Source: Actinomycetota bacterium
Lineage (GTDB): Bacteria > Actinomycetota > Acidimicrobiia > Acidimicrobiales > MedAcidi-G1
Direction of reading: 5' to 3'
NCBI GenBank assembly: GCA_014381745.1
Contig: JACNLA010000024.1
Coordinates: 39,971-89,910, forward strand
Length of the DNA stretch: 49,940 bases
Shown: one piece after another, positions 1 through 49,940 of the stretch
Numbering within the stretch: the stretch's first letter is position 1
Layout of the letters: each line of letters starts with the position of its first letter
The notes under the pieces: model-generated
Databases searched by the model: none
What the model was told of the DNA's origin: nothing
Seen by the model: the letters and a program-made list of their open reading frames with translations, nothing else
Program-made: the position numbers and the translations under genes

Positions 1-162
1 GGCCTTCTCTACACGGCCGGCGGAATCGTGTTCGCCATCCGACGCCCCGACCCGTGGCCCGAGACGTTCGGCTTCCACGAGGTCTTCCACGTGCTGACGG
101 TCGCCGCAGCGGCACTCCACTACGTAGCCTTCGCCTTCGTGGTGCTACCTAAGGCAGGCTGA
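1..162 (+). CDS. Hemolysin III / PAQR family membrane protein, C-terminal fragment
   Basis: The frame is open from the window edge and ends in TGA at 160-162, giving the last 53 residues of a protein. The fragment reads [18 protein letters not shown] and then [19 protein letters not shown], the signature of the last two membrane helices of the hemolysin III / adiponectin-receptor family; the HEVFH and ALHY histidines are the conserved zinc ligands of that superfamily. Members are seven-helix inner-membrane proteins of uncertain function in bacteria (possibly lipid hydrolases). The 5' part lies outside the window. The gene converges on the FMN-binding protein gene, with a hairpin between them. 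Confidence 0.88.
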
Positions 163-189
163 CCCGTCTAGACCCGGCCGCTCAGGTGA

Positions 190-207
190 CTAGCCATACC
201 TGGCTAG
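190..207. terminator. Hairpin between convergent genes
   Basis: CTAGCCA (190-196) and TGGCTAG (201-207) form a perfect 7-bp stem with a TACC loop. An outer inverted repeat, CCGTCTAG (164-171) with CTAGACGG (204-211), offers an alternative longer pairing. It lies between two convergent stop codons and covers the stop of the minus-strand gene. There is no U-run, so intrinsic termination is plausible but unproven. Confidence 0.4.
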
Positions 208-869
208 ACGGCGCCACGGCTCCACGTCGCAACCTGATCGGGTACATCCCTCGGAGACATGAGCGAATCAGGCTCCGGCGATCCGGCCTCCACTCCGAGG
301 GGCAGCACACCAGCCCAGACATCGGCATCCATGTCCTCGGCGTCGTCGACCGGCGGCCCCGTACGCACCTTCATCGAGCATTCCTCGAGCGACAGCGAGA
401 GAACCGTGGTGCCACGGACCTCTTTGTCGGTGTGTGGACGCAGCACGGCCATACGGCCCGGAACGACATGGTCGGTGAGTCGATCGAGTGCCGCCACCTT
501 CTCGTCCCAGTCGGTGACCTCGGTTGCGGTTCCAAACACCACCACAGAGCGGTAGTTCATCGAGTGGTGGAAGGCCGAGCGTGCCAGGACCAGACCATCC
601 AGCAGGGTCACGGTGACACACACCTCGACCCCGGACTTTGCGGTTCTCAACAGCCGGCTGGCCGGGGATCCATGCAGCAACAGACGATCTCCCATGCGTG
701 CGTAGAGCATCGGTATCACGACCGGATGGGCCTCCCCACCATCACCGGCCACCAGGCCGACGTGGGCGATAAGGCCCTCGTCCAGGACGGCTTCGATTGC
801 CTCCCGGTCGGTTACGCCGCGTTCGGGAACCCGGCCGATCTGTGTCCTACCGCCGGTTGAATCACTCAT
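204..869 (-). CDS. Pyridoxamine 5'-phosphate oxidase-related FMN-binding protein
   Basis: A 221-residue cytoplasmic protein of the split-barrel flavin-binding fold (PNPOx-like_2 / NimA-like group). The pattern seen is a start helix, then HPVVIPMLYARMGDRLLLHG (residues about 48-67), GVEVCVTVTLLDGLVLARSA and a central MNYRSVVVFGTATEV segment, where this group binds FMN. Members reduce nitro compounds or bind flavin/F420-type cofactors; the substrate cannot be told from sequence. The start is the ATG at 869, preceded at ideal distance by AGAGGAGG. It lies 28 nt downstream of the NYN gene on the same strand. Confidence 0.85.
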   Translation of the reverse strand: MSDSTGGRTQIGRVPERGVTDREAIEAVLDEGLIAHVGLVAGDGGEAHPVVIPMLYARMGDRLLLHGSPASRLLRTAKSGVEVCVTVTLLDGLVLARSAFHHSMNYRSVVVFGTATEVTDWDEKVAALDRLTDHVVPGRMAVLRPHTDKEVRGTTVLSLSLEECSMKVRTGPPVDDAEDMDADVWAGVLPLGVEAGSPEPDSLMSPRDVPDQVATWSRGAV

Positions 870-897
870 CGGAACCTCCTCTGGAATCCGCTCCCCG

Positions 898-1935
898 CTA
901 CTTGGATGACGAGAGAACGTAGTCGCCCCGCTTGTCGTCCCATGCCATCACCACCAGATCCCTTGCAGCCGCAGCCCTGCAGAACTGCAGGAACCCGCTG
1001 TACCCGAGGGCCCGTTCGCTGAAGCCCTCATCTCGACGGCGCAGTTCCGTCTTGAGACCCGACATGGCAACACCTTTCTTCCGGCCACCGCCCGCATCGG
1101 CAACTGTCGCCGCCAACAGGTCGAATGCCGCCTGAGCGGGCCCGTCACCCGTGACCAGGTCGACCTCGGGGTCACGCTTGGCTCCCACCAGATCCACGAC
1201 ACGGCGGTCGGCCAGGTGGCGCAACAACTCGGTGAACCCGCGGAACCCGTGGTCCGATTCGGTGAACGTGGGATCGATACGCAGGATTGCCCGCTTCAGG
1301 GTCGAGGCACGGACATCCTCGTGTGATCCCTGCATTCCAGCCAGCGTGGAGATCACCAGCTCGTCAAGGCTCGGATTCTCAGCTTGCGAGGTGTCCTCGG
1401 CCGACGTTTCGGCCTTTGAGCCACCCCGCCGGCTCGCTTCACGGCTGGCCTCGACGCCCTCGAGGCGGTCGTAGAACAAGAACTCGTCGCAGGCGGGCGG
1501 GAGCAGGTTCGAGGTGGAATCGCGCACACCGATGCCGATCACCCGGCGATCCAACTCGCGAAGCTTCTGTACGAGCGGCGTGAAGTCGCTATCGCCGGTA
1601 CACAGCACGAAGGTGGTCACGTAGTCGCGCTCAAAGGCCAACTCAAGGGCGTCGACGACCATCTTGATGTCAGCGGCGTTCTTGCGGGAAGCCCCCATTC
1701 GCTGCGGAATCTCCACCAACTCCACCTGGTGGCGGGTGAGGTCGCGGCGATCCTCATCAAAGCCGGACCAGTCGGCGTAGGCCCGCCGGTAGACGACGCG
1801 CCCCCTCTCGGCCATGGCACGGGCTATCGGGGCGAAGTCAAATCGCTTCAGGCCGAGGCTCTCGCGGGCCCCAATTGCCAGGTTCTCGTAGTCGAGAAAC
1901 AGGCCCATCCGTTCCTCGTTTGCGTCGGTTCTCAT
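898..1935 (-). CDS. NYN-domain RNase-like protein with C-terminal OST-HTH/LOTUS domains
   Basis: A 345-residue protein. Residues about 10-155 are a NYN (PIN-like, LabA/DUF88) domain: GLFLDYENLAIGA gives the first catalytic aspartate (D14), KNAADIKMVVDALELA the middle acidic pair, and LCTGDSDFTPLVQKLRE the last acidic cluster. A low-complexity linker (about 160-190) leads to two helix-turn-helix repeats of the OST-HTH/LOTUS type (about 190-265 and 270-345). These domains are known to bind RNA, so a metal-dependent RNA-processing or decay role is likely; the substrate is unknown. The start is the ATG at 1935; an in-frame ATG at 1908 directly before GLFLDYEN is an alternative, and neither has a strong Shine-Dalgarno. 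Confidence 0.88.
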   Translation of the reverse strand: MRTDANEERMGLFLDYENLAIGARESLGLKRFDFAPIARAMAERGRVVYRRAYADWSGFDEDRRDLTRHQVELVEIPQRMGASRKNAADIKMVVDALELAFERDYVTTFVLCTGDSDFTPLVQKLRELDRRVIGIGVRDSTSNLLPPACDEFLFYDRLEGVEASREASRRGGSKAETSAEDTSQAENPSLDELVISTLAGMQGSHEDVRASTLKRAILRIDPTFTESDHGFRGFTELLRHLADRRVVDLVGAKRDPEVDLVTGDGPAQAAFDLLAATVADAGGGRKKGVAMSGLKTELRRRDEGFSERALGYSGFLQFCRAAAARDLVVMAWDDKRGDYVLSSSK

Positions 1936-2001
1936 GGAAACAGTGTGCCCGCAAGCACAGCAGAACCGCGGAAAACCGCAACCCGAGCAGGAAAGGTTGG
2001 C

Positions 2002-3159
2002 TCAGAGGCAGGACCTGAGCGCCTCGATCAGGCTGTTGGCACGCGGGTCTCCAGCGATGCCCCCACCCATCTGGTTCATTACGTAGGCAAAGCCAACCCC
2101 GCTGTCGAGGTCTCCGAAGGCGATCGAGCCACCCGCACCGGGGTGCCCGTAGGACTCACCGGTCAGCATCGGGTTCACCTCAAGGTCCAGCATGAACCCC
2201 AGGCCCCACGCGCACTCGGCCACAAGGGTCAGGTCGGGCCCCCGCGATCGTTCGGAACGAACATGACGAACCGTGTCATCGCCGATTAGGCGGACGCCGT
2301 CGACCTCGCCGACCGTCGCAGCGTAGATCCGTGCCAACGCACGGGCTTCGCTGATCCCGTTGGCTGCCGGCATCTCCGTTGCATGGATCTCCCTGCTGTT
2401 GAAGGGGTTCTCAGGGGCACCAAACGGAATCGCCCCATCCATCGTGAGCGCCCGGAAACCCATGGAACCTGGACCCATCACGGCCATCATCAACTCCAGT
2501 TCCTCCTGGGTGGCCGGTGGAGGCGAGTTCAGGAGCGTCGCCACACGACCCTCCTCGGACTCAGGCAGCCCAATGTATGACTCGGCACCCAGCGGTCCTG
2601 CAACCTCCTCAGCCAGGAAGGCGCCCAGAGTCCGACCGTCGATACGGCGGACGATCTCGCCCACGATCCACCCGTAGGTGATGGCGTGGTAACCGTTGGC
2701 GGTTCCCGGACCCCACAGCGGTTCCTGAGCCTCAAGGGCCGCAAGAACCGGCTCCACGGCACAGATCTCATCGAGGGTGAGCGGTGTGTCGACCGCCGAA
2801 AGGCCGGACTGGTGGCTCATGCACTGGGCGACCGTGACCGCCTCCTTGCCTCCTCCGGCGAACTCGGGCCAGTACCGGGAGACGGGCGCTTCATAATCGA
2901 GCAGGCCGCGCTCGTAGAGAATGGCGGCGCAGATGGCAGCAATCCCCTTCGTCGTGGAGAAGTGCAGTTGCAGCGTGTCGCTCTTCCATGGGCGCCCCGA
3001 TTCAGCATCGGCGACACCGCCCCAGATGTCGACCACCGGCACTCCATCCACGTAGATGCAACAGGCCGCCCCCACCTCACCGGCCTCATCGAAGTTGCGC
3101 CCAAAGGCCTCGGCAACCGCCCCGAAGCCGGCAGCCGTGGTTCCCTGCACCTCTGTCAT
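2002..3159 (-). CDS. Serine hydrolase, beta-lactamase (class C / EstB esterase) family
   Basis: A 385-residue protein of the beta-lactamase fold (PF00144). The catalytic SxxK is STTK at residues 68-71, and the second catalytic tyrosine is Y157 in NGYHAITYG, where esterases of this family have YxA/YHA rather than the YxN of true beta-lactamases. The C-terminal GHPGAGGSIAFGD stretch corresponds to the KTG-region equivalent (HxG). No signal peptide is visible, so it is probably a cytoplasmic esterase or amidase rather than a resistance enzyme. The start ATG at 3159 has GGGAGG just upstream. It is transcribed divergently from threonine aldolase. Confidence 0.88.
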   Translation of the reverse strand: MTEVQGTTAAGFGAVAEAFGRNFDEAGEVGAACCIYVDGVPVVDIWGGVADAESGRPWKSDTLQLHFSTTKGIAAICAAILYERGLLDYEAPVSRYWPEFAGGGKEAVTVAQCMSHQSGLSAVDTPLTLDEICAVEPVLAALEAQEPLWGPGTANGYHAITYGWIVGEIVRRIDGRTLGAFLAEEVAGPLGAESYIGLPESEEGRVATLLNSPPPATQEELELMMAVMGPGSMGFRALTMDGAIPFGAPENPFNSREIHATEMPAANGISEARALARIYAATVGEVDGVRLIGDDTVRHVRSERSRGPDLTLVAECAWGLGFMLDLEVNPMLTGESYGHPGAGGSIAFGDLDSGVGFAYVMNQMGGGIAGDPRANSLIEALRSCL

Positions 3160-3266
3160 CGTGCCTCCCTATGGCAGCAGCGCCGAGGCGCTGTCCTGAG
3201 AAGGCGAACCTAGCCAACGGGCCGTCGCCGCACCAAGATCTGGTGGCCCAAGCCCGTACCTGACAT

Positions 3267-3298
3267 CACCCTGCCGGTACCCTTCCCTGATCAGGGTG
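3267..3298. promoter_or_regulatory. Palindromic element in the divergent region before threonine aldolase
   Basis: The 182-nt space between the hydrolase and threonine aldolase holds a perfect 12-bp palindrome CCCTGATCAGGG (3285-3296). Its right arm can alternatively pair with CACCCTG at 3267-3273 (CAGGGTG at 3292-3298). This could be an operator or a leader hairpin about 45 nt upstream of the ATG at 3342. No recognised riboswitch or transcription-factor consensus was matched. Confidence 0.3.
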
Positions 3299-3341
3299 CA
3301 GCCGCCGGCGCCACCGACCTGAGCAAAGGGACTGTTTAACG

Positions 3342-4370
3342 ATGACCAGTGAAGGGCAGTCAAGGGCTGACTTCCGCAGCGACACCGTCACAAGGGCAAC
3401 CCCCGGAATGCGGCAGGCAATTGCTGATGCACCGGTCGGCGACGACGTCTACGGCGAAGACCCGACCGTAAACGCCCTGCAGGACCGTATAGCCGAGTTG
3501 ACGGGCAAGGAGTCCGCCCTCTTCTTTCCCGCCGCAACTCAAAGCAACCTCGCTGCGGTTCTCAGCCACTGCCAGCGGGGCGACGAGTACATCATCGGCC
3601 GCAATTACCACATCCTCATCAACGAGGTATCAGGTACAGCCGCCCTTGGGGGTGCGGCTCCCTGGCCGATCGAGGTCGATGAGAACGGCTCTTTCACCCC
3701 CGAGGCGGTTCGAGCAGCCGTCAAGGAGCCCGATCAGCACCACCCTGTCACCCGTCTTCTGTGCCTTGAAAACACCGTGAACGGATCCGCCCAGTCGGTG
3801 AACCTCATCAACGACCTTGCCGATACCGCCCGGGACTGTGGCCTCGCGGTCCACCTTGACGGAGCCCGTCTGTTCAACGCGGCGGTAGCTCTCGAGGTTC
3901 CGGTGGCAGACGTCCTGGCCAAGGTCGACACGGCCTCGATCTGTCTCTCAAAGGGACTCGGCGCACCCATGGGGGCGATGCTGGTCGGCGACAGCGCTTC
4001 GATTACACGTTCCTTCCGGCTCCGCAAGATGCTGGGAGGCGGCATGCGCCAGATCGGACACATGGCTGCAGCTGGCATGTACGCCCTCGACAACAACGTG
4101 GACCGACTCGTCGAGGACCACCAGAACGCCGCCCTCATCGCCGACGGGTTCCGCCAGGTCGAGGACCTGGGGGTAAGGCAGGCAACCAACATGGTCTGGC
4201 TCACACCTCCCGCGGAGCACCACGACGGCCTCACAGCCCACCTGGCTGCCGACGGCCTTCTGGTGTGCCCATGGAAGCCGACGATGCGTATCGTCACCCA
4301 CCTCGACGTCGGAACCGAGCAGGCCCAGATGCTCGTCGACTCGGTCCAGAACTTCTTCAATCAGGTCTGA
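3342..4370 (+). CDS. ltaE: Low-specificity L-threonine aldolase
   Basis: A 342-residue PLP enzyme of fold type I that cleaves L-threonine or L-allo-threonine to glycine and acetaldehyde in the cytoplasm. It starts with the family hallmark DFRSDTVTRATPGMRQA and has DDVYGEDPTVN, the cofactor-binding HLDGARLFNA (D173) and the Schiff-base lysine K204 in ICLSKGLGAPMG. Length is typical. It leads a plus-strand run: the SDR gene follows 14 nt downstream and an FAD oxidoreductase after that, suggesting a unit for amino-acid or amine breakdown. A palindrome lies upstream. Confidence 0.93.
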   Translation: MTSEGQSRADFRSDTVTRATPGMRQAIADAPVGDDVYGEDPTVNALQDRIAELTGKESALFFPAATQSNLAAVLSHCQRGDEYIIGRNYHILINEVSGTAALGGAAPWPIEVDENGSFTPEAVRAAVKEPDQHHPVTRLLCLENTVNGSAQSVNLINDLADTARDCGLAVHLDGARLFNAAVALEVPVADVLAKVDTASICLSKGLGAPMGAMLVGDSASITRSFRLRKMLGGGMRQIGHMAAAGMYALDNNVDRLVEDHQNAALIADGFRQVEDLGVRQATNMVWLTPPAEHHDGLTAHLAADGLLVCPWKPTMRIVTHLDVGTEQAQMLVDSVQNFFNQV

Positions 4371-4384
4371 CAGAAAGGCACCCC

Positions 4385-5191
4385 ATGGGCAGCGCACACG
4401 CAGGACAGGTGGTTGTGGTCACCGGAGCCGGCCGGGGAATCGGTCGGGCCATTGCCGTGAGGTTCGCTGGAGCGGGCGCCCACATCGTCGTAAACGACAT
4501 CGACGCCGACGTGGTCGCCGAGGTGGTCGCCCACATCACCACCACCGGCGGCACCGCCACCGGGGCCGTCGCTGACGTTTCAGACAGCGCCCAGGTGGCC
4601 TCCATCTTCGACACTGCTGTCGGCACCTACGGAACGGTCGACGTGCTGGTCAACAACGCCGGCATCGTGAGCCCGATGCTCCACTTCTTCGAGGCAGACG
4701 AGGAGTGGTGGAGGCGCATCATCGACGTGAACCTGACCGGGCACTTCCTCTGCTCACACCGTGCGGCCCGCATCATGGCGGACAAGGGCGCCGGGGTGAT
4801 CATCAACATGTCTTCCGGCGGCGCCACCCGTGCCCACAGGGCGTTCAGCGCCTACGACGCCTCCAAGGGCGGGATCGAGGCCCTGACGCGTGCGATGGCA
4901 CTGGACCTGGGTCCCTACGGAATCCGGGTATTCGCCCTCGTTCCCGGAGCAATCGACACGGTCGGCATGACGGCCGAGGAAACGGCGCTCCGAGGCGAGA
5001 ACATCCCCCTGGGCCGGCCCGGACTCCCCGACGACATGGCCGGCCCTGCACTGTTCCTGGCCTCCGACGATGCCCGCTACATGACCGGAGACGTGCTCAA
5101 GGTCGACGGGGGCATGCTCGCCCAGCAGCGCTCCGCCACCGTGGACATCATGCCACCGAGGGACTTTCCCGACCTGGCCGATCTGGACTGA
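4385..5191 (+). CDS. SDR-family NAD(P)-dependent oxidoreductase
   Basis: A 268-residue classical short-chain dehydrogenase. The nucleotide-binding TGAGRGIG is at residues 13-20, NNAG at 90-93, the catalytic serine at 143-144 and YDASK at 157-161 (Y157, K161). The acidic D38/D40 after the second strand (VVNDID) suggests a preference for NAD over NADP. The frame is open further upstream, but the ATG at 4385 directly before the Rossmann strand, with AGAAAGG a few bases upstream, is clearly the start; the earlier ATG lies inside ltaE. The substrate cannot be assigned. It sits between ltaE and an FAD oxidoreductase. Confidence 0.9.
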   Translation: MGSAHAGQVVVVTGAGRGIGRAIAVRFAGAGAHIVVNDIDADVVAEVVAHITTTGGTATGAVADVSDSAQVASIFDTAVGTYGTVDVLVNNAGIVSPMLHFFEADEEWWRRIIDVNLTGHFLCSHRAARIMADKGAGVIINMSSGGATRAHRAFSAYDASKGGIEALTRAMALDLGPYGIRVFALVPGAIDTVGMTAEETALRGENIPLGRPGLPDDMAGPALFLASDDARYMTGDVLKVDGGMLAQQRSATVDIMPPRDFPDLADLD

Positions 5192-5231
5192 CGCCTGCGC
5201 ACGAGCAGGCTCAGGTAGGCCCAGGACAGTG

Positions 5232-6416
5232 ATGCCAGCAAACCACTACGACACCGTCATCGTCGGTGGTGCCGTAGTTGGTAGCGCCGTCGCCTACTTC
5301 CTCGCGGAGAACCTCGACTACACCGGCACGATCCTCGTGGTTGAGCCGGATCCGACCTACGCACTTTCCTCAACAACCCTGTCGTGTGCGAGCATCCGGC
5401 ACCAGTTCTCGAACCCGGTGAACGTGGAGTTGTCCCTGTTCGGCACCGAGTTCCTCGCTGACTTCCACAACCGGGTAGAGGTCGGAGGCGACTCACCAGA
5501 CCTCTGCTACAGGGACACCGGCTACCTGTTCCTGGCAACCGATTCAGGTTGGGCGACGCTTGAAGCCAACAACAGGACCCAGACGGCCTGTGGCGCTGAC
5601 ATCACCCTGATGGACAGAGCGCAACTCGGCCGCCGGTTCCCCTACCTGGCCGTCAACGACCTCGCCGGCGGGAGCATCGGTGTCACCGGAGAGGGCACCT
5701 TCGACGCCTTTGCCCTCATGTGGGGGCTCCGGCAGCGCTCCCGTCACAACGGAGTCGATTACACGACCGACAGGGTCGTGGGCCTTCAGGTAGCTGAAAC
5801 CCGCGTCGAATCTGTCCAGTTGGAGAGCGGACGAGCCGTCAACTGCAACAACCTGGTGAACGCCGCCGGACCACGCTGCGCCCATGTCGCTGCGATGGCC
5901 GGTGTCGACCTACCGGTTGAGGCCCGCAAGCGCTCCGTGTTCGTGTTCGACGTCGCCGAGCCGGCTGAGCGTGACCTGCCGATGATCGTGGACCCGTCAG
6001 GGATCTACTTGAGATCCGAGCCGCCCTACTTCCTCGCCGGTGCCCCACCCGTCGACGATGTGAGCGTCGACCCAGACGACCTGACGGTCGTACACGACGA
6101 GTTTGACAACCTCATCTGGCCCGTACTCGCCCAGCGGATTCCCAGCTTCGACCGCCTCAAGGTCACGCACTCCTGGGCCGGCCACTACGCCTACAACACG
6201 CTTGACCAGAACGCAATCGTCGGCCCTGCCCACCCGACGGAGAACCTGATCCTTGCCAACGGCTTCAGCGGCCACGGACTCCAACAGGCACCGGGCGTGG
6301 GAAGAGCGGTAGCCGAACTCATCACCTACGGCGAGTACACGAGCATTGACCTCAGCCAACTTGGCTTCGGCCGCATAGTCGCCGGCGAGCCGTTCCCGGA
6401 ATCAGCAATTATCTGA
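5232..6416 (+). CDS. FAD-dependent amine/amino-acid oxidoreductase (DAO family)
   Basis: A 394-residue flavoprotein of the D-amino-acid oxidase / sarcosine oxidase / dimethylglycine dehydrogenase family (PF01266). The N-terminal ADP-binding segment is DTVIVGGAVVGSAVAYFL, followed after the first beta-alpha unit by an acidic residue in VVEPDPTYALSSTT. The C-terminal LILANGFSGHGLQQAPGVGR is the second FAD-contacting motif typical of glycine/sarcosine-type oxidases. Oxidative removal of an N-substituted glycine or imino acid is likely; the substrate is not resolved. A GTG at 5229 directly precedes the chosen ATG and is equally possible. It converges on livF with 28 nt between the stops. Confidence 0.88.
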   Translation: MPANHYDTVIVGGAVVGSAVAYFLAENLDYTGTILVVEPDPTYALSSTTLSCASIRHQFSNPVNVELSLFGTEFLADFHNRVEVGGDSPDLCYRDTGYLFLATDSGWATLEANNRTQTACGADITLMDRAQLGRRFPYLAVNDLAGGSIGVTGEGTFDAFALMWGLRQRSRHNGVDYTTDRVVGLQVAETRVESVQLESGRAVNCNNLVNAAGPRCAHVAAMAGVDLPVEARKRSVFVFDVAEPAERDLPMIVDPSGIYLRSEPPYFLAGAPPVDDVSVDPDDLTVVHDEFDNLIWPVLAQRIPSFDRLKVTHSWAGHYAYNTLDQNAIVGPAHPTENLILANGFSGHGLQQAPGVGRAVAELITYGEYTSIDLSQLGFGRIVAGEPFPESAII

Positions 6417-6444
6417 GCCACGACCACCCGGAGCGACCCGCTAC

Positions 6445-7209
6445 TCAGGCCTCGCCTAGGTAGGCAGCCCTCATCTCAGGGTTGGCCAGCAGAGACTCGG
6501 CCGTGTCGTCGAGGACGACCATGCCGGTCTGAAGAACCCATCCACGATCAGCGATCGAGAGGGCCATGTTGGCGTTCTGTTCAACCATGAACACCGCCAT
6601 TCCCTCTTCGTTGATCTGCTGGATCAGGTCGAAGTTCTGTTGCACCAAAGCCGGGGCAAGACCCATCGAGGGCTCATCCATCAACAGGACGGTCGGCTGG
6701 GACATGAGAGCCCGCCCGATTGCCACCATCTGCTGCTCACCTCCTGAGAGGGTTCCGGCCTTCTGGGAGAGGCGCTCCTCAACCCGCGGGAACAGTTCGA
6801 ATACGTACTGCAGGTCGGCCTCGATGCCATCCTTGTCGCTCCGAAGGTAGGCACCCAGAATCAGGTTCTCCTTCACCGTCAGCCTCTTGAACAGACGACG
6901 GTTCTCGGGAACCATCGTGACCCCGTTCTCCACCCTGTAGCTAATCGGCTTGTCGTTGACCACCTCGCCCTTGAGTACAACCTCGCCCGAGGTGGGGGCA
7001 ACCATTCCCAGGAGAGTCTTCAGTGTCGTGGTCTTGCCGCTTGCGTTGCCACCAAGCAGACAGACCAACTCACCCGGATAGATGGCCAGGTTCACGTCCT
7101 TGAGGATGTGGACGGCGCCGTAGTGCGTGTTCACCTCGCGGAACTCAAGCAGCGCCACACGTTCCTCAGACGAGGTCCGATCCACCGTCTGTTCCCCGTC
7201 TCCGCTCAT
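6445..7209 (-). CDS. livF: Branched-chain amino acid-type ABC transporter ATPase LivF
   Basis: A 254-residue cytoplasmic ATPase subunit of a HAAT-family importer. Walker A is GGNASGKT (53-60; Gly-Asn replaces the common Pro-Asn), the signature is LSGGEQQMVAIGRALM and Walker B is VLLMDEPSMGL, followed by the switch histidine position, here occupied in FMVEQNAN by Gln, as is usual for LivF. The start is the ATG at 7209, whose ATGA overlaps the livG stop; the longer upstream reading frame is inside livG and is not used. Last gene of the livHMGF unit. Confidence 0.93.
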   Translation of the reverse strand: MSGDGEQTVDRTSSEERVALLEFREVNTHYGAVHILKDVNLAIYPGELVCLLGGNASGKTTTLKTLLGMVAPTSGEVVLKGEVVNDKPISYRVENGVTMVPENRRLFKRLTVKENLILGAYLRSDKDGIEADLQYVFELFPRVEERLSQKAGTLSGGEQQMVAIGRALMSQPTVLLMDEPSMGLAPALVQQNFDLIQQINEEGMAVFMVEQNANMALSIADRGWVLQTGMVVLDDTAESLLANPEMRAAYLGEA

Positions 7210-7994
7210 CCCTGACCCTCCGCCGGCCGGCCCAGATATGCCTCGATCACATCGGGGTTGGTTGAAACCTCGTCGTAGGAACCCTGGGCGATTGGCACCC
7301 CGTGGTCCAGCACGACAACCCGGTCCGACACATCCCTCACGACACGCATGTCGTGCTCGATCATCACGATCGTGAAGCCCCACTCAGAGCGGAGCCTGCC
7401 GATGAGAGCAGTCAACTCGGCTGTCTCCATCGGGTTCATTCCAGCTACCGGCTCATCGAGCAGCATCAGGCGGGGCTGGGTGGCCATCGCCCGGGCTATC
7501 TCCAGGCGCCGCCTGTTGGCATACGACAACACGAAGGCCGGTTGGTCGTAGCGGTATCCAACCAGTCGGGAACCAAAGAAGGCCAGCACCTCCTTGGCCC
7601 TCTCCTCGATCTCCTTCTCCTCTTTCTTGAACGCCGACGTCTGGAGAAGGGCTCCGAGGATCAACTGCGATGTCCTGCAGTGCTGGGCGACCATGATGTT
7701 TTCGAGCACGGTCATGTTCGGAAAGAGGCGCACGTTCTGGAACGTGCGAGCAATTCCAAGACCGGTTACCTGGTGGGGGTCAAGACCGAGAATCGACTCG
7801 TCCTCGAAGATGATGTCGCCCTCGGTCGGGTCTACAAGCCCCGTAATGGCATTGAAAAAGGTGGTCTTGCCGGCACCGTTGGGACCGATGACGCTGACGA
7901 TCTCCCCTTCATCGACATGGAAGTTGAGGCCCGACAGGGCATCTAGGCCGCCAAAGGTGATCTTCAGGTCCCGGATCTCCATGAGATGGCTCAT
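7206..7994 (-). CDS. livG: Branched-chain amino acid-type ABC transporter ATPase LivG
   Basis: A 262-residue ATPase. It shows Walker A GPNGAGKT (37-44), a LivG-type signature LSYANRRRLEIARAMAT in place of LSGGQ, Walker B LMLLDEPVAGMNPMET and the switch histidine in VMIEHDMRVV. The GMNPxE motif is a LivG hallmark. It pairs with LivF under the LivH/LivM membrane channel to import amino acids or related amides. It overlaps livM and livF by 4 nt (ATGA) on each side, implying translational coupling. Confidence 0.94.
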   Translation of the reverse strand: MSHLMEIRDLKITFGGLDALSGLNFHVDEGEIVSVIGPNGAGKTTFFNAITGLVDPTEGDIIFEDESILGLDPHQVTGLGIARTFQNVRLFPNMTVLENIMVAQHCRTSQLILGALLQTSAFKKEEKEIEERAKEVLAFFGSRLVGYRYDQPAFVLSYANRRRLEIARAMATQPRLMLLDEPVAGMNPMETAELTALIGRLRSEWGFTIVMIEHDMRVVRDVSDRVVVLDHGVPIAQGSYDEVSTNPDVIEAYLGRPAEGQG

Positions 7995-9850
7995 GATCCG
8001 CTCCCCTCGTCAGGTTCGGACCCACCGGCCTCAGCGGCGTGCAATTCAGCCTCGTGTTCCTCTTGCTCGTGCTCCTCGCCCTTCAACCAGACATCCTGGA
8101 GGAACTCCTCCTGGTGGAGTTCCTGGCTGCGCCTTGCGCTCGGCACGAGGCCCTCGGGCCGCTGCAGCATCATGTAGACAAGCAGAGCCCCGTAGATCAA
8201 CAGCTTGAAGGACTGGAACTCGTGTAGCAGGCCGGGTTGTCTGGGCCCACCCAGGATCCCGATCAGCACGAAGGACCCCACCAGAACACCAGCGATGTTG
8301 CCCATTCCACCCACGATGACGACCACGAGGATGATGATCGACACCAGGATCATGAAGCTGTTCGGAAATACCGAACCGACCTTGGCTACCATGACCGCTC
8401 CGCTGAACGAGGCCAGCACCGCACCAACCACGAACGCAAGGAGCTTGGCGTTGACGGTGTTGATTCCCATCGCCTCGGCGACCTTTTCGTCTTCGCGGAT
8501 GGCCATCCATGCCCGCCCAAGACGGGAGGCCTGCAGGCGCCACGAGATGTAGATGGCCAGGGCGCAGAACACGAGCACCAGATAGAACACCGACCGGGGA
8601 TCGGTGCCCTTGATTACCACGAACCCCAGGTCGACACCGGGAACATTGGTGATTCCCTGTGCACCGCCGAAATAGGGCTTCAACCAGTCAGACATAAACA
8701 GCAGACGGATGATCTCTCCGAAGCCGAGGGTGACGATCGCCAGGTAGTCGCCCCGCATCCTGATGACCGGAGCACCGATAACCAGGCCGACTATCCCTGC
8801 GAACACGACGACGATCACGAGGGTGACGGCGAAGTGCAATTCCGGAGCGAAGAACGGTGAGTCCGGAGAGGTCAGAACGGCCGTTGTGTAACCACCAACG
8901 GCAAAGAAGGCCACGTACCCGAGGTCCAGAATCCCGGCCAGACCGACAACGATGTTGAGGCCGAGCGCCAACAGCAGGAACAACCCCACGTTTGCCAGCA
9001 GCTCGTTCATGATCGTGCCCAGAAAGAGGGGAAGGATGATGGTCATGAGCGCGACCGACACGAAGAGGATTCGGGAGGCCCGCTTGCGCTCGGGGCCCTG
9101 CAGCGCTCCGTAATCGGCCTTTGCGGCCTTGAGCCTGCCCTTTGTCAACATCGACACGCCACCGATGAGAACCGCCAGCACGATCGACCAGACGACGGTT
9201 AGCCCACCCCGCTTGGCGTATATGGAATCTGTCAGGAACTCCAGGCCAAACCCCTCTGACAGGTCCGAGATGGCGCCCTCCAACACGGCAAAGGTGAGCA
9301 GCCCGAAGAACGAGTGCGAGACCACCCGTCGCAACCCGGCAGGAACCACATGAATGGCCGAACCAACAAGCCCGAGGAGCACGCAGGCCAGAATCCACGC
9401 CAGCGCCCCGAAGCCAATGCCACGCCCATAGGTAAGCAACTCGAGCAGCTGGGGACTCCAGTTGACAAGGGGGTCCCGGAGGTTGAAGTTGTCAAGGGCC
9501 AGGATAAATACCGCCATTCCGGCCCCACCGATAAGCCCGGTCAGGGCTCCGGCCAGCAGTTCACGGCCGCCAGGTTCAGGGGACTCCACGCCCTCCAACT
9601 CGATGTGTCTGGAAACAACCGAGCCCATCACCAACGGAATCCAGAGCAGGGAGAGATAACCAAGGCTCAGTACAGGATGGATGAGGATGCGCCGGTCAAG
9701 GCCGACCGGCATGCCGATCAGCGATACCAGAACCAGCGCGAGGACACAGAGGCCCCCCCACTTTCCGATCTTGGACCATTCCTGATCGGTCACCGGAGCA
9801 CGAAAACCGCCGGCTGCGGACGACCCTGAAGAAGTCATGGTGGTGCTCAT
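7991..9850 (-). CDS. livM: ABC transporter permease LivM with extra N-terminal membrane domain
   Basis: A 619-residue integral membrane protein. The C-terminal half (from about residue 265) is the LivM permease domain, with GLNIVVGLAGILDLGYVAFF, the MRGDYLAIVTLGFGEI coupling region and IREDEKVAEAMGIN. Typical LivM proteins are 300-430 residues; the first 260 residues here add about six hydrophobic helices that are not part of the usual permease core. The C-terminus is a roughly 50-residue cytoplasmic tail very rich in Glu and His. It overlaps livH and livG by ATGA. The substrate is not determinable; HAAT systems carry branched-chain amino acids, urea or amides. Confidence 0.9.
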   Translation of the reverse strand: MSTTMTSSGSSAAGGFRAPVTDQEWSKIGKWGGLCVLALVLVSLIGMPVGLDRRILIHPVLSLGYLSLLWIPLVMGSVVSRHIELEGVESPEPGGRELLAGALTGLIGGAGMAVFILALDNFNLRDPLVNWSPQLLELLTYGRGIGFGALAWILACVLLGLVGSAIHVVPAGLRRVVSHSFFGLLTFAVLEGAISDLSEGFGLEFLTDSIYAKRGGLTVVWSIVLAVLIGGVSMLTKGRLKAAKADYGALQGPERKRASRILFVSVALMTIILPLFLGTIMNELLANVGLFLLLALGLNIVVGLAGILDLGYVAFFAVGGYTTAVLTSPDSPFFAPELHFAVTLVIVVVFAGIVGLVIGAPVIRMRGDYLAIVTLGFGEIIRLLFMSDWLKPYFGGAQGITNVPGVDLGFVVIKGTDPRSVFYLVLVFCALAIYISWRLQASRLGRAWMAIREDEKVAEAMGINTVNAKLLAFVVGAVLASFSGAVMVAKVGSVFPNSFMILVSIIILVVVIVGGMGNIAGVLVGSFVLIGILGGPRQPGLLHEFQSFKLLIYGALLVYMMLQRPEGLVPSARRSQELHQEEFLQDVWLKGEEHEQEEHEAELHAAEAGGSEPDEGSGS

Positions 9851-10974
9851 GCCCTGTCCTCGGCCGAGAGCTGCTCACCGAACAGCCCGGACGGCTTGAA
9901 CAAGAGGACCAGAACCAGCACCGTGAATGCAACGGCATCCTTGAGTTGTGACACGCCGGGAACACCAAGTGGCTCGAGTATCACCAGCGGCGCGATCGAC
10001 TCGGCGGAACCCAACGAGATCCCACCGATCATGGCACCCGGAAGGTTTCCGATGCCGCCGACGACAGCAGCCGTGAAGGCCTTGATGCCGGGCAGGAAGC
10101 CGGTCATGTGGGTGACGCTGCGGAACAGCAGCCCCCATAGAATTCCGGCGATGCCCGCCATTGCCCCGCCGACGGCGAACGTGGTGACGATCGTGCGGTT
10201 CACGTTGATGCCCATGAGGGCAGCGATCTCTTTGTCCTCGGCCACTGCCCGCATCGCCTTGCCGGTCTTGGTGCGTTCCACCAGATACCAGAGGCCCCCC
10301 ATGGAGACGGCGGCGACGAGCAGAACGAGAAGCTTCGTGCCGGCGATCTCGAAGGTCAGGATCGACCGTTGCTTGGAAAGCCACTGAGGCAACTGCGGGT
10401 AACTCTTGGTCGAGGGCCCGAACACGCCCATCACGGCGTTCTGGATGAAGAAGGAGACGCCGATCGACGTGATCAGGGGAATGAGCCGCGGGGATTCCCG
10501 GAGAGGCCTGTAGGCAACCCGTTCCATCAGGACGGCGGTGAGGGTGGACACCATGATCGCCAAGATGATGATGATGGCCAGCGACAACAGGAAGTTGCTC
10601 TCCCACATGCCGGTCTGGGAGAACTTGTCGGATGCAATGAACCCCGTCATGGCACCGGCCATGAACACCTCGCCGTGGGCGAAGTTGATGAAGCCCAGGA
10701 CGCCGTAGACCATCGAGTAACCGAGGGCAATCAACCCGTACATGGCACCCTGGGAGAGCCCTGACATGAGGAGGCCCTTGAACTGGTCGCCGGTAAGGCC
10801 GACAGCGTCAGGATTACGCCAACGGGCGAAGGGATTTTCAGGCGCAACTTGTTGCGCAATGAAGGCCAGAATCCCGACCACGATCAGGGTCACAAGGAAG
10901 ACCCTGATAAGGGTGAGGAAGCGGTCGACCTTGGAGACCTGTCTGGCCGATTTCCTCTCGATCGTCGCTGTCAA
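9847..10974 (-). CDS. livH: ABC transporter permease LivH
   Basis: A 375-residue membrane permease. An initial helix (VFLVTLIVVGILAFIAQQV) and a periplasmic stretch precede the LivH core: GLSQGAMYGLIALGYSMVYG, INFAHGEVFMAGA, AVAEDKEIAALMGIN (coupling helix) and VVGGIGNLPGAMIGG. The frame is open to 11115, but I choose the TTG at 10974 because AGGGGG lies 7 nt upstream and the preceding 47 residues look non-coding; this leaves the core intact. It is the promoter-proximal gene of livHMGF and is divergent from the aminotransferase. No periplasmic binding protein (livK) gene is nearby. Confidence 0.9.
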   Translation of the reverse strand: MTATIERKSARQVSKVDRFLTLIRVFLVTLIVVGILAFIAQQVAPENPFARWRNPDAVGLTGDQFKGLLMSGLSQGAMYGLIALGYSMVYGVLGFINFAHGEVFMAGAMTGFIASDKFSQTGMWESNFLLSLAIIIILAIMVSTLTAVLMERVAYRPLRESPRLIPLITSIGVSFFIQNAVMGVFGPSTKSYPQLPQWLSKQRSILTFEIAGTKLLVLLVAAVSMGGLWYLVERTKTGKAMRAVAEDKEIAALMGINVNRTIVTTFAVGGAMAGIAGILWGLLFRSVTHMTGFLPGIKAFTAAVVGGIGNLPGAMIGGISLGSAESIAPLVILEPLGVPGVSQLKDAVAFTVLVLVLLFKPSGLFGEQLSAEDRA

Positions 10975-11188
10975 CCGACTACCCCCTGCAAAGTGATGAA
11001 TGGCCCCATCGGAAACCCGCCCGGCCACGCCGACCGCCGTAGCGCACCGGAAGGGCACGACCACAGACGACTGGTGGGCAGACCCCCTGATGCTGCGGGA
11101 GGCACAGTAGCGCACCCGGCAGGGAGGGCCAACATCTCACTCCGCCCCACTCTCCCCGCCAGAGGGGCCACCGGTAACATCCACGGGC

Positions 11189-12127
11189 ATGAACCAGGGA
11201 CACACACCGGGCAGCGTCCGCAGCACCCATCAGGCGCTACCTGATCCACGCAACGCCACGGTGCAGATCTACATCAACGGTGTCTTTCATCCACGGGCCG
11301 AGGCGAAGGTCTCCGTCTTCGACAGCGGCTTCCTGGTTGGCGACGGGGTCTGGGAGGGCATAAGGCTCCACAACGGGCGCTTTGCCTTCCTCGACCGCCA
11401 CATGGATCGTCTCTTTGCCGGCCTGGCGGCAATCGACCTGAACATCGGCATGACCCGGGATGAGGTCGTTGAGGCCCTCCAGTCGACCGTTGACCAAAAC
11501 GACATGCACGACTCCGTCCATGTGCGCCTGATGGTCACGAGGGGCGACAAGACAACCCCCTCCCAACATCCTGCCAACGTGGTCGGCGGCCCCAACGTGG
11601 TGATCATCGCCGAACACAAGACAGCGGACCCCGCCGTGTCAGACCAGGGGGTCTCGCTGTTCACTGCCACTGTTCGCCGACCGCCGCCCGACACCCTCGA
11701 TCAGCGTCTCAACTCGCACTCCAAGTTGCACGAGGTGATCGCCCTCATCCAGGCCACCAGGGCCGGAGCCGACGAGGCGCTCATGCTGGACCCGACCGGA
11801 GCGGTCGCCACCTGCAACGCCACCAACTTCTTCGTGGTCAGGTCTGGCGAACTCTGGACCTCAACCGGCCACTACAACCTGCACGGCATCACCAGGGCCG
11901 TCGTGCTTGAAGAGGCCGCAGCGGCCGGCATCACCACAAGGGAACAACCATTTTCACTAACCGACGTCTACTCGGCCGACGAAGCCTTCGTCACGGGAAC
12001 GTTCGGAGGCCTCACCCCTGTCTCCGAGGTAGACGGCAGAACCATCGGAACCGAGGTGCGGGGCCCGGTCACCACACGCCTGAACGACCTGTACCTGGCT
12101 GCAGTGGCCACCTCGGTGGCACGGTGA
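11189..12127 (+). CDS. Class IV (branched-chain / D-amino acid type) aminotransferase
   Basis: A 312-residue PLP enzyme of fold type IV. It begins YINGVFHPRAEAKVSVFDSG, VGDGVWEGIR, as in BCAT, D-amino-acid transaminase and aminodeoxychorismate lyase; the Schiff-base lysine is K179 in NSHSKLHEV. The usual glutamate that contacts the PLP pyridine nitrogen (pattern VxE...N(I/L)F) is not there: the sequence reads AVATCNATNFFVV, with Thr208 in its place, so substrate or reaction may differ from BCAT. The stop overlaps the sulfotransferase start (GTGA), so the two are probably one functional pair. Confidence 0.85.
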   Translation: MNQGHTPGSVRSTHQALPDPRNATVQIYINGVFHPRAEAKVSVFDSGFLVGDGVWEGIRLHNGRFAFLDRHMDRLFAGLAAIDLNIGMTRDEVVEALQSTVDQNDMHDSVHVRLMVTRGDKTTPSQHPANVVGGPNVVIIAEHKTADPAVSDQGVSLFTATVRRPPPDTLDQRLNSHSKLHEVIALIQATRAGADEALMLDPTGAVATCNATNFFVVRSGELWTSTGHYNLHGITRAVVLEEAAAAGITTREQPFSLTDVYSADEAFVTGTFGGLTPVSEVDGRTIGTEVRGPVTTRLNDLYLAAVATSVAR

Positions 12128-12843
12128 CCCTCCGTATCAACTGCTGGTCCGGCCCCCGCAACATCTCAACGGCCCTCATGTACTCCTTCAGGGAGCGCTC
12201 GGACACAACCGTCTTCGATGAACCCATCTACGCCCACTACCTGAGGGCAAGCGGCAGACAGCACCCCGGTCGCGACGAGACCATGGCGAGCCAGGACACC
12301 GACGGCAACGCCGTGGTCCGCAACCTGATCCTCGGTACCCACGCCACCCCGGTCGCCTTCTTTAAGATGATGAGCCACCATCTGGTTGATCTGGACACGG
12401 CGTTCCTTAGCGAGTGTCGGAACATCCTCCTGATTCGAGACCCCCGTCACGTGATCCGCTCCCTCAGCGTGAACATCCCCGACGTGAACCTCGGGGATAC
12501 GGGCCTCGAATCCCAGGTCGATCTGCTGGAGTCGATTCTCAGAGAGGGAGGCAGCCCTGTTGTCATCGACTCGGCGATTCTTCTGGCCGACCCACGGCCG
12601 GTCATCGAGAAGATGTGCTCGCTGCTGGAGATCGACTTCGAGGACTCCATGCTGTCGTGGCCTGCCGGTCCAAAGCCCGAAGACGGGACATGGGCGGTCC
12701 ACTGGTACGCAAACGCCCACGCCTCAACCGGATTCCACGCCGGCATTCCCAGCAACGACCCACTCCCGGCCAACCTCGAACACGTTCTGGAGTTGGCACG
12801 GCCCCTCTACAGCAGGCTCCTGGAGCACTCCCTGACCGCCTGA
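12124..12843 (+). CDS. Sulfotransferase-family protein
   Basis: A 239-residue P-loop protein of the sulfotransferase superfamily. The 5'-phosphosulfate loop is INCWSGPRNISTALMYSF (residues about 5-22) and the 3'-phosphate motif is ILLIRDPRHVIRSL, as expected for PAPS-dependent transferases, although some members bind other nucleotides. The GTG start overlaps the aminotransferase stop by 4 nt, which implies coupled synthesis and perhaps consecutive action on one small molecule. The acceptor is unknown. The AhpD-like selenoprotein gene follows 59 nt downstream. Confidence 0.82.
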   Translation: MTLRINCWSGPRNISTALMYSFRERSDTTVFDEPIYAHYLRASGRQHPGRDETMASQDTDGNAVVRNLILGTHATPVAFFKMMSHHLVDLDTAFLSECRNILLIRDPRHVIRSLSVNIPDVNLGDTGLESQVDLLESILREGGSPVVIDSAILLADPRPVIEKMCSLLEIDFEDSMLSWPAGPKPEDGTWAVHWYANAHASTGFHAGIPSNDPLPANLEHVLELARPLYSRLLEHSLTA

Positions 12844-12902
12844 CCAAACCCTCACCACCTGTGGCCGCAACCCGGCCGCCGCCGACGCGCGATACTTCGC
12901 AC

Positions 12903-13466
12903 ATGTCCTGGATAGAGACGGTTCCCGACGACGAATGGTCGGCCAAGGGTGACCTCCTCGCCGACCTCCACAAGAAGGTCGTCGATCCCACACACGGGCG
13001 CGTTGACAACATCATGGCCGTCCACTCCCTCAACCCACGGGGCCTTGCTGCACATCAGAACCTCTACTCCTCGGCGATGGCGGGCACAGCATCCCTTCGT
13101 AAGGTTGAAAGGGAGATGATTGCCCTGGTGGTGAGCCTCGAAAATGAGTGCCACTACTGAGTAACCCATCACCGGCGCGGTCTGCGCCGACTACTCCGGG
13201 ACGACGACCTTGCAGCCGCCATCGAGGCCGACTGGACCACGGCCGACATATCCCCACAGCGCCGGGCGATGCTGGTGATCGCTTCAAAGTTGACCGTCGA
13301 ACCGGGCAAGGTGACCGAAGCAGACATCGACTCGCTCCGCGAGGCCGGGTTCAGCGACCGCGACATCCTCGACATCGTGGAGGTGACCGCCTACTACGCC
13401 TACGTGAACCGCATCGCCGACGGCCTCGGCGTGGGACTCGAGGCCTGGATCCCAGAGGACTCCTGA
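12903..13466 (+). CDS. AhpD-like peroxidase-related selenoprotein (CxxU, UGA-encoded Sec86)
   Basis: Read with UGA at 13158-13160 as selenocysteine, this is one 187-residue protein of the carboxymuconolactone decarboxylase / AhpD superfamily, in the uncharacterized peroxidase-related group. The first part ends EREMIALVVSLENECHY (C83); the codon after Y85 is UGA; the same frame then continues VTHHRRGL... RRAMLVIASKL... GFSDRDILDIVEVTAYYAYVNRIADGLGV to a UGA stop at 13464. The family's redox motif is CxxC followed by xxHH; here it is C-H-Y-U-V-T-H-H, with Sec exactly at the second cysteine. A SECIS hairpin with a GGUCU loop follows. A thiol-peroxidase or reductase role against hydroperoxides is likely. 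Reading it as two fragments or a pseudogene would leave both conserved halves and the hairpin unexplained. Confidence 0.93.
13158..13196 (+). promoter_or_regulatory. Bacterial SECIS element directing UGA recoding
   Basis: Immediately after the in-frame UGA, the mRNA can form an upper stem CGGCGC (13173-13178) with GCGCCG (13184-13189), closing the loop GGUCU (13179-13183). A lower stem GAGUA (13159-13163, including the GA of the UGA) pairs with UACUC (13192-13196). GGUCU is the SelB-binding loop of E. coli fdhF, and the 18 nt between UGA and loop equals, as I recall it, the fdhF spacing. The stem is entirely within the coding sequence, as in bacterial SECIS elements. Confidence 0.9.
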
Positions 13467-13475
13467 GAACCAGTT

Positions 13476-14348
13476 TCAGAGCAGAGTTCCTAAACCCTGT
13501 TGTTCGGCATTGCTGAGCGCCCTCACAGCGGCGGCAATGTCCTGTGAGGCAATTCCAACCGACTTGAAGAGGGTGAATGGCTCATCTGATGGCACGACCC
13601 GCCCGCTGATCAGGTCAGACATGTCGGCATCGGGTTGACGGTTCACCCTCAACAGGTCGCCAGCCTCGACCGCGGCGGCCTCCCGGTCGTCGACAACGAC
13701 GAAAGCCTGTCCGACCACGTCTCCGGGTATTTCAACCATCTCCGGCGTGAAGGCACCGACGGCGTTTAGATGTGTCCCCGGCCGTAGTGACGAGGCGTCG
13801 AACAGAGGAGACCTGGATGGGGTTGCCGTGCTCACCACGTCGGCACGTGCCACAGCCTCGTTGGCATCAAGCACCACCTCACCGCCCACCGCTTCAGCCA
13901 AGGCGTTCGCTGATTCCTCGGTGCGGCTCCAGACCAGCACCTCCCGGATGGGTCTCACCGCCCGGACAGCCGCAACCTGATCGGCAGCCATCGCCCCGGC
14001 ACCCAGCATTGCCAGGACACCGGCGTCGGCTCGTGCCATCTTGTCCGTGGCCAGACCCGGCGCAGCCGCTGTACGGATCGCCGAAAGCGTGGGACCGTCG
14101 ACCAACCCCAGCGGATGGCCCGAATCGTCGAACACGGCGACGATTCCGGCGGGGTCTCCTGGAATCGACGAAACCACCTTTACTCCGGTGTAGGAGTCAA
14201 GACGACCGGGCATGAACAGCGAAACTCCCAGAAGCATCCGGTTCGGTGCCTCACGGTCGCCGACGAAGGCGTCGACCATCGAGTCGATCGCATCTGACAT
14301 TGGCAACGCCAGTCGTACATCGTCCTGATTCAGGTAGCGCATGTTCAT
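13476..14348 (-). CDS. Ornithine cyclodeaminase / mu-crystallin family protein, probable delta1-pyrroline-2-carboxylate reductase
   Basis: A 290-residue NAD(P)-dependent enzyme of the OCD/mu-crystallin family. It shows YTGVKVVSSIPGDPAG, AIRTAAAPGLATD and the dinucleotide-binding VLAMLGAGAMAADQV, followed by VLVWSRT. Family members include ornithine cyclodeaminase, ketimine reductases and the pyrroline-2-carboxylate reductase LhpI. Its ATG overlaps the stop of the aconitase X small subunit (ATGA), which favours the last role: AcnX dehydrates cis-3-hydroxy-L-proline to pyrroline-2-carboxylate and this enzyme reduces it to L-proline. That assignment is from context, not from catalytic residues. 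It ends 9 nt from the convergent selenoprotein stop. Confidence 0.85.
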   Translation of the reverse strand: MNMRYLNQDDVRLALPMSDAIDSMVDAFVGDREAPNRMLLGVSLFMPGRLDSYTGVKVVSSIPGDPAGIVAVFDDSGHPLGLVDGPTLSAIRTAAAPGLATDKMARADAGVLAMLGAGAMAADQVAAVRAVRPIREVLVWSRTEESANALAEAVGGEVVLDANEAVARADVVSTATPSRSPLFDASSLRPGTHLNAVGAFTPEMVEIPGDVVGQAFVVVDDREAAAVEAGDLLRVNRQPDADMSDLISGRVVPSDEPFTLFKSVGIASQDIAAAVRALSNAEQQGLGTLL

Positions 14349-14794
14349 CCTCCGGGTGTGTCGTCGAGACCGTCGCAGGGCCCGGATTGTCGCTTCACAG
14401 AACCATCCTCCCCCACCGTCACATGATCACCCGTCATCAGACCTCGAAAAGTCGCCTCGTCGAGAAGCACCACAGGTATGGAGCGGCCGTACACCTCGGC
14501 TGCGACGATCGCTCCGAGAGACAGGATCTCGTCAGGTTCCAGGGTCAGGATCGCCACCGGTGCCGAGCCGTTTCGTATCGCCTCGAGGAGCACCGAACTG
14601 GAGGAACTGGATCCCCGACCCGAAGCCATGACCAGGACGCGGCCGGCGACCGTGTGTCCTACCTGCGGATGGCGCCTGTCGATGATCTCGCCGGTTGCAG
14701 CATCGACCCCGCCCCAGAAGCTGAGCGGTTCCTGCAGGCTCAGCACCTCACCCGAACCCGTGCCCTCCACGAGCACCCTCGGCCTCTCAGACAT
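14345..14794 (-). CDS. Aconitase X small (swivel) subunit
   Basis: A 149-residue protein matching the AcnX swivelling domain (formerly DUF126): GEVLSLQEPLSFWGGVD, HPQVGHTVAGRVLVMASGRG then SSSSSVLLEAIRNGSAPVAI and a final ILSLGAIVAAEVYG. The SGRGSSSSS stretch is the conserved serine-bearing active-site loop of this domain. It works as the second half of a two-subunit dehydratase with the large subunit, whose stop overlaps this ATG by 8 nt. An upstream in-frame start at 14899 lies inside the large subunit gene and is rejected. Confidence 0.9.
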   Translation of the reverse strand: MSERPRVLVEGTGSGEVLSLQEPLSFWGGVDAATGEIIDRRHPQVGHTVAGRVLVMASGRGSSSSSSVLLEAIRNGSAPVAILTLEPDEILSLGAIVAAEVYGRSIPVVLLDEATFRGLMTGDHVTVGEDGSVKRQSGPCDGLDDTPGG

Positions 14795-16049
14795 CGGCCC
14801 ATACCTGGTTATCAAGCAGCACCCGCCCGGCAATGGCGGAGTCGACGCACTCCGCAGTACCGGCAAAGATGACGTCAACGCCCAGGTTCCCAGGCGCATA
14901 CCAGGCCCACTTTGCCGAATCGGTCATCGCCGTTCCGTCGGTGTCGGCAAGAACTGGAGACATGTAGGTGCAGGTGTCGACAACCAGAGTCACCCCGGCG
15001 GACCGGAGCGCATCTGCCCAACCCCGCAGCTCCAACTCGGCGACGACGGCCCGGCCGGTCGAGACGTACAAGGCCACCTCGGGATGAACGTGTCTTCCCT
15101 CGATGAGCGAGACAAGCGTTCGAAACTCCTCGATGGAGTAGTGGGGTGTGCCCAGGCACACGCTGGCCAGGCCCTTTCCGTTGGCCGTGCAGAGGCTGTC
15201 ACGGGCTGCACGAAGATCGCCGATGCTCACCTCCACGACCTCCGCTGGGGCCCTCCCACCAAGGGCGGCCTCCAGAGTTGGCGCCTCGGGCGTGCTCCCC
15301 ACAGCGTGGAACATCCCAACGCTGCCGGAGGATGCAGCACCAGCCCCGAGCGCCCGCAACCGGTCCTCGCTCTGTCCCGGTGGCAGCCCTTCAATGACCG
15401 GAATGCGGCTGCCGGCGACCGCCCCGACGACTGTGCCGAGCACCGGATACATCTGGTCAAGGTTCATCAGGTCCGGTGGAACATGGCTCATTCCCAACTG
15501 GATCGTTGCGTGGCGGTTCTCGTCGAGGTGCAGACCGGCTGCTGGAACCCGGCCGGTGATGGCAGCGGAGATGTCGATGAGGTCGCCGTAGCGGGCGGTA
15601 CGTGCACCCAGCACAGAGTTGGCGAAGACGATGGCGTTCGACTCGGCCCACGCCACATTCTCGCCAAACGAGGGTCGGTTCTCCAGGTGATAGGGAGCGC
15701 AGGTCCATGTCGGCTGGCAACCCATCTGCTCGTACATCCCGGCCAGACATCTTGCAGAGCGCCCCTGCTCCTCATCTCCACGGAAGAGTTCCGGATGCGC
15801 CAGGTCCATAGAGGCGACGTTCAGGGTGGTGGGCACTGCCACAGAGGCACCGCCGTCGAGGAGACGTCCGGCGAAATCCAACCCCGACTGCCCGTGGTAG
15901 AGGCATGAGTCCACATGGGCGCCGGTGATGTCGAGCAGGCGGCCGACACCCATCGATTCGGCAAGGCGTACGACGATTCGCATGGCCAGTTGGGCAGCAG
16001 GCCCGGCGTCACCCGCCAACCGCTGCCTGTCCTCGGCGCTCAGGTCCAC
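14787..16049 (-). CDS. Aconitase X catalytic (large) subunit, probable cis-3-hydroxy-L-proline dehydratase
   Basis: A 420-residue AcnX catalytic domain (formerly DUF521). Evidence: ITGAHVDSCLYHGQSGLDFA, CQPTWTCAPY, the typical GENVAWAESNAIVFANSVLG then GARTARYGD, and VDTCTYMSP near the end. The cysteines are candidate Fe-S ligands. In bacteria this family dehydrates cis-3-hydroxy-L-proline; in archaea a homologous pair dehydrates phosphomevalonate. The coupled OCD-family gene favours hydroxyproline catabolism. It starts at the ATG at 16049, 63 nt after the GFA gene on the same strand. Confidence 0.9.
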   Translation of the reverse strand: MDLSAEDRQRLAGDAGPAAQLAMRIVVRLAESMGVGRLLDITGAHVDSCLYHGQSGLDFAGRLLDGGASVAVPTTLNVASMDLAHPELFRGDEEQGRSARCLAGMYEQMGCQPTWTCAPYHLENRPSFGENVAWAESNAIVFANSVLGARTARYGDLIDISAAITGRVPAAGLHLDENRHATIQLGMSHVPPDLMNLDQMYPVLGTVVGAVAGSRIPVIEGLPPGQSEDRLRALGAGAASSGSVGMFHAVGSTPEAPTLEAALGGRAPAEVVEVSIGDLRAARDSLCTANGKGLASVCLGTPHYSIEEFRTLVSLIEGRHVHPEVALYVSTGRAVVAELELRGWADALRSAGVTLVVDTCTYMSPVLADTDGTAMTDSAKWAWYAPGNLGVDVIFAGTAECVDSAIAGRVLLDNQVWADV

Positions 16050-16112
16050 CTTTGGAGCGTAGGTTCTGGGCGACCACCGATCCCAACCACAGGGTGGCGG
16101 CGCCAGACAGTC

Positions 16113-16523
16113 CTAGTGGTCCCCGGGAATCGTCTCGATAGTCGTGTCCAGGTTGTGGTAGTCGCCGGCCTCGTCGCCAAAGAGCGCCAGGCCGGTTGTT
16201 AGCCCTGTCGGCTGGTCCAATGTGCCGGCCGAGATCGACAGCTTGGAGGCCTTGTCGTCGGCCCGCCAGAACAGGGTTGAACCACACCGGCTGCAGAACC
16301 CGTACTGCACCGTGTCGGTCGGGTGGTACCAGGTGAGCGTCTCATCGGAATCGAACTTGACCTCGCCAAGATTGGCATCAGTGCCCGCCATGAAATGCCC
16401 GGTAATCCTGCGGCACGGCTCACAGTGACAGTTGATGACCTCCCTCAGGGCACCACTAACCCGGTAACGAACACCACCGCAGTGGCAGCCACCGGATGCC
16501 GTGGTTGACGGCTCTTCGCTCAT
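16113..16523 (-). CDS. GFA (glutathione-dependent formaldehyde-activating / CENP-V) family zinc protein
   Basis: A 136-residue protein with the three cysteine clusters of the GFA fold: GGCHCGGVRYRV, NCHCEPCRRITG and GFCSRCGSTLFW, which bind two zinc ions. The name comes from one enzyme that helps form S-hydroxymethylglutathione, but most bacterial members have no proven reaction, and actinobacteria generally lack glutathione. The ATG at 16523 overlaps the ppdK stop (ATGA), so it is translated together with pyruvate phosphate dikinase; the longer upstream frame lies inside ppdK. Confidence 0.88.
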   Translation of the reverse strand: MSEEPSTTASGGCHCGGVRYRVSGALREVINCHCEPCRRITGHFMAGTDANLGEVKFDSDETLTWYHPTDTVQYGFCSRCGSTLFWRADDKASKLSISAGTLDQPTGLTTGLALFGDEAGDYHNLDTTIETIPGDH

Positions 16524-19201
16524 TGCCCCAGCCTCGCATATCCCGGTGTCCCAGAATCCATAACGGCGTGGGCAGCGGCCAGCCGGGCTGTCGGCAGGCG
16601 GGCAGGTGAGCACGACAGGTAGTCGACCCCCGACGCGAGCAGGCGCACGATCGAATGCGGATCTCCGGCATGTTCCCCACAGACACCGACCTTCAGGCCT
16701 GGCTGGGCAGCCCGGCCACGCTCCACCGCCAGATCGACCAACTCCCCCACACCGGCTTCATCGAGGTGTGCAAACGGATTCTGATCGAGCAGTCCCCGCT
16801 CCAGATAGAGGTCTATGAACCGGCCCTCGACATCGTCGCGGGAGAAGCCGAATGTCAACTGCGTCAGGTCGTTGCTGCCCACCGAGAAGAAGTCGGCATG
16901 CCCGGCCAGTTCCCCTGCCAGCAGCGCAGCCCTTGGCGTCTCGATCATGGTTCCGACGTGTGGGTCCTCACCAAGGCCAACCTCGACCGCTGTTTCTTTC
17001 ACCCACTCGACAGCGGCGGCAAGTTCAGGACCGGAAACCGTCAACGGAATCATGACCTCGACAACGGGATTCCCACCAGCGTCACGTCGGGCCAGCACGG
17101 CTGAAAACAGGGCACGGGCCTGCATCCGGTAGAGGCCCGGTCGCAAATGGGCGAGACGAACGCCACGGGTACCCATCATCGGGTTCACCTCGGTCCAGTA
17201 GCGAGCCGACCTGAGCAGTGCAGTTCCGTCAGCGTCGAGTTCACCCTTCGCCTCGGCGACCACCAGGTCGCCCACGTCCGGTAGAAACTCGTGGAGAGGT
17301 GGATCGAGTAGCCGCACCGTTACCGGCAGCCCGTCCATTGCCTCGAGGATCCCCTCGAAATCGGCCTGTTGGACGGACCCAAGTTGTTCGAGCGCCACCG
17401 CTTCGGCCTCTTCGGTCTCAGCGAGGATCATTGCGCGCACCAGCGGTAGACGATCGGGGCTGAGAAACATGTGCTCTGTGCGACACAGGCCAATCCCGAC
17501 GGCACCGGCCTCACGGGCCGCAAGAGCGTCTGCAGCCGTGTCGGCGTTGGCCCTGATTTCGAGGGTCCCTGCAGCAACCTCGTCGGCCCAACCCAGAATC
17601 AGATCCAGTTCCGGCGGAACTGCCGACTCGACAACGGCCCTCCCGCCAAGCGTCACCGAGCCCGTGGAGCCATCTATCGAGATCGTGTCGCCCTCGGCTA
17701 CCACCGTGTCTCCGACACGGAAGTGGTCGTCGGCCACATCGACTTCTTCGGCGCCACAAACGCACGGGGTTCCCCAGCCGCGGGCAACCACAGCGGCGTG
17801 GCTCACAAGGCCTCCATGCGAGGTCAGGATCCCCTCAACCACCGCCATGGCCGCGACGTCGTCGGGCGATGTCTCACGCCTGACCAGGATCACCTCTTCG
17901 CCACGGTCGACTGCGTCGATGGCAGCCTCGGTGGTCATGTAGGCGCGCCCCACAGCCGCTCCCGGGGACGCCCCCAACCCGTGGGTCACCTCAGGGGCGC
18001 CCGTCTCGGAAAAGCCCGCGTGCAGAATCTGTGAGAGGTGGTCAGGGGTGATTCGGGCCACCGCCTCAGCCTTGGACAGGCCGACCAGTTGCTCGTCGAC
18101 AAACTGGGTGGCGATCCTGACCGCGGCCTCACCGGTTCGCTTGCCTACGCGGCACTGGAGGATGTGGAGTCGGCCCTGTTCTACGGTGAACTCAACGTCG
18201 CACATGTCGCGGTAATGGCCCTCAAGCGAACCAAGTGCCTTCTCAAGCTCGGCCCCCTGATCGGGCATGAGTCGGCTGAAGTCATCGATGGACTGTGTGG
18301 CATGAGTTCCCGAGACCACGTCCTCACCCTGGGCGTTGAGGAGAAAGTCGCCGGTGAGTCGATTGTCGCCGGTTGCAGGATCACGCGTGAAGACAACGCC
18401 ACTTCCAGAGGCATCGTCACGGTTGCCAAAGACCATCGCCTGGATGGTGCAGGCGGTTCCAAGACTGCCTGAGATGTCCTCGCGTCTCCGGTACTCGACA
18501 GCCCGTTCGCCCATCCAGGAATCGAATACCGCTGCCACGGCAGCGCGTAGTTGATCGAACGGGTCCTCCGGGAGCGCAGCCCCGTCGCTGCCGTCCACGA
18601 TCGCGTGCAGATCGTCAAGCAGCCCTGCCAGGGCACCGGCATCCAGATCAGCCTCGCGATCGGCTCCCGCCTCTCGGACAGCGGCTGCAACGACCTCCGG
18701 CAGGTCGGCATCGACGCCGAGAACGACATCGGCGTAGGACTGAACGAAACGACGGTGAGAGTCGAGCGCGAAGCGTGCGCTGGTGGCCCTGCCAAGGCCA
18801 GCCACCGTCTCGCCGTTGAGACCGAGGTTCAAGACGGTGTCCATCATCCCCGGCATCGAGATCGCTGCTCCCGACCGGACGCTCAGCAGCAGCGGGTTGG
18901 CGGGATCGCCGAGACGACGTCCTGTGCGCTCTTCCAGTCCTGTCACGGCAGTGCGGAGTTCCCGATCAAGGTCATCTGGCCAGCCGCTGGCCAGGTACGA
19001 AAGGCACACCTCGGTGGTGATCGTGAACGCCGGTGGCACAGGGAGCGTCAGGGTTGTTGCCATCTCGGCAAGAGAAGCCCCCTTGCCACCCATCAGTGCC
19101 CTCTTCTGGTCGGGCGTCAGGTGGTCGGCCTCGTCGATGAACACGATCGACGGCGACCCTGCATCAACCGTCTCCAGCCTGTAAGGCTCACCTCCGACCA
19201 T
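16520..19201 (-). CDS. ppdK: Pyruvate, phosphate dikinase
   Basis: An 893-residue cytoplasmic enzyme interconverting pyruvate, ATP and Pi with PEP, AMP and PPi. Domains in order: nucleotide-grasp domain (GGKGASLAEM, SVRSGAAISMPGMMDTVLNL), phosphohistidine domain (GGLVSHAAVVARGWGTPCV, with the swivelling catalytic His), and PEP/pyruvate barrel (GIGLCRTEHMF, the conserved FFSVGSNDLTQ, and the catalytic Cys in GVCGEHAGD). Length is typical. The start is the ATG at 19201; the frame is open to 19345, but that extension would run through tRNA-Leu. With PEP carboxylase and enolase also in the window it points to active C3/C4 interconversion. Confidence 0.95.
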   Translation of the reverse strand: MVGGEPYRLETVDAGSPSIVFIDEADHLTPDQKRALMGGKGASLAEMATTLTLPVPPAFTITTEVCLSYLASGWPDDLDRELRTAVTGLEERTGRRLGDPANPLLLSVRSGAAISMPGMMDTVLNLGLNGETVAGLGRATSARFALDSHRRFVQSYADVVLGVDADLPEVVAAAVREAGADREADLDAGALAGLLDDLHAIVDGSDGAALPEDPFDQLRAAVAAVFDSWMGERAVEYRRREDISGSLGTACTIQAMVFGNRDDASGSGVVFTRDPATGDNRLTGDFLLNAQGEDVVSGTHATQSIDDFSRLMPDQGAELEKALGSLEGHYRDMCDVEFTVEQGRLHILQCRVGKRTGEAAVRIATQFVDEQLVGLSKAEAVARITPDHLSQILHAGFSETGAPEVTHGLGASPGAAVGRAYMTTEAAIDAVDRGEEVILVRRETSPDDVAAMAVVEGILTSHGGLVSHAAVVARGWGTPCVCGAEEVDVADDHFRVGDTVVAEGDTISIDGSTGSVTLGGRAVVESAVPPELDLILGWADEVAAGTLEIRANADTAADALAAREAGAVGIGLCRTEHMFLSPDRLPLVRAMILAETEEAEAVALEQLGSVQQADFEGILEAMDGLPVTVRLLDPPLHEFLPDVGDLVVAEAKGELDADGTALLRSARYWTEVNPMMGTRGVRLAHLRPGLYRMQARALFSAVLARRDAGGNPVVEVMIPLTVSGPELAAAVEWVKETAVEVGLGEDPHVGTMIETPRAALLAGELAGHADFFSVGSNDLTQLTFGFSRDDVEGRFIDLYLERGLLDQNPFAHLDEAGVGELVDLAVERGRAAQPGLKVGVCGEHAGDPHSIVRLLASGVDYLSCSPARLPTARLAAAHAVMDSGTPGYARLGQ

Positions 19202-19249
19202 GATGTGGAAGGTAGCCCACCGATCGTGGGAAGCGATGCCCGCTGACCG

Positions 19250-19335
19250 TGCCCGGGGAGTGACTCGAACACTCACGCCGTCGAAACGGCTGCGGGTTTT
19301 AAGCCCGCTGCGTCTACCAGTTCCGCCACCCGGGC
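19250..19335 (-). tRNA. tRNA-Leu (anticodon UAA)
   Basis: On the minus strand the acceptor arm GCCCGGG (19335-19329) pairs with CCCGGGC (19257-19251), with discriminator A at 19250. The anticodon stem GCGGG/CCCGC holds the loop CTTAAAA, giving anticodon UAA. A long variable arm typical of class II tRNAs lies before the GTTCGAGTC T-loop. The length of about 86 nt fits leucine. CCA is not encoded. It lies 48 nt upstream of ppdK on the same strand. Confidence 0.95.
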
Positions 19336-19396
19336 GTACCACCAACGCTACACAGAGCAGAGGCGACCGGCCTCGGGGACGGAGCCGGCTGCTCGA

Positions 19397-19699
19397 TCAG
19401 GCAGCCAGAGCGGGATCCTCGACGGCCAGCCACAGAGCGGATCGGACGGTGTCGGCGCGTCTGCTGTCCAACAGATTGGCAGCGACGATCCCCTCAATCA
19501 TGTCGGCCACGACGGCACCCCAGGGTCGGCCCTTCACCACCACGGCGACAGTGGACGACTGCTCGCGTCGTTGAATGGACCGTTGCACATCGGCGATCCC
19601 GGGCGGGCTCCTGAACGTGGGCACCTGAAGGCCACGCAGCCTCGCTGCCCTGCCCAGTGAACGGGCGGTCTCGGCAAATCTAAGCGTCGTCGTCTCCAT
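19397..19699 (-). CDS. Small hypothetical protein
   Basis: A 100-residue protein with an ATG at 19699, divergent from the nuclease gene with 38 nt between starts. The N-terminus is basic (SLGRAARLRGLQVPTFRSPP), the middle has RSIQRREQSSTVAVVVKGRPWGAVVADMIEGI, and the end is helical. The composition matches its neighbours and the frame is clean, so I take it as real. I do not recognise a family; the basic first half followed by a hydrophobic strand could be a small nucleic-acid-associated protein, but nothing decides this. Confidence 0.6.
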   Translation of the reverse strand: METTTLRFAETARSLGRAARLRGLQVPTFRSPPGIADVQRSIQRREQSSTVAVVVKGRPWGAVVADMIEGIVAANLLDSRRADTVRSALWLAVEDPALAA

Positions 19700-19737
19700 C
19701 GCCCACGAGTATCACAGGCACCTGTGACAATGCATGT

Positions 19738-20670
19738 GTGGATGAAGCCCTGAACCCCGCCCAACAGGCGGTCCTGGAACAGTTGGGATCCCAAGTCGAG
19801 GATCGGCCCGTGTTCGCCGACGACCTCCGCCATCACCTGCGTGCCGCTCTCGAAACTGCGGTGGAGCCCCATCTGGACCTTTTACCCGACGGCGACGACC
19901 TCTTCCTCAGCAAGCACCGCCTGGCCCAGGTCCACGGCTGTGAGACCATGCTCCTTGCAGACGATGCCGGAGACTTCGAGTGGAAGGTCCCAATTGCCAG
20001 GGGAACGATCGTCCACAAGGCCGTCGAGCTGGCGGTCAACTGGCGCAAGGAAATCCAGCCCGCCACCCTCATCGACGAGGCCCTTGCCAGGTTCGAACAG
20101 GATTCAGGCAGCCTCGGCCACTGGTTGCAGGGCTGCAGCGAAGGTGAGCGGGCCGAGTTGCGTTCGGAGTCCCTGGACTCGTTCACCAAGTACCTCGAGT
20201 GCTGGCCTCCCCTCAAGCCGGCATGGCGGCCCGTGACCGAAAGCCGCCTCAGGGCCGAACTCTGCGAGGGCCGCCTGATCCTGGCCGGCAAGGTGGACCT
20301 CACGCTCGGCATGGCCCAGGGCCAGCGGGCAGGAAAGGTACTGATCGACTTCAAGACAGGCGGCTTTGTTCCGGTCCACCGCGAGGATCTCCGCTTCTAC
20401 GCCCTCCTCGAGGCGCTGCGAATAGGGGTACCGCCCCGCCTTTTGGCCTCCTACTACCTGGACCAGGCGCACTTCGTTCCCGAGGCCGTTACCGAGGAGA
20501 CCCTGTTGGCTACCGTCGCCAGGGTCGCAGACGGTGTCGGCAGGCTGACCTCGCTGCTGCATGGTGGACGCTCTCCCGGGAAACAGACGGGACCCGCCTG
20601 CAGATGGTGCACGGTTCTCAACTCATGTCAGGAAGGCAGCGCCCACATCGAAGACATCAACGACCGCTGA
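19738..20670 (+). CDS. RecB/Cas4-like PD-(D/E)XK nuclease with Fe-S staple
   Basis: A 310-residue protein of the PDDEXK_1 group. Motifs in order: LSKHRLAQVHGCE (C68), GTIVHKAVE (H94), GKVDL (D187), VLIDFKTGG (D204, K206) and a C-terminal C-x2-C-x5-C (C288, C291, C297). C68 with the three C-terminal cysteines makes the four-cysteine iron-staple arrangement of AddB, Cas4 and RecB-type nucleases. It is thus probably a metal-dependent DNA exonuclease for repair, standing alone without a helicase and with no CRISPR array nearby. The start is the GTG at 19738. Confidence 0.86.
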   Translation: MDEALNPAQQAVLEQLGSQVEDRPVFADDLRHHLRAALETAVEPHLDLLPDGDDLFLSKHRLAQVHGCETMLLADDAGDFEWKVPIARGTIVHKAVELAVNWRKEIQPATLIDEALARFEQDSGSLGHWLQGCSEGERAELRSESLDSFTKYLECWPPLKPAWRPVTESRLRAELCEGRLILAGKVDLTLGMAQGQRAGKVLIDFKTGGFVPVHREDLRFYALLEALRIGVPPRLLASYYLDQAHFVPEAVTEETLLATVARVADGVGRLTSLLHGGRSPGKQTGPACRWCTVLNSCQEGSAHIEDINDR

Positions 20671-20689
20671 CCGACCCCGGAGCCGGTCA
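20668..20689. terminator. Hairpin across two convergent stop codons
   Basis: TGACCG (20668-20673) pairs with CGGTCA (20684-20689), and the inside can add short C/G pairing. The TGA of the nuclease gene and the stop of the MFS gene both lie in the stem, so it could serve both directions. No U-run follows. Confidence 0.4.
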
Positions 20690-21934
20690 GTCGTGGTCCA
20701 GGCGTTGGAGTCGACCCGTCCCGAACAGGAGCAGTCCACCCACAACCATGAGCAGGCCCCCTGTCGTCACCACCGGCCTCGGACCGAACGCCGATATCAG
20801 CCAACCCATTGCGAGGTTGGCGAACGGGGTGGTGCCCAGAACCCCCATCAGGTAGATGGCCATTACCCGACCGCGAACGGCATCGTCCACCTGTAGCTGC
20901 ACTGACGAGTTCAGGTTGGATGCAGACGTCAGGTGCATTGCCCCGATGGCCCCGAGGGCCAAGAAACCCACCCAGAAAACCGGGGCCAGCCCAAAGGCCA
21001 CCACCGCAAGCCCGTAACCGACGGTTGCAGCCAGCTGCAGACGGGATCGGCGAACCCGTCCGAGCTCGCCGGCTACCAGGGGGGCCGCCAGGACGGCTCC
21101 GAGTCCTTGGGCCGACCCAAGCACGCCGAACCAGAAGGGTGAAACCTCGAACACCTCCTCGGCGAACACGACCAGTTGGGTGACGATCGGGTTGGAGATG
21201 GTGGCAATCAGGGTCACCGTCAGGATGGCCGTCCTTATTCCGGGCGAAGCAGCCACGTAGCGGATCGATTCCCGGTAGTCGGCCAGAATCGCCCTTCCCG
21301 CCGTGCTGTCCCCATCCGGAGCACCCGACGGCCTCTGGAGCCTCGCCGGGTCCATCATTGCAAGCGCCACGATCACCGGTCCGTTCAGGACCACGGCCAA
21401 GAGGAGCGCCCATCCGGGTCCGGCCAGACCAATCACCAGCCCACCGATTGCAGGGCCCAGGGTTCGAGCGGCGTTGAACTGCGTGGAGTTCAACGTGATC
21501 GCATTGTGGAGGTGCCGGCGCGTTACGCACTCAGACACGAAGGCCTGCCACACGGGGAGCCTCAGGCCGGCGACAAGGCCACGCATGAAGAACAGGGTCA
21601 CCCATGGCCAGGGGTTTCCGACACCCACGACCCATGCCACCACCATCAGGGAAGACACCGCAGCCGACGCTGCGCTTGCCCACAACAACACGCCCCTGCG
21701 ATCGAGGCTGTCCGAAACGTACCCGGCCACCGGGTTCACCAGGAGCATCGGAACGAACGATGCGAACCCGGCGATGCCGATCCACGCTGCCGAACCGGTC
21801 ATCTGGAATATCACGTAGTAGGTGGCAACGAACTGGACCCACCTGCCGTTGCTGGAGAAGAGGCCTCCAATCCAGAACAGCCGGTAGTTCCGTACACGCA
21901 GGGCGGGGAACCTCCCCAGGGAGACCGGATCCAT
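20687..21934 (-). CDS. MFS transporter, EntS-like exporter family
   Basis: A 415-residue membrane protein with about 12 helices. The N-terminus RFPALRVRNYRLFWIGGLFSS and the loop GYVSDSLDRRGVLLWAS (motif A between helices 2 and 3) are typical of the MFS_3 group that exports siderophores, drugs or macrolides. Helix pairs repeat after a central cytoplasmic loop (about residues 190-220). The start is the ATG at 21934; the open frame to 22252 would overlap the divergent hydratase gene and is rejected. The substrate is unknown. Confidence 0.88.
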   Translation of the reverse strand: MDPVSLGRFPALRVRNYRLFWIGGLFSSNGRWVQFVATYYVIFQMTGSAAWIGIAGFASFVPMLLVNPVAGYVSDSLDRRGVLLWASAASAAVSSLMVVAWVVGVGNPWPWVTLFFMRGLVAGLRLPVWQAFVSECVTRRHLHNAITLNSTQFNAARTLGPAIGGLVIGLAGPGWALLLAVVLNGPVIVALAMMDPARLQRPSGAPDGDSTAGRAILADYRESIRYVAASPGIRTAILTVTLIATISNPIVTQLVVFAEEVFEVSPFWFGVLGSAQGLGAVLAAPLVAGELGRVRRSRLQLAATVGYGLAVVAFGLAPVFWVGFLALGAIGAMHLTSASNLNSSVQLQVDDAVRGRVMAIYLMGVLGTTPFANLAMGWLISAFGPRPVVTTGGLLMVVGGLLLFGTGRLQRLDHD

Positions 21935-21998
21935 TCCTGCGACCCTACCGATGCCGCTCAGTGGGTCTGGAAGCGGCCGGCGTGCCAGAATGCCGACC

Positions 21999-22769
21999 AT
22001 GAACGTGCTCCAGACCGAACAACGTGGCCGTGTCGCCGTCCTCACCTTCAACGATCCGGACCGACGCAACGTCGTCTCCGAAGAGTTGAACGCAGCGCTG
22101 CTGTCGACGTTTGATGAACTCGAGGCCGACGAGGGGGTCGGTGCCGTGGTCCTAACCGGTGCAGGAAGGGCGTTCTGCGCCGGAGCGGTCCTCGACAACC
22201 TCCTGTCTGCGGGCGAGGCCGACCCTGAAGGTGGTGGCGACCTTCCCGACATCTACAGCGGCTTCCTCCGGGTCGCCCACTCGACGCTTCCCACCGTTGC
22301 TGCCGTCAACGGGGCAGCCGTGGGCGCTGGGATGAACATGGTGCTTGCATGTGACCTTGTGGTCGCCGGCCGATCCGCACGCTTTGACACCAGGTTTCTT
22401 TCCATCGGCCTGCATCCGGGCGGCGGACACACCTGGCGACTGCGCAACATCACCGACCTGCAGACGGCCAAGGCCATGGTGTTGTTCAACCAGGTTCTGG
22501 ATGGTGAGGAGGCAGCAGCCCGAGGTGTGGCATGGGACTGTGTCGATGATGCCGACCTGGTCGACAGAGCGGTCTCCTACGCAGAGTTGGCGGCAAACCA
22601 CCCGAAGGACCTCGTGGCAAGGACCAAGGCGACCCTCCATTCCACGGCAGAGGTCACCGGGTCAGAGGAGTCCGTCAAGTTGGAGATCGGCCCACAGGTG
22701 TGGTCCATGCACCAACCGGCCTTTGTGGAAATGGTGCAGGGTCTCAAGTCGCGGATCTCCAGCAACTGA
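21999..22769 (+). CDS. Enoyl-CoA hydratase/isomerase family protein lacking both usual catalytic glutamates
   Basis: A 256-residue crotonase-fold protein. It has the oxyanion-hole segments GAGRAFCAGAVLDNL (residues 55-69) and NGAAVGAGMNMVLACDLVVAG (104-124). Hydratases normally carry Glu in the GxGxE motif and again in the GLxPExGG motif; here these read GAGMN and GLHPGGGHTW, so both acidic residues are missing and simple hydration is doubtful. It may be an isomerase, hydrolase or thioesterase-like variant. The start at 21999 lies 64 nt from the divergent MFS gene. Confidence 0.87.
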   Translation: MNVLQTEQRGRVAVLTFNDPDRRNVVSEELNAALLSTFDELEADEGVGAVVLTGAGRAFCAGAVLDNLLSAGEADPEGGGDLPDIYSGFLRVAHSTLPTVAAVNGAAVGAGMNMVLACDLVVAGRSARFDTRFLSIGLHPGGGHTWRLRNITDLQTAKAMVLFNQVLDGEEAAARGVAWDCVDDADLVDRAVSYAELAANHPKDLVARTKATLHSTAEVTGSEESVKLEIGPQVWSMHQPAFVEMVQGLKSRISSN

Positions 22770-22779
22770 TCCCGATGTG

Positions 22780-23388
22780 TCAGGCCAACCACTCCCGTGT
22801 CAACTCGGCGTTCCGCGCAGCCCACTCCTCAGCAGTGATCGCGTACCTGAGGTGGTCCTCCCAGACCCCGTCGATCTCCAGGTAGCGCTCGGCCTGGCCC
22901 TCGCAGCGGAAGCCGACCTTGTCGACAACCCTTCGTGACGCCGTGTTCCGCGGGACGATCGCAACCTGAAGACGGTGTAGGTCCAACTGCTCGAAGGCGA
23001 ATCTGGCCACCACGACCAGCGCCTCCGGTGCGTAGCCACAGCCTGCCTGAGCTTCATCCACCCAGTAGCCGACGTGTGCACTGTGGAAGGCGCCTCGAAT
23101 GAGGTTGGACAGGTTCATCTCGCCGACCAGCTCCTCGCCCAGGAAGACACCGAAACCCCAGCCTGTGCCGAGCTGACGCTCACGGCGCCTGGAACCGCAA
23201 CGTGTAGCAAAGGCCTGGCGGTCCTCAACAGGGTCGGGTTGACCGGGCGTGCGCCTTGGCTCCCACACGACAAGCCATTCCCTGTTGCGCCGTCTAACCC
23301 TCTGCCACTGCTCGAAATCCTCGGGTTCAAGCGGCCTCAGGGTCACCCTGCGGCCACGCAGGACAGGGGTGTCGCTCACCCCAGACAT
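22780..23388 (-). CDS. GNAT acetyltransferase, RimJ/RimL type
   Basis: A 202-residue N-acetyltransferase: LRGRRVTLRPLEPEDFEQW at the N-terminus, then GEMNLSNLIRGAFHSAHVGYWVD, the acetyl-CoA loop region QAGCGYAPEALVVVARFAFEQL and NTASRRVVDKVGFRCEG. It resembles the ribosomal-protein alanine acetyltransferase RimJ, but many paralogues acetylate other amines. The ATG at 23388 is preferred over an in-frame TTG at 23397. It converges on the hydratase with 10 nt between stops. Confidence 0.88.
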   Translation of the reverse strand: MSGVSDTPVLRGRRVTLRPLEPEDFEQWQRVRRRNREWLVVWEPRRTPGQPDPVEDRQAFATRCGSRRRERQLGTGWGFGVFLGEELVGEMNLSNLIRGAFHSAHVGYWVDEAQAGCGYAPEALVVVARFAFEQLDLHRLQVAIVPRNTASRRVVDKVGFRCEGQAERYLEIDGVWEDHLRYAITAEEWAARNAELTREWLA

Positions 23389-23477
23389 AGACGCCAAGCC
23401 ACGCTCATCACCTCATTGTCACCCGGGCCGGGCATAACGACCACACCAGAAGCACGACGGCTCCGGCGGGGTCAAGG

Positions 23478-24593
23478 TCAGACCATCAACTCGTCGAGGG
23501 CACCCAGGAGCATTGTCACGTTTCGCTGCCTGGCCGTGTGGCCCATGCAGCCGATCCGCCAGACCTTTCCTGCGACCGGACCCAACCCGCCGCCGATCTC
23601 GATTCCGTACCTCTCGAGGAGCACGCTGCGTACATCGGCCTCGCTCATCCCGTCTGGAAGCCTCTCCTCTGGAATCCTGACGGCTGTCAACTCCGGCAGC
23701 CTGTGACCCTCTTCGGCGAAGAGCTCAAAGCCCCGGTCGACAAGTCCCGCCTGGAGCCTGTCTCCACAGGCCTGATGCCTTGCGTGAACATTCTCAAGGC
23801 CTTCGTTCAACACCACTCCCAACCCGGCATGAAGTGCGTAGATCATCGAGATCGGGGCCGTGTGGTGGTAGGCGCGGGCCGCCCCGCCCGTCACGTAGGC
23901 GGCGATCATGGAGAAGTCCAGATACCACGACGGTGATCTGTCCACGAAGCGCTTGATCGCAGCTGCCGACACCGTGACCGGAGATATCCCAGGTGGGACA
24001 CCAAGGCACTTCTGGGTGCCGGAATAGGCCAAATCCACCCCCCATTCGTCGATCTCAAGGGGAATCCCGCCGAGGGAGGTCACACAGTCGACAAGCAGGA
24101 GGGAATCACCCTTACCGGCACCTATTTCTGTGACGTCGTTTCGCACGCCCGTCGAGGTCTCGGCGTGAACCACGGCGATCACCTTCGGCGAGGGATGGGC
24201 ATCTAGGAGTTCCTGTTGGTCCAGGGCCATCCCCCACTCAGCCTCGACGCGGACCACATCAGCTCCACAACGACTGGCTACGTCGCACATCCGTTCACCG
24301 AACACGCCGTTGATCCCGATCACGATCGTGTCGCCGGGTCCGACCGTGTTCACGATCGTCGCCTCCATTCCGGCCGACCCGGTGGCCGACACCGGAAAGG
24401 TGAGTGGATTCTGCGTACGAAATACCTGCCTTAGACGATCGTTGGTCTCATCCAGGAGAACTATGAACTCAGGGTCCAGATGACCCATCACTGGGCGGGA
24501 GAATGCCTCGATGACCTCTGGATACGGGTTCCCGGGCCCGGGGCCCATCAGGATGCGGTCGGTGTGAGGTGAAGTCGCGGACATAGCGGTCAT
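23478..24593 (-). CDS. Class V aminotransferase, serine/alanine-glyoxylate type
   Basis: A 371-residue PLP enzyme of the AGXT/serine-glyoxylate aminotransferase group. It starts LMGPGPGNPYPEVIEAFSRP, has the SATGSAGMEATIVN cofactor loop, the VHAETSTGV glyoxylate-type motif, LLVDCVTSLGGIP (D169) and the Schiff-base lysine K195 in YSGTQKCLGVPPG. It makes glycine from glyoxylate using alanine or serine as donor. The family also contains a subunit of purine-catabolic enzymes. It lies 56 nt after ppx on the same strand, and a CitE-like lyase that could produce glyoxylate is 4 kb away. Confidence 0.9.
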   Translation of the reverse strand: MTAMSATSPHTDRILMGPGPGNPYPEVIEAFSRPVMGHLDPEFIVLLDETNDRLRQVFRTQNPLTFPVSATGSAGMEATIVNTVGPGDTIVIGINGVFGERMCDVASRCGADVVRVEAEWGMALDQQELLDAHPSPKVIAVVHAETSTGVRNDVTEIGAGKGDSLLLVDCVTSLGGIPLEIDEWGVDLAYSGTQKCLGVPPGISPVTVSAAAIKRFVDRSPSWYLDFSMIAAYVTGGAARAYHHTAPISMIYALHAGLGVVLNEGLENVHARHQACGDRLQAGLVDRGFELFAEEGHRLPELTAVRIPEERLPDGMSEADVRSVLLERYGIEIGGGLGPVAGKVWRIGCMGHTARQRNVTMLLGALDELMV

Positions 24594-24649
24594 CCAACCG
24601 GCCAGAATGCATTATCGAAACACCTGAAACGCGATTGTGATCCGGACTG

Positions 24650-25564
24650 TCAGTTCCGTCCAAGCAGGTCGGCGACAAGTCCGTCCAAAATGTCCGACTC
24701 GGACACGAGGCATTCATCGAAGTCCAGCTGACGCATAACCTTCACCAGAATTGAGAGGCCTGCAACGATCACGTCGGCACGGTCCTCCTCCATCCCCGGG
24801 TTGTGGATCCGCTCCGACCGGTTCTCGGTGGCGAGGGTTCGGAACACGTCCTCAACGGCCGCCTTGCTGATCCTGAAATGGTGGATCGCTTCACGGTCGT
24901 ACTCAACGAGACCCAACTCAACGGCAGCAGCGGTGGAGACGGTTCCGGCAAGACCCACGAGCGTTCGTGCGCCAAGCACCTCGGGAACCTCCCTCACAAC
25001 ATCGTCTATGTGGGCCTCCATGACCGACAGGCATGCCAGCAGCTCCTCTGGCAGCGGTGGGTCATGTTCAATCCAGCGCTCAGACAACCTGACGCAGCCC
25101 ACGTCGCACGAGAGCGTTCCCTCAGCCTCGCGGGTTCCGACCACGAACTCCGTCGATCCGCCACCGATGTCCAGGACCAGGAACGGGGCGTCTTCCACAT
25201 CCAACTCGGCCGTTGCCCCGGCAAAGGAGAGGTGGCCCTCCTCGATTCCGCTGAGCAACTCAGGGCGCACACCGAGGGCACGTTCTGCAGCATCGAAGAA
25301 CTCCTCACGGTTTGAGGCGTCCCTGGCAGCCGATGTAGCCGTGGCCCTGACGCGCTGCACACCGTGTTCGTCGATCAACTCGCGAAACTCCCCCAGGGCC
25401 GTCACGACACGGTCAATCGCCTCAGATGCAAGGCGGCCTGTGGCGTCGACACCATGGCCCAACCGGGTAATTCTCATTAGACGCTCAACGCTGCGGGCAC
25501 CGTCCCCGATCAGCAGACGGGTCGAGTTGGTGCCACAGTCGACGGCTGCAACCAGGTCAGGCAC
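24650..25564 (-). CDS. ppx: Exopolyphosphatase / guanosine pentaphosphate phosphohydrolase
   Basis: A 304-residue Ppx/GppA phosphatase of the ASKHA fold. It begins AAVDCGTNSTRLLIGD (phosphate 1 loop), has the conserved ATATSAARDASNREEFF, and LVLDIGGGSTEFVVG (phosphate 2 loop). It hydrolyses polyphosphate or pppGpp. About 300 residues is the short actinobacterial form. I choose the GTG at 25564 with GGGAG upstream; it overlaps the DUF501 stop by 8 nt. The DUF501-ppx pair is conserved in actinobacteria, normally right after eno-ftsB. Confidence 0.92.
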   Translation of the reverse strand: MPDLVAAVDCGTNSTRLLIGDGARSVERLMRITRLGHGVDATGRLASEAIDRVVTALGEFRELIDEHGVQRVRATATSAARDASNREEFFDAAERALGVRPELLSGIEEGHLSFAGATAELDVEDAPFLVLDIGGGSTEFVVGTREAEGTLSCDVGCVRLSERWIEHDPPLPEELLACLSVMEAHIDDVVREVPEVLGARTLVGLAGTVSTAAAVELGLVEYDREAIHHFRISKAAVEDVFRTLATENRSERIHNPGMEEDRADVIVAGLSILVKVMRQLDFDECLVSESDILDGLVADLLGRN

Positions 25565-26051
25565 GGTCACTCCCGTCGGTGTCAGCCAACCTTTCGTGGA
25601 CCCATCGGCCCACAGGATCATCGCCTCCAGCCAGAAACCAGGCGTAGTGGGCATGGAGACACTTGACGCCGACACGGGTCCCGCCCACCCCAGCCGACGG
25701 ACGAGGACCGCCATGCTCGGGGGGAATCTCGGCGTCGCGTTCGGCCTCGTACCTGTCGTGGGCAGCTGCCAGCTCCTCTGGGTCGCAGGCTGCCTCGGCG
25801 TCACGAACGCCACCTGTCGACTCGAGGGTCCCAACTCGGGACCTGAGGCTACGACCAACTAGCCAGTAGAGGGTCGGCATCGGTCGACCGTTGTCCAACA
25901 GCGGATGGTTGCGGATCACCACCGGTTGACCGGAGTCGTCCCTTACCACCACCTTGAACCGGCCACCGGGAGTGCGGCCGAGCAACTCGGTGACTGCCTC
26001 CCGATCCGCCTCGGAGGCCGTGGCTGAGGCCCCCTGATCAGCGGCGTGCAT
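25557..26051 (-). CDS. DUF501 protein
   Basis: A 164-residue protein of the actinobacterial DUF501 family, seen from VTELLGRTPGGRFKVVVRD, GQPVVIRNHPLLDNGRPMPTLYWLVG (the first 20 of which are very conserved), then GVGGTRVGVKCLHAHYAWFLAGG. The conserved Cys and two His in KCLHAHYA suggest a metal or redox site, but no function is known. It overlaps ppx by 8 nt. CoxG ends 15 nt upstream on the same strand, where ftsB would usually be. Confidence 0.9.
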   Translation of the reverse strand: MHAADQGASATASEADREAVTELLGRTPGGRFKVVVRDDSGQPVVIRNHPLLDNGRPMPTLYWLVGRSLRSRVGTLESTGGVRDAEAACDPEELAAAHDRYEAERDAEIPPEHGGPRPSAGVGGTRVGVKCLHAHYAWFLAGGDDPVGRWVHERLADTDGSDRA

Positions 26052-26066
26052 CGGTCAACTGCGGCA

Positions 26067-26711
26067 CTAGATGACGACAGCAACCACGATCAACACGACG
26101 ACGACGGCAACTACGACGGGGACAAGCCGCTTCAGGAGAGAGGCTCCGGCCGCATCCAGAAGATCAAGTGCCTCTACCTCGGGTGCATCGATCACACGCA
26201 CCCGCTCGACCTCGTCAGGGGCCTCGATTACATGCTGGACAACGTCCTCGTCGGCCTCTGGCGTGTCGTCACCGGCGATCAACTCGCTCAGGTTGTCAGC
26301 GAACTGGCTCATCAACTTCCGGCTCACATCGGCCATTACCCCACGGCCGAACTGGGCCACCTTGCCGGTCACCTTCAGGTCGGTGGTGACCGTGACCTTC
26401 GTTCCGCCGCCAGCGTCCTCCAGCTCAGCGGTGATCTCCGCTGCAGCGTTTCCGGCTCCCCTCGTGTCGCGCCCCTCGGCCTTCAGGACTGCGCGAAACG
26501 AAGCATCGTCTCGCTCCACGAAGGAGGCCGCACCCTTGTACTGGGCGCTGATCGGCCCCACCTTTATCTTCACGACCCCCCGGAACTCGTCACCTTGGAT
26601 CTCGGTCAGCTGCGCTCCCGGCAGGCATGGGGCTATGCGTTCCACGTCGGTCAACACGGCCCATACCTGCTCGATCGGGGCGTCGACCTCGAACTCGTTG
26701 TTCAGCTCCAC
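26067..26711 (-). CDS. coxG: CoxG-like SRPBCC protein with C-terminal membrane anchor
   Basis: A 214-residue protein. Residues 1-145 are a CoxG-type SRPBCC domain (LNNEFEVDAPIEQVWAVLTD, CLPGAQLTEIQGDEFRGVV, KIKVGPISAQYKG). After an acidic linker, the last about 19 residues form a membrane helix (LVPVVVAVVVVLIVVAVV). In carboxydotrophs, CoxG helps attach CO dehydrogenase to the membrane, and the tail anchor fits that. The GTG at 26711 has GGAGGA upstream. It overlaps the mocA-like gene by 10 nt. Confidence 0.88.
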   Translation of the reverse strand: MELNNEFEVDAPIEQVWAVLTDVERIAPCLPGAQLTEIQGDEFRGVVKIKVGPISAQYKGAASFVERDDASFRAVLKAEGRDTRGAGNAAAEITAELEDAGGGTKVTVTTDLKVTGKVAQFGRGVMADVSRKLMSQFADNLSELIAGDDTPEADEDVVQHVIEAPDEVERVRVIDAPEVEALDLLDAAGASLLKRLVPVVVAVVVVLIVVAVVI

Positions 26712-27259
26712 TTTTCGAGATCCTCCAGGGTGTCTATGTCGATGGCCAGACCTTCGCACGCTACTTCCACGACCGACGATGACCTACTGGCCAGAAGCGA
26801 CCGAGCGCCTCCGTCGCCGCTGACAGGAAGCTCGGGCCAGAGGCTCTTGGCCACCTTGACCGGTGGGCGTCGCTCCCGGTCAAAGGTTGCGGTCACAAGG
26901 TCGCCGGGGTCATCTGCGACTGCCAGCCAGGCGGATGTGGGCACCATCGGCGTGTCGGCAAGGCCCAACACGACGGCGTCGTGGCCGACCCGGGTGGAAT
27001 GGGCCAGCGCCACCTGCACCGAACCCGCCTGACCGGAGGCCCAGTCGTCGTTTGTCAACAACGTCGCGCCGGCTGGCATCAGGCCAGATAGGTCCACTGC
27101 CCCGCCAACGACGATCAACTCATCGAGACCTGCTGCATCGGCTGCCTCTATACACCAGCTGACCAGCGGCCGTCCACGAAAGTCGGCCAGCAGCTTGTGG
27201 CCCGACCCGGTCCAACGGGTGCCCGCTCCCGCCGCCAGGATCACAGCGGCGATGCTCAC
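26702..27259 (-). CDS. mocA: MobA-like nucleotidyltransferase (MocA family)
   Basis: A 185-residue NTP-transferase that adds CMP or GMP to molybdopterin. It begins AAVILAAGAGTRWTGSGHKL, with the GAGTR nucleotide loop and a conserved lysine, then GRPLVSWCIEAA, and GLADTPMVPTSAW, the metal-binding aspartate motif. Linked xdhC and coxG genes favour molybdopterin cytosine dinucleotide synthesis for a molybdenum hydroxylase. The start is the GTG at 27259. It lies 16 nt after xdhC. Confidence 0.85.
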   Translation of the reverse strand: MSIAAVILAAGAGTRWTGSGHKLLADFRGRPLVSWCIEAADAAGLDELIVVGGAVDLSGLMPAGATLLTNDDWASGQAGSVQVALAHSTRVGHDAVVLGLADTPMVPTSAWLAVADDPGDLVTATFDRERRPPVKVAKSLWPELPVSGDGGARSLLASRSSSVVEVACEGLAIDIDTLEDLEKWS

Positions 27260-27275
27260 GCCTCTCCCATCGGGC

Positions 27276-28379
27276 TCAGTCGTGAATCGGGCCGTCGGTT
27301 GCCGACAGGGCCCGGGTGGAGCGGCTCGTGCGAAGGGCGATTATCTCCGACACGATCGAGATGGCCGTCTCCTCAGGGGTTCTGGCTCCGATGTCGAGTC
27401 CGATGGGTGAACGCAGCCTGGACATGCCGGCAGCATCGACCCCGGCCTCCGTCAGTCGTTCCAGACGGTTCTCGTGGGTGCGACGGGAACCCATCACGCC
27501 GATGTAGCCGACGGCGGTCTCGAGCGCAGACACGATGGCCGGAACGTCGAACTTGTTGTCGTGGGTCAGGACACAGACTGCGTCACGGGGCCCAAGGCTG
27601 GAGCCGACCTGATCGAGCAGTCGGTTGGGCCAGTCGACAACCACCTCGTCGGCAAGGGGAAACCTCTTCTTCGTGGCAAAGACCTCTCGCGCGTCACAGA
27701 CGGTGACGCGGAAGCCGAGCACCTTGGCGACCCTCACCAGGGCCGCTGTGAAGTCGACGGCACCGAACACGAGCATCTGTGGTGGCGGAGCAAAGGACTC
27801 GACAAACACCTGAACGGCCTCCTCACGGGCTTCTCCGTGTGGCCCGTAGTGCCTGACACCGCTCCTGCCTGCCGCCAGCTCGCCCCTGGCGTCACGTGTG
27901 GCCACACGGTCAAGGCCTTCGTCGCCGAGGGTTCCCGAGGTCTCCCAACCGTCCGGTTGGACGATCATCTTCGCCCCGGTTCCTGGACCTTCGATGACGG
28001 TGACCAGCGAACATGGAAGGTCTTGTGACCAGTGGCCTTCCAGTTGCTCGATGGCCTCCCATGTCGAGCCATCGACCGGCTCAAGGAACAGGTGGATTGT
28101 CCCACCACAGGTCAGCCCCACGGCGAACGCCTCGTCGTCGCTGTACCCGAAGGTGACGATACGCCTGTCGCCCGAAGCCAGGACCTCGAGGGCCTCGGCC
28201 ACGACCGCCCCCTCGACGCAGCCTCCGGAGACGGATCCGGCCACCTCACCGTCCTCGGTTACAGCCATCGCCGCTCCCGGCAGGCGCGGCCCCGAACCCT
28301 CCAGGTCGACGACACGTGCCAGGGCGAAGCGCTCTCCCTGACGGTGCCAACGCTTCAGATCACTGAGTATTTCCCGCAT
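27276..28379 (-). CDS. XdhC/CoxI-family molybdenum hydroxylase maturation factor
   Basis: A 367-residue protein: an N-terminal XdhC/CoxI domain with GAAMAVTEDGEVAGSVSGGC then VEGAV, and GLTCGGTIHLFLE, both cysteine motifs being characteristic; and a C-terminal Rossmann domain (LVFGAVDFTAALVRVAKVLG, AVCVLTHDNKFDVPA, GYIGVMGSRRTHENRL). Family members bind the molybdenum cofactor, support its sulfuration and insert it into xanthine dehydrogenase-type enzymes. Followed by mocA and coxG, so these three make a cofactor-delivery module. Confidence 0.92.
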   Translation of the reverse strand: MREILSDLKRWHRQGERFALARVVDLEGSGPRLPGAAMAVTEDGEVAGSVSGGCVEGAVVAEALEVLASGDRRIVTFGYSDDEAFAVGLTCGGTIHLFLEPVDGSTWEAIEQLEGHWSQDLPCSLVTVIEGPGTGAKMIVQPDGWETSGTLGDEGLDRVATRDARGELAAGRSGVRHYGPHGEAREEAVQVFVESFAPPPQMLVFGAVDFTAALVRVAKVLGFRVTVCDAREVFATKKRFPLADEVVVDWPNRLLDQVGSSLGPRDAVCVLTHDNKFDVPAIVSALETAVGYIGVMGSRRTHENRLERLTEAGVDAAGMSRLRSPIGLDIGARTPEETAISIVSEIIALRTSRSTRALSATDGPIHD

Positions 28380-28429
28380 ACACGGGCAAGGCTAGGCCCT
28401 CGCCCTCCCGGTAGCCCGATGGGGTGCAA

Positions 28430-29377
28430 TCAGGAGTTGTCCCTTGCCTCGATGGCGGTCGCCATTGCGACGACGTTGTCGGCCATCCGTGCAGAGGCCG
28501 CATCGATCATGCGTCCTTCCAGCTGGGCTGCTCCCCTGCCATCAGCCTCGGCTTCGGCCAACGCAGCCAGGATTCGCCTGGCCCGCTCAACCTCTTCGTC
28601 GGGCGGCGAGAAGACCTCGTTGGCGAGGCCGATCTGTGACGGGTGAATGGCCCACTTCCCGTCGTAACCGAGTGCTGCGGCCCGCCGTGCGCCCAGCATG
28701 AAACCGTCTGGATCGTTGAAATCGCCGAATGGCCCGTCTATCGGTCGGAGACCGAAGGCACGACACGCAACCAGCATGCGGGACAGGGCGGCGTGCCACT
28801 GGTCGCCCGGATAATCCGGGTTGAGGCCGCCGATGCTGGTGGTCCTGGCATGACAGCTGGCCGCATAGTCGGCCACCCCGAAGTGCATGGCCTCGAGCCG
28901 GTCACTGGAGGTTGCAATCGCCTCGACGTTGGCCATTCCGAGCGTGGTCTCGATGAGAACCTCTATGCCGATCCGATGCGTCAGGCCCATGGCTGTCTCG
29001 ATCTGGGTAACGAGTGCATCAACCATGTAGACGTCGCCGGGTACGCCGACCTTGGGAATCATGATCGTGTCGAGGTGGCCGCCGGCGCGTTCCACGACGT
29101 CTACGACGTCGCGGTACATGTAGTGGGTGTCGATGCCGTTGATCCGCACCGAGATCGTCTTGTTGAGACCACGCCAGTCGATGTCACCGAGGGCACCGAT
29201 GACGTTGCTGCGTGCTTCTTCCTTCTCCCCCGGGGCCACGGCGTCCTCCAGGTCCAGAAAGACACAGTCGGCTTCACTGGCCGCCGCCTTTTCGAACATT
29301 CCCGGGTTGGATCCGGGAACGGCCAACTCACTGCGCTGCAGGCGCTGGCGGGCTGGCGGGTGACTGGTGTGGCTCAC
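28430..29377 (-). CDS. HpcH/HpaI-CitE family lyase, malyl-CoA / beta-methylmalyl-CoA lyase-like
   Basis: A 315-residue TIM-barrel lyase. It shows ELAVPGSNPGMFEKAAASEA, VFLDLEDAVAPGEKEEAR (metal-binding acidic residues), SVRINGIDTHYMYRD, the catalytic arginine region, and IGIEVLIETTLGMANVEAIA (metal ligand Glu), with GKWAIHPSQIGLANEVFSP at the end. The last motif and the overall length are those of L-malyl-CoA/beta-methylmalyl-CoA lyases, which form acetyl-CoA or propionyl-CoA plus glyoxylate; citramalyl-CoA lyase or a malate synthase-like role is possible. The GTG start has GAGGGAG upstream. It is divergent from ppc with 88 nt between. Confidence 0.85.
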   Translation of the reverse strand: MSHTSHPPARQRLQRSELAVPGSNPGMFEKAAASEADCVFLDLEDAVAPGEKEEARSNVIGALGDIDWRGLNKTISVRINGIDTHYMYRDVVDVVERAGGHLDTIMIPKVGVPGDVYMVDALVTQIETAMGLTHRIGIEVLIETTLGMANVEAIATSSDRLEAMHFGVADYAASCHARTTSIGGLNPDYPGDQWHAALSRMLVACRAFGLRPIDGPFGDFNDPDGFMLGARRAAALGYDGKWAIHPSQIGLANEVFSPPDEEVERARRILAALAEAEADGRGAAQLEGRMIDAASARMADNVVAMATAIEARDNS

Positions 29378-29465
29378 TGTTTCTCCCTCTGATCTGGGGA
29401 TATTGGGCCGACCGGGCTGAAGGTAGGCGGTAGGTTACGACCCCTCCGGGAAAACTGGAAGGTCC

Positions 29466-32237
29466 GTGACCTTCCTTTCTAGCCCGGACCACCCCGAATG
29501 GGAGATGCGACGAGGTTTCGTCCCGATGCGACAACCCCCAACCCACGAGAAGACCGATGCGGCCCTGCGGTCTGACATCCGGCGCCTCGGCAACCAACTC
29601 GGCGACACCCTCGTCCGTCAGCACGGCCGCGATCTACTCAACAGCGTCGAGCGGGTACGGACCCTGGCACGCAGGGTTCGCCAGGACGCCGACGGCACCG
29701 ACATCTCCAGAGAGTTGGCTGACCTGCTTGGAAGCGCCGAAACCGACGAGGCGATTCTGCTGGTACGGGCCTTCACCGTCTACTTCCACCTCGCCAACGT
29801 GGCCGAACAGGTCCACCGCATCGAGGACCTCAACACCGGCGCCCCCGGCGCCGAGCGACACTTCGATGAGACGGTCCGATCGCTCGTTGATGCGGGCGTG
29901 CCTCCATCGGAGATCTCCGACCTGCTCAACCGGACAGAGCTGCGGCCGGTCTTCACGGCACACCCGACCGAAGCATCGCGCCGGTCCATTCTCGACAAGT
30001 TGGCCAGGATCGCCGAGCACATAGAGGAACGCAGCGAACACCGCAGGACAGAAGCCGACAGAGAGCGCATCGACCGCCGAATCGAGGAGCTGATCGAGGC
30101 CATCTGGCAGACCGATGAAATTCGTCAGGAGAGGCCCGACCCGTTCGACGAGGCCCGGTCGGTCCTCTTCTACCTGGACCAGACGGTCCGCGACGCCGTT
30201 CCCGACCTTCTGGACGACATGGCAGCGGCTCTCGACTCGATCGGGGAGCAGATGGAGGTCGGCCACTCCCCGATCCGGTTCGGTACCTGGGTGGGTGGCG
30301 ACCGCGACGGCAACCCCAACGTGTCCCCCGCCATGACCGAGGCCGTGTTGGAACTCCAGCGGAAGCGGGCCCTGGAGCTCCTGATCGCCGAGGTGGTGGG
30401 CCTCGGAGACGATCTCAGCGTCAGCACCAGGGTCAGGGGCATCTCCGAAGGCCTAAAGGACGCGGTAGAGGCGGACCGCTCCCTCATTCCCGACTACATC
30501 GCCGCCCATGGTGAGAGCGAGCCCTACCGGATCCGCTGTGCCGCCATCCAGCACCGGCTGACGGCAACGGCCCAGGTCCCGGCCGGCACGTCCGCATACC
30601 GTTCTCCCGCTGAGCTAGACGCCGACCTGGCCATCATGGATGTCTCTCTCCGGGCCAACGGAGGCGACCTGCTCGCAGATGGCCGGCTCTCGAAGGTCCG
30701 ACGGATACTCGCAGCGATCGGATTCCACCTCGCGGTGCTCGACATTCGCGAACACGCGGACAGGCACCACGAGACCCTCTCCCGTCTCTTCAGCGCTGTC
30801 GGAGTCGACTATGAGGGTTCAGCCCCAGAGGCGAGGGCCGACCTTCTGGCTGCCGAGTTGGAGAGTCGGCGCCCCCTGGCCCCACCCCACCAGGAAGATC
30901 CAGGCGACGCCCTGGCCCTGTTCCGGACACTGCGGACCATGCTGGACCGCAACGGCGACGAGGTCATGGAGAGCTACATCGTCTCGATGACCCGGGGAGT
31001 CGACGACATCCTGGCACCGGTGCTTCTGGCCCGCGAGGTGGGGCTTGTAGACCTCGAAAGCGACACTGCCCGACTCGGTTTCGTGCCCCTGTTCGAGACG
31101 ATCGACGACCTGCGATCCGTCGGGACCGTGCTCCGCTCCCTGTTCGACGTCGCCCCCTACCGCCGCCTGGTCGAACTGCGCGGTGGGATCCAGGAGGTGA
31201 TGGTCGGCTACTCGGATTCCAACAAGGACGGCGGGATCACCACCTCGCAGTGGGAGATCCACAAGGCACTAAGGCAGATCAGGGAGGTGGCAGCCGATAC
31301 CGGGGTGACCATCCGGGTGTTCCACGGCCGCGGCGGAACAATCGGGCGTGGTGGCGGACCGACCCATGCATCCATCCTGAGCCAACCCAGCGGCGTTCTG
31401 GACGGCCAGGTCAAGTTCACCGAACAGGGAGAGGTCATTGCCGACAAGTACGGGCTTCCCGAGATTGCCAACCGGAACCTGAACCTGGCCCTGGCTGCCC
31501 TGACAGAGAGCTCGCTCGCTCACCGCACTCCCCGACACGACGATGACACCGTAAACCTCTGGTACGGCGTCATGGACGATGTGTCAGAGAACGCCTACAA
31601 CGCGTACCGGGCCTTCATCGAGGCACCCGGGCTCGTCGAGTACTTCACCAACTCGACCCCCGTCGAGGAGTTGAGTTCCATGAACATCGGTTCCCGACCC
31701 GCTCGACGTTCATCATCGGGTGGGGGGATCGACGGGCTGAGAGCCATTCCCTGGGTCTTCGGTTGGACGCAGTCGCGTCAGATTGTCCCCGGTTGGTTCG
31801 GCGCCGGCGCAGGCCTCGAGGCCGCTCGTGCCGCAGGGCACGCCGATGCACTCAGGGACATGTACGCGGAGTGGAGTTTCTTTCGGACCTTCATCTCAAG
31901 CGTGGAGATGACGCTGGCCAAGACCGACCTGGCGATCGCACGCCACTACGTTGAGCGTCTCGTGGACCCCGCACTCCACCATCTGTTGGATCTGGTGGTG
32001 GCGGAACACGACCGTACGGCGGAGCAGGTGGCGCTGATCACGGGGTCCGAACTACTCGAAGACAAGCCGCTGCTTCGGCGCACCCTCGCCGTCCGCGACA
32101 CCTACCTGGACCCGCTGAACGTGCTCCAGGTAGAGCTGCTCTCCCGTTACCGCCAGGGCGACGATTCACCCGGCGCGCACAGGGCTCTCCTGTTGACCAT
32201 CAACGGAATAGCCGCAGGCCTCCGAAACACCGGCTGA
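29466..32237 (+). CDS. ppc: Phosphoenolpyruvate carboxylase
   Basis: A 923-residue enzyme carboxylating PEP to oxaloacetate. The catalytic histidine lies in VFTAHPTEASRRSIL, substrate-binding residues in GTWVGGDRDGNPNVS and GYSDSNKDGGITTS, and the mobile loop is FHGRGGTIGRGGGPTHASIL. The C-terminus ends NGIAAGLRNTG, as in the family. The GTG at 29466 is listed; an ATG at 29526 (QPPTHEK..., 903 residues) with GAGG 10 nt upstream is an equally good start. It is divergent from the CitE-like lyase and convergent with coxE. Confidence 0.95.
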   Translation: MTFLSSPDHPEWEMRRGFVPMRQPPTHEKTDAALRSDIRRLGNQLGDTLVRQHGRDLLNSVERVRTLARRVRQDADGTDISRELADLLGSAETDEAILLVRAFTVYFHLANVAEQVHRIEDLNTGAPGAERHFDETVRSLVDAGVPPSEISDLLNRTELRPVFTAHPTEASRRSILDKLARIAEHIEERSEHRRTEADRERIDRRIEELIEAIWQTDEIRQERPDPFDEARSVLFYLDQTVRDAVPDLLDDMAAALDSIGEQMEVGHSPIRFGTWVGGDRDGNPNVSPAMTEAVLELQRKRALELLIAEVVGLGDDLSVSTRVRGISEGLKDAVEADRSLIPDYIAAHGESEPYRIRCAAIQHRLTATAQVPAGTSAYRSPAELDADLAIMDVSLRANGGDLLADGRLSKVRRILAAIGFHLAVLDIREHADRHHETLSRLFSAVGVDYEGSAPEARADLLAAELESRRPLAPPHQEDPGDALALFRTLRTMLDRNGDEVMESYIVSMTRGVDDILAPVLLAREVGLVDLESDTARLGFVPLFETIDDLRSVGTVLRSLFDVAPYRRLVELRGGIQEVMVGYSDSNKDGGITTSQWEIHKALRQIREVAADTGVTIRVFHGRGGTIGRGGGPTHASILSQPSGVLDGQVKFTEQGEVIADKYGLPEIANRNLNLALAALTESSLAHRTPRHDDDTVNLWYGVMDDVSENAYNAYRAFIEAPGLVEYFTNSTPVEELSSMNIGSRPARRSSSGGGIDGLRAIPWVFGWTQSRQIVPGWFGAGAGLEAARAAGHADALRDMYAEWSFFRTFISSVEMTLAKTDLAIARHYVERLVDPALHHLLDLVVAEHDRTAEQVALITGSELLEDKPLLRRTLAVRDTYLDPLNVLQVELLSRYRQGDDSPGAHRALLLTINGIAAGLRNTG

Positions 32238-32258
32238 CCCCGGATGGACCGATGCTGG

Positions 32259-32276
32259 AGCGGATGGGGTTCCGCT
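32259..32276. terminator. Possible hairpin after ppc
   Basis: In the 117-nt space between the convergent ppc and coxE genes, AGCGGA (32259-32264) pairs with TCCGCT (32271-32276) around a six-base loop. A second short pairing, CTGCG with CGCAG, follows downstream. There is no U-run. Confidence 0.25.
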
Positions 32277-32354
32277 GGGTCTGGCTGCGCAGCGATTTAC
32301 GCAGGCTGAGCAAGCAGTAGACGCAGGGGAATCCCTTACCGTGCCATGTCTGGG

Positions 32355-33470
32355 TCAGGTATCGATTGCCTCTGCGAGGGCCTTGAGGGAGTTGAGGCTG
32401 TGGCCTTCGAGGAACCGGTCCACGTGGGGCAGTGCCGCCGACATCCCGCGGGCCAGGGGTTCATAGCCGGGTGAGGCCTTCAGCGGGTTGACCCAGACCA
32501 CCTGATGGGCAACCCGGGCAAGCCTGGCCATCTGCTCCTCCATGACCTCAGGGTCCCCACGGTCCCAGCCATCGGACAACACGACGACCGTCGCCCCGCG
32601 CGCCATTCCACGAACACCCCAGGAGTCGTTGAACTCCTTCAGACCGTCGCCGAGCCGTGTGCCACCGGACCAGTCGGTCACCGCCAGAGCCGCTGCAGCG
32701 AGGGCCGCATCCGGGTCTCGCGTGGAGAGCTCCCGGGTCAGACGGGTAAGGCGGGTTCCCAGGGCGAACGCCTCCACGTCGCGGCGACCGACCATGGCCG
32801 CGTGCACGAACCTCACCAGCGCACGCGCATATGGCTCCATTGATCCACTCACGTCGAGGAGCAGCACTAGCCGACGCTGCCTCTCGCCGGCTTCGGTGAA
32901 CCGGCGGCGCATCGGCTCTCCCCCGGTGCGCAGGGCCTCACGAACGGTTCTGCGAAGGTCGGGGCGGCCGCTGTGGTTCGTGGGCTTGCGCCGCCTGCAG
33001 GGGCGTCGGGCTCCACCCACCCTCATGTGGGCAATCAGGGCGTACAACTCCTCCAGCTCGGCTTCACTGCAGGTAGCGAAGTCCCTGGCGCCAAGCACCT
33101 CTGCCCGTGAGTAGCGAACGCTGATGACGTCCCTGTCGGACTCGGTCTCGTCGTCAGCCTGACTGGAGCCTGACTCGTCGTCTAGAAGCAGGGTCAGGGA
33201 AGTCGGATCAGGAGCTGCAGCCAGGCTTACGAGACCGCCCAGCCAGTGGAGGTGGAACACATCGTTGTAAACGGAGATGTCCTCAGGGCGGGTAATGAGC
33301 GTCGCCCTTCCCGACCAGTAGACCCCGCCGTGCGTGTCGGCTCCCACCTCGGCCACGGCCCGGCCGAAGTCAAGGGTGCTGCCGACGCCTACAGCCACAC
33401 CGGCCTCACGCAGCGCCGCCACGAACCGGACAAGGTGCCGGTCAAGGGTGTGCTCGACCGTCGCCGGCAT
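32355..33470 (-). CDS. coxE: CoxE-like von Willebrand factor A protein
   Basis: A 371-residue protein of the CoxE/VWA group. The N-terminal half is the CoxE helical region (LVRFVAALREAGVAVGVGST at the start), and the C-terminal half is a VWA domain with the metal site LLLDVSGSMEPYAR (DxSxS), GTRLGDGLKEF and VVVLSDGWDRGD. With a MoxR-type ATPase, CoxE forms the chaperone pair that matures CO dehydrogenase active sites. The ATG at 33470 is 4 nt after the MoxR stop; the longer frame lies inside moxR. Confidence 0.9.
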   Translation of the reverse strand: MPATVEHTLDRHLVRFVAALREAGVAVGVGSTLDFGRAVAEVGADTHGGVYWSGRATLITRPEDISVYNDVFHLHWLGGLVSLAAAPDPTSLTLLLDDESGSSQADDETESDRDVISVRYSRAEVLGARDFATCSEAELEELYALIAHMRVGGARRPCRRRKPTNHSGRPDLRRTVREALRTGGEPMRRRFTEAGERQRRLVLLLDVSGSMEPYARALVRFVHAAMVGRRDVEAFALGTRLTRLTRELSTRDPDAALAAAALAVTDWSGGTRLGDGLKEFNDSWGVRGMARGATVVVLSDGWDRGDPEVMEEQMARLARVAHQVVWVNPLKASPGYEPLARGMSAALPHVDRFLEGHSLNSLKALAEAIDT

Positions 33471-33474
33471 TGAG

Positions 33475-34386
33475 TCAGGCTCCGCGGGCTGCGGACAACA
33501 GGTCGCCGAACCCTCGGGACCTGACCTTGTCCTGGTCCTCCCGGTACTTGAGGAGCGTTCCGATCGTGGTGTCGATGGCGGCCTCGTCAAGATCGTCTAC
33601 CCCTACTAGAACGAGGGCCTCGGCCCAGTCAAGGCTCTCTGCCACGCCGGGCGGCTTGTAGAGGCCCATTTCCCGAAGTTGGGCTGCCACGAGAGCCACA
33701 TCCCTGGCAAGCGAGACAGACACGTGAGGTGCACGTACACGCAGGATCTCGACCTCGCGGTCAACGCCGGGGTGCTCGACCCAGTGGTAGATGCAGCGAC
33801 GCTTGAGCGCATCGTGTACGTCGCGGGTCCTGTTGGAGGTGATGACCACGACCGGGGGAACCTCGGCCGTGAACGTACCCAGCTCAGGAATCGTGATGGC
33901 GAAGTCGGAGAGGATCTCGAGCAGGAAGGCCTCGAACTCGTCGTCGGCTCTGTCCACCTCGTCGATGAGGAGAACCGGGGGTGGCCCTTCAGTTGTGGCG
34001 AGTGCCCGCAACAGAGGCCTGCGCACCAAAAAGCGTTCCTGGTAGAGCTCGTCCTCAAGGTCGGCGATGTCGACATCTGAACCAGTACCGGTCACTTCCG
34101 CCGCGCGCAGGTGGAGCAGCTGCTTGGCGTAGTCCCACTCGTAGACAGCCTGGGCCGCATCAAGCCCCTCGTAGCACTGCAACCGAATGAGCTCGCCATC
34201 CGACCATGCAGCCAGCGCCTTTGCCACCTCGGTCTTGCCGACCCCTGCCTCGCCCTCCAGAAGCAGCGGCCGTTGGAGTCGGAGAGCCAGAAATATCGCC
34301 GTGGCGAGGCCCTCGTCCGCCAGATACTTTTCGGCGGCCAACTCCCGGGCCACCTCGTCGACGGTGGCTGCATCGTGAACGCCCAT
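33475..34386 (-). CDS. coxD: MoxR-family AAA+ ATPase (CoxD-like)
   Basis: A 303-residue AAA+ chaperone: Walker A EGEAGVGKTEVAKAL, Walker B VLLIDEVDRADDEFEAFLLE, sensor region VVVITSNRTRDVHDALKRRC (arginine finger). CoxD partners CoxE in inserting the copper/sulfur or maturing the Mo site of CO dehydrogenase-type enzymes. A GTG at 34389 immediately precedes the chosen ATG. It follows coxM after 70 nt, the place where other cox clusters often have coxL. Confidence 0.9.
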   Translation of the reverse strand: MGVHDAATVDEVARELAAEKYLADEGLATAIFLALRLQRPLLLEGEAGVGKTEVAKALAAWSDGELIRLQCYEGLDAAQAVYEWDYAKQLLHLRAAEVTGTGSDVDIADLEDELYQERFLVRRPLLRALATTEGPPPVLLIDEVDRADDEFEAFLLEILSDFAITIPELGTFTAEVPPVVVITSNRTRDVHDALKRRCIYHWVEHPGVDREVEILRVRAPHVSVSLARDVALVAAQLREMGLYKPPGVAESLDWAEALVLVGVDDLDEAAIDTTIGTLLKYREDQDKVRSRGFGDLLSAARGA

Positions 34387-34456
34387 CACATCAGGCTAGG
34401 CCAAGCGTGGAGATCCACCATTTGCCCGCCAGGTACTGCTGGCTGGTAGAGCAGGG

Positions 34457-35281
34457 TCAGAGACCCGACTCCTCAAGGCCCCGGCGTGTGAGGACGCGTG
34501 CCAGGTGGCAGCGGTAGTCCACAGAGGCGTTCAGGTCGGCGGAGGGCTCCAGGCCCTCGGCAGCCTGCGCGGCGGCATCTTCGGCTGACGCTCCCGAAGC
34601 GACTGCCGCCTCGACGGCAACTGCCCGAACGGGACGAGAGTCCATGTTCACGAGACCCACCCCACAGGTCTCGCCGTCGAGCATCACCGCTGCTCCTACG
34701 ATCGCCCAGTCCTGGGCCCGCCGGTTGAACTTCTGGAACGACCACGTTGAGTTGGGCCTCCGGGGTATCCGAACCTCGGTGAGCATCTCGTCATCGCCGA
34801 GGGCTGTCTCGAGGAATCCGGTGAAGAAGTCGTCAGCTGCCACCTCTCGGGCACCACCGGGGCCCTGAACAACAAGGCTGGCGCCGAGGGCTATGACCGT
34901 TGCGGGAAGGTCCGAAGCCGGATCGCCGTGGGCGAGTGCACCACCAAGGGTTCCACGGTGCCTCACCTGAGGGTCTCCCACCTTGGAAGTGGCCGCAGCC
35001 AGCAGCCCTGCATCGGCCTTTACAATCTCGCTGGTCTCGACATCTCGGTGGCGTGTCAACGCCCCTATGGCGATGTGGTCACCGTCCTCACGCACATACG
35101 AGAGATCTGTCAGCCTGCCGACATCAACCAGCAGGGCCGGAGCAGCCAGCCGGTATTTCATGAGCGGAAGAAGCGAGTGCCCGCCTGCCAGCAACTTGGC
35201 CTCGTCGCCGTGTTCGGCCAACAGGGAAAGGGCGTGATCGAGCGAACCTGCCCTCTCATATTCAAACGAGATGGGAATCAC
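34457..35281 (-). CDS. coxM: Molybdenum hydroxylase FAD subunit (CoxM-like)
   Basis: A 274-residue FAD-binding subunit of the xanthine dehydrogenase / CO dehydrogenase family. FAD contacts are seen in AKLLAGGHSLLPLMKYRLA (residues about 28-46) and VRHRGTLGGALAHGDPASD; a C-terminal CO_deh_flav_C domain follows from about residue 170. It transfers electrons from the Fe-S subunit to the acceptor. The GTG start overlaps the coxS stop by 4 nt (GTGA). No gene for the catalytic Mo subunit follows. Confidence 0.92.
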   Translation of the reverse strand: MIPISFEYERAGSLDHALSLLAEHGDEAKLLAGGHSLLPLMKYRLAAPALLVDVGRLTDLSYVREDGDHIAIGALTRHRDVETSEIVKADAGLLAAATSKVGDPQVRHRGTLGGALAHGDPASDLPATVIALGASLVVQGPGGAREVAADDFFTGFLETALGDDEMLTEVRIPRRPNSTWSFQKFNRRAQDWAIVGAAVMLDGETCGVGLVNMDSRPVRAVAVEAAVASGASAEDAAAQAAEGLEPSADLNASVDYRCHLARVLTRRGLEESGL

Positions 35282-35739
35282 TGCATGCTCCCTGCCGCAT
35301 CAAGGACCGCCCGGACGATGTTGTGGTAGCCCGTACAGCGGCAGAGGTTGCCCTCGAGGCCTTCGCGTACCTGGTCCTCGGTCGGGTTCGGGCACTCATC
35401 CAGCAGGGACACGGCCGCCATCACCATGCCGGGGGTGCAGTAGCCGCACTGGAGTGCATGGTTCTCGTGGAAGGCCTGCTGCATCGGGTGGAGCGTCTCA
35501 CCGTCGGCGAGGCCCTCGATGGTGGTCACATCCTGACCATCGACCTGCACCGCAAGGATCGTGCAGGACTTGACGGCTTCACCATCAAGATGGACGGTGC
35601 ATGCCCCACACGATGACGAGTCGCAGCCGACGTTCGTTCCGGTCTTGCCGGCGTGGTCTCGTATGTAGTGGACGAGCAGGGTCCGTGGCTCGACGTCGTG
35701 GGTTACGGACTCGCCGTTGATGTTTATCGTCACCTGCAC
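35278..35739 (-). CDS. coxS: Molybdenum hydroxylase [2Fe-2S] subunit (CoxS-like)
   Basis: A 153-residue iron-sulfur subunit. The plant-type cluster ligands are C39, C44, C47 and C59 (GCDSSSCGACTVHLDG ... SC), and the second cluster ligands C98, C101, C133 and C135 (CGYCTPGM ... NLCRCTGY). I start at the GTG at 35739, which has AGGAG 7 nt upstream and begins directly with the ferredoxin strand; the frame remains open to 35796. It leads coxS-coxM-coxD-coxE, 67 nt after the exporter permease gene. Confidence 0.93.
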   Translation of the reverse strand: MQVTININGESVTHDVEPRTLLVHYIRDHAGKTGTNVGCDSSSCGACTVHLDGEAVKSCTILAVQVDGQDVTTIEGLADGETLHPMQQAFHENHALQCGYCTPGMVMAAVSLLDECPNPTEDQVREGLEGNLCRCTGYHNIVRAVLDAAGSMQ

Positions 35740-35806
35740 AGGGGATCTCCTCTCAGGGGCGCGACGGTGAGCGACTCTACCCTCCCGGGCTGGCACCGGG
35801 CCCCAC

Positions 35807-36601
35807 TCACGGCGCCATCTTCATGAGGGCCCTCAGCGCCGAGAGCCCACCAACGAGGGTCATGGCAGCGATTGCGACCAACCCGGGCCATGTCAGATCC
35901 CAGGAAAGCTCCCCAACGAATCCCTGACGTGAGAGGCGCAACACGTTGGTCAAGGGGTTCAGGCGGGCTGCATGGTGCAGCCATCCGTCAAGGAACTCGA
36001 TCGGCACCTGGCCTATCGAGAGGAACATGCTTGAGAAGCCGACCACCTGGACGATCATCATCGACCGCAGCGTTCGAAGTCGGTACACGATCGTCAACCC
36101 GAACAGGCAGAACACCACCGCCATGCCGGCTGTCGCAGCGAAGAGGCTGACAAGCCCCAGCACGCCACCCGGCAACTGCAGTCCTCCGAGTGCTGCAACA
36201 GCGAGCACACCGGTCGTGGGGATGAACGAGCGGACGGCGCTGTAACCGATTGTTCCGATGAGGATCGGTAGGCGGCTCCCGGGCGTGAGGAGCAGGCGGT
36301 CGAAGAAGCCGTTTTCGAGATCGTCGGCCGCAGAGGTGGCACCCCCGACGCCAGCGAACACAGCGCCCTGAAGTGCCGCGTAGGGAGCCATCCAGTTGAA
36401 GATGTTGGATGTGCCGTAACCCTCGATTCGGGTGAGAGAGCTGAAGGCTCCGGTGAAGCTGATCACGAAGAACACGGGCATCACGACCGTCGGGATCAGG
36501 AGCACCGGTCGGGCCCGCAGGCGTTGAAGACCGCGCACGCAGACTGCCAGGCTCACCGCCCCGGCATGACCCAACCCGGTGGACACGGTGACGGTGCTCA
36601 C
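35807..36601 (-). CDS. ABC-2 type exporter permease (second)
   Basis: A 264-residue membrane protein of the ABC-2/DrrB family, with about six helices. Motifs: LIPTVVMPVFFVISFTGAF, the ENGFFDRLLLTPGSRLPILI coupling segment and a final HAARLNPLTNVLRLSRQGF, where daunorubicin-type permeases carry the NPLT signature. The GTG start overlaps the preceding permease by 4 nt. It forms the channel with the first permease and the ATPase. The cargo is unknown (drug, lipid or polyketide). Confidence 0.88.
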   Translation of the reverse strand: MSTVTVSTGLGHAGAVSLAVCVRGLQRLRARPVLLIPTVVMPVFFVISFTGAFSSLTRIEGYGTSNIFNWMAPYAALQGAVFAGVGGATSAADDLENGFFDRLLLTPGSRLPILIGTIGYSAVRSFIPTTGVLAVAALGGLQLPGGVLGLVSLFAATAGMAVVFCLFGLTIVYRLRTLRSMMIVQVVGFSSMFLSIGQVPIEFLDGWLHHAARLNPLTNVLRLSRQGFVGELSWDLTWPGLVAIAAMTLVGGLSALRALMKMAP

Positions 36602-37398
36602 GGGGTGGTCAACCTCTGTTGAAGGGCTAGTGCGGCAGCAGAAATGGTGCCAAGCGCCAGGACCGCCGGAATCCCGAGAGCCTGGAGCGCGTCAGCGGTT
36701 GACCACTCAACAATCACAAGACGGCGAACCGGGTTGATCACCCACGAGATGGGGTTGTACTCGGCCACCACCCTGAACCAGCCGTTCATGAGGGTGGTCG
36801 GAAAGAAGGCCGAGCTCATGAATATCGAAACGAAGATGAGCGGAAAGGTGGCTCCAACGGCCTCCTGTGAGCCGGTCCTTACGGCCATCACCTGCGCCAG
36901 GCCCCCGATAACAAGCACCAGCAGTGCTGCCACGAGGACCATCACGAGCATCGCCGCCAGGCCACCGGCCACCTCGGCACCAAAGACAAGGAACACGGCG
37001 AGTATCACGAGGGTCTTGATGGACGCCACGATGGCTGCCCCCGCCAGCCTGCCCAGCAGGATCGGCCCTCTGGCGACCGGTGAGGCCAGCAGCCGGTCCA
37101 GAAAACCATTCTCGATGTCGAGGGCAAGCTCAGACCCTGCGGCTGTGGCCCCGAAAGAAACCGCCTGGACGATGCATGCCGGAAGGATGAAATCCAGGAA
37201 GGAGTCGACCTCTGGAAACCCCGGCATGTCCAGAACCCGCTGGAACTGCTTGGTGTACACCGCTGCCAACAACAGCGGAAAGATGAGACCAGGCATGACC
37301 GAGAGCAGTTGCCGTCGCTCCCCAACCAACGACCGGCGTGCCAGCTCGAAGGTCTGGGATCCGGCCGTCATGACACCGGCCAGCCCCGACCCTGTCAT
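36598..37398 (-). CDS. ABC-2 type exporter permease (first)
   Basis: A 266-residue membrane protein homologous to the second permease: LSVMPGLIFPLLLAAVYTKQ, ENGFLDRLLASPVARGPILL and VVAEYNPISWVINPVRRLV show the same layout (NPIS in place of NPLT). Two distinct permeases beside one ATPase suggest a heterodimeric channel. The ATG overlaps the ATPase stop (ATGA). Confidence 0.9.
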   Translation of the reverse strand: MTGSGLAGVMTAGSQTFELARRSLVGERRQLLSVMPGLIFPLLLAAVYTKQFQRVLDMPGFPEVDSFLDFILPACIVQAVSFGATAAGSELALDIENGFLDRLLASPVARGPILLGRLAGAAIVASIKTLVILAVFLVFGAEVAGGLAAMLVMVLVAALLVLVIGGLAQVMAVRTGSQEAVGATFPLIFVSIFMSSAFFPTTLMNGWFRVVAEYNPISWVINPVRRLVIVEWSTADALQALGIPAVLALGTISAAALALQQRLTTP

Positions 37399-38345
37399 TG
37401 TTCGTCTCCGGACCCCTCAAGACGCCGTCCTGTTGCATGAGCGAAGACATCGTCGAGGCTCGGAGCATCCAACTCCAGGTGGATGACCGTTACCCCGGCG
37501 GCATCCAGGGCACGTACCACGTCGGCGACGCGGGCCGCTCCCTCGTCGAGGCCAATTGCCACCCGACCCTCCCGGGAGGGTCGTTCCGCTCCGAAGCCGG
37601 TCATGACCGTCGTGGTTGTCTCCACGTGTTCCGGCCCGACCTCGACCCGAAGCGTCGGGGCGCCGACCGTGCTCTTCAACACGGTCGGGGTTCCCTCGCG
37701 AACCAGCTTGCCGGCATCGATGATGGCTATGCGACCGGCCAGCTGGTCGGCTTCCTCGAGGTACTGGGTTGTCAGGAACACGGTTGTCCCCAGCTCGTCG
37801 TTGAGGCGTCTGACCTCTTCCCAGAGTGCCTGTCGGCTGGTGGGGTCCAACCCGGTTGTTGGCTCGTCGAGGAACAGGATCGGAGGTTCGTGTACGAGGG
37901 ACAGGGCCAGGTCAAGGCGTCTGCGCATGCCTCCCGAATAGGTACCGACCCGCCGGTCCACGGCGGCCGTCAGGCCGACCCTTTCGAGGAGTTCGGGACC
38001 TCGGGTTTTGATCACAGAGCGTGGTATTCCGTGCAGGACGGCCTGCAGGCGCATCAGCTCGCTGCCCGTCATCAGGGGATCGATGGCGGCATCCTGGAGT
38101 GCGACGCCGATCATCCTTCGGACCTCGCCGGCCTGGGAGATCACATCGCATCCGCCGACCCGTGCTGAGCCGGAGGTCGGGTGCAGGAGCGTTGTCAGCA
38201 TCCGCACGACCGTCGACTTGCCTGCGCCGTTTGGGCCCAGAAACCCGAACACCTCGCCTTCCTCGACCTGCAGGTCCACGCCGTCGACGGCGACCACGTC
38301 GCCGAAGTGCCTGACGAGGTCCGTTGCCTCGACTACAACCGTCAT
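37395..38345 (-). CDS. ABC exporter ATPase, DrrA/daunorubicin-resistance type
   Basis: A 316-residue ATPase: Walker A GPNGAGKST, the DrrA-type GVALQDAAIDPLMTGSELMRL Q-loop, signature YSGGMRRRLDLALSLVH, Walker B ILFLDEPTTGLDPTSRQALW and the switch His replaced by Gln in FLTTQYLEEAD, which is normal for DrrA. The last 100 residues form the regulatory domain of this family. First gene of a three-gene exporter, 138 nt after ftsB on the same strand. Confidence 0.92.
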   Translation of the reverse strand: MTVVVEATDLVRHFGDVVAVDGVDLQVEEGEVFGFLGPNGAGKSTVVRMLTTLLHPTSGSARVGGCDVISQAGEVRRMIGVALQDAAIDPLMTGSELMRLQAVLHGIPRSVIKTRGPELLERVGLTAAVDRRVGTYSGGMRRRLDLALSLVHEPPILFLDEPTTGLDPTSRQALWEEVRRLNDELGTTVFLTTQYLEEADQLAGRIAIIDAGKLVREGTPTVLKSTVGAPTLRVEVGPEHVETTTTVMTGFGAERPSREGRVAIGLDEGAARVADVVRALDAAGVTVIHLELDAPSLDDVFAHATGRRLEGSGDEQ

Positions 38346-38383
38346 CTTCCCACCGCCACGGATCCTCGCTGCTGTTAGTCGAC

Positions 38384-38407
38384 TCCCCCGACGGATGCCC
38401 CGGGGGA
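38384..38407 (-). terminator. Hairpin between ftsB and the exporter genes
   Basis: TCCCCCG (38384-38390) pairs with CGGGGGA (38401-38407), a strong 7-bp G/C stem with a 10-nt loop, in the 138-nt space after the ftsB stop. It could end the housekeeping transcript before the exporter genes; there is no clear U-run. Confidence 0.45.
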
Positions 38408-38483
38408 ACGGCCGGGACGCTAGCCCGCTAGGCCCAATGGGCTTCAGTCCGGCAGAATCAGCCTCAAACCGATCAGCTTCCTG

Positions 38484-41549
<3,066 letters not shown>

Positions 41550-41555
41550 GGCAGG

Positions 41556-42443
41556 TCAGGAGCCCTGGTTGACCCGATCAGCGGACACCGGCCCGGCAGG
41601 TGCCAGAACCCGCCCGACTGCTGAATCCCAGCTGCCGTACCGGGGGTCGATCGTGATGTCGCGGGTGAGGGTTGCCAGGTGGAGCATCACACCGGGCATT
41701 CGTTCGCCCAACTGGTCGAAGGGAACCGGTTCCACGCCACCCGGCTCGTCTATGCGGATCACGTGGAAGCCGAACTGGCTTGGGACTGGACCAACCAGCT
41801 CGTCACCCTCGCTGAGAGCTCCCAGCACAGCCCGCTCATAGGTGGGGACGAAGGAGCCGATCGGTGCACAACCCAGAGAACCACCTCTGGCGGCGGACCC
41901 GGGATCCTGGGAATGGGCCCCGGCAAGGCCACCGAAGTCACCACCGGAACCCAGCGACTCCATCAGGTCAAGGGCCTCGTCCTCACTGGGTACGAGGATG
42001 TGGCTGGTGCAGAGGTCGTGGGCGACAAGGTCAGATCCGGCCTCGTAGGCGGCTCGTACGGACTCTCCAGCAGCGATGGTGAGGTCAACCGCCGCCTGCC
42101 ACCTGGTCAGCGTGGCCATTGCCGGAGCTTCCGGGTCAAGGCCGGCAACCAGCAACTTGTCGCGGGCAGATTCCAGGTCGTCGTCGCCGGCCACGAGGCC
42201 CTGCTCGGCCAACATGTCGATGAGAGCCTCGTAGCGGACCATCTGGTCGAGAATCTCGACCGCTGCCTGTGTCTCAAAGGTGGCGCCGACCGATCCGGGA
42301 CCAAAGCCGTCCTCGACGAGACCGGCCAGAGCCAGGCGGTCGATCGTGGTGTCACCCACCTGTGCTGCTACCTCTGAGGCACCACAGGCAGACCCCAGCA
42401 GGGCCAAGAGAAGGACAAGGGATGAGAGGCGGGAGAAGAACAT
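41556..42443 (-). CDS. Parvulin-type peptidyl-prolyl isomerase lipoprotein (SurA/PrsA-like)
   Basis: A 295-residue exported lipoprotein. The signal peptide ends in the lipobox LLGSAC (C20). A SurA N-terminal-like helical region follows, then a parvulin domain from about residue 135: LCTSHILVPSEDEALDLMES, FGGLAGAHSQDPGSAARGGS, and QFGFHVIRIDE. It should assist folding of secreted proteins at the outer face of the membrane. A GTG at 42446 precedes the chosen ATG; the ATG forms TGATG with the mfd stop. Confidence 0.88.
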   Translation of the reverse strand: MFFSRLSSLVLLLALLGSACGASEVAAQVGDTTIDRLALAGLVEDGFGPGSVGATFETQAAVEILDQMVRYEALIDMLAEQGLVAGDDDLESARDKLLVAGLDPEAPAMATLTRWQAAVDLTIAAGESVRAAYEAGSDLVAHDLCTSHILVPSEDEALDLMESLGSGGDFGGLAGAHSQDPGSAARGGSLGCAPIGSFVPTYERAVLGALSEGDELVGPVPSQFGFHVIRIDEPGGVEPVPFDQLGERMPGVMLHLATLTRDITIDPRYGSWDSAVGRVLAPAGPVSADRVNQGS

Positions 42444-45400
42444 CACGAGCCAGCAATGGTACGTGACGACCCGCCCTGTTCAGCAGATGAGACCGGAACG
42501 GGTACAAGATCGTCAATCATGGCGATCAGGTCGTCTACAAGATCATCGCCGTCTACCGGTAGAAGAACCTGCCGCTGCTCATCTTTGTAGATGGCGTGCC
42601 TGTGCAGGCGGGCCAGCCGTGTCTGTTTGCTGAGCGGCAGCACCACCGGCGAGCATCTGGCGATCCGTTCCGGACCACCGAGGCCCGGACCACGGGTCAC
42701 CGCCACCTCGGTGATGCCCCGCTCCACGCAGATGGAACGCAGCCGACCCACCGCTATCAGGGCCTCAGCCGGTGGCGGGAGGGGTCCGTAGCGGTCCTCC
42801 CACTCGGTTCGCACCGCATCCACGTTTGCTGCGTCGGGGGTGGTCCCGGCAGCAGCCAGTTTCCGGTAGGCCTCGAGCCGGAGGTCGTTGCGGGACACGT
42901 AGTCCTCGGGCAGGTGGGCGTCGACTGGTACCTCGACCCTTATCTCGACGGCGACATCGGGTACCCGACCAGCCAACTCGTCAACGGCCTCTGTGACCAT
43001 CTGGCAGTAGAGGTCGTATCCGACCGCTGCGACGTGGCCGCTCTGGCCGGTACCGAGAAGATTGCCAGCCCCCCTGATCTCGAGGTCGCGCATGGCTATC
43101 CGAAAGCCCGAGCCCAGGTCGGTCGTCTCGCCAATGGTTCTGAGCCGTTCGTAGGCCTCCTCGCTCAAAACCCTGTCGGGAGGGGTGAACAGGTAGGCGT
43201 AGGCCCGTTGACCGGCCCTACCGACCCTTCCTCGGAGCTGGTGCATCTGGCCGAGCCCCAGCAGATCGGCCCGGTCGACAACCAGGGTGTTGACGGTCGG
43301 CATGTCGATGCCCGACTCGATGATGGTGGTGCAGACCAGGACGTCGTAGCGGCCCTCCCAGAAGTCCATGACGACCGTCTCGAGGCCCACCTCGTCCATC
43401 TGGCCGTGCGCAACGGCGACCCTGGCCTCGGGCACCAGTTCCCGAATACCACCGGCGATCTGGTCGATGTCGTACACGCGGTTATGCACGAAGAACACCT
43501 GACCGTCGCGAAGGAGCTCGCGACGGATGGCCTCTGCTACGGCCCTCTCGTCGTATCCGCCCACATAGGTGAGGATCGGTTGGCGGTCGGCCGGCGGTGT
43601 GTTGAGCAGGCTCAGGTCACGGATCCCTGTAAGGGACATCTCGAGGGTTCGGGGAATCGGAGTGGCGGTGAGGGTCAGCACGTCGACGTCTGTCCGCAGC
43701 GACTTGATGGCCTCCTTGTGGGTGACACCGAAGTGCTGTTCCTCGTCAATGACAAGTAGGCCCAGATCCTTGAACACAACGTCTCCAGAGAGGAGGCGGT
43801 GTGTTCCGATGACCACGTCGACCGATCCGTCCTCCAGCCCCTCAGCCACCCGACGTGCCTCGGCGGCTGTCAGAAACCTGCTCAATACCTCGACCCTCAC
43901 GGGGTAGGGAGCGAACCGGTCGCGAAAGGTCTGACCGTGCTGTTGTGCCAGAAGGGTGGTCGGAACGAGGATCGCTGCCTGGCGGCCGTCCTGGACGGCC
44001 TTGAACACGGCCCGCACCGCCACCTCGGTCTTACCGAAGCCGACGTCGCCGCAGACGAGACGGTCCATCGGCAACGGCCGTTCCATATCAGCCTTGACGT
44101 CCTCGATGGCCTGAAGTTGGTCCGGTGTCTCCTGGTAGGGAAACGACTGTTCCAGTTCCCGCTGCCATGGAGTGTCGTTGGCGAAGGCGTGACCGACCGT
44201 CCCCAGCCGCTGCTGGTAGAGGAGCACCAGCTCCTGGGCGATCTCGGCCACCGCCGACCGGACCCTGGACTTGGCCTTCTGCCAGTCCGATCCCCCCATC
44301 CGGCTGAGGCTCGGCTTCTCGCCACCGGTGTGGGGGCGAATCACGTCGATCTGGTCGGTCGGAAGGTAAAGGCGGTCATCGCCCCTGTACTCGAGCAGCA
44401 GGTAATCGCGCTCGACTCCTCCCAGGGTGCGGGTAACGAGGCCGGCGAACCTGGCTACACCATGGTGTTCGTGCACGACATGGTCACCGGGGGCAAGGTC
44501 CTCAAAGACGCGAACAGCTGCGGTTCGGCGGGGTTTGGTTCGGCGGCGGGTTCGACGACGGCCCGTGATCTCGGCCTCGGTCACGACCGCCAGGCCCGCC
44601 GAGGGCAGCACGAACCCCCGCTCAAGGGGCGCCACGACCAGATGGGCACCCGGCGCCGACGGGTCTGTCTCCGGTCCGGCTGCCGTCACCTCGATTCCGG
44701 CCTCCAACAGCCTCTGGCTGAGCCGCTCCACGCTCCCTTCGCCGTCCGCAACGACGACCAGCCTGATGCCGTCTGCCAGCAGGTCAGTCAGGCGGCCGAT
44801 TACGCCTCTTGTGCCGGCATCAGCTCCACCGGTTGCCGGGTGCCAGCCCGCTGCGGAGATGGTCTCCACCCCGGGGCCCTCGGGGACTGCATCCAGCGCC
44901 CACACGGGAGCACCGGTGTGGGCGAGCAGCCGGTCCCAACCGGTGTGGAGGCGTGGAAAGTCGGCCACGTCGGCTCCCCAGGTTTCTGCCAGCGTGTCGG
45001 CCAGGGCGGCCTCCTCGGCCTGCAGGTCCGAGATCCGGTCACGAAGGCGTCGGGGCTCGATCGCGACAACCAGGGCGTCGTCGTCCAGCAGATCGAAGAG
45101 GACCCGTTCCTCTCCGGTAAGCCATGGCATCCATGACTCCATCCCGTCGAACAGCTCGCCGTCGGCGAGACGGTCCCACTGTTCACGACCCCATGGCTGT
45201 TCGGCCACCAACGAAGAGGCGCGTTCACGCACCTGCTCGCTGAGGATCAGTTCCCGACAGGGGAGGATCTCCACCTCTGCCCGCGGAATTGTCGCCCGCT
45301 GGTCGGCTACGCCGAACTCACACAACCGGTCCACCTCGTCGCCCCAGAGATCTATCCGTATCGGAACCTCAGAGGTCGAAGGCCAGACATCCACGATCGA

Positions 45401-45937
45401 GCCACGTACCGCCACCTCGCCGCGGTGCTCCACCTGGTATTCGCGCCGGTAACCGGCTGCCACCAGGTCGGTCAGGAGCAGGGTCTGGTCGACCACGTCA
45501 CCGGGCCCAATGAAGAGGGGTGCTACGTCTCCCACCCCGGGACCCAGACGCTGGGTCAGGGCCCGTCCCGATGCCACAACCACCTGTGGTCGGTCCGCCA
45601 TGCCGGCTAACCGGTGCAGCACGTGGAGGCGTCGCCCCATGGTCTCGACACCGGGACTCACCCTCTCAAACGGAAGGGTCTCCCATGCCGGAAACAACTC
45701 GACCCGGTCGTGGCCCAGGTAGAGACGCAGGTCTGCCGCCAGGAACTCGGCCTCGCTCCCGGTGGGAACTGCGACAACGAGGGGACTCCGTCCAGTCTGT
45801 TCTGCGAGGGCAGCCAGAACGATCGCCCTCGCCGGTTCCGAAACCGCCAGCGCAGCGTGCTTTCGACCAAGAACCGATGTGAGGGCCGGCTCATCTACCA
45901 GGAGGGACGGCAGACCCGCCAGGAACTGTTCGCTCAC
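42443..45937 (-). CDS. mfd: Transcription-repair coupling factor
   Basis: A 1164-residue ATP-dependent DNA translocase that removes stalled RNA polymerase and recruits UvrA. Domains: UvrB-like N-terminal region (1-330; [15 protein letters not shown]), RNA-polymerase-interacting domain (about 450-520; [18 protein letters not shown]), RecG-like helicase with Walker [12 protein letters not shown] and DEEQ box ([16 protein letters not shown]), motif [19 protein letters not shown], and the C-terminal TRCF domain. I choose the GTG at 45937, 4 nt after the pth stop; the longer frame overlaps pth in another frame. It has no clear Shine-Dalgarno. Confidence 0.95.
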
Positions 45938-45941
45938 AGGG

Positions 45942-46562
45942 TCACGAACGGGTATTGAAGCGAGACATCGCCTCGTCGACACCTTCGGAGAGGATGACCT
46001 CGACAGCGTCGGCCGCTTCTTGAACCACGATCGCCAACTCGGTGGCCTCGGCGCCACCGGGCCTGCGCAGCACATGGTCTGCACCTGACTGCCTGCCGGG
46101 AGGCTTCCCTACTCCTATCCGTACCCGCAGGTACTCTTGGGTCTTGAGGTGGGCGGTTACCGACCTGAGGCCGTTGTGGCCAGCCAAACCTCCACCTGAC
46201 TTCACACGAAGCTGCCCCACCGGGAGGTCCAGTTCGTCGTGGACGATCACGAGGCGGGTCGGGTCGTCTATCCCGTGGCGACGGACCAGCTTTGCCACCG
46301 CCTGACCAGACTCGTTCATGAAGGTCTGAGGAACCGCCAGGGCGACCCGTTCACCGTCGATACGAACCTCGGCCACCTGTGCCAGCTCTTTGGAGTTACG
46401 AAGGTTGCCAGAGTGCCGGTCCGCCAACAGCGCGACCACCTCGGCCCCGGCATTGTGGCGGGTGCCCTCAAACCTGGACCCCGGGTTGCCGAGGCCAACG
46501 ACAAGCAGCGCGGCAGGCTCGCCCCGCCTCTTGTTGTCGGACCTTCCGGGCCGCCGGATCAT
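45942..46562 (-). CDS. pth: Peptidyl-tRNA hydrolase
   Basis: A 206-residue enzyme recycling peptidyl-tRNA. It shows LLVVGLGNPGSRFEGTRHNA (catalytic His in the last motif), PQTFMNESGQAV, VIVHDELDLPVGQLRVKSGG (catalytic Asp) and GLAGHNGLRSVTAHL. A 15-residue basic N-terminal extension precedes the fold. Between rplY (15 nt) and mfd (4 nt), the standard actinobacterial arrangement. Confidence 0.96.
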   Translation of the reverse strand: MIRRPGRSDNKRRGEPAALLVVGLGNPGSRFEGTRHNAGAEVVALLADRHSGNLRNSKELAQVAEVRIDGERVALAVPQTFMNESGQAVAKLVRRHGIDDPTRLVIVHDELDLPVGQLRVKSGGGLAGHNGLRSVTAHLKTQEYLRVRIGVGKPPGRQSGADHVLRRPGGAEATELAIVVQEAADAVEVILSEGVDEAMSRFNTRS

Positions 46563-46577
46563 GTACCGGCCCGCAAG

Positions 46578-47279
46578 CTATTCGGAGTCGGAGTCGCCGC
46601 CGTCCTCGGTTGAGGAATCCTCGGCGCCATCTGCCGGTTCGCCATCTTCACCCTCAATACCCAGCTCGGCAGCAAGTGCCGCTTCTTCGGCGGCTTCTTC
46701 GGCGGCCATGGCCTCAAGGGTTGAACGGGTGATCATGCCGACTGCTACAGCCTCATCGGGATCCACGTCGGTGGTGACACCTGACGGTAGAACCACGTCG
46801 GCGACACGAACCGAATCGCCGATGGTGAGTTCCGAGATGTCGACCTCGATCTCGGTGGGAATGTTGTCTGGGGCGACGTTGATGGTCAGCGTGAACAGGT
46901 TCTGGTCGACCATTCCGTCGTTGTCGGTGACCTCCTTGGCTTCACCGACCATGACGATTGAGACGTCGACCGTGACGTCCCTGTCGGGATCGATCCTGAT
47001 GAAGTCGACGTGCAGCACGTCGCGGCGGACCGGGTGACGTTGGATCTCCTTGACGATCGACATGTGCTTTTCGCCACTCACCTCAAGGTGGATGATGGCG
47101 TTCAGGCCGGCGTCGGTGGTGATGGCACGGCGTAGCTCGGGCCACTCGACCGAAATAGCCAGCGGATCCTGATCGAGGCCGTAGACGACAGCCGGGATCT
47201 GGCCGGCCGTGCGGCTTCGGCGACTGGGTCGGGTACCGGTTGTTCGACCGGTGTCGGCTGTGAGAACAATCTCGTCCAT
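46578..47279 (-). CDS. rplY: Ribosomal protein bL25, long CTC/TL5 form
   Basis: A 233-residue general-stress-type L25. The N-terminal 5S rRNA-binding domain has GTRPSRRSRTAGQIPAVVYG and the second domain (about 95-190) is the TL5 beta domain with HPVRRDVLHVDFIRI at its border. The last about 40 residues are a strongly acidic, Ser/Asp-rich tail (EDSSTEDGGDSDSE at the very end). It lies 122 nt after prs and 15 nt before pth. Confidence 0.95.
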   Translation of the reverse strand: MDEIVLTADTGRTTGTRPSRRSRTAGQIPAVVYGLDQDPLAISVEWPELRRAITTDAGLNAIIHLEVSGEKHMSIVKEIQRHPVRRDVLHVDFIRIDPDRDVTVDVSIVMVGEAKEVTDNDGMVDQNLFTLTINVAPDNIPTEIEVDISELTIGDSVRVADVVLPSGVTTDVDPDEAVAVGMITRSTLEAMAAEEAAEEAALAAELGIEGEDGEPADGAEDSSTEDGGDSDSE

Positions 47280-47401
47280 TGGAACGCTTCCTGCAGAGAG
47301 GGCTTACGGGCCGGGAGGTGACCGGACCGACGGGCGAGTCTACAGGCGGATGGGGCGAGGCGGACCTTGAGGGCACCCTGGAAGGACGGGGCCCGACATG
47401 C

Positions 47402-48382
47402 TCAGGCCAGGTTGTTCCCCCCGAAGATCTCGCTCACCGAGGAATCGGCGAACACCGCCTCGATTGCCCTTGCAATGAGCGGAGCAACGGAGAGCACCTC
47501 GATGAACTCGGGGTCGACTCCTTCGGGCAGCGGAACGGTGTCGGTGACGATGACCTTCTCGATCGACGATGCCGCCAGTCGCTCCATGGCCGGTCCGGAG
47601 AAGATGCCGTGTGTCGTGGCGGCAACGACCCTCACCGCTCCCCGCTCGGCCAACTGGTCGGCTGCGGCGCAGATGGTTCCGGCCGTGTCGATCATGTCGT
47701 CGACCAGGATGCAGACCTTGCCGTCGACCTCGCCGACGACCTCTTTGGCTTCGACGGTGTTGAAGGCGGAGTGGCTGCGGCGCTTGTGCACGATGGCCAG
47801 GTCGGCGTGAAGTTGCATGGCGTAGCGCTCTGCCACCTTCACCCTCCCGGCATCGGGCGACACGATGGTCAGGTCGCCTTCGAGCGAGTTGAGCCGCTCG
47901 ATGAGAACTGGCATGGCTGTGAGGTGGTCGACGGGCCCGTCGAAGAAACCCTGGATCTGGCCGGAGTGGAGGTCGACGCCGACGAGCCTGGTGGCCCCAG
48001 CCGCCTTGAACAGGTTGGCGACGAGCTTGGCTGTGATCGGCTCGCGACCCGAGGCCTTGCGGTCCTGACGGGCGTACCCGTAGTGGGGGCAGACCACGGT
48101 GATGCGCTTGGCCGAGGCGCGACGGGCGGCATCGACCATGATCAGCTGCTCCATCAGGGCGTCGTTGATGGTGCTACCCGGAACCTGGCAGTGCGTCTGG
48201 ATGATGAACACATCGCTGCCACGGATGGATTCCGAGAAGCGGCAGTGGATCTCGCCGTTGGCGAACTCGGCAAGGTTGGGTTCTCCGAGCTCCTCCCCCA
48301 TCTCGTTGGCGATCGCCTCTGAGAGTGGACGGCTGATCCGCCCGGACACGAGGTAGAGCTTCTTGTTGGTGACGAGTTCCAT
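47402..48382 (-). CDS. prs: Ribose-phosphate pyrophosphokinase
   Basis: A 326-residue class I PRPP synthase, making PRPP from ribose 5-phosphate and ATP. Evidence: KLYLVSGRISRPLSEAIANE, the ATP loop CPHYGYARQDRKASGREPI, VGVDLHSGQIQGFF (metal-binding), IVSPDAGRVKVAERYA, and the PRPP-binding CILVDDMIDTAGTICAAADQL. The ATG start at 48382 gives the usual length. In many actinobacteria glmU is just upstream; here the next gene is an FN3 surface protein. Confidence 0.96.
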   Translation of the reverse strand: MELVTNKKLYLVSGRISRPLSEAIANEMGEELGEPNLAEFANGEIHCRFSESIRGSDVFIIQTHCQVPGSTINDALMEQLIMVDAARRASAKRITVVCPHYGYARQDRKASGREPITAKLVANLFKAAGATRLVGVDLHSGQIQGFFDGPVDHLTAMPVLIERLNSLEGDLTIVSPDAGRVKVAERYAMQLHADLAIVHKRRSHSAFNTVEAKEVVGEVDGKVCILVDDMIDTAGTICAAADQLAERGAVRVVAATTHGIFSGPAMERLAASSIEKVIVTDTVPLPEGVDPEFIEVLSVAPLIARAIEAVFADSSVSEIFGGNNLA

Positions 48383-48483
48383 ACGTCGCTGATTCCCCGT
48401 TGTAGGTCTGGTTGGTGAGCCGGAAGCCGAGTGTATGACGCTCGCTCCGCTGCCGGTGGATACGTTCCGCTGATGTGTCCCTG

Positions 48484-49940
48484 TCAGCCCACGTAGGTGG
48501 GTGTGGGTGGGATTCCGCCGTCCTGGAGAGTTGTCGTGGGTGGCACCTGCGTGGTCGTCGTAGTCGGTGCGACCGTCGTCGTGGGTGGCGGCCGGGTGGT
48601 GGTCGTGGTCGGAGGCAGGGTCGTGGTGGTGGTGGTCGTTGTCGTTGTCGTTGTGGTGGTGGTCGTGGTGGTCGTGGTCGTTGTGGTGGTGGTCGCCGGC
48701 GGCAGGGTCGTGGTGGTCGTGGTGGTCGTTGTCGGTGGGGGCGGCGGTGGCGGGGGCGGCGGCGGTGCTGTCGGAACGGCCGAGGAGGTTGATGATGCGC
48801 CCCCACCTCCGACGGCGTTGATCGCCGACACCCTGAACGTGTACGTCACCCCGTTGACCAGCCCAGTCGCCGAATATGACGTACCAGACGAACCCGTGTC
48901 AGCCACTACCGTCGACCAGCTCACACCGGCATCAACCGACGACTCAACCATGTAACCCGTTACCGCCGAACCACCCGTGTCGACAGGGGCCGACCACGAC
49001 AACGACACCTGGGTGTTACCGGCGGTGCCCGAAAGGCCCGTAGGAGCACCCGGCGTCGTGACCGGCACCGCCGAAGCGGTACCCGACGCGGTCCCGGTGC
49101 CGACCGCGTTGACCGCCGACACCCTGAACGTGTACGTGGTGCCATTGGTGAGCCCCGTCGCCACATAGGTGGTATCCGTCGAACCCGTGTCAGCCACTAC
49201 CGTCGACCAGCTCACACCGGCATCAACCGACGACTCAACCATGTAACCCGTTACCGCCGAACCACCCGTGTCGACAGGGGCCGACCACGACAACGACACC
49301 TGGGTGTTACCCGCGGCGCCCGAAAGACCTGTAGGGGCACCCGGTACCGAAGTACCCGTGTAGGCGACAACGGCAAAGTCATCGTCAGCTCCCCGGCTGA
49401 CCCCCGCAACAACGATTCGACCTGTCGAGGCGACAGCCACCCCGTAGCCAACGTCGTTGCCGGACCCGATTCCGGTTGTGAGGGTGCCGTCGCCGCTGAA
49501 TCCGGTGTCGAGGGCACCGGCGGCGCTGAGCCGCAGAACCGCCACGTCGTCGTTGGCACCGTTGTTGCTCTCGCCGGCCACGACGATCTTCCCGTCCGAC
49601 TGGATGGCGACGGCACGTCCGTTGTCATCTGCGGGACCTACACCAAAGGTCGCCTTCCCATCTGAATCAAATGATGAGTCCAGTGACCCAGACGACGTGT
49701 AGCGGACCACCGCCACGTCCTCGTTGGCGCCATTGTTGGAGGATCCCGCCACCACGATGTCGCCGTCTGATGCGATTGCCAGGCTGCGTCCGACGTCCGC
49801 GCCCCCACCGATCGCCGTGGTGACGAAGCCGTCGGAGTCAAAGGCGGTATCGAGGACTCCAGCTGTGGTGAGCCGCACCACGGCAACGTCATCATCGGCC
49901 CCGTTGTGGGATGACCCCGCCACGACGATGTCACCGTCTG
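48484..49940 (-). CDS. Delta-60 repeat / fibronectin type III surface protein with Thr/Pro stalk (N-terminus outside window)
   Basis: The last about 485 residues of a large protein that runs off the right edge; the frame stays open to 49938 and the repeat continues (DGDIVVAGSS). First come delta-60 type beta-propeller-like repeats (DFAVVxYTxxGxLDTxFxxDG with DGxIVVAGSSNNGA), about residues 1-195; then two FN3 domains (PGAPTGLSGTAGNTQVSLSW, GYMVESSVDAGVSWSTVVAD, TYTFRVSAVNAVG); then a Pro10 stretch and a Thr-rich stalk with about 25 consecutive Thr. There is no LPXTG or C-terminal membrane helix. Likely secreted or cell-surface, adhesive or structural. Confidence 0.9.
   Translation of the reverse strand, partial: DGDIVVAGSSHNGADDDVAVVRLTTAGVLDTAFDSDGFVTTAIGGGADVGRSLAIASDGDIVVAGSSNNGANEDVAVVRYTSSGSLDSSFDSDGKATFGVGPADDNGRAVAIQSDGKIVVAGESNNGANDDVAVLRLSAAGALDTGFSGDGTLTTGIGSGNDVGYGVAVASTGRIVVAGVSRGADDDFAVVAYTGTSVPGAPTGLSGAAGNTQVSLSWSAPVDTGGSAVTGYMVESSVDAGVSWSTVVADTGSTDTTYVATGLTNGTTYTFRVSAVNAVGTGTASGTASAVPVTTPGAPTGLSGTAGNTQVSLSWSAPVDTGGSAVTGYMVESSVDAGVSWSTVVADTGSSGTSYSATGLVNGVTYTFRVSAINAVGGGGASSTSSAVPTAPPPPPPPPPPPTTTTTTTTTLPPATTTTTTTTTTTTTTTTTTTTTTTTTLPPTTTTTRPPPTTTVAPTTTTTQVPPTTTLQDGGIPPTPTYVG
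48535..48765. repeat. Low-complexity Thr/Pro codon tract
   Basis: On the plus strand this is a GGT/CGT/GTT-rich tract; on the coding minus strand it is a run of ACN and CCN codons for the Thr/Pro stalk of the FN3 protein. Codons are mixed (ACC, ACG, ACA-like variants), so the protein sequence rather than the DNA word is conserved. Such tracts change length readily. Confidence 0.85.
48889..49311. repeat. 132-bp perfect direct repeat within the FN3 domains
   Basis: Bases 48889-49020 and 49180-49311 are identical over 132 bp, offset by 291 bp (97 codons, one FN3 module). The flanks on both sides of the identical block diverge (for example VTSYxA versus TYVATG), so only the middle of the module is identical. 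This indicates recent duplication or gene conversion. Confidence 0.9.

Follow-up and report, generated by a model that had tools for sequence, protein, structure and literature searches.

A probable selenocysteine-containing AhpD-fold enzyme of marine Acidimicrobiales, with a GGUCU hairpin following its in-frame UGA

Selenoproteins that resemble AhpD and carry a CxxU redox motif have been found in ocean DNA before. An 'AhpD-like protein' of this kind is reported from the Sargasso Sea in 2005 (PMC1088965), 'AhpD-like 1' (COG2128) is listed with 299 sequences in the Global Ocean Sampling (GOS) data (PMC2398784), and TIGR01926 has a CxxU entry in a 2026 review (PMC13188914). The original prediction for the locus described here had named marine metagenomes as the source of such proteins, and the Sargasso Sea and GOS listings agree (PMC1088965, PMC2398784). 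Other members of the fold contain cysteine instead. In PA0269 and in Mycobacterium tuberculosis AhpD a proton relay is formed by Glu36/Cys48/Cys51/His55 and Glu118/Cys130/Cys133/His137, respectively; the peroxidase activity of PA0269 is weak, and M. tuberculosis AhpD acts as an adaptor for AhpC (PMC3141380). In Deinococcus radiodurans DR1765, a homologue of the same fold, the CxxC motif is required for full resistance to H2O2 (PMC8945050).

Here, we analyse a gene within a 49,940-nucleotide stretch of DNA (the window) from a draft genome of 2.19 Mb that is 95.9% complete. We read it as encoding a selenocysteine-containing AhpD-fold thiol peroxidase or reductase, with selenocysteine (Sec) inserted through SelB at a hairpin 3′ of the UGA, and give this reading a probability of roughly 0.88. 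That the in-frame UGA is recoded as Sec is nearly certain. Conservation of the recoding site, the Sec machinery, the hairpin, the fold and the equivalence of active-site residues are established by computation. Because the type is already known from ocean DNA, the novelty of this gene is limited. A literature search pairing selenocysteine with Acidimicrobi- returned nothing on this subject by title or abstract, within its partial coverage.

The readthrough product and its active site

Translated with readthrough, the gene is a single frame of 187 residues that starts with the ATG at 12903, passes an in-frame UGA at 13158 and closes with a UGA stop at 13464. The proposal that one gene had been split by the UGA into two apparent reading frames is thus borne out. 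Its features are as follows.

12903..13466, + strand: coding sequence of an AhpD-fold 'peroxidase-related' selenoprotein (TIGR01926 / CMD), 187 aa, from profile and structure matches
13113..13115, + strand: Glu71, equivalent to the proton-relay Glu of AhpD; invariant, 12 residues before the first Cys
13149..13160, + strand: redox motif C83-H-Y-U86; in 49 sequences, C83, H84 and Y85 do not vary and position 86 hardly does
13158..13160, + strand: selenocysteine UGA codon (U86); 80 of 81 orthologues have UGA here, and 9 of 10 homologues without it have Cys
13170..13172, + strand: His90, equivalent to the proton-relay His of AhpD; invariant, 4 residues after position 86
13464-13466, + strand: terminal UGA stop, from translation

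The readthrough protein belongs to TIGR01926, 'peroxidase-related enzyme' (147.2 bits against a cut-off of 81.8), in a match that spans residues 26-177 and so flanks the UGA on both sides; Pfam CMD is matched as well. It falls below the cut-offs of two other profiles, classical AhpD TIGR00777 (14.1 bits, cut-off 191.95) and NF041238 AhpD_rel_CFYUT (42.9 bits, cut-off 175). The solved relatives 3c1l, 2pfx, 2prr, 2oyo and 6k40 align across the UGA site at 28-35% identity, with Cys at the UGA position in both of the alignments shown. An AlphaFold2 model of the 187-residue protein, with Sec modelled as Cys, has a pLDDT of 94, and its fold matches 2pfx, 2prr, 3c1l, 6k40 and 2oyo from end to end (Z 23, 1.9-2.2 A).

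The UGA of the window gene falls on the second Cys position of CxxC, in the context C83-H-Y-U86-V-T-H-H. Its placement at the second-Cys site of the family motif had been predicted, and alignment with the Cys homologues confirms it. The same prediction gave the motif as CxxC-xxHH. The CxxC portion stands, but the double His does not hold for the family: Cys homologues mostly read CxYCxxAH, so that the pair of His residues is specific to this clade. The AhpD active site, Glu-(11)-Cys-x-x-Cys-(3)-His, is present as Glu71/Cys83/Sec86/His90, with Sec replacing the second Cys. Across the orthologue alignments these four positions are invariant, save for one Leu at position 86.

From these equivalences we infer the chemistry, substrate and electron donor of the enzyme. 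In the folded protein, Glu71, Cys83, Sec86 and His90 would stand in for the proton-relay residues of AhpD. Sec86, standing where the second Cys stands, would attack the hydroperoxide and become a selenenic acid, which Cys83 would resolve to a selenenylsulfide; a cellular dithiol or lipoyl donor could then reduce the latter. Sec86 is the likely attacking residue and Cys83 the likely resolving one. Since the peroxidase activity of PA0269 is weak, the true substrate of the window enzyme may differ.

It is possible, at clearly lower odds, that the gene encodes a genuine selenoprotein with another reaction, for example reductive dehalogenation, as in Bmp8, a debrominase of the AhpD fold, or, in an adaptor role, the reduction of a protein disulfide or a peroxiredoxin. 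Bmp8 is among the structural neighbours of the model (Z 18.9, 2.8 A, 175 aligned), M. tuberculosis AhpD in its service to AhpC is a precedent for an adaptor (PMC3141380), and no peroxidase partner was recognised among those neighbouring genes that were named. However, the nearest folds and sequences are peroxidase-related proteins (Z 23, 28-35% identity), and DR1765, which is one of them, contributes to H2O2 resistance by way of its CxxC (PMC8945050). The thiol peroxidase/reductase reading is the one we prefer.

Recoding of the UGA

A lone in-frame stop usually signals a broken gene, and the assembly is a draft, so that a Cys codon (TGC or TGT) mutated or misread as TGA has to be weighed. We compiled 81 orthologous genes, namely the window gene and 80 loci taken from genomes of GTDB species. 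In 80 of the 81 the Sec codon is TGA, and in one it is TTA (Leu). In place of re-sequencing, the same codon was read in the 80 homologous genes outside the window, 79 of which have TGA. In comparisons with orthologues of the same genus, dN lies near 0.13 and dS mostly around 0.4-1.5 on either side of the UGA; dN far below dS on the 3′ side implies that the part following the UGA is selected as protein. Together with the covarying hairpin described below, purifying selection after the UGA and an identical TGA in 80 of 81 orthologous genes make a pseudogene or sequencing error very improbable, and we reject it. The exceptional gene, from the MAG Dive96_bin3.271 (L117:3706-3708), keeps the SECIS loop; its TTA reflects either an error in sequencing or a recent loss of Sec.

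The UGA form is also widespread. Among 100 related genomes searched, 45 of the 48 from the same family have a close match, all 45 in the UGA form. Across a larger sample of 296 genomes from the phylum, all matches at E <= 1e-30 carry the UGA; nine of the ten such matches outside the window were read, and in these nine the UGA lies within a C-x-Y-U motif. Extra TGA or TAG codons in some search rows are ordinary C-terminal stops. UGA-free homologues within the order are more distant, and Cys stands at position 86 in 9 of 10 of them, as it does in the PDB relatives shown, which is what had been anticipated for homologues without the UGA. Named relatives belong to the Acidimicrobiia/Acidimicrobiales and include many marine MAGs, for example MedAcidi-G1 and MedAcidi-G3.

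Directly 3′ of the UGA lies a hairpin.

13173..13189, + strand: bacterial SECIS hairpin CGGCGC-GGUCU-GCGCCG, from folding, covariation and codon constraint
13179..13183, + strand: GGUCU apical loop of the SECIS, invariant in 81 of 81 orthologues

The distance from UGA to apical loop is 18 nt, and the hairpin alone folds at -10.7 kcal/mol. It agrees with the bSECIS constraints given in a recent review, which are a loop of 3-9 nt that begins with G, a stem of 4-16 bp, a spacing of 16-37 nt and an MFE at or below -7.5 (PMC13188914 Fig. 2A). In single-sequence folding, the region by itself does not exceed shuffled sequence in stability (z -0.49), and an Rfam scan of it gave chance matches only and no SECIS family. 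As single-sequence folding is unremarkable, the case for the hairpin rests on covariation, codon constraint, conservation and position. Over the 81 genes, stem pairing is kept in 94.9% of cells and double changes occur in 4 of 6 pairs; none of 500 shuffles reached the covariation score of the stem, and sliding the partners lowers it. The loop Gly codon is GGT in 81 of 81 genes, which are related and hence not 81 independent trials, whereas at other positions of these genes GGT accounts for 109 of 822 Gly codons. In a relative of 42% identity (L161), an identical GGUCU loop at an equal distance from the UGA is carried by an unrelated stem, GGAGAA/UUCUCC.

The loop and its distance from the UGA probably also match those of the SECIS of Escherichia coli fdhF, which differs in its longer stem and in its host gene. 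The search for a bacterial SECIS suggested at the outset has thus yielded one, with covariation in addition. Since the gene's own stop is also UGA, it had been thought that only context tells recoding apart from termination; this needs correction, in that the distinction is made by a specific RNA hairpin directly 3′ of the recoded UGA. When its own genome was scanned with a covariance model of this SECIS, no other clear site emerged (best others E ~3-4), indicating that other selenoproteins of the genome use other SECIS sequences. The family has a more distant UGA branch (L140, L141, L143, L144, L145, L160), which in some genomes occurs beside the first. No GGUCU loop was seen after the UGA in these six, so another SECIS sequence must be used there.

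All four sel genes, whose presence had been proposed as a check, are found in the same genome: selA (394.5 bits, C16:45680), selB directly after it (C16:46851), selC, a tRNA-Sec with a UCA anticodon (67.5 bits, C16:32864), and selD (368 bits, C8:12185). Within the family, selA scores above the cut-off in 45 of 48 genomes, and it is present in all six genomes from other families of the order that carry the UGA form. It was not found in two gene-bearing relatives, both incomplete (85% and 69% complete). selD has an in-frame UGA of its own at the active site (...HGAGUGCK), and a second TGA ends its frame (L050:3186-4382); judging from its sequence, SelD of this genome is a candidate selenoprotein itself.

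In the decoding we envisage, SelB with Sec-tRNA-Sec would bind the hairpin (GGCGC-GGUCU-GCGCC) as the UGA at 13158 is read, Sec would be inserted there instead of termination, and the later UGA at 13464 would end the protein. UGA conservation, the sel genes and the SECIS support recoding, as predicted for a functional selenoprotein in an actinobacterium; that the product is functional, and that Sec is actually inserted at U86, we infer from sequence. A reassigned UGA or unspecific readthrough, inserting for example Trp, would equally account for a conserved readthrough product, but it has a negligible chance and is rejected: of the 25 long ORFs in the window that were treated as genes, 24 end in TGA, the selenoprotein gene too stops at UGA, a tRNA-Trp has the anticodon CCA, and the tRNA with UCA is tRNA-Sec.

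Genomic surroundings and comparison with known systems

Upstream of the ATG, inspection of the sequence reveals one further element.

12891..12896, + strand: possible -10 box GATACT, 6 nt upstream of the start codon

Relatives have GAGACT or GATAGT at about this place, and GATACT is possibly the -10 box of a leaderless transcript. Just upstream, on the same strand as the selenoprotein gene, are genes for a class IV aminotransferase and a Sulfotransfer_5 protein (11189-12843, 4 bp overlap). Downstream, on the opposite strand (13476-16049), lie a gene of the ornithine cyclodeaminase/pyrroline-2-carboxylate reductase type and then split aconitase X genes, which are related to cis-3-hydroxy-L-proline dehydratase. 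The sulfotransferase and aminotransferase are upstream in 11 of 80 loci and aconitase X is nearby in 26 of 80. As neither set of neighbours is general, we claim no operon function.

Elsewhere in the window genome there is a second AhpD-type selenoprotein, the 'CFYUT' protein NF041238 (286.6 bits, one in-frame TGA; L131, G000:C22:323934-324923), which the 2026 review equates with the Sargasso Sea 'hypothetical protein 1' (PMC13188914). Like the window protein, it is a CxxU selenoprotein with an AhpD-type core; unlike it, it has about 360 residues and forms a separate family. Its gene is found in 28 of the 48 family genomes, always with TGA. In 11 of 80 loci (L076, L087, L090, L091, L092, L095, L097, L100, L119, L120, L121) it stands head-to-head with the orthologue of the window gene, 65-71 bp apart, which suggests that the pair shares one promoter region and is under shared regulation in that clade. 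It is conceivable, but we think it unlikely, that the TIGR01926 CxxU and NF041238 CFYU proteins of marine Acidimicrobiales form one selenium-dependent pathway that almost never reverts to Cys. If so, the two might act, for example, in sequential reduction of peroxides or halogenated compounds, with divergent transcription in some lineages.

An annotation that ends genes at UGA would show fragments at the window gene and in dozens of its relatives. The SECIS is compact and covaries strongly, and the Sec and Cys forms make up a set ready for comparisons that ask why Sec is kept.

The Cys peroxidase-related AhpD-like proteins (3c1l, 2pfx, 2prr, 2oyo and 6k40/DR1765) share the full-length fold and Glu-Cys-x-x-Cys-His with the window protein, and differ in having Cys where it has Sec and in being only 28-35% identical. 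The relay residues of PA0269 and M. tuberculosis AhpD are spaced like Glu71/Cys83/Sec86/His90; the window protein has a Tyr, like PA0269, where M. tuberculosis AhpD has His132. The published marine AhpD-like CxxU selenoproteins, in the portions of those accounts available, have the family model TIGR01926, the motif, the Sec position and a bacterial SECIS in common with the window gene, whereas there the form is not tied to Acidimicrobiales, to a fixed GGUCU element or to a pairing with NF041238. What is added here is the host lineage, marine Acidimicrobiales, the near-universal retention of Sec and the head-to-head arrangement with NF041238 in 11 relatives. Marine CxxU AhpD-like selenoproteins, known from metagenome reads, thereby gain a defined host lineage that keeps Sec almost without exception.
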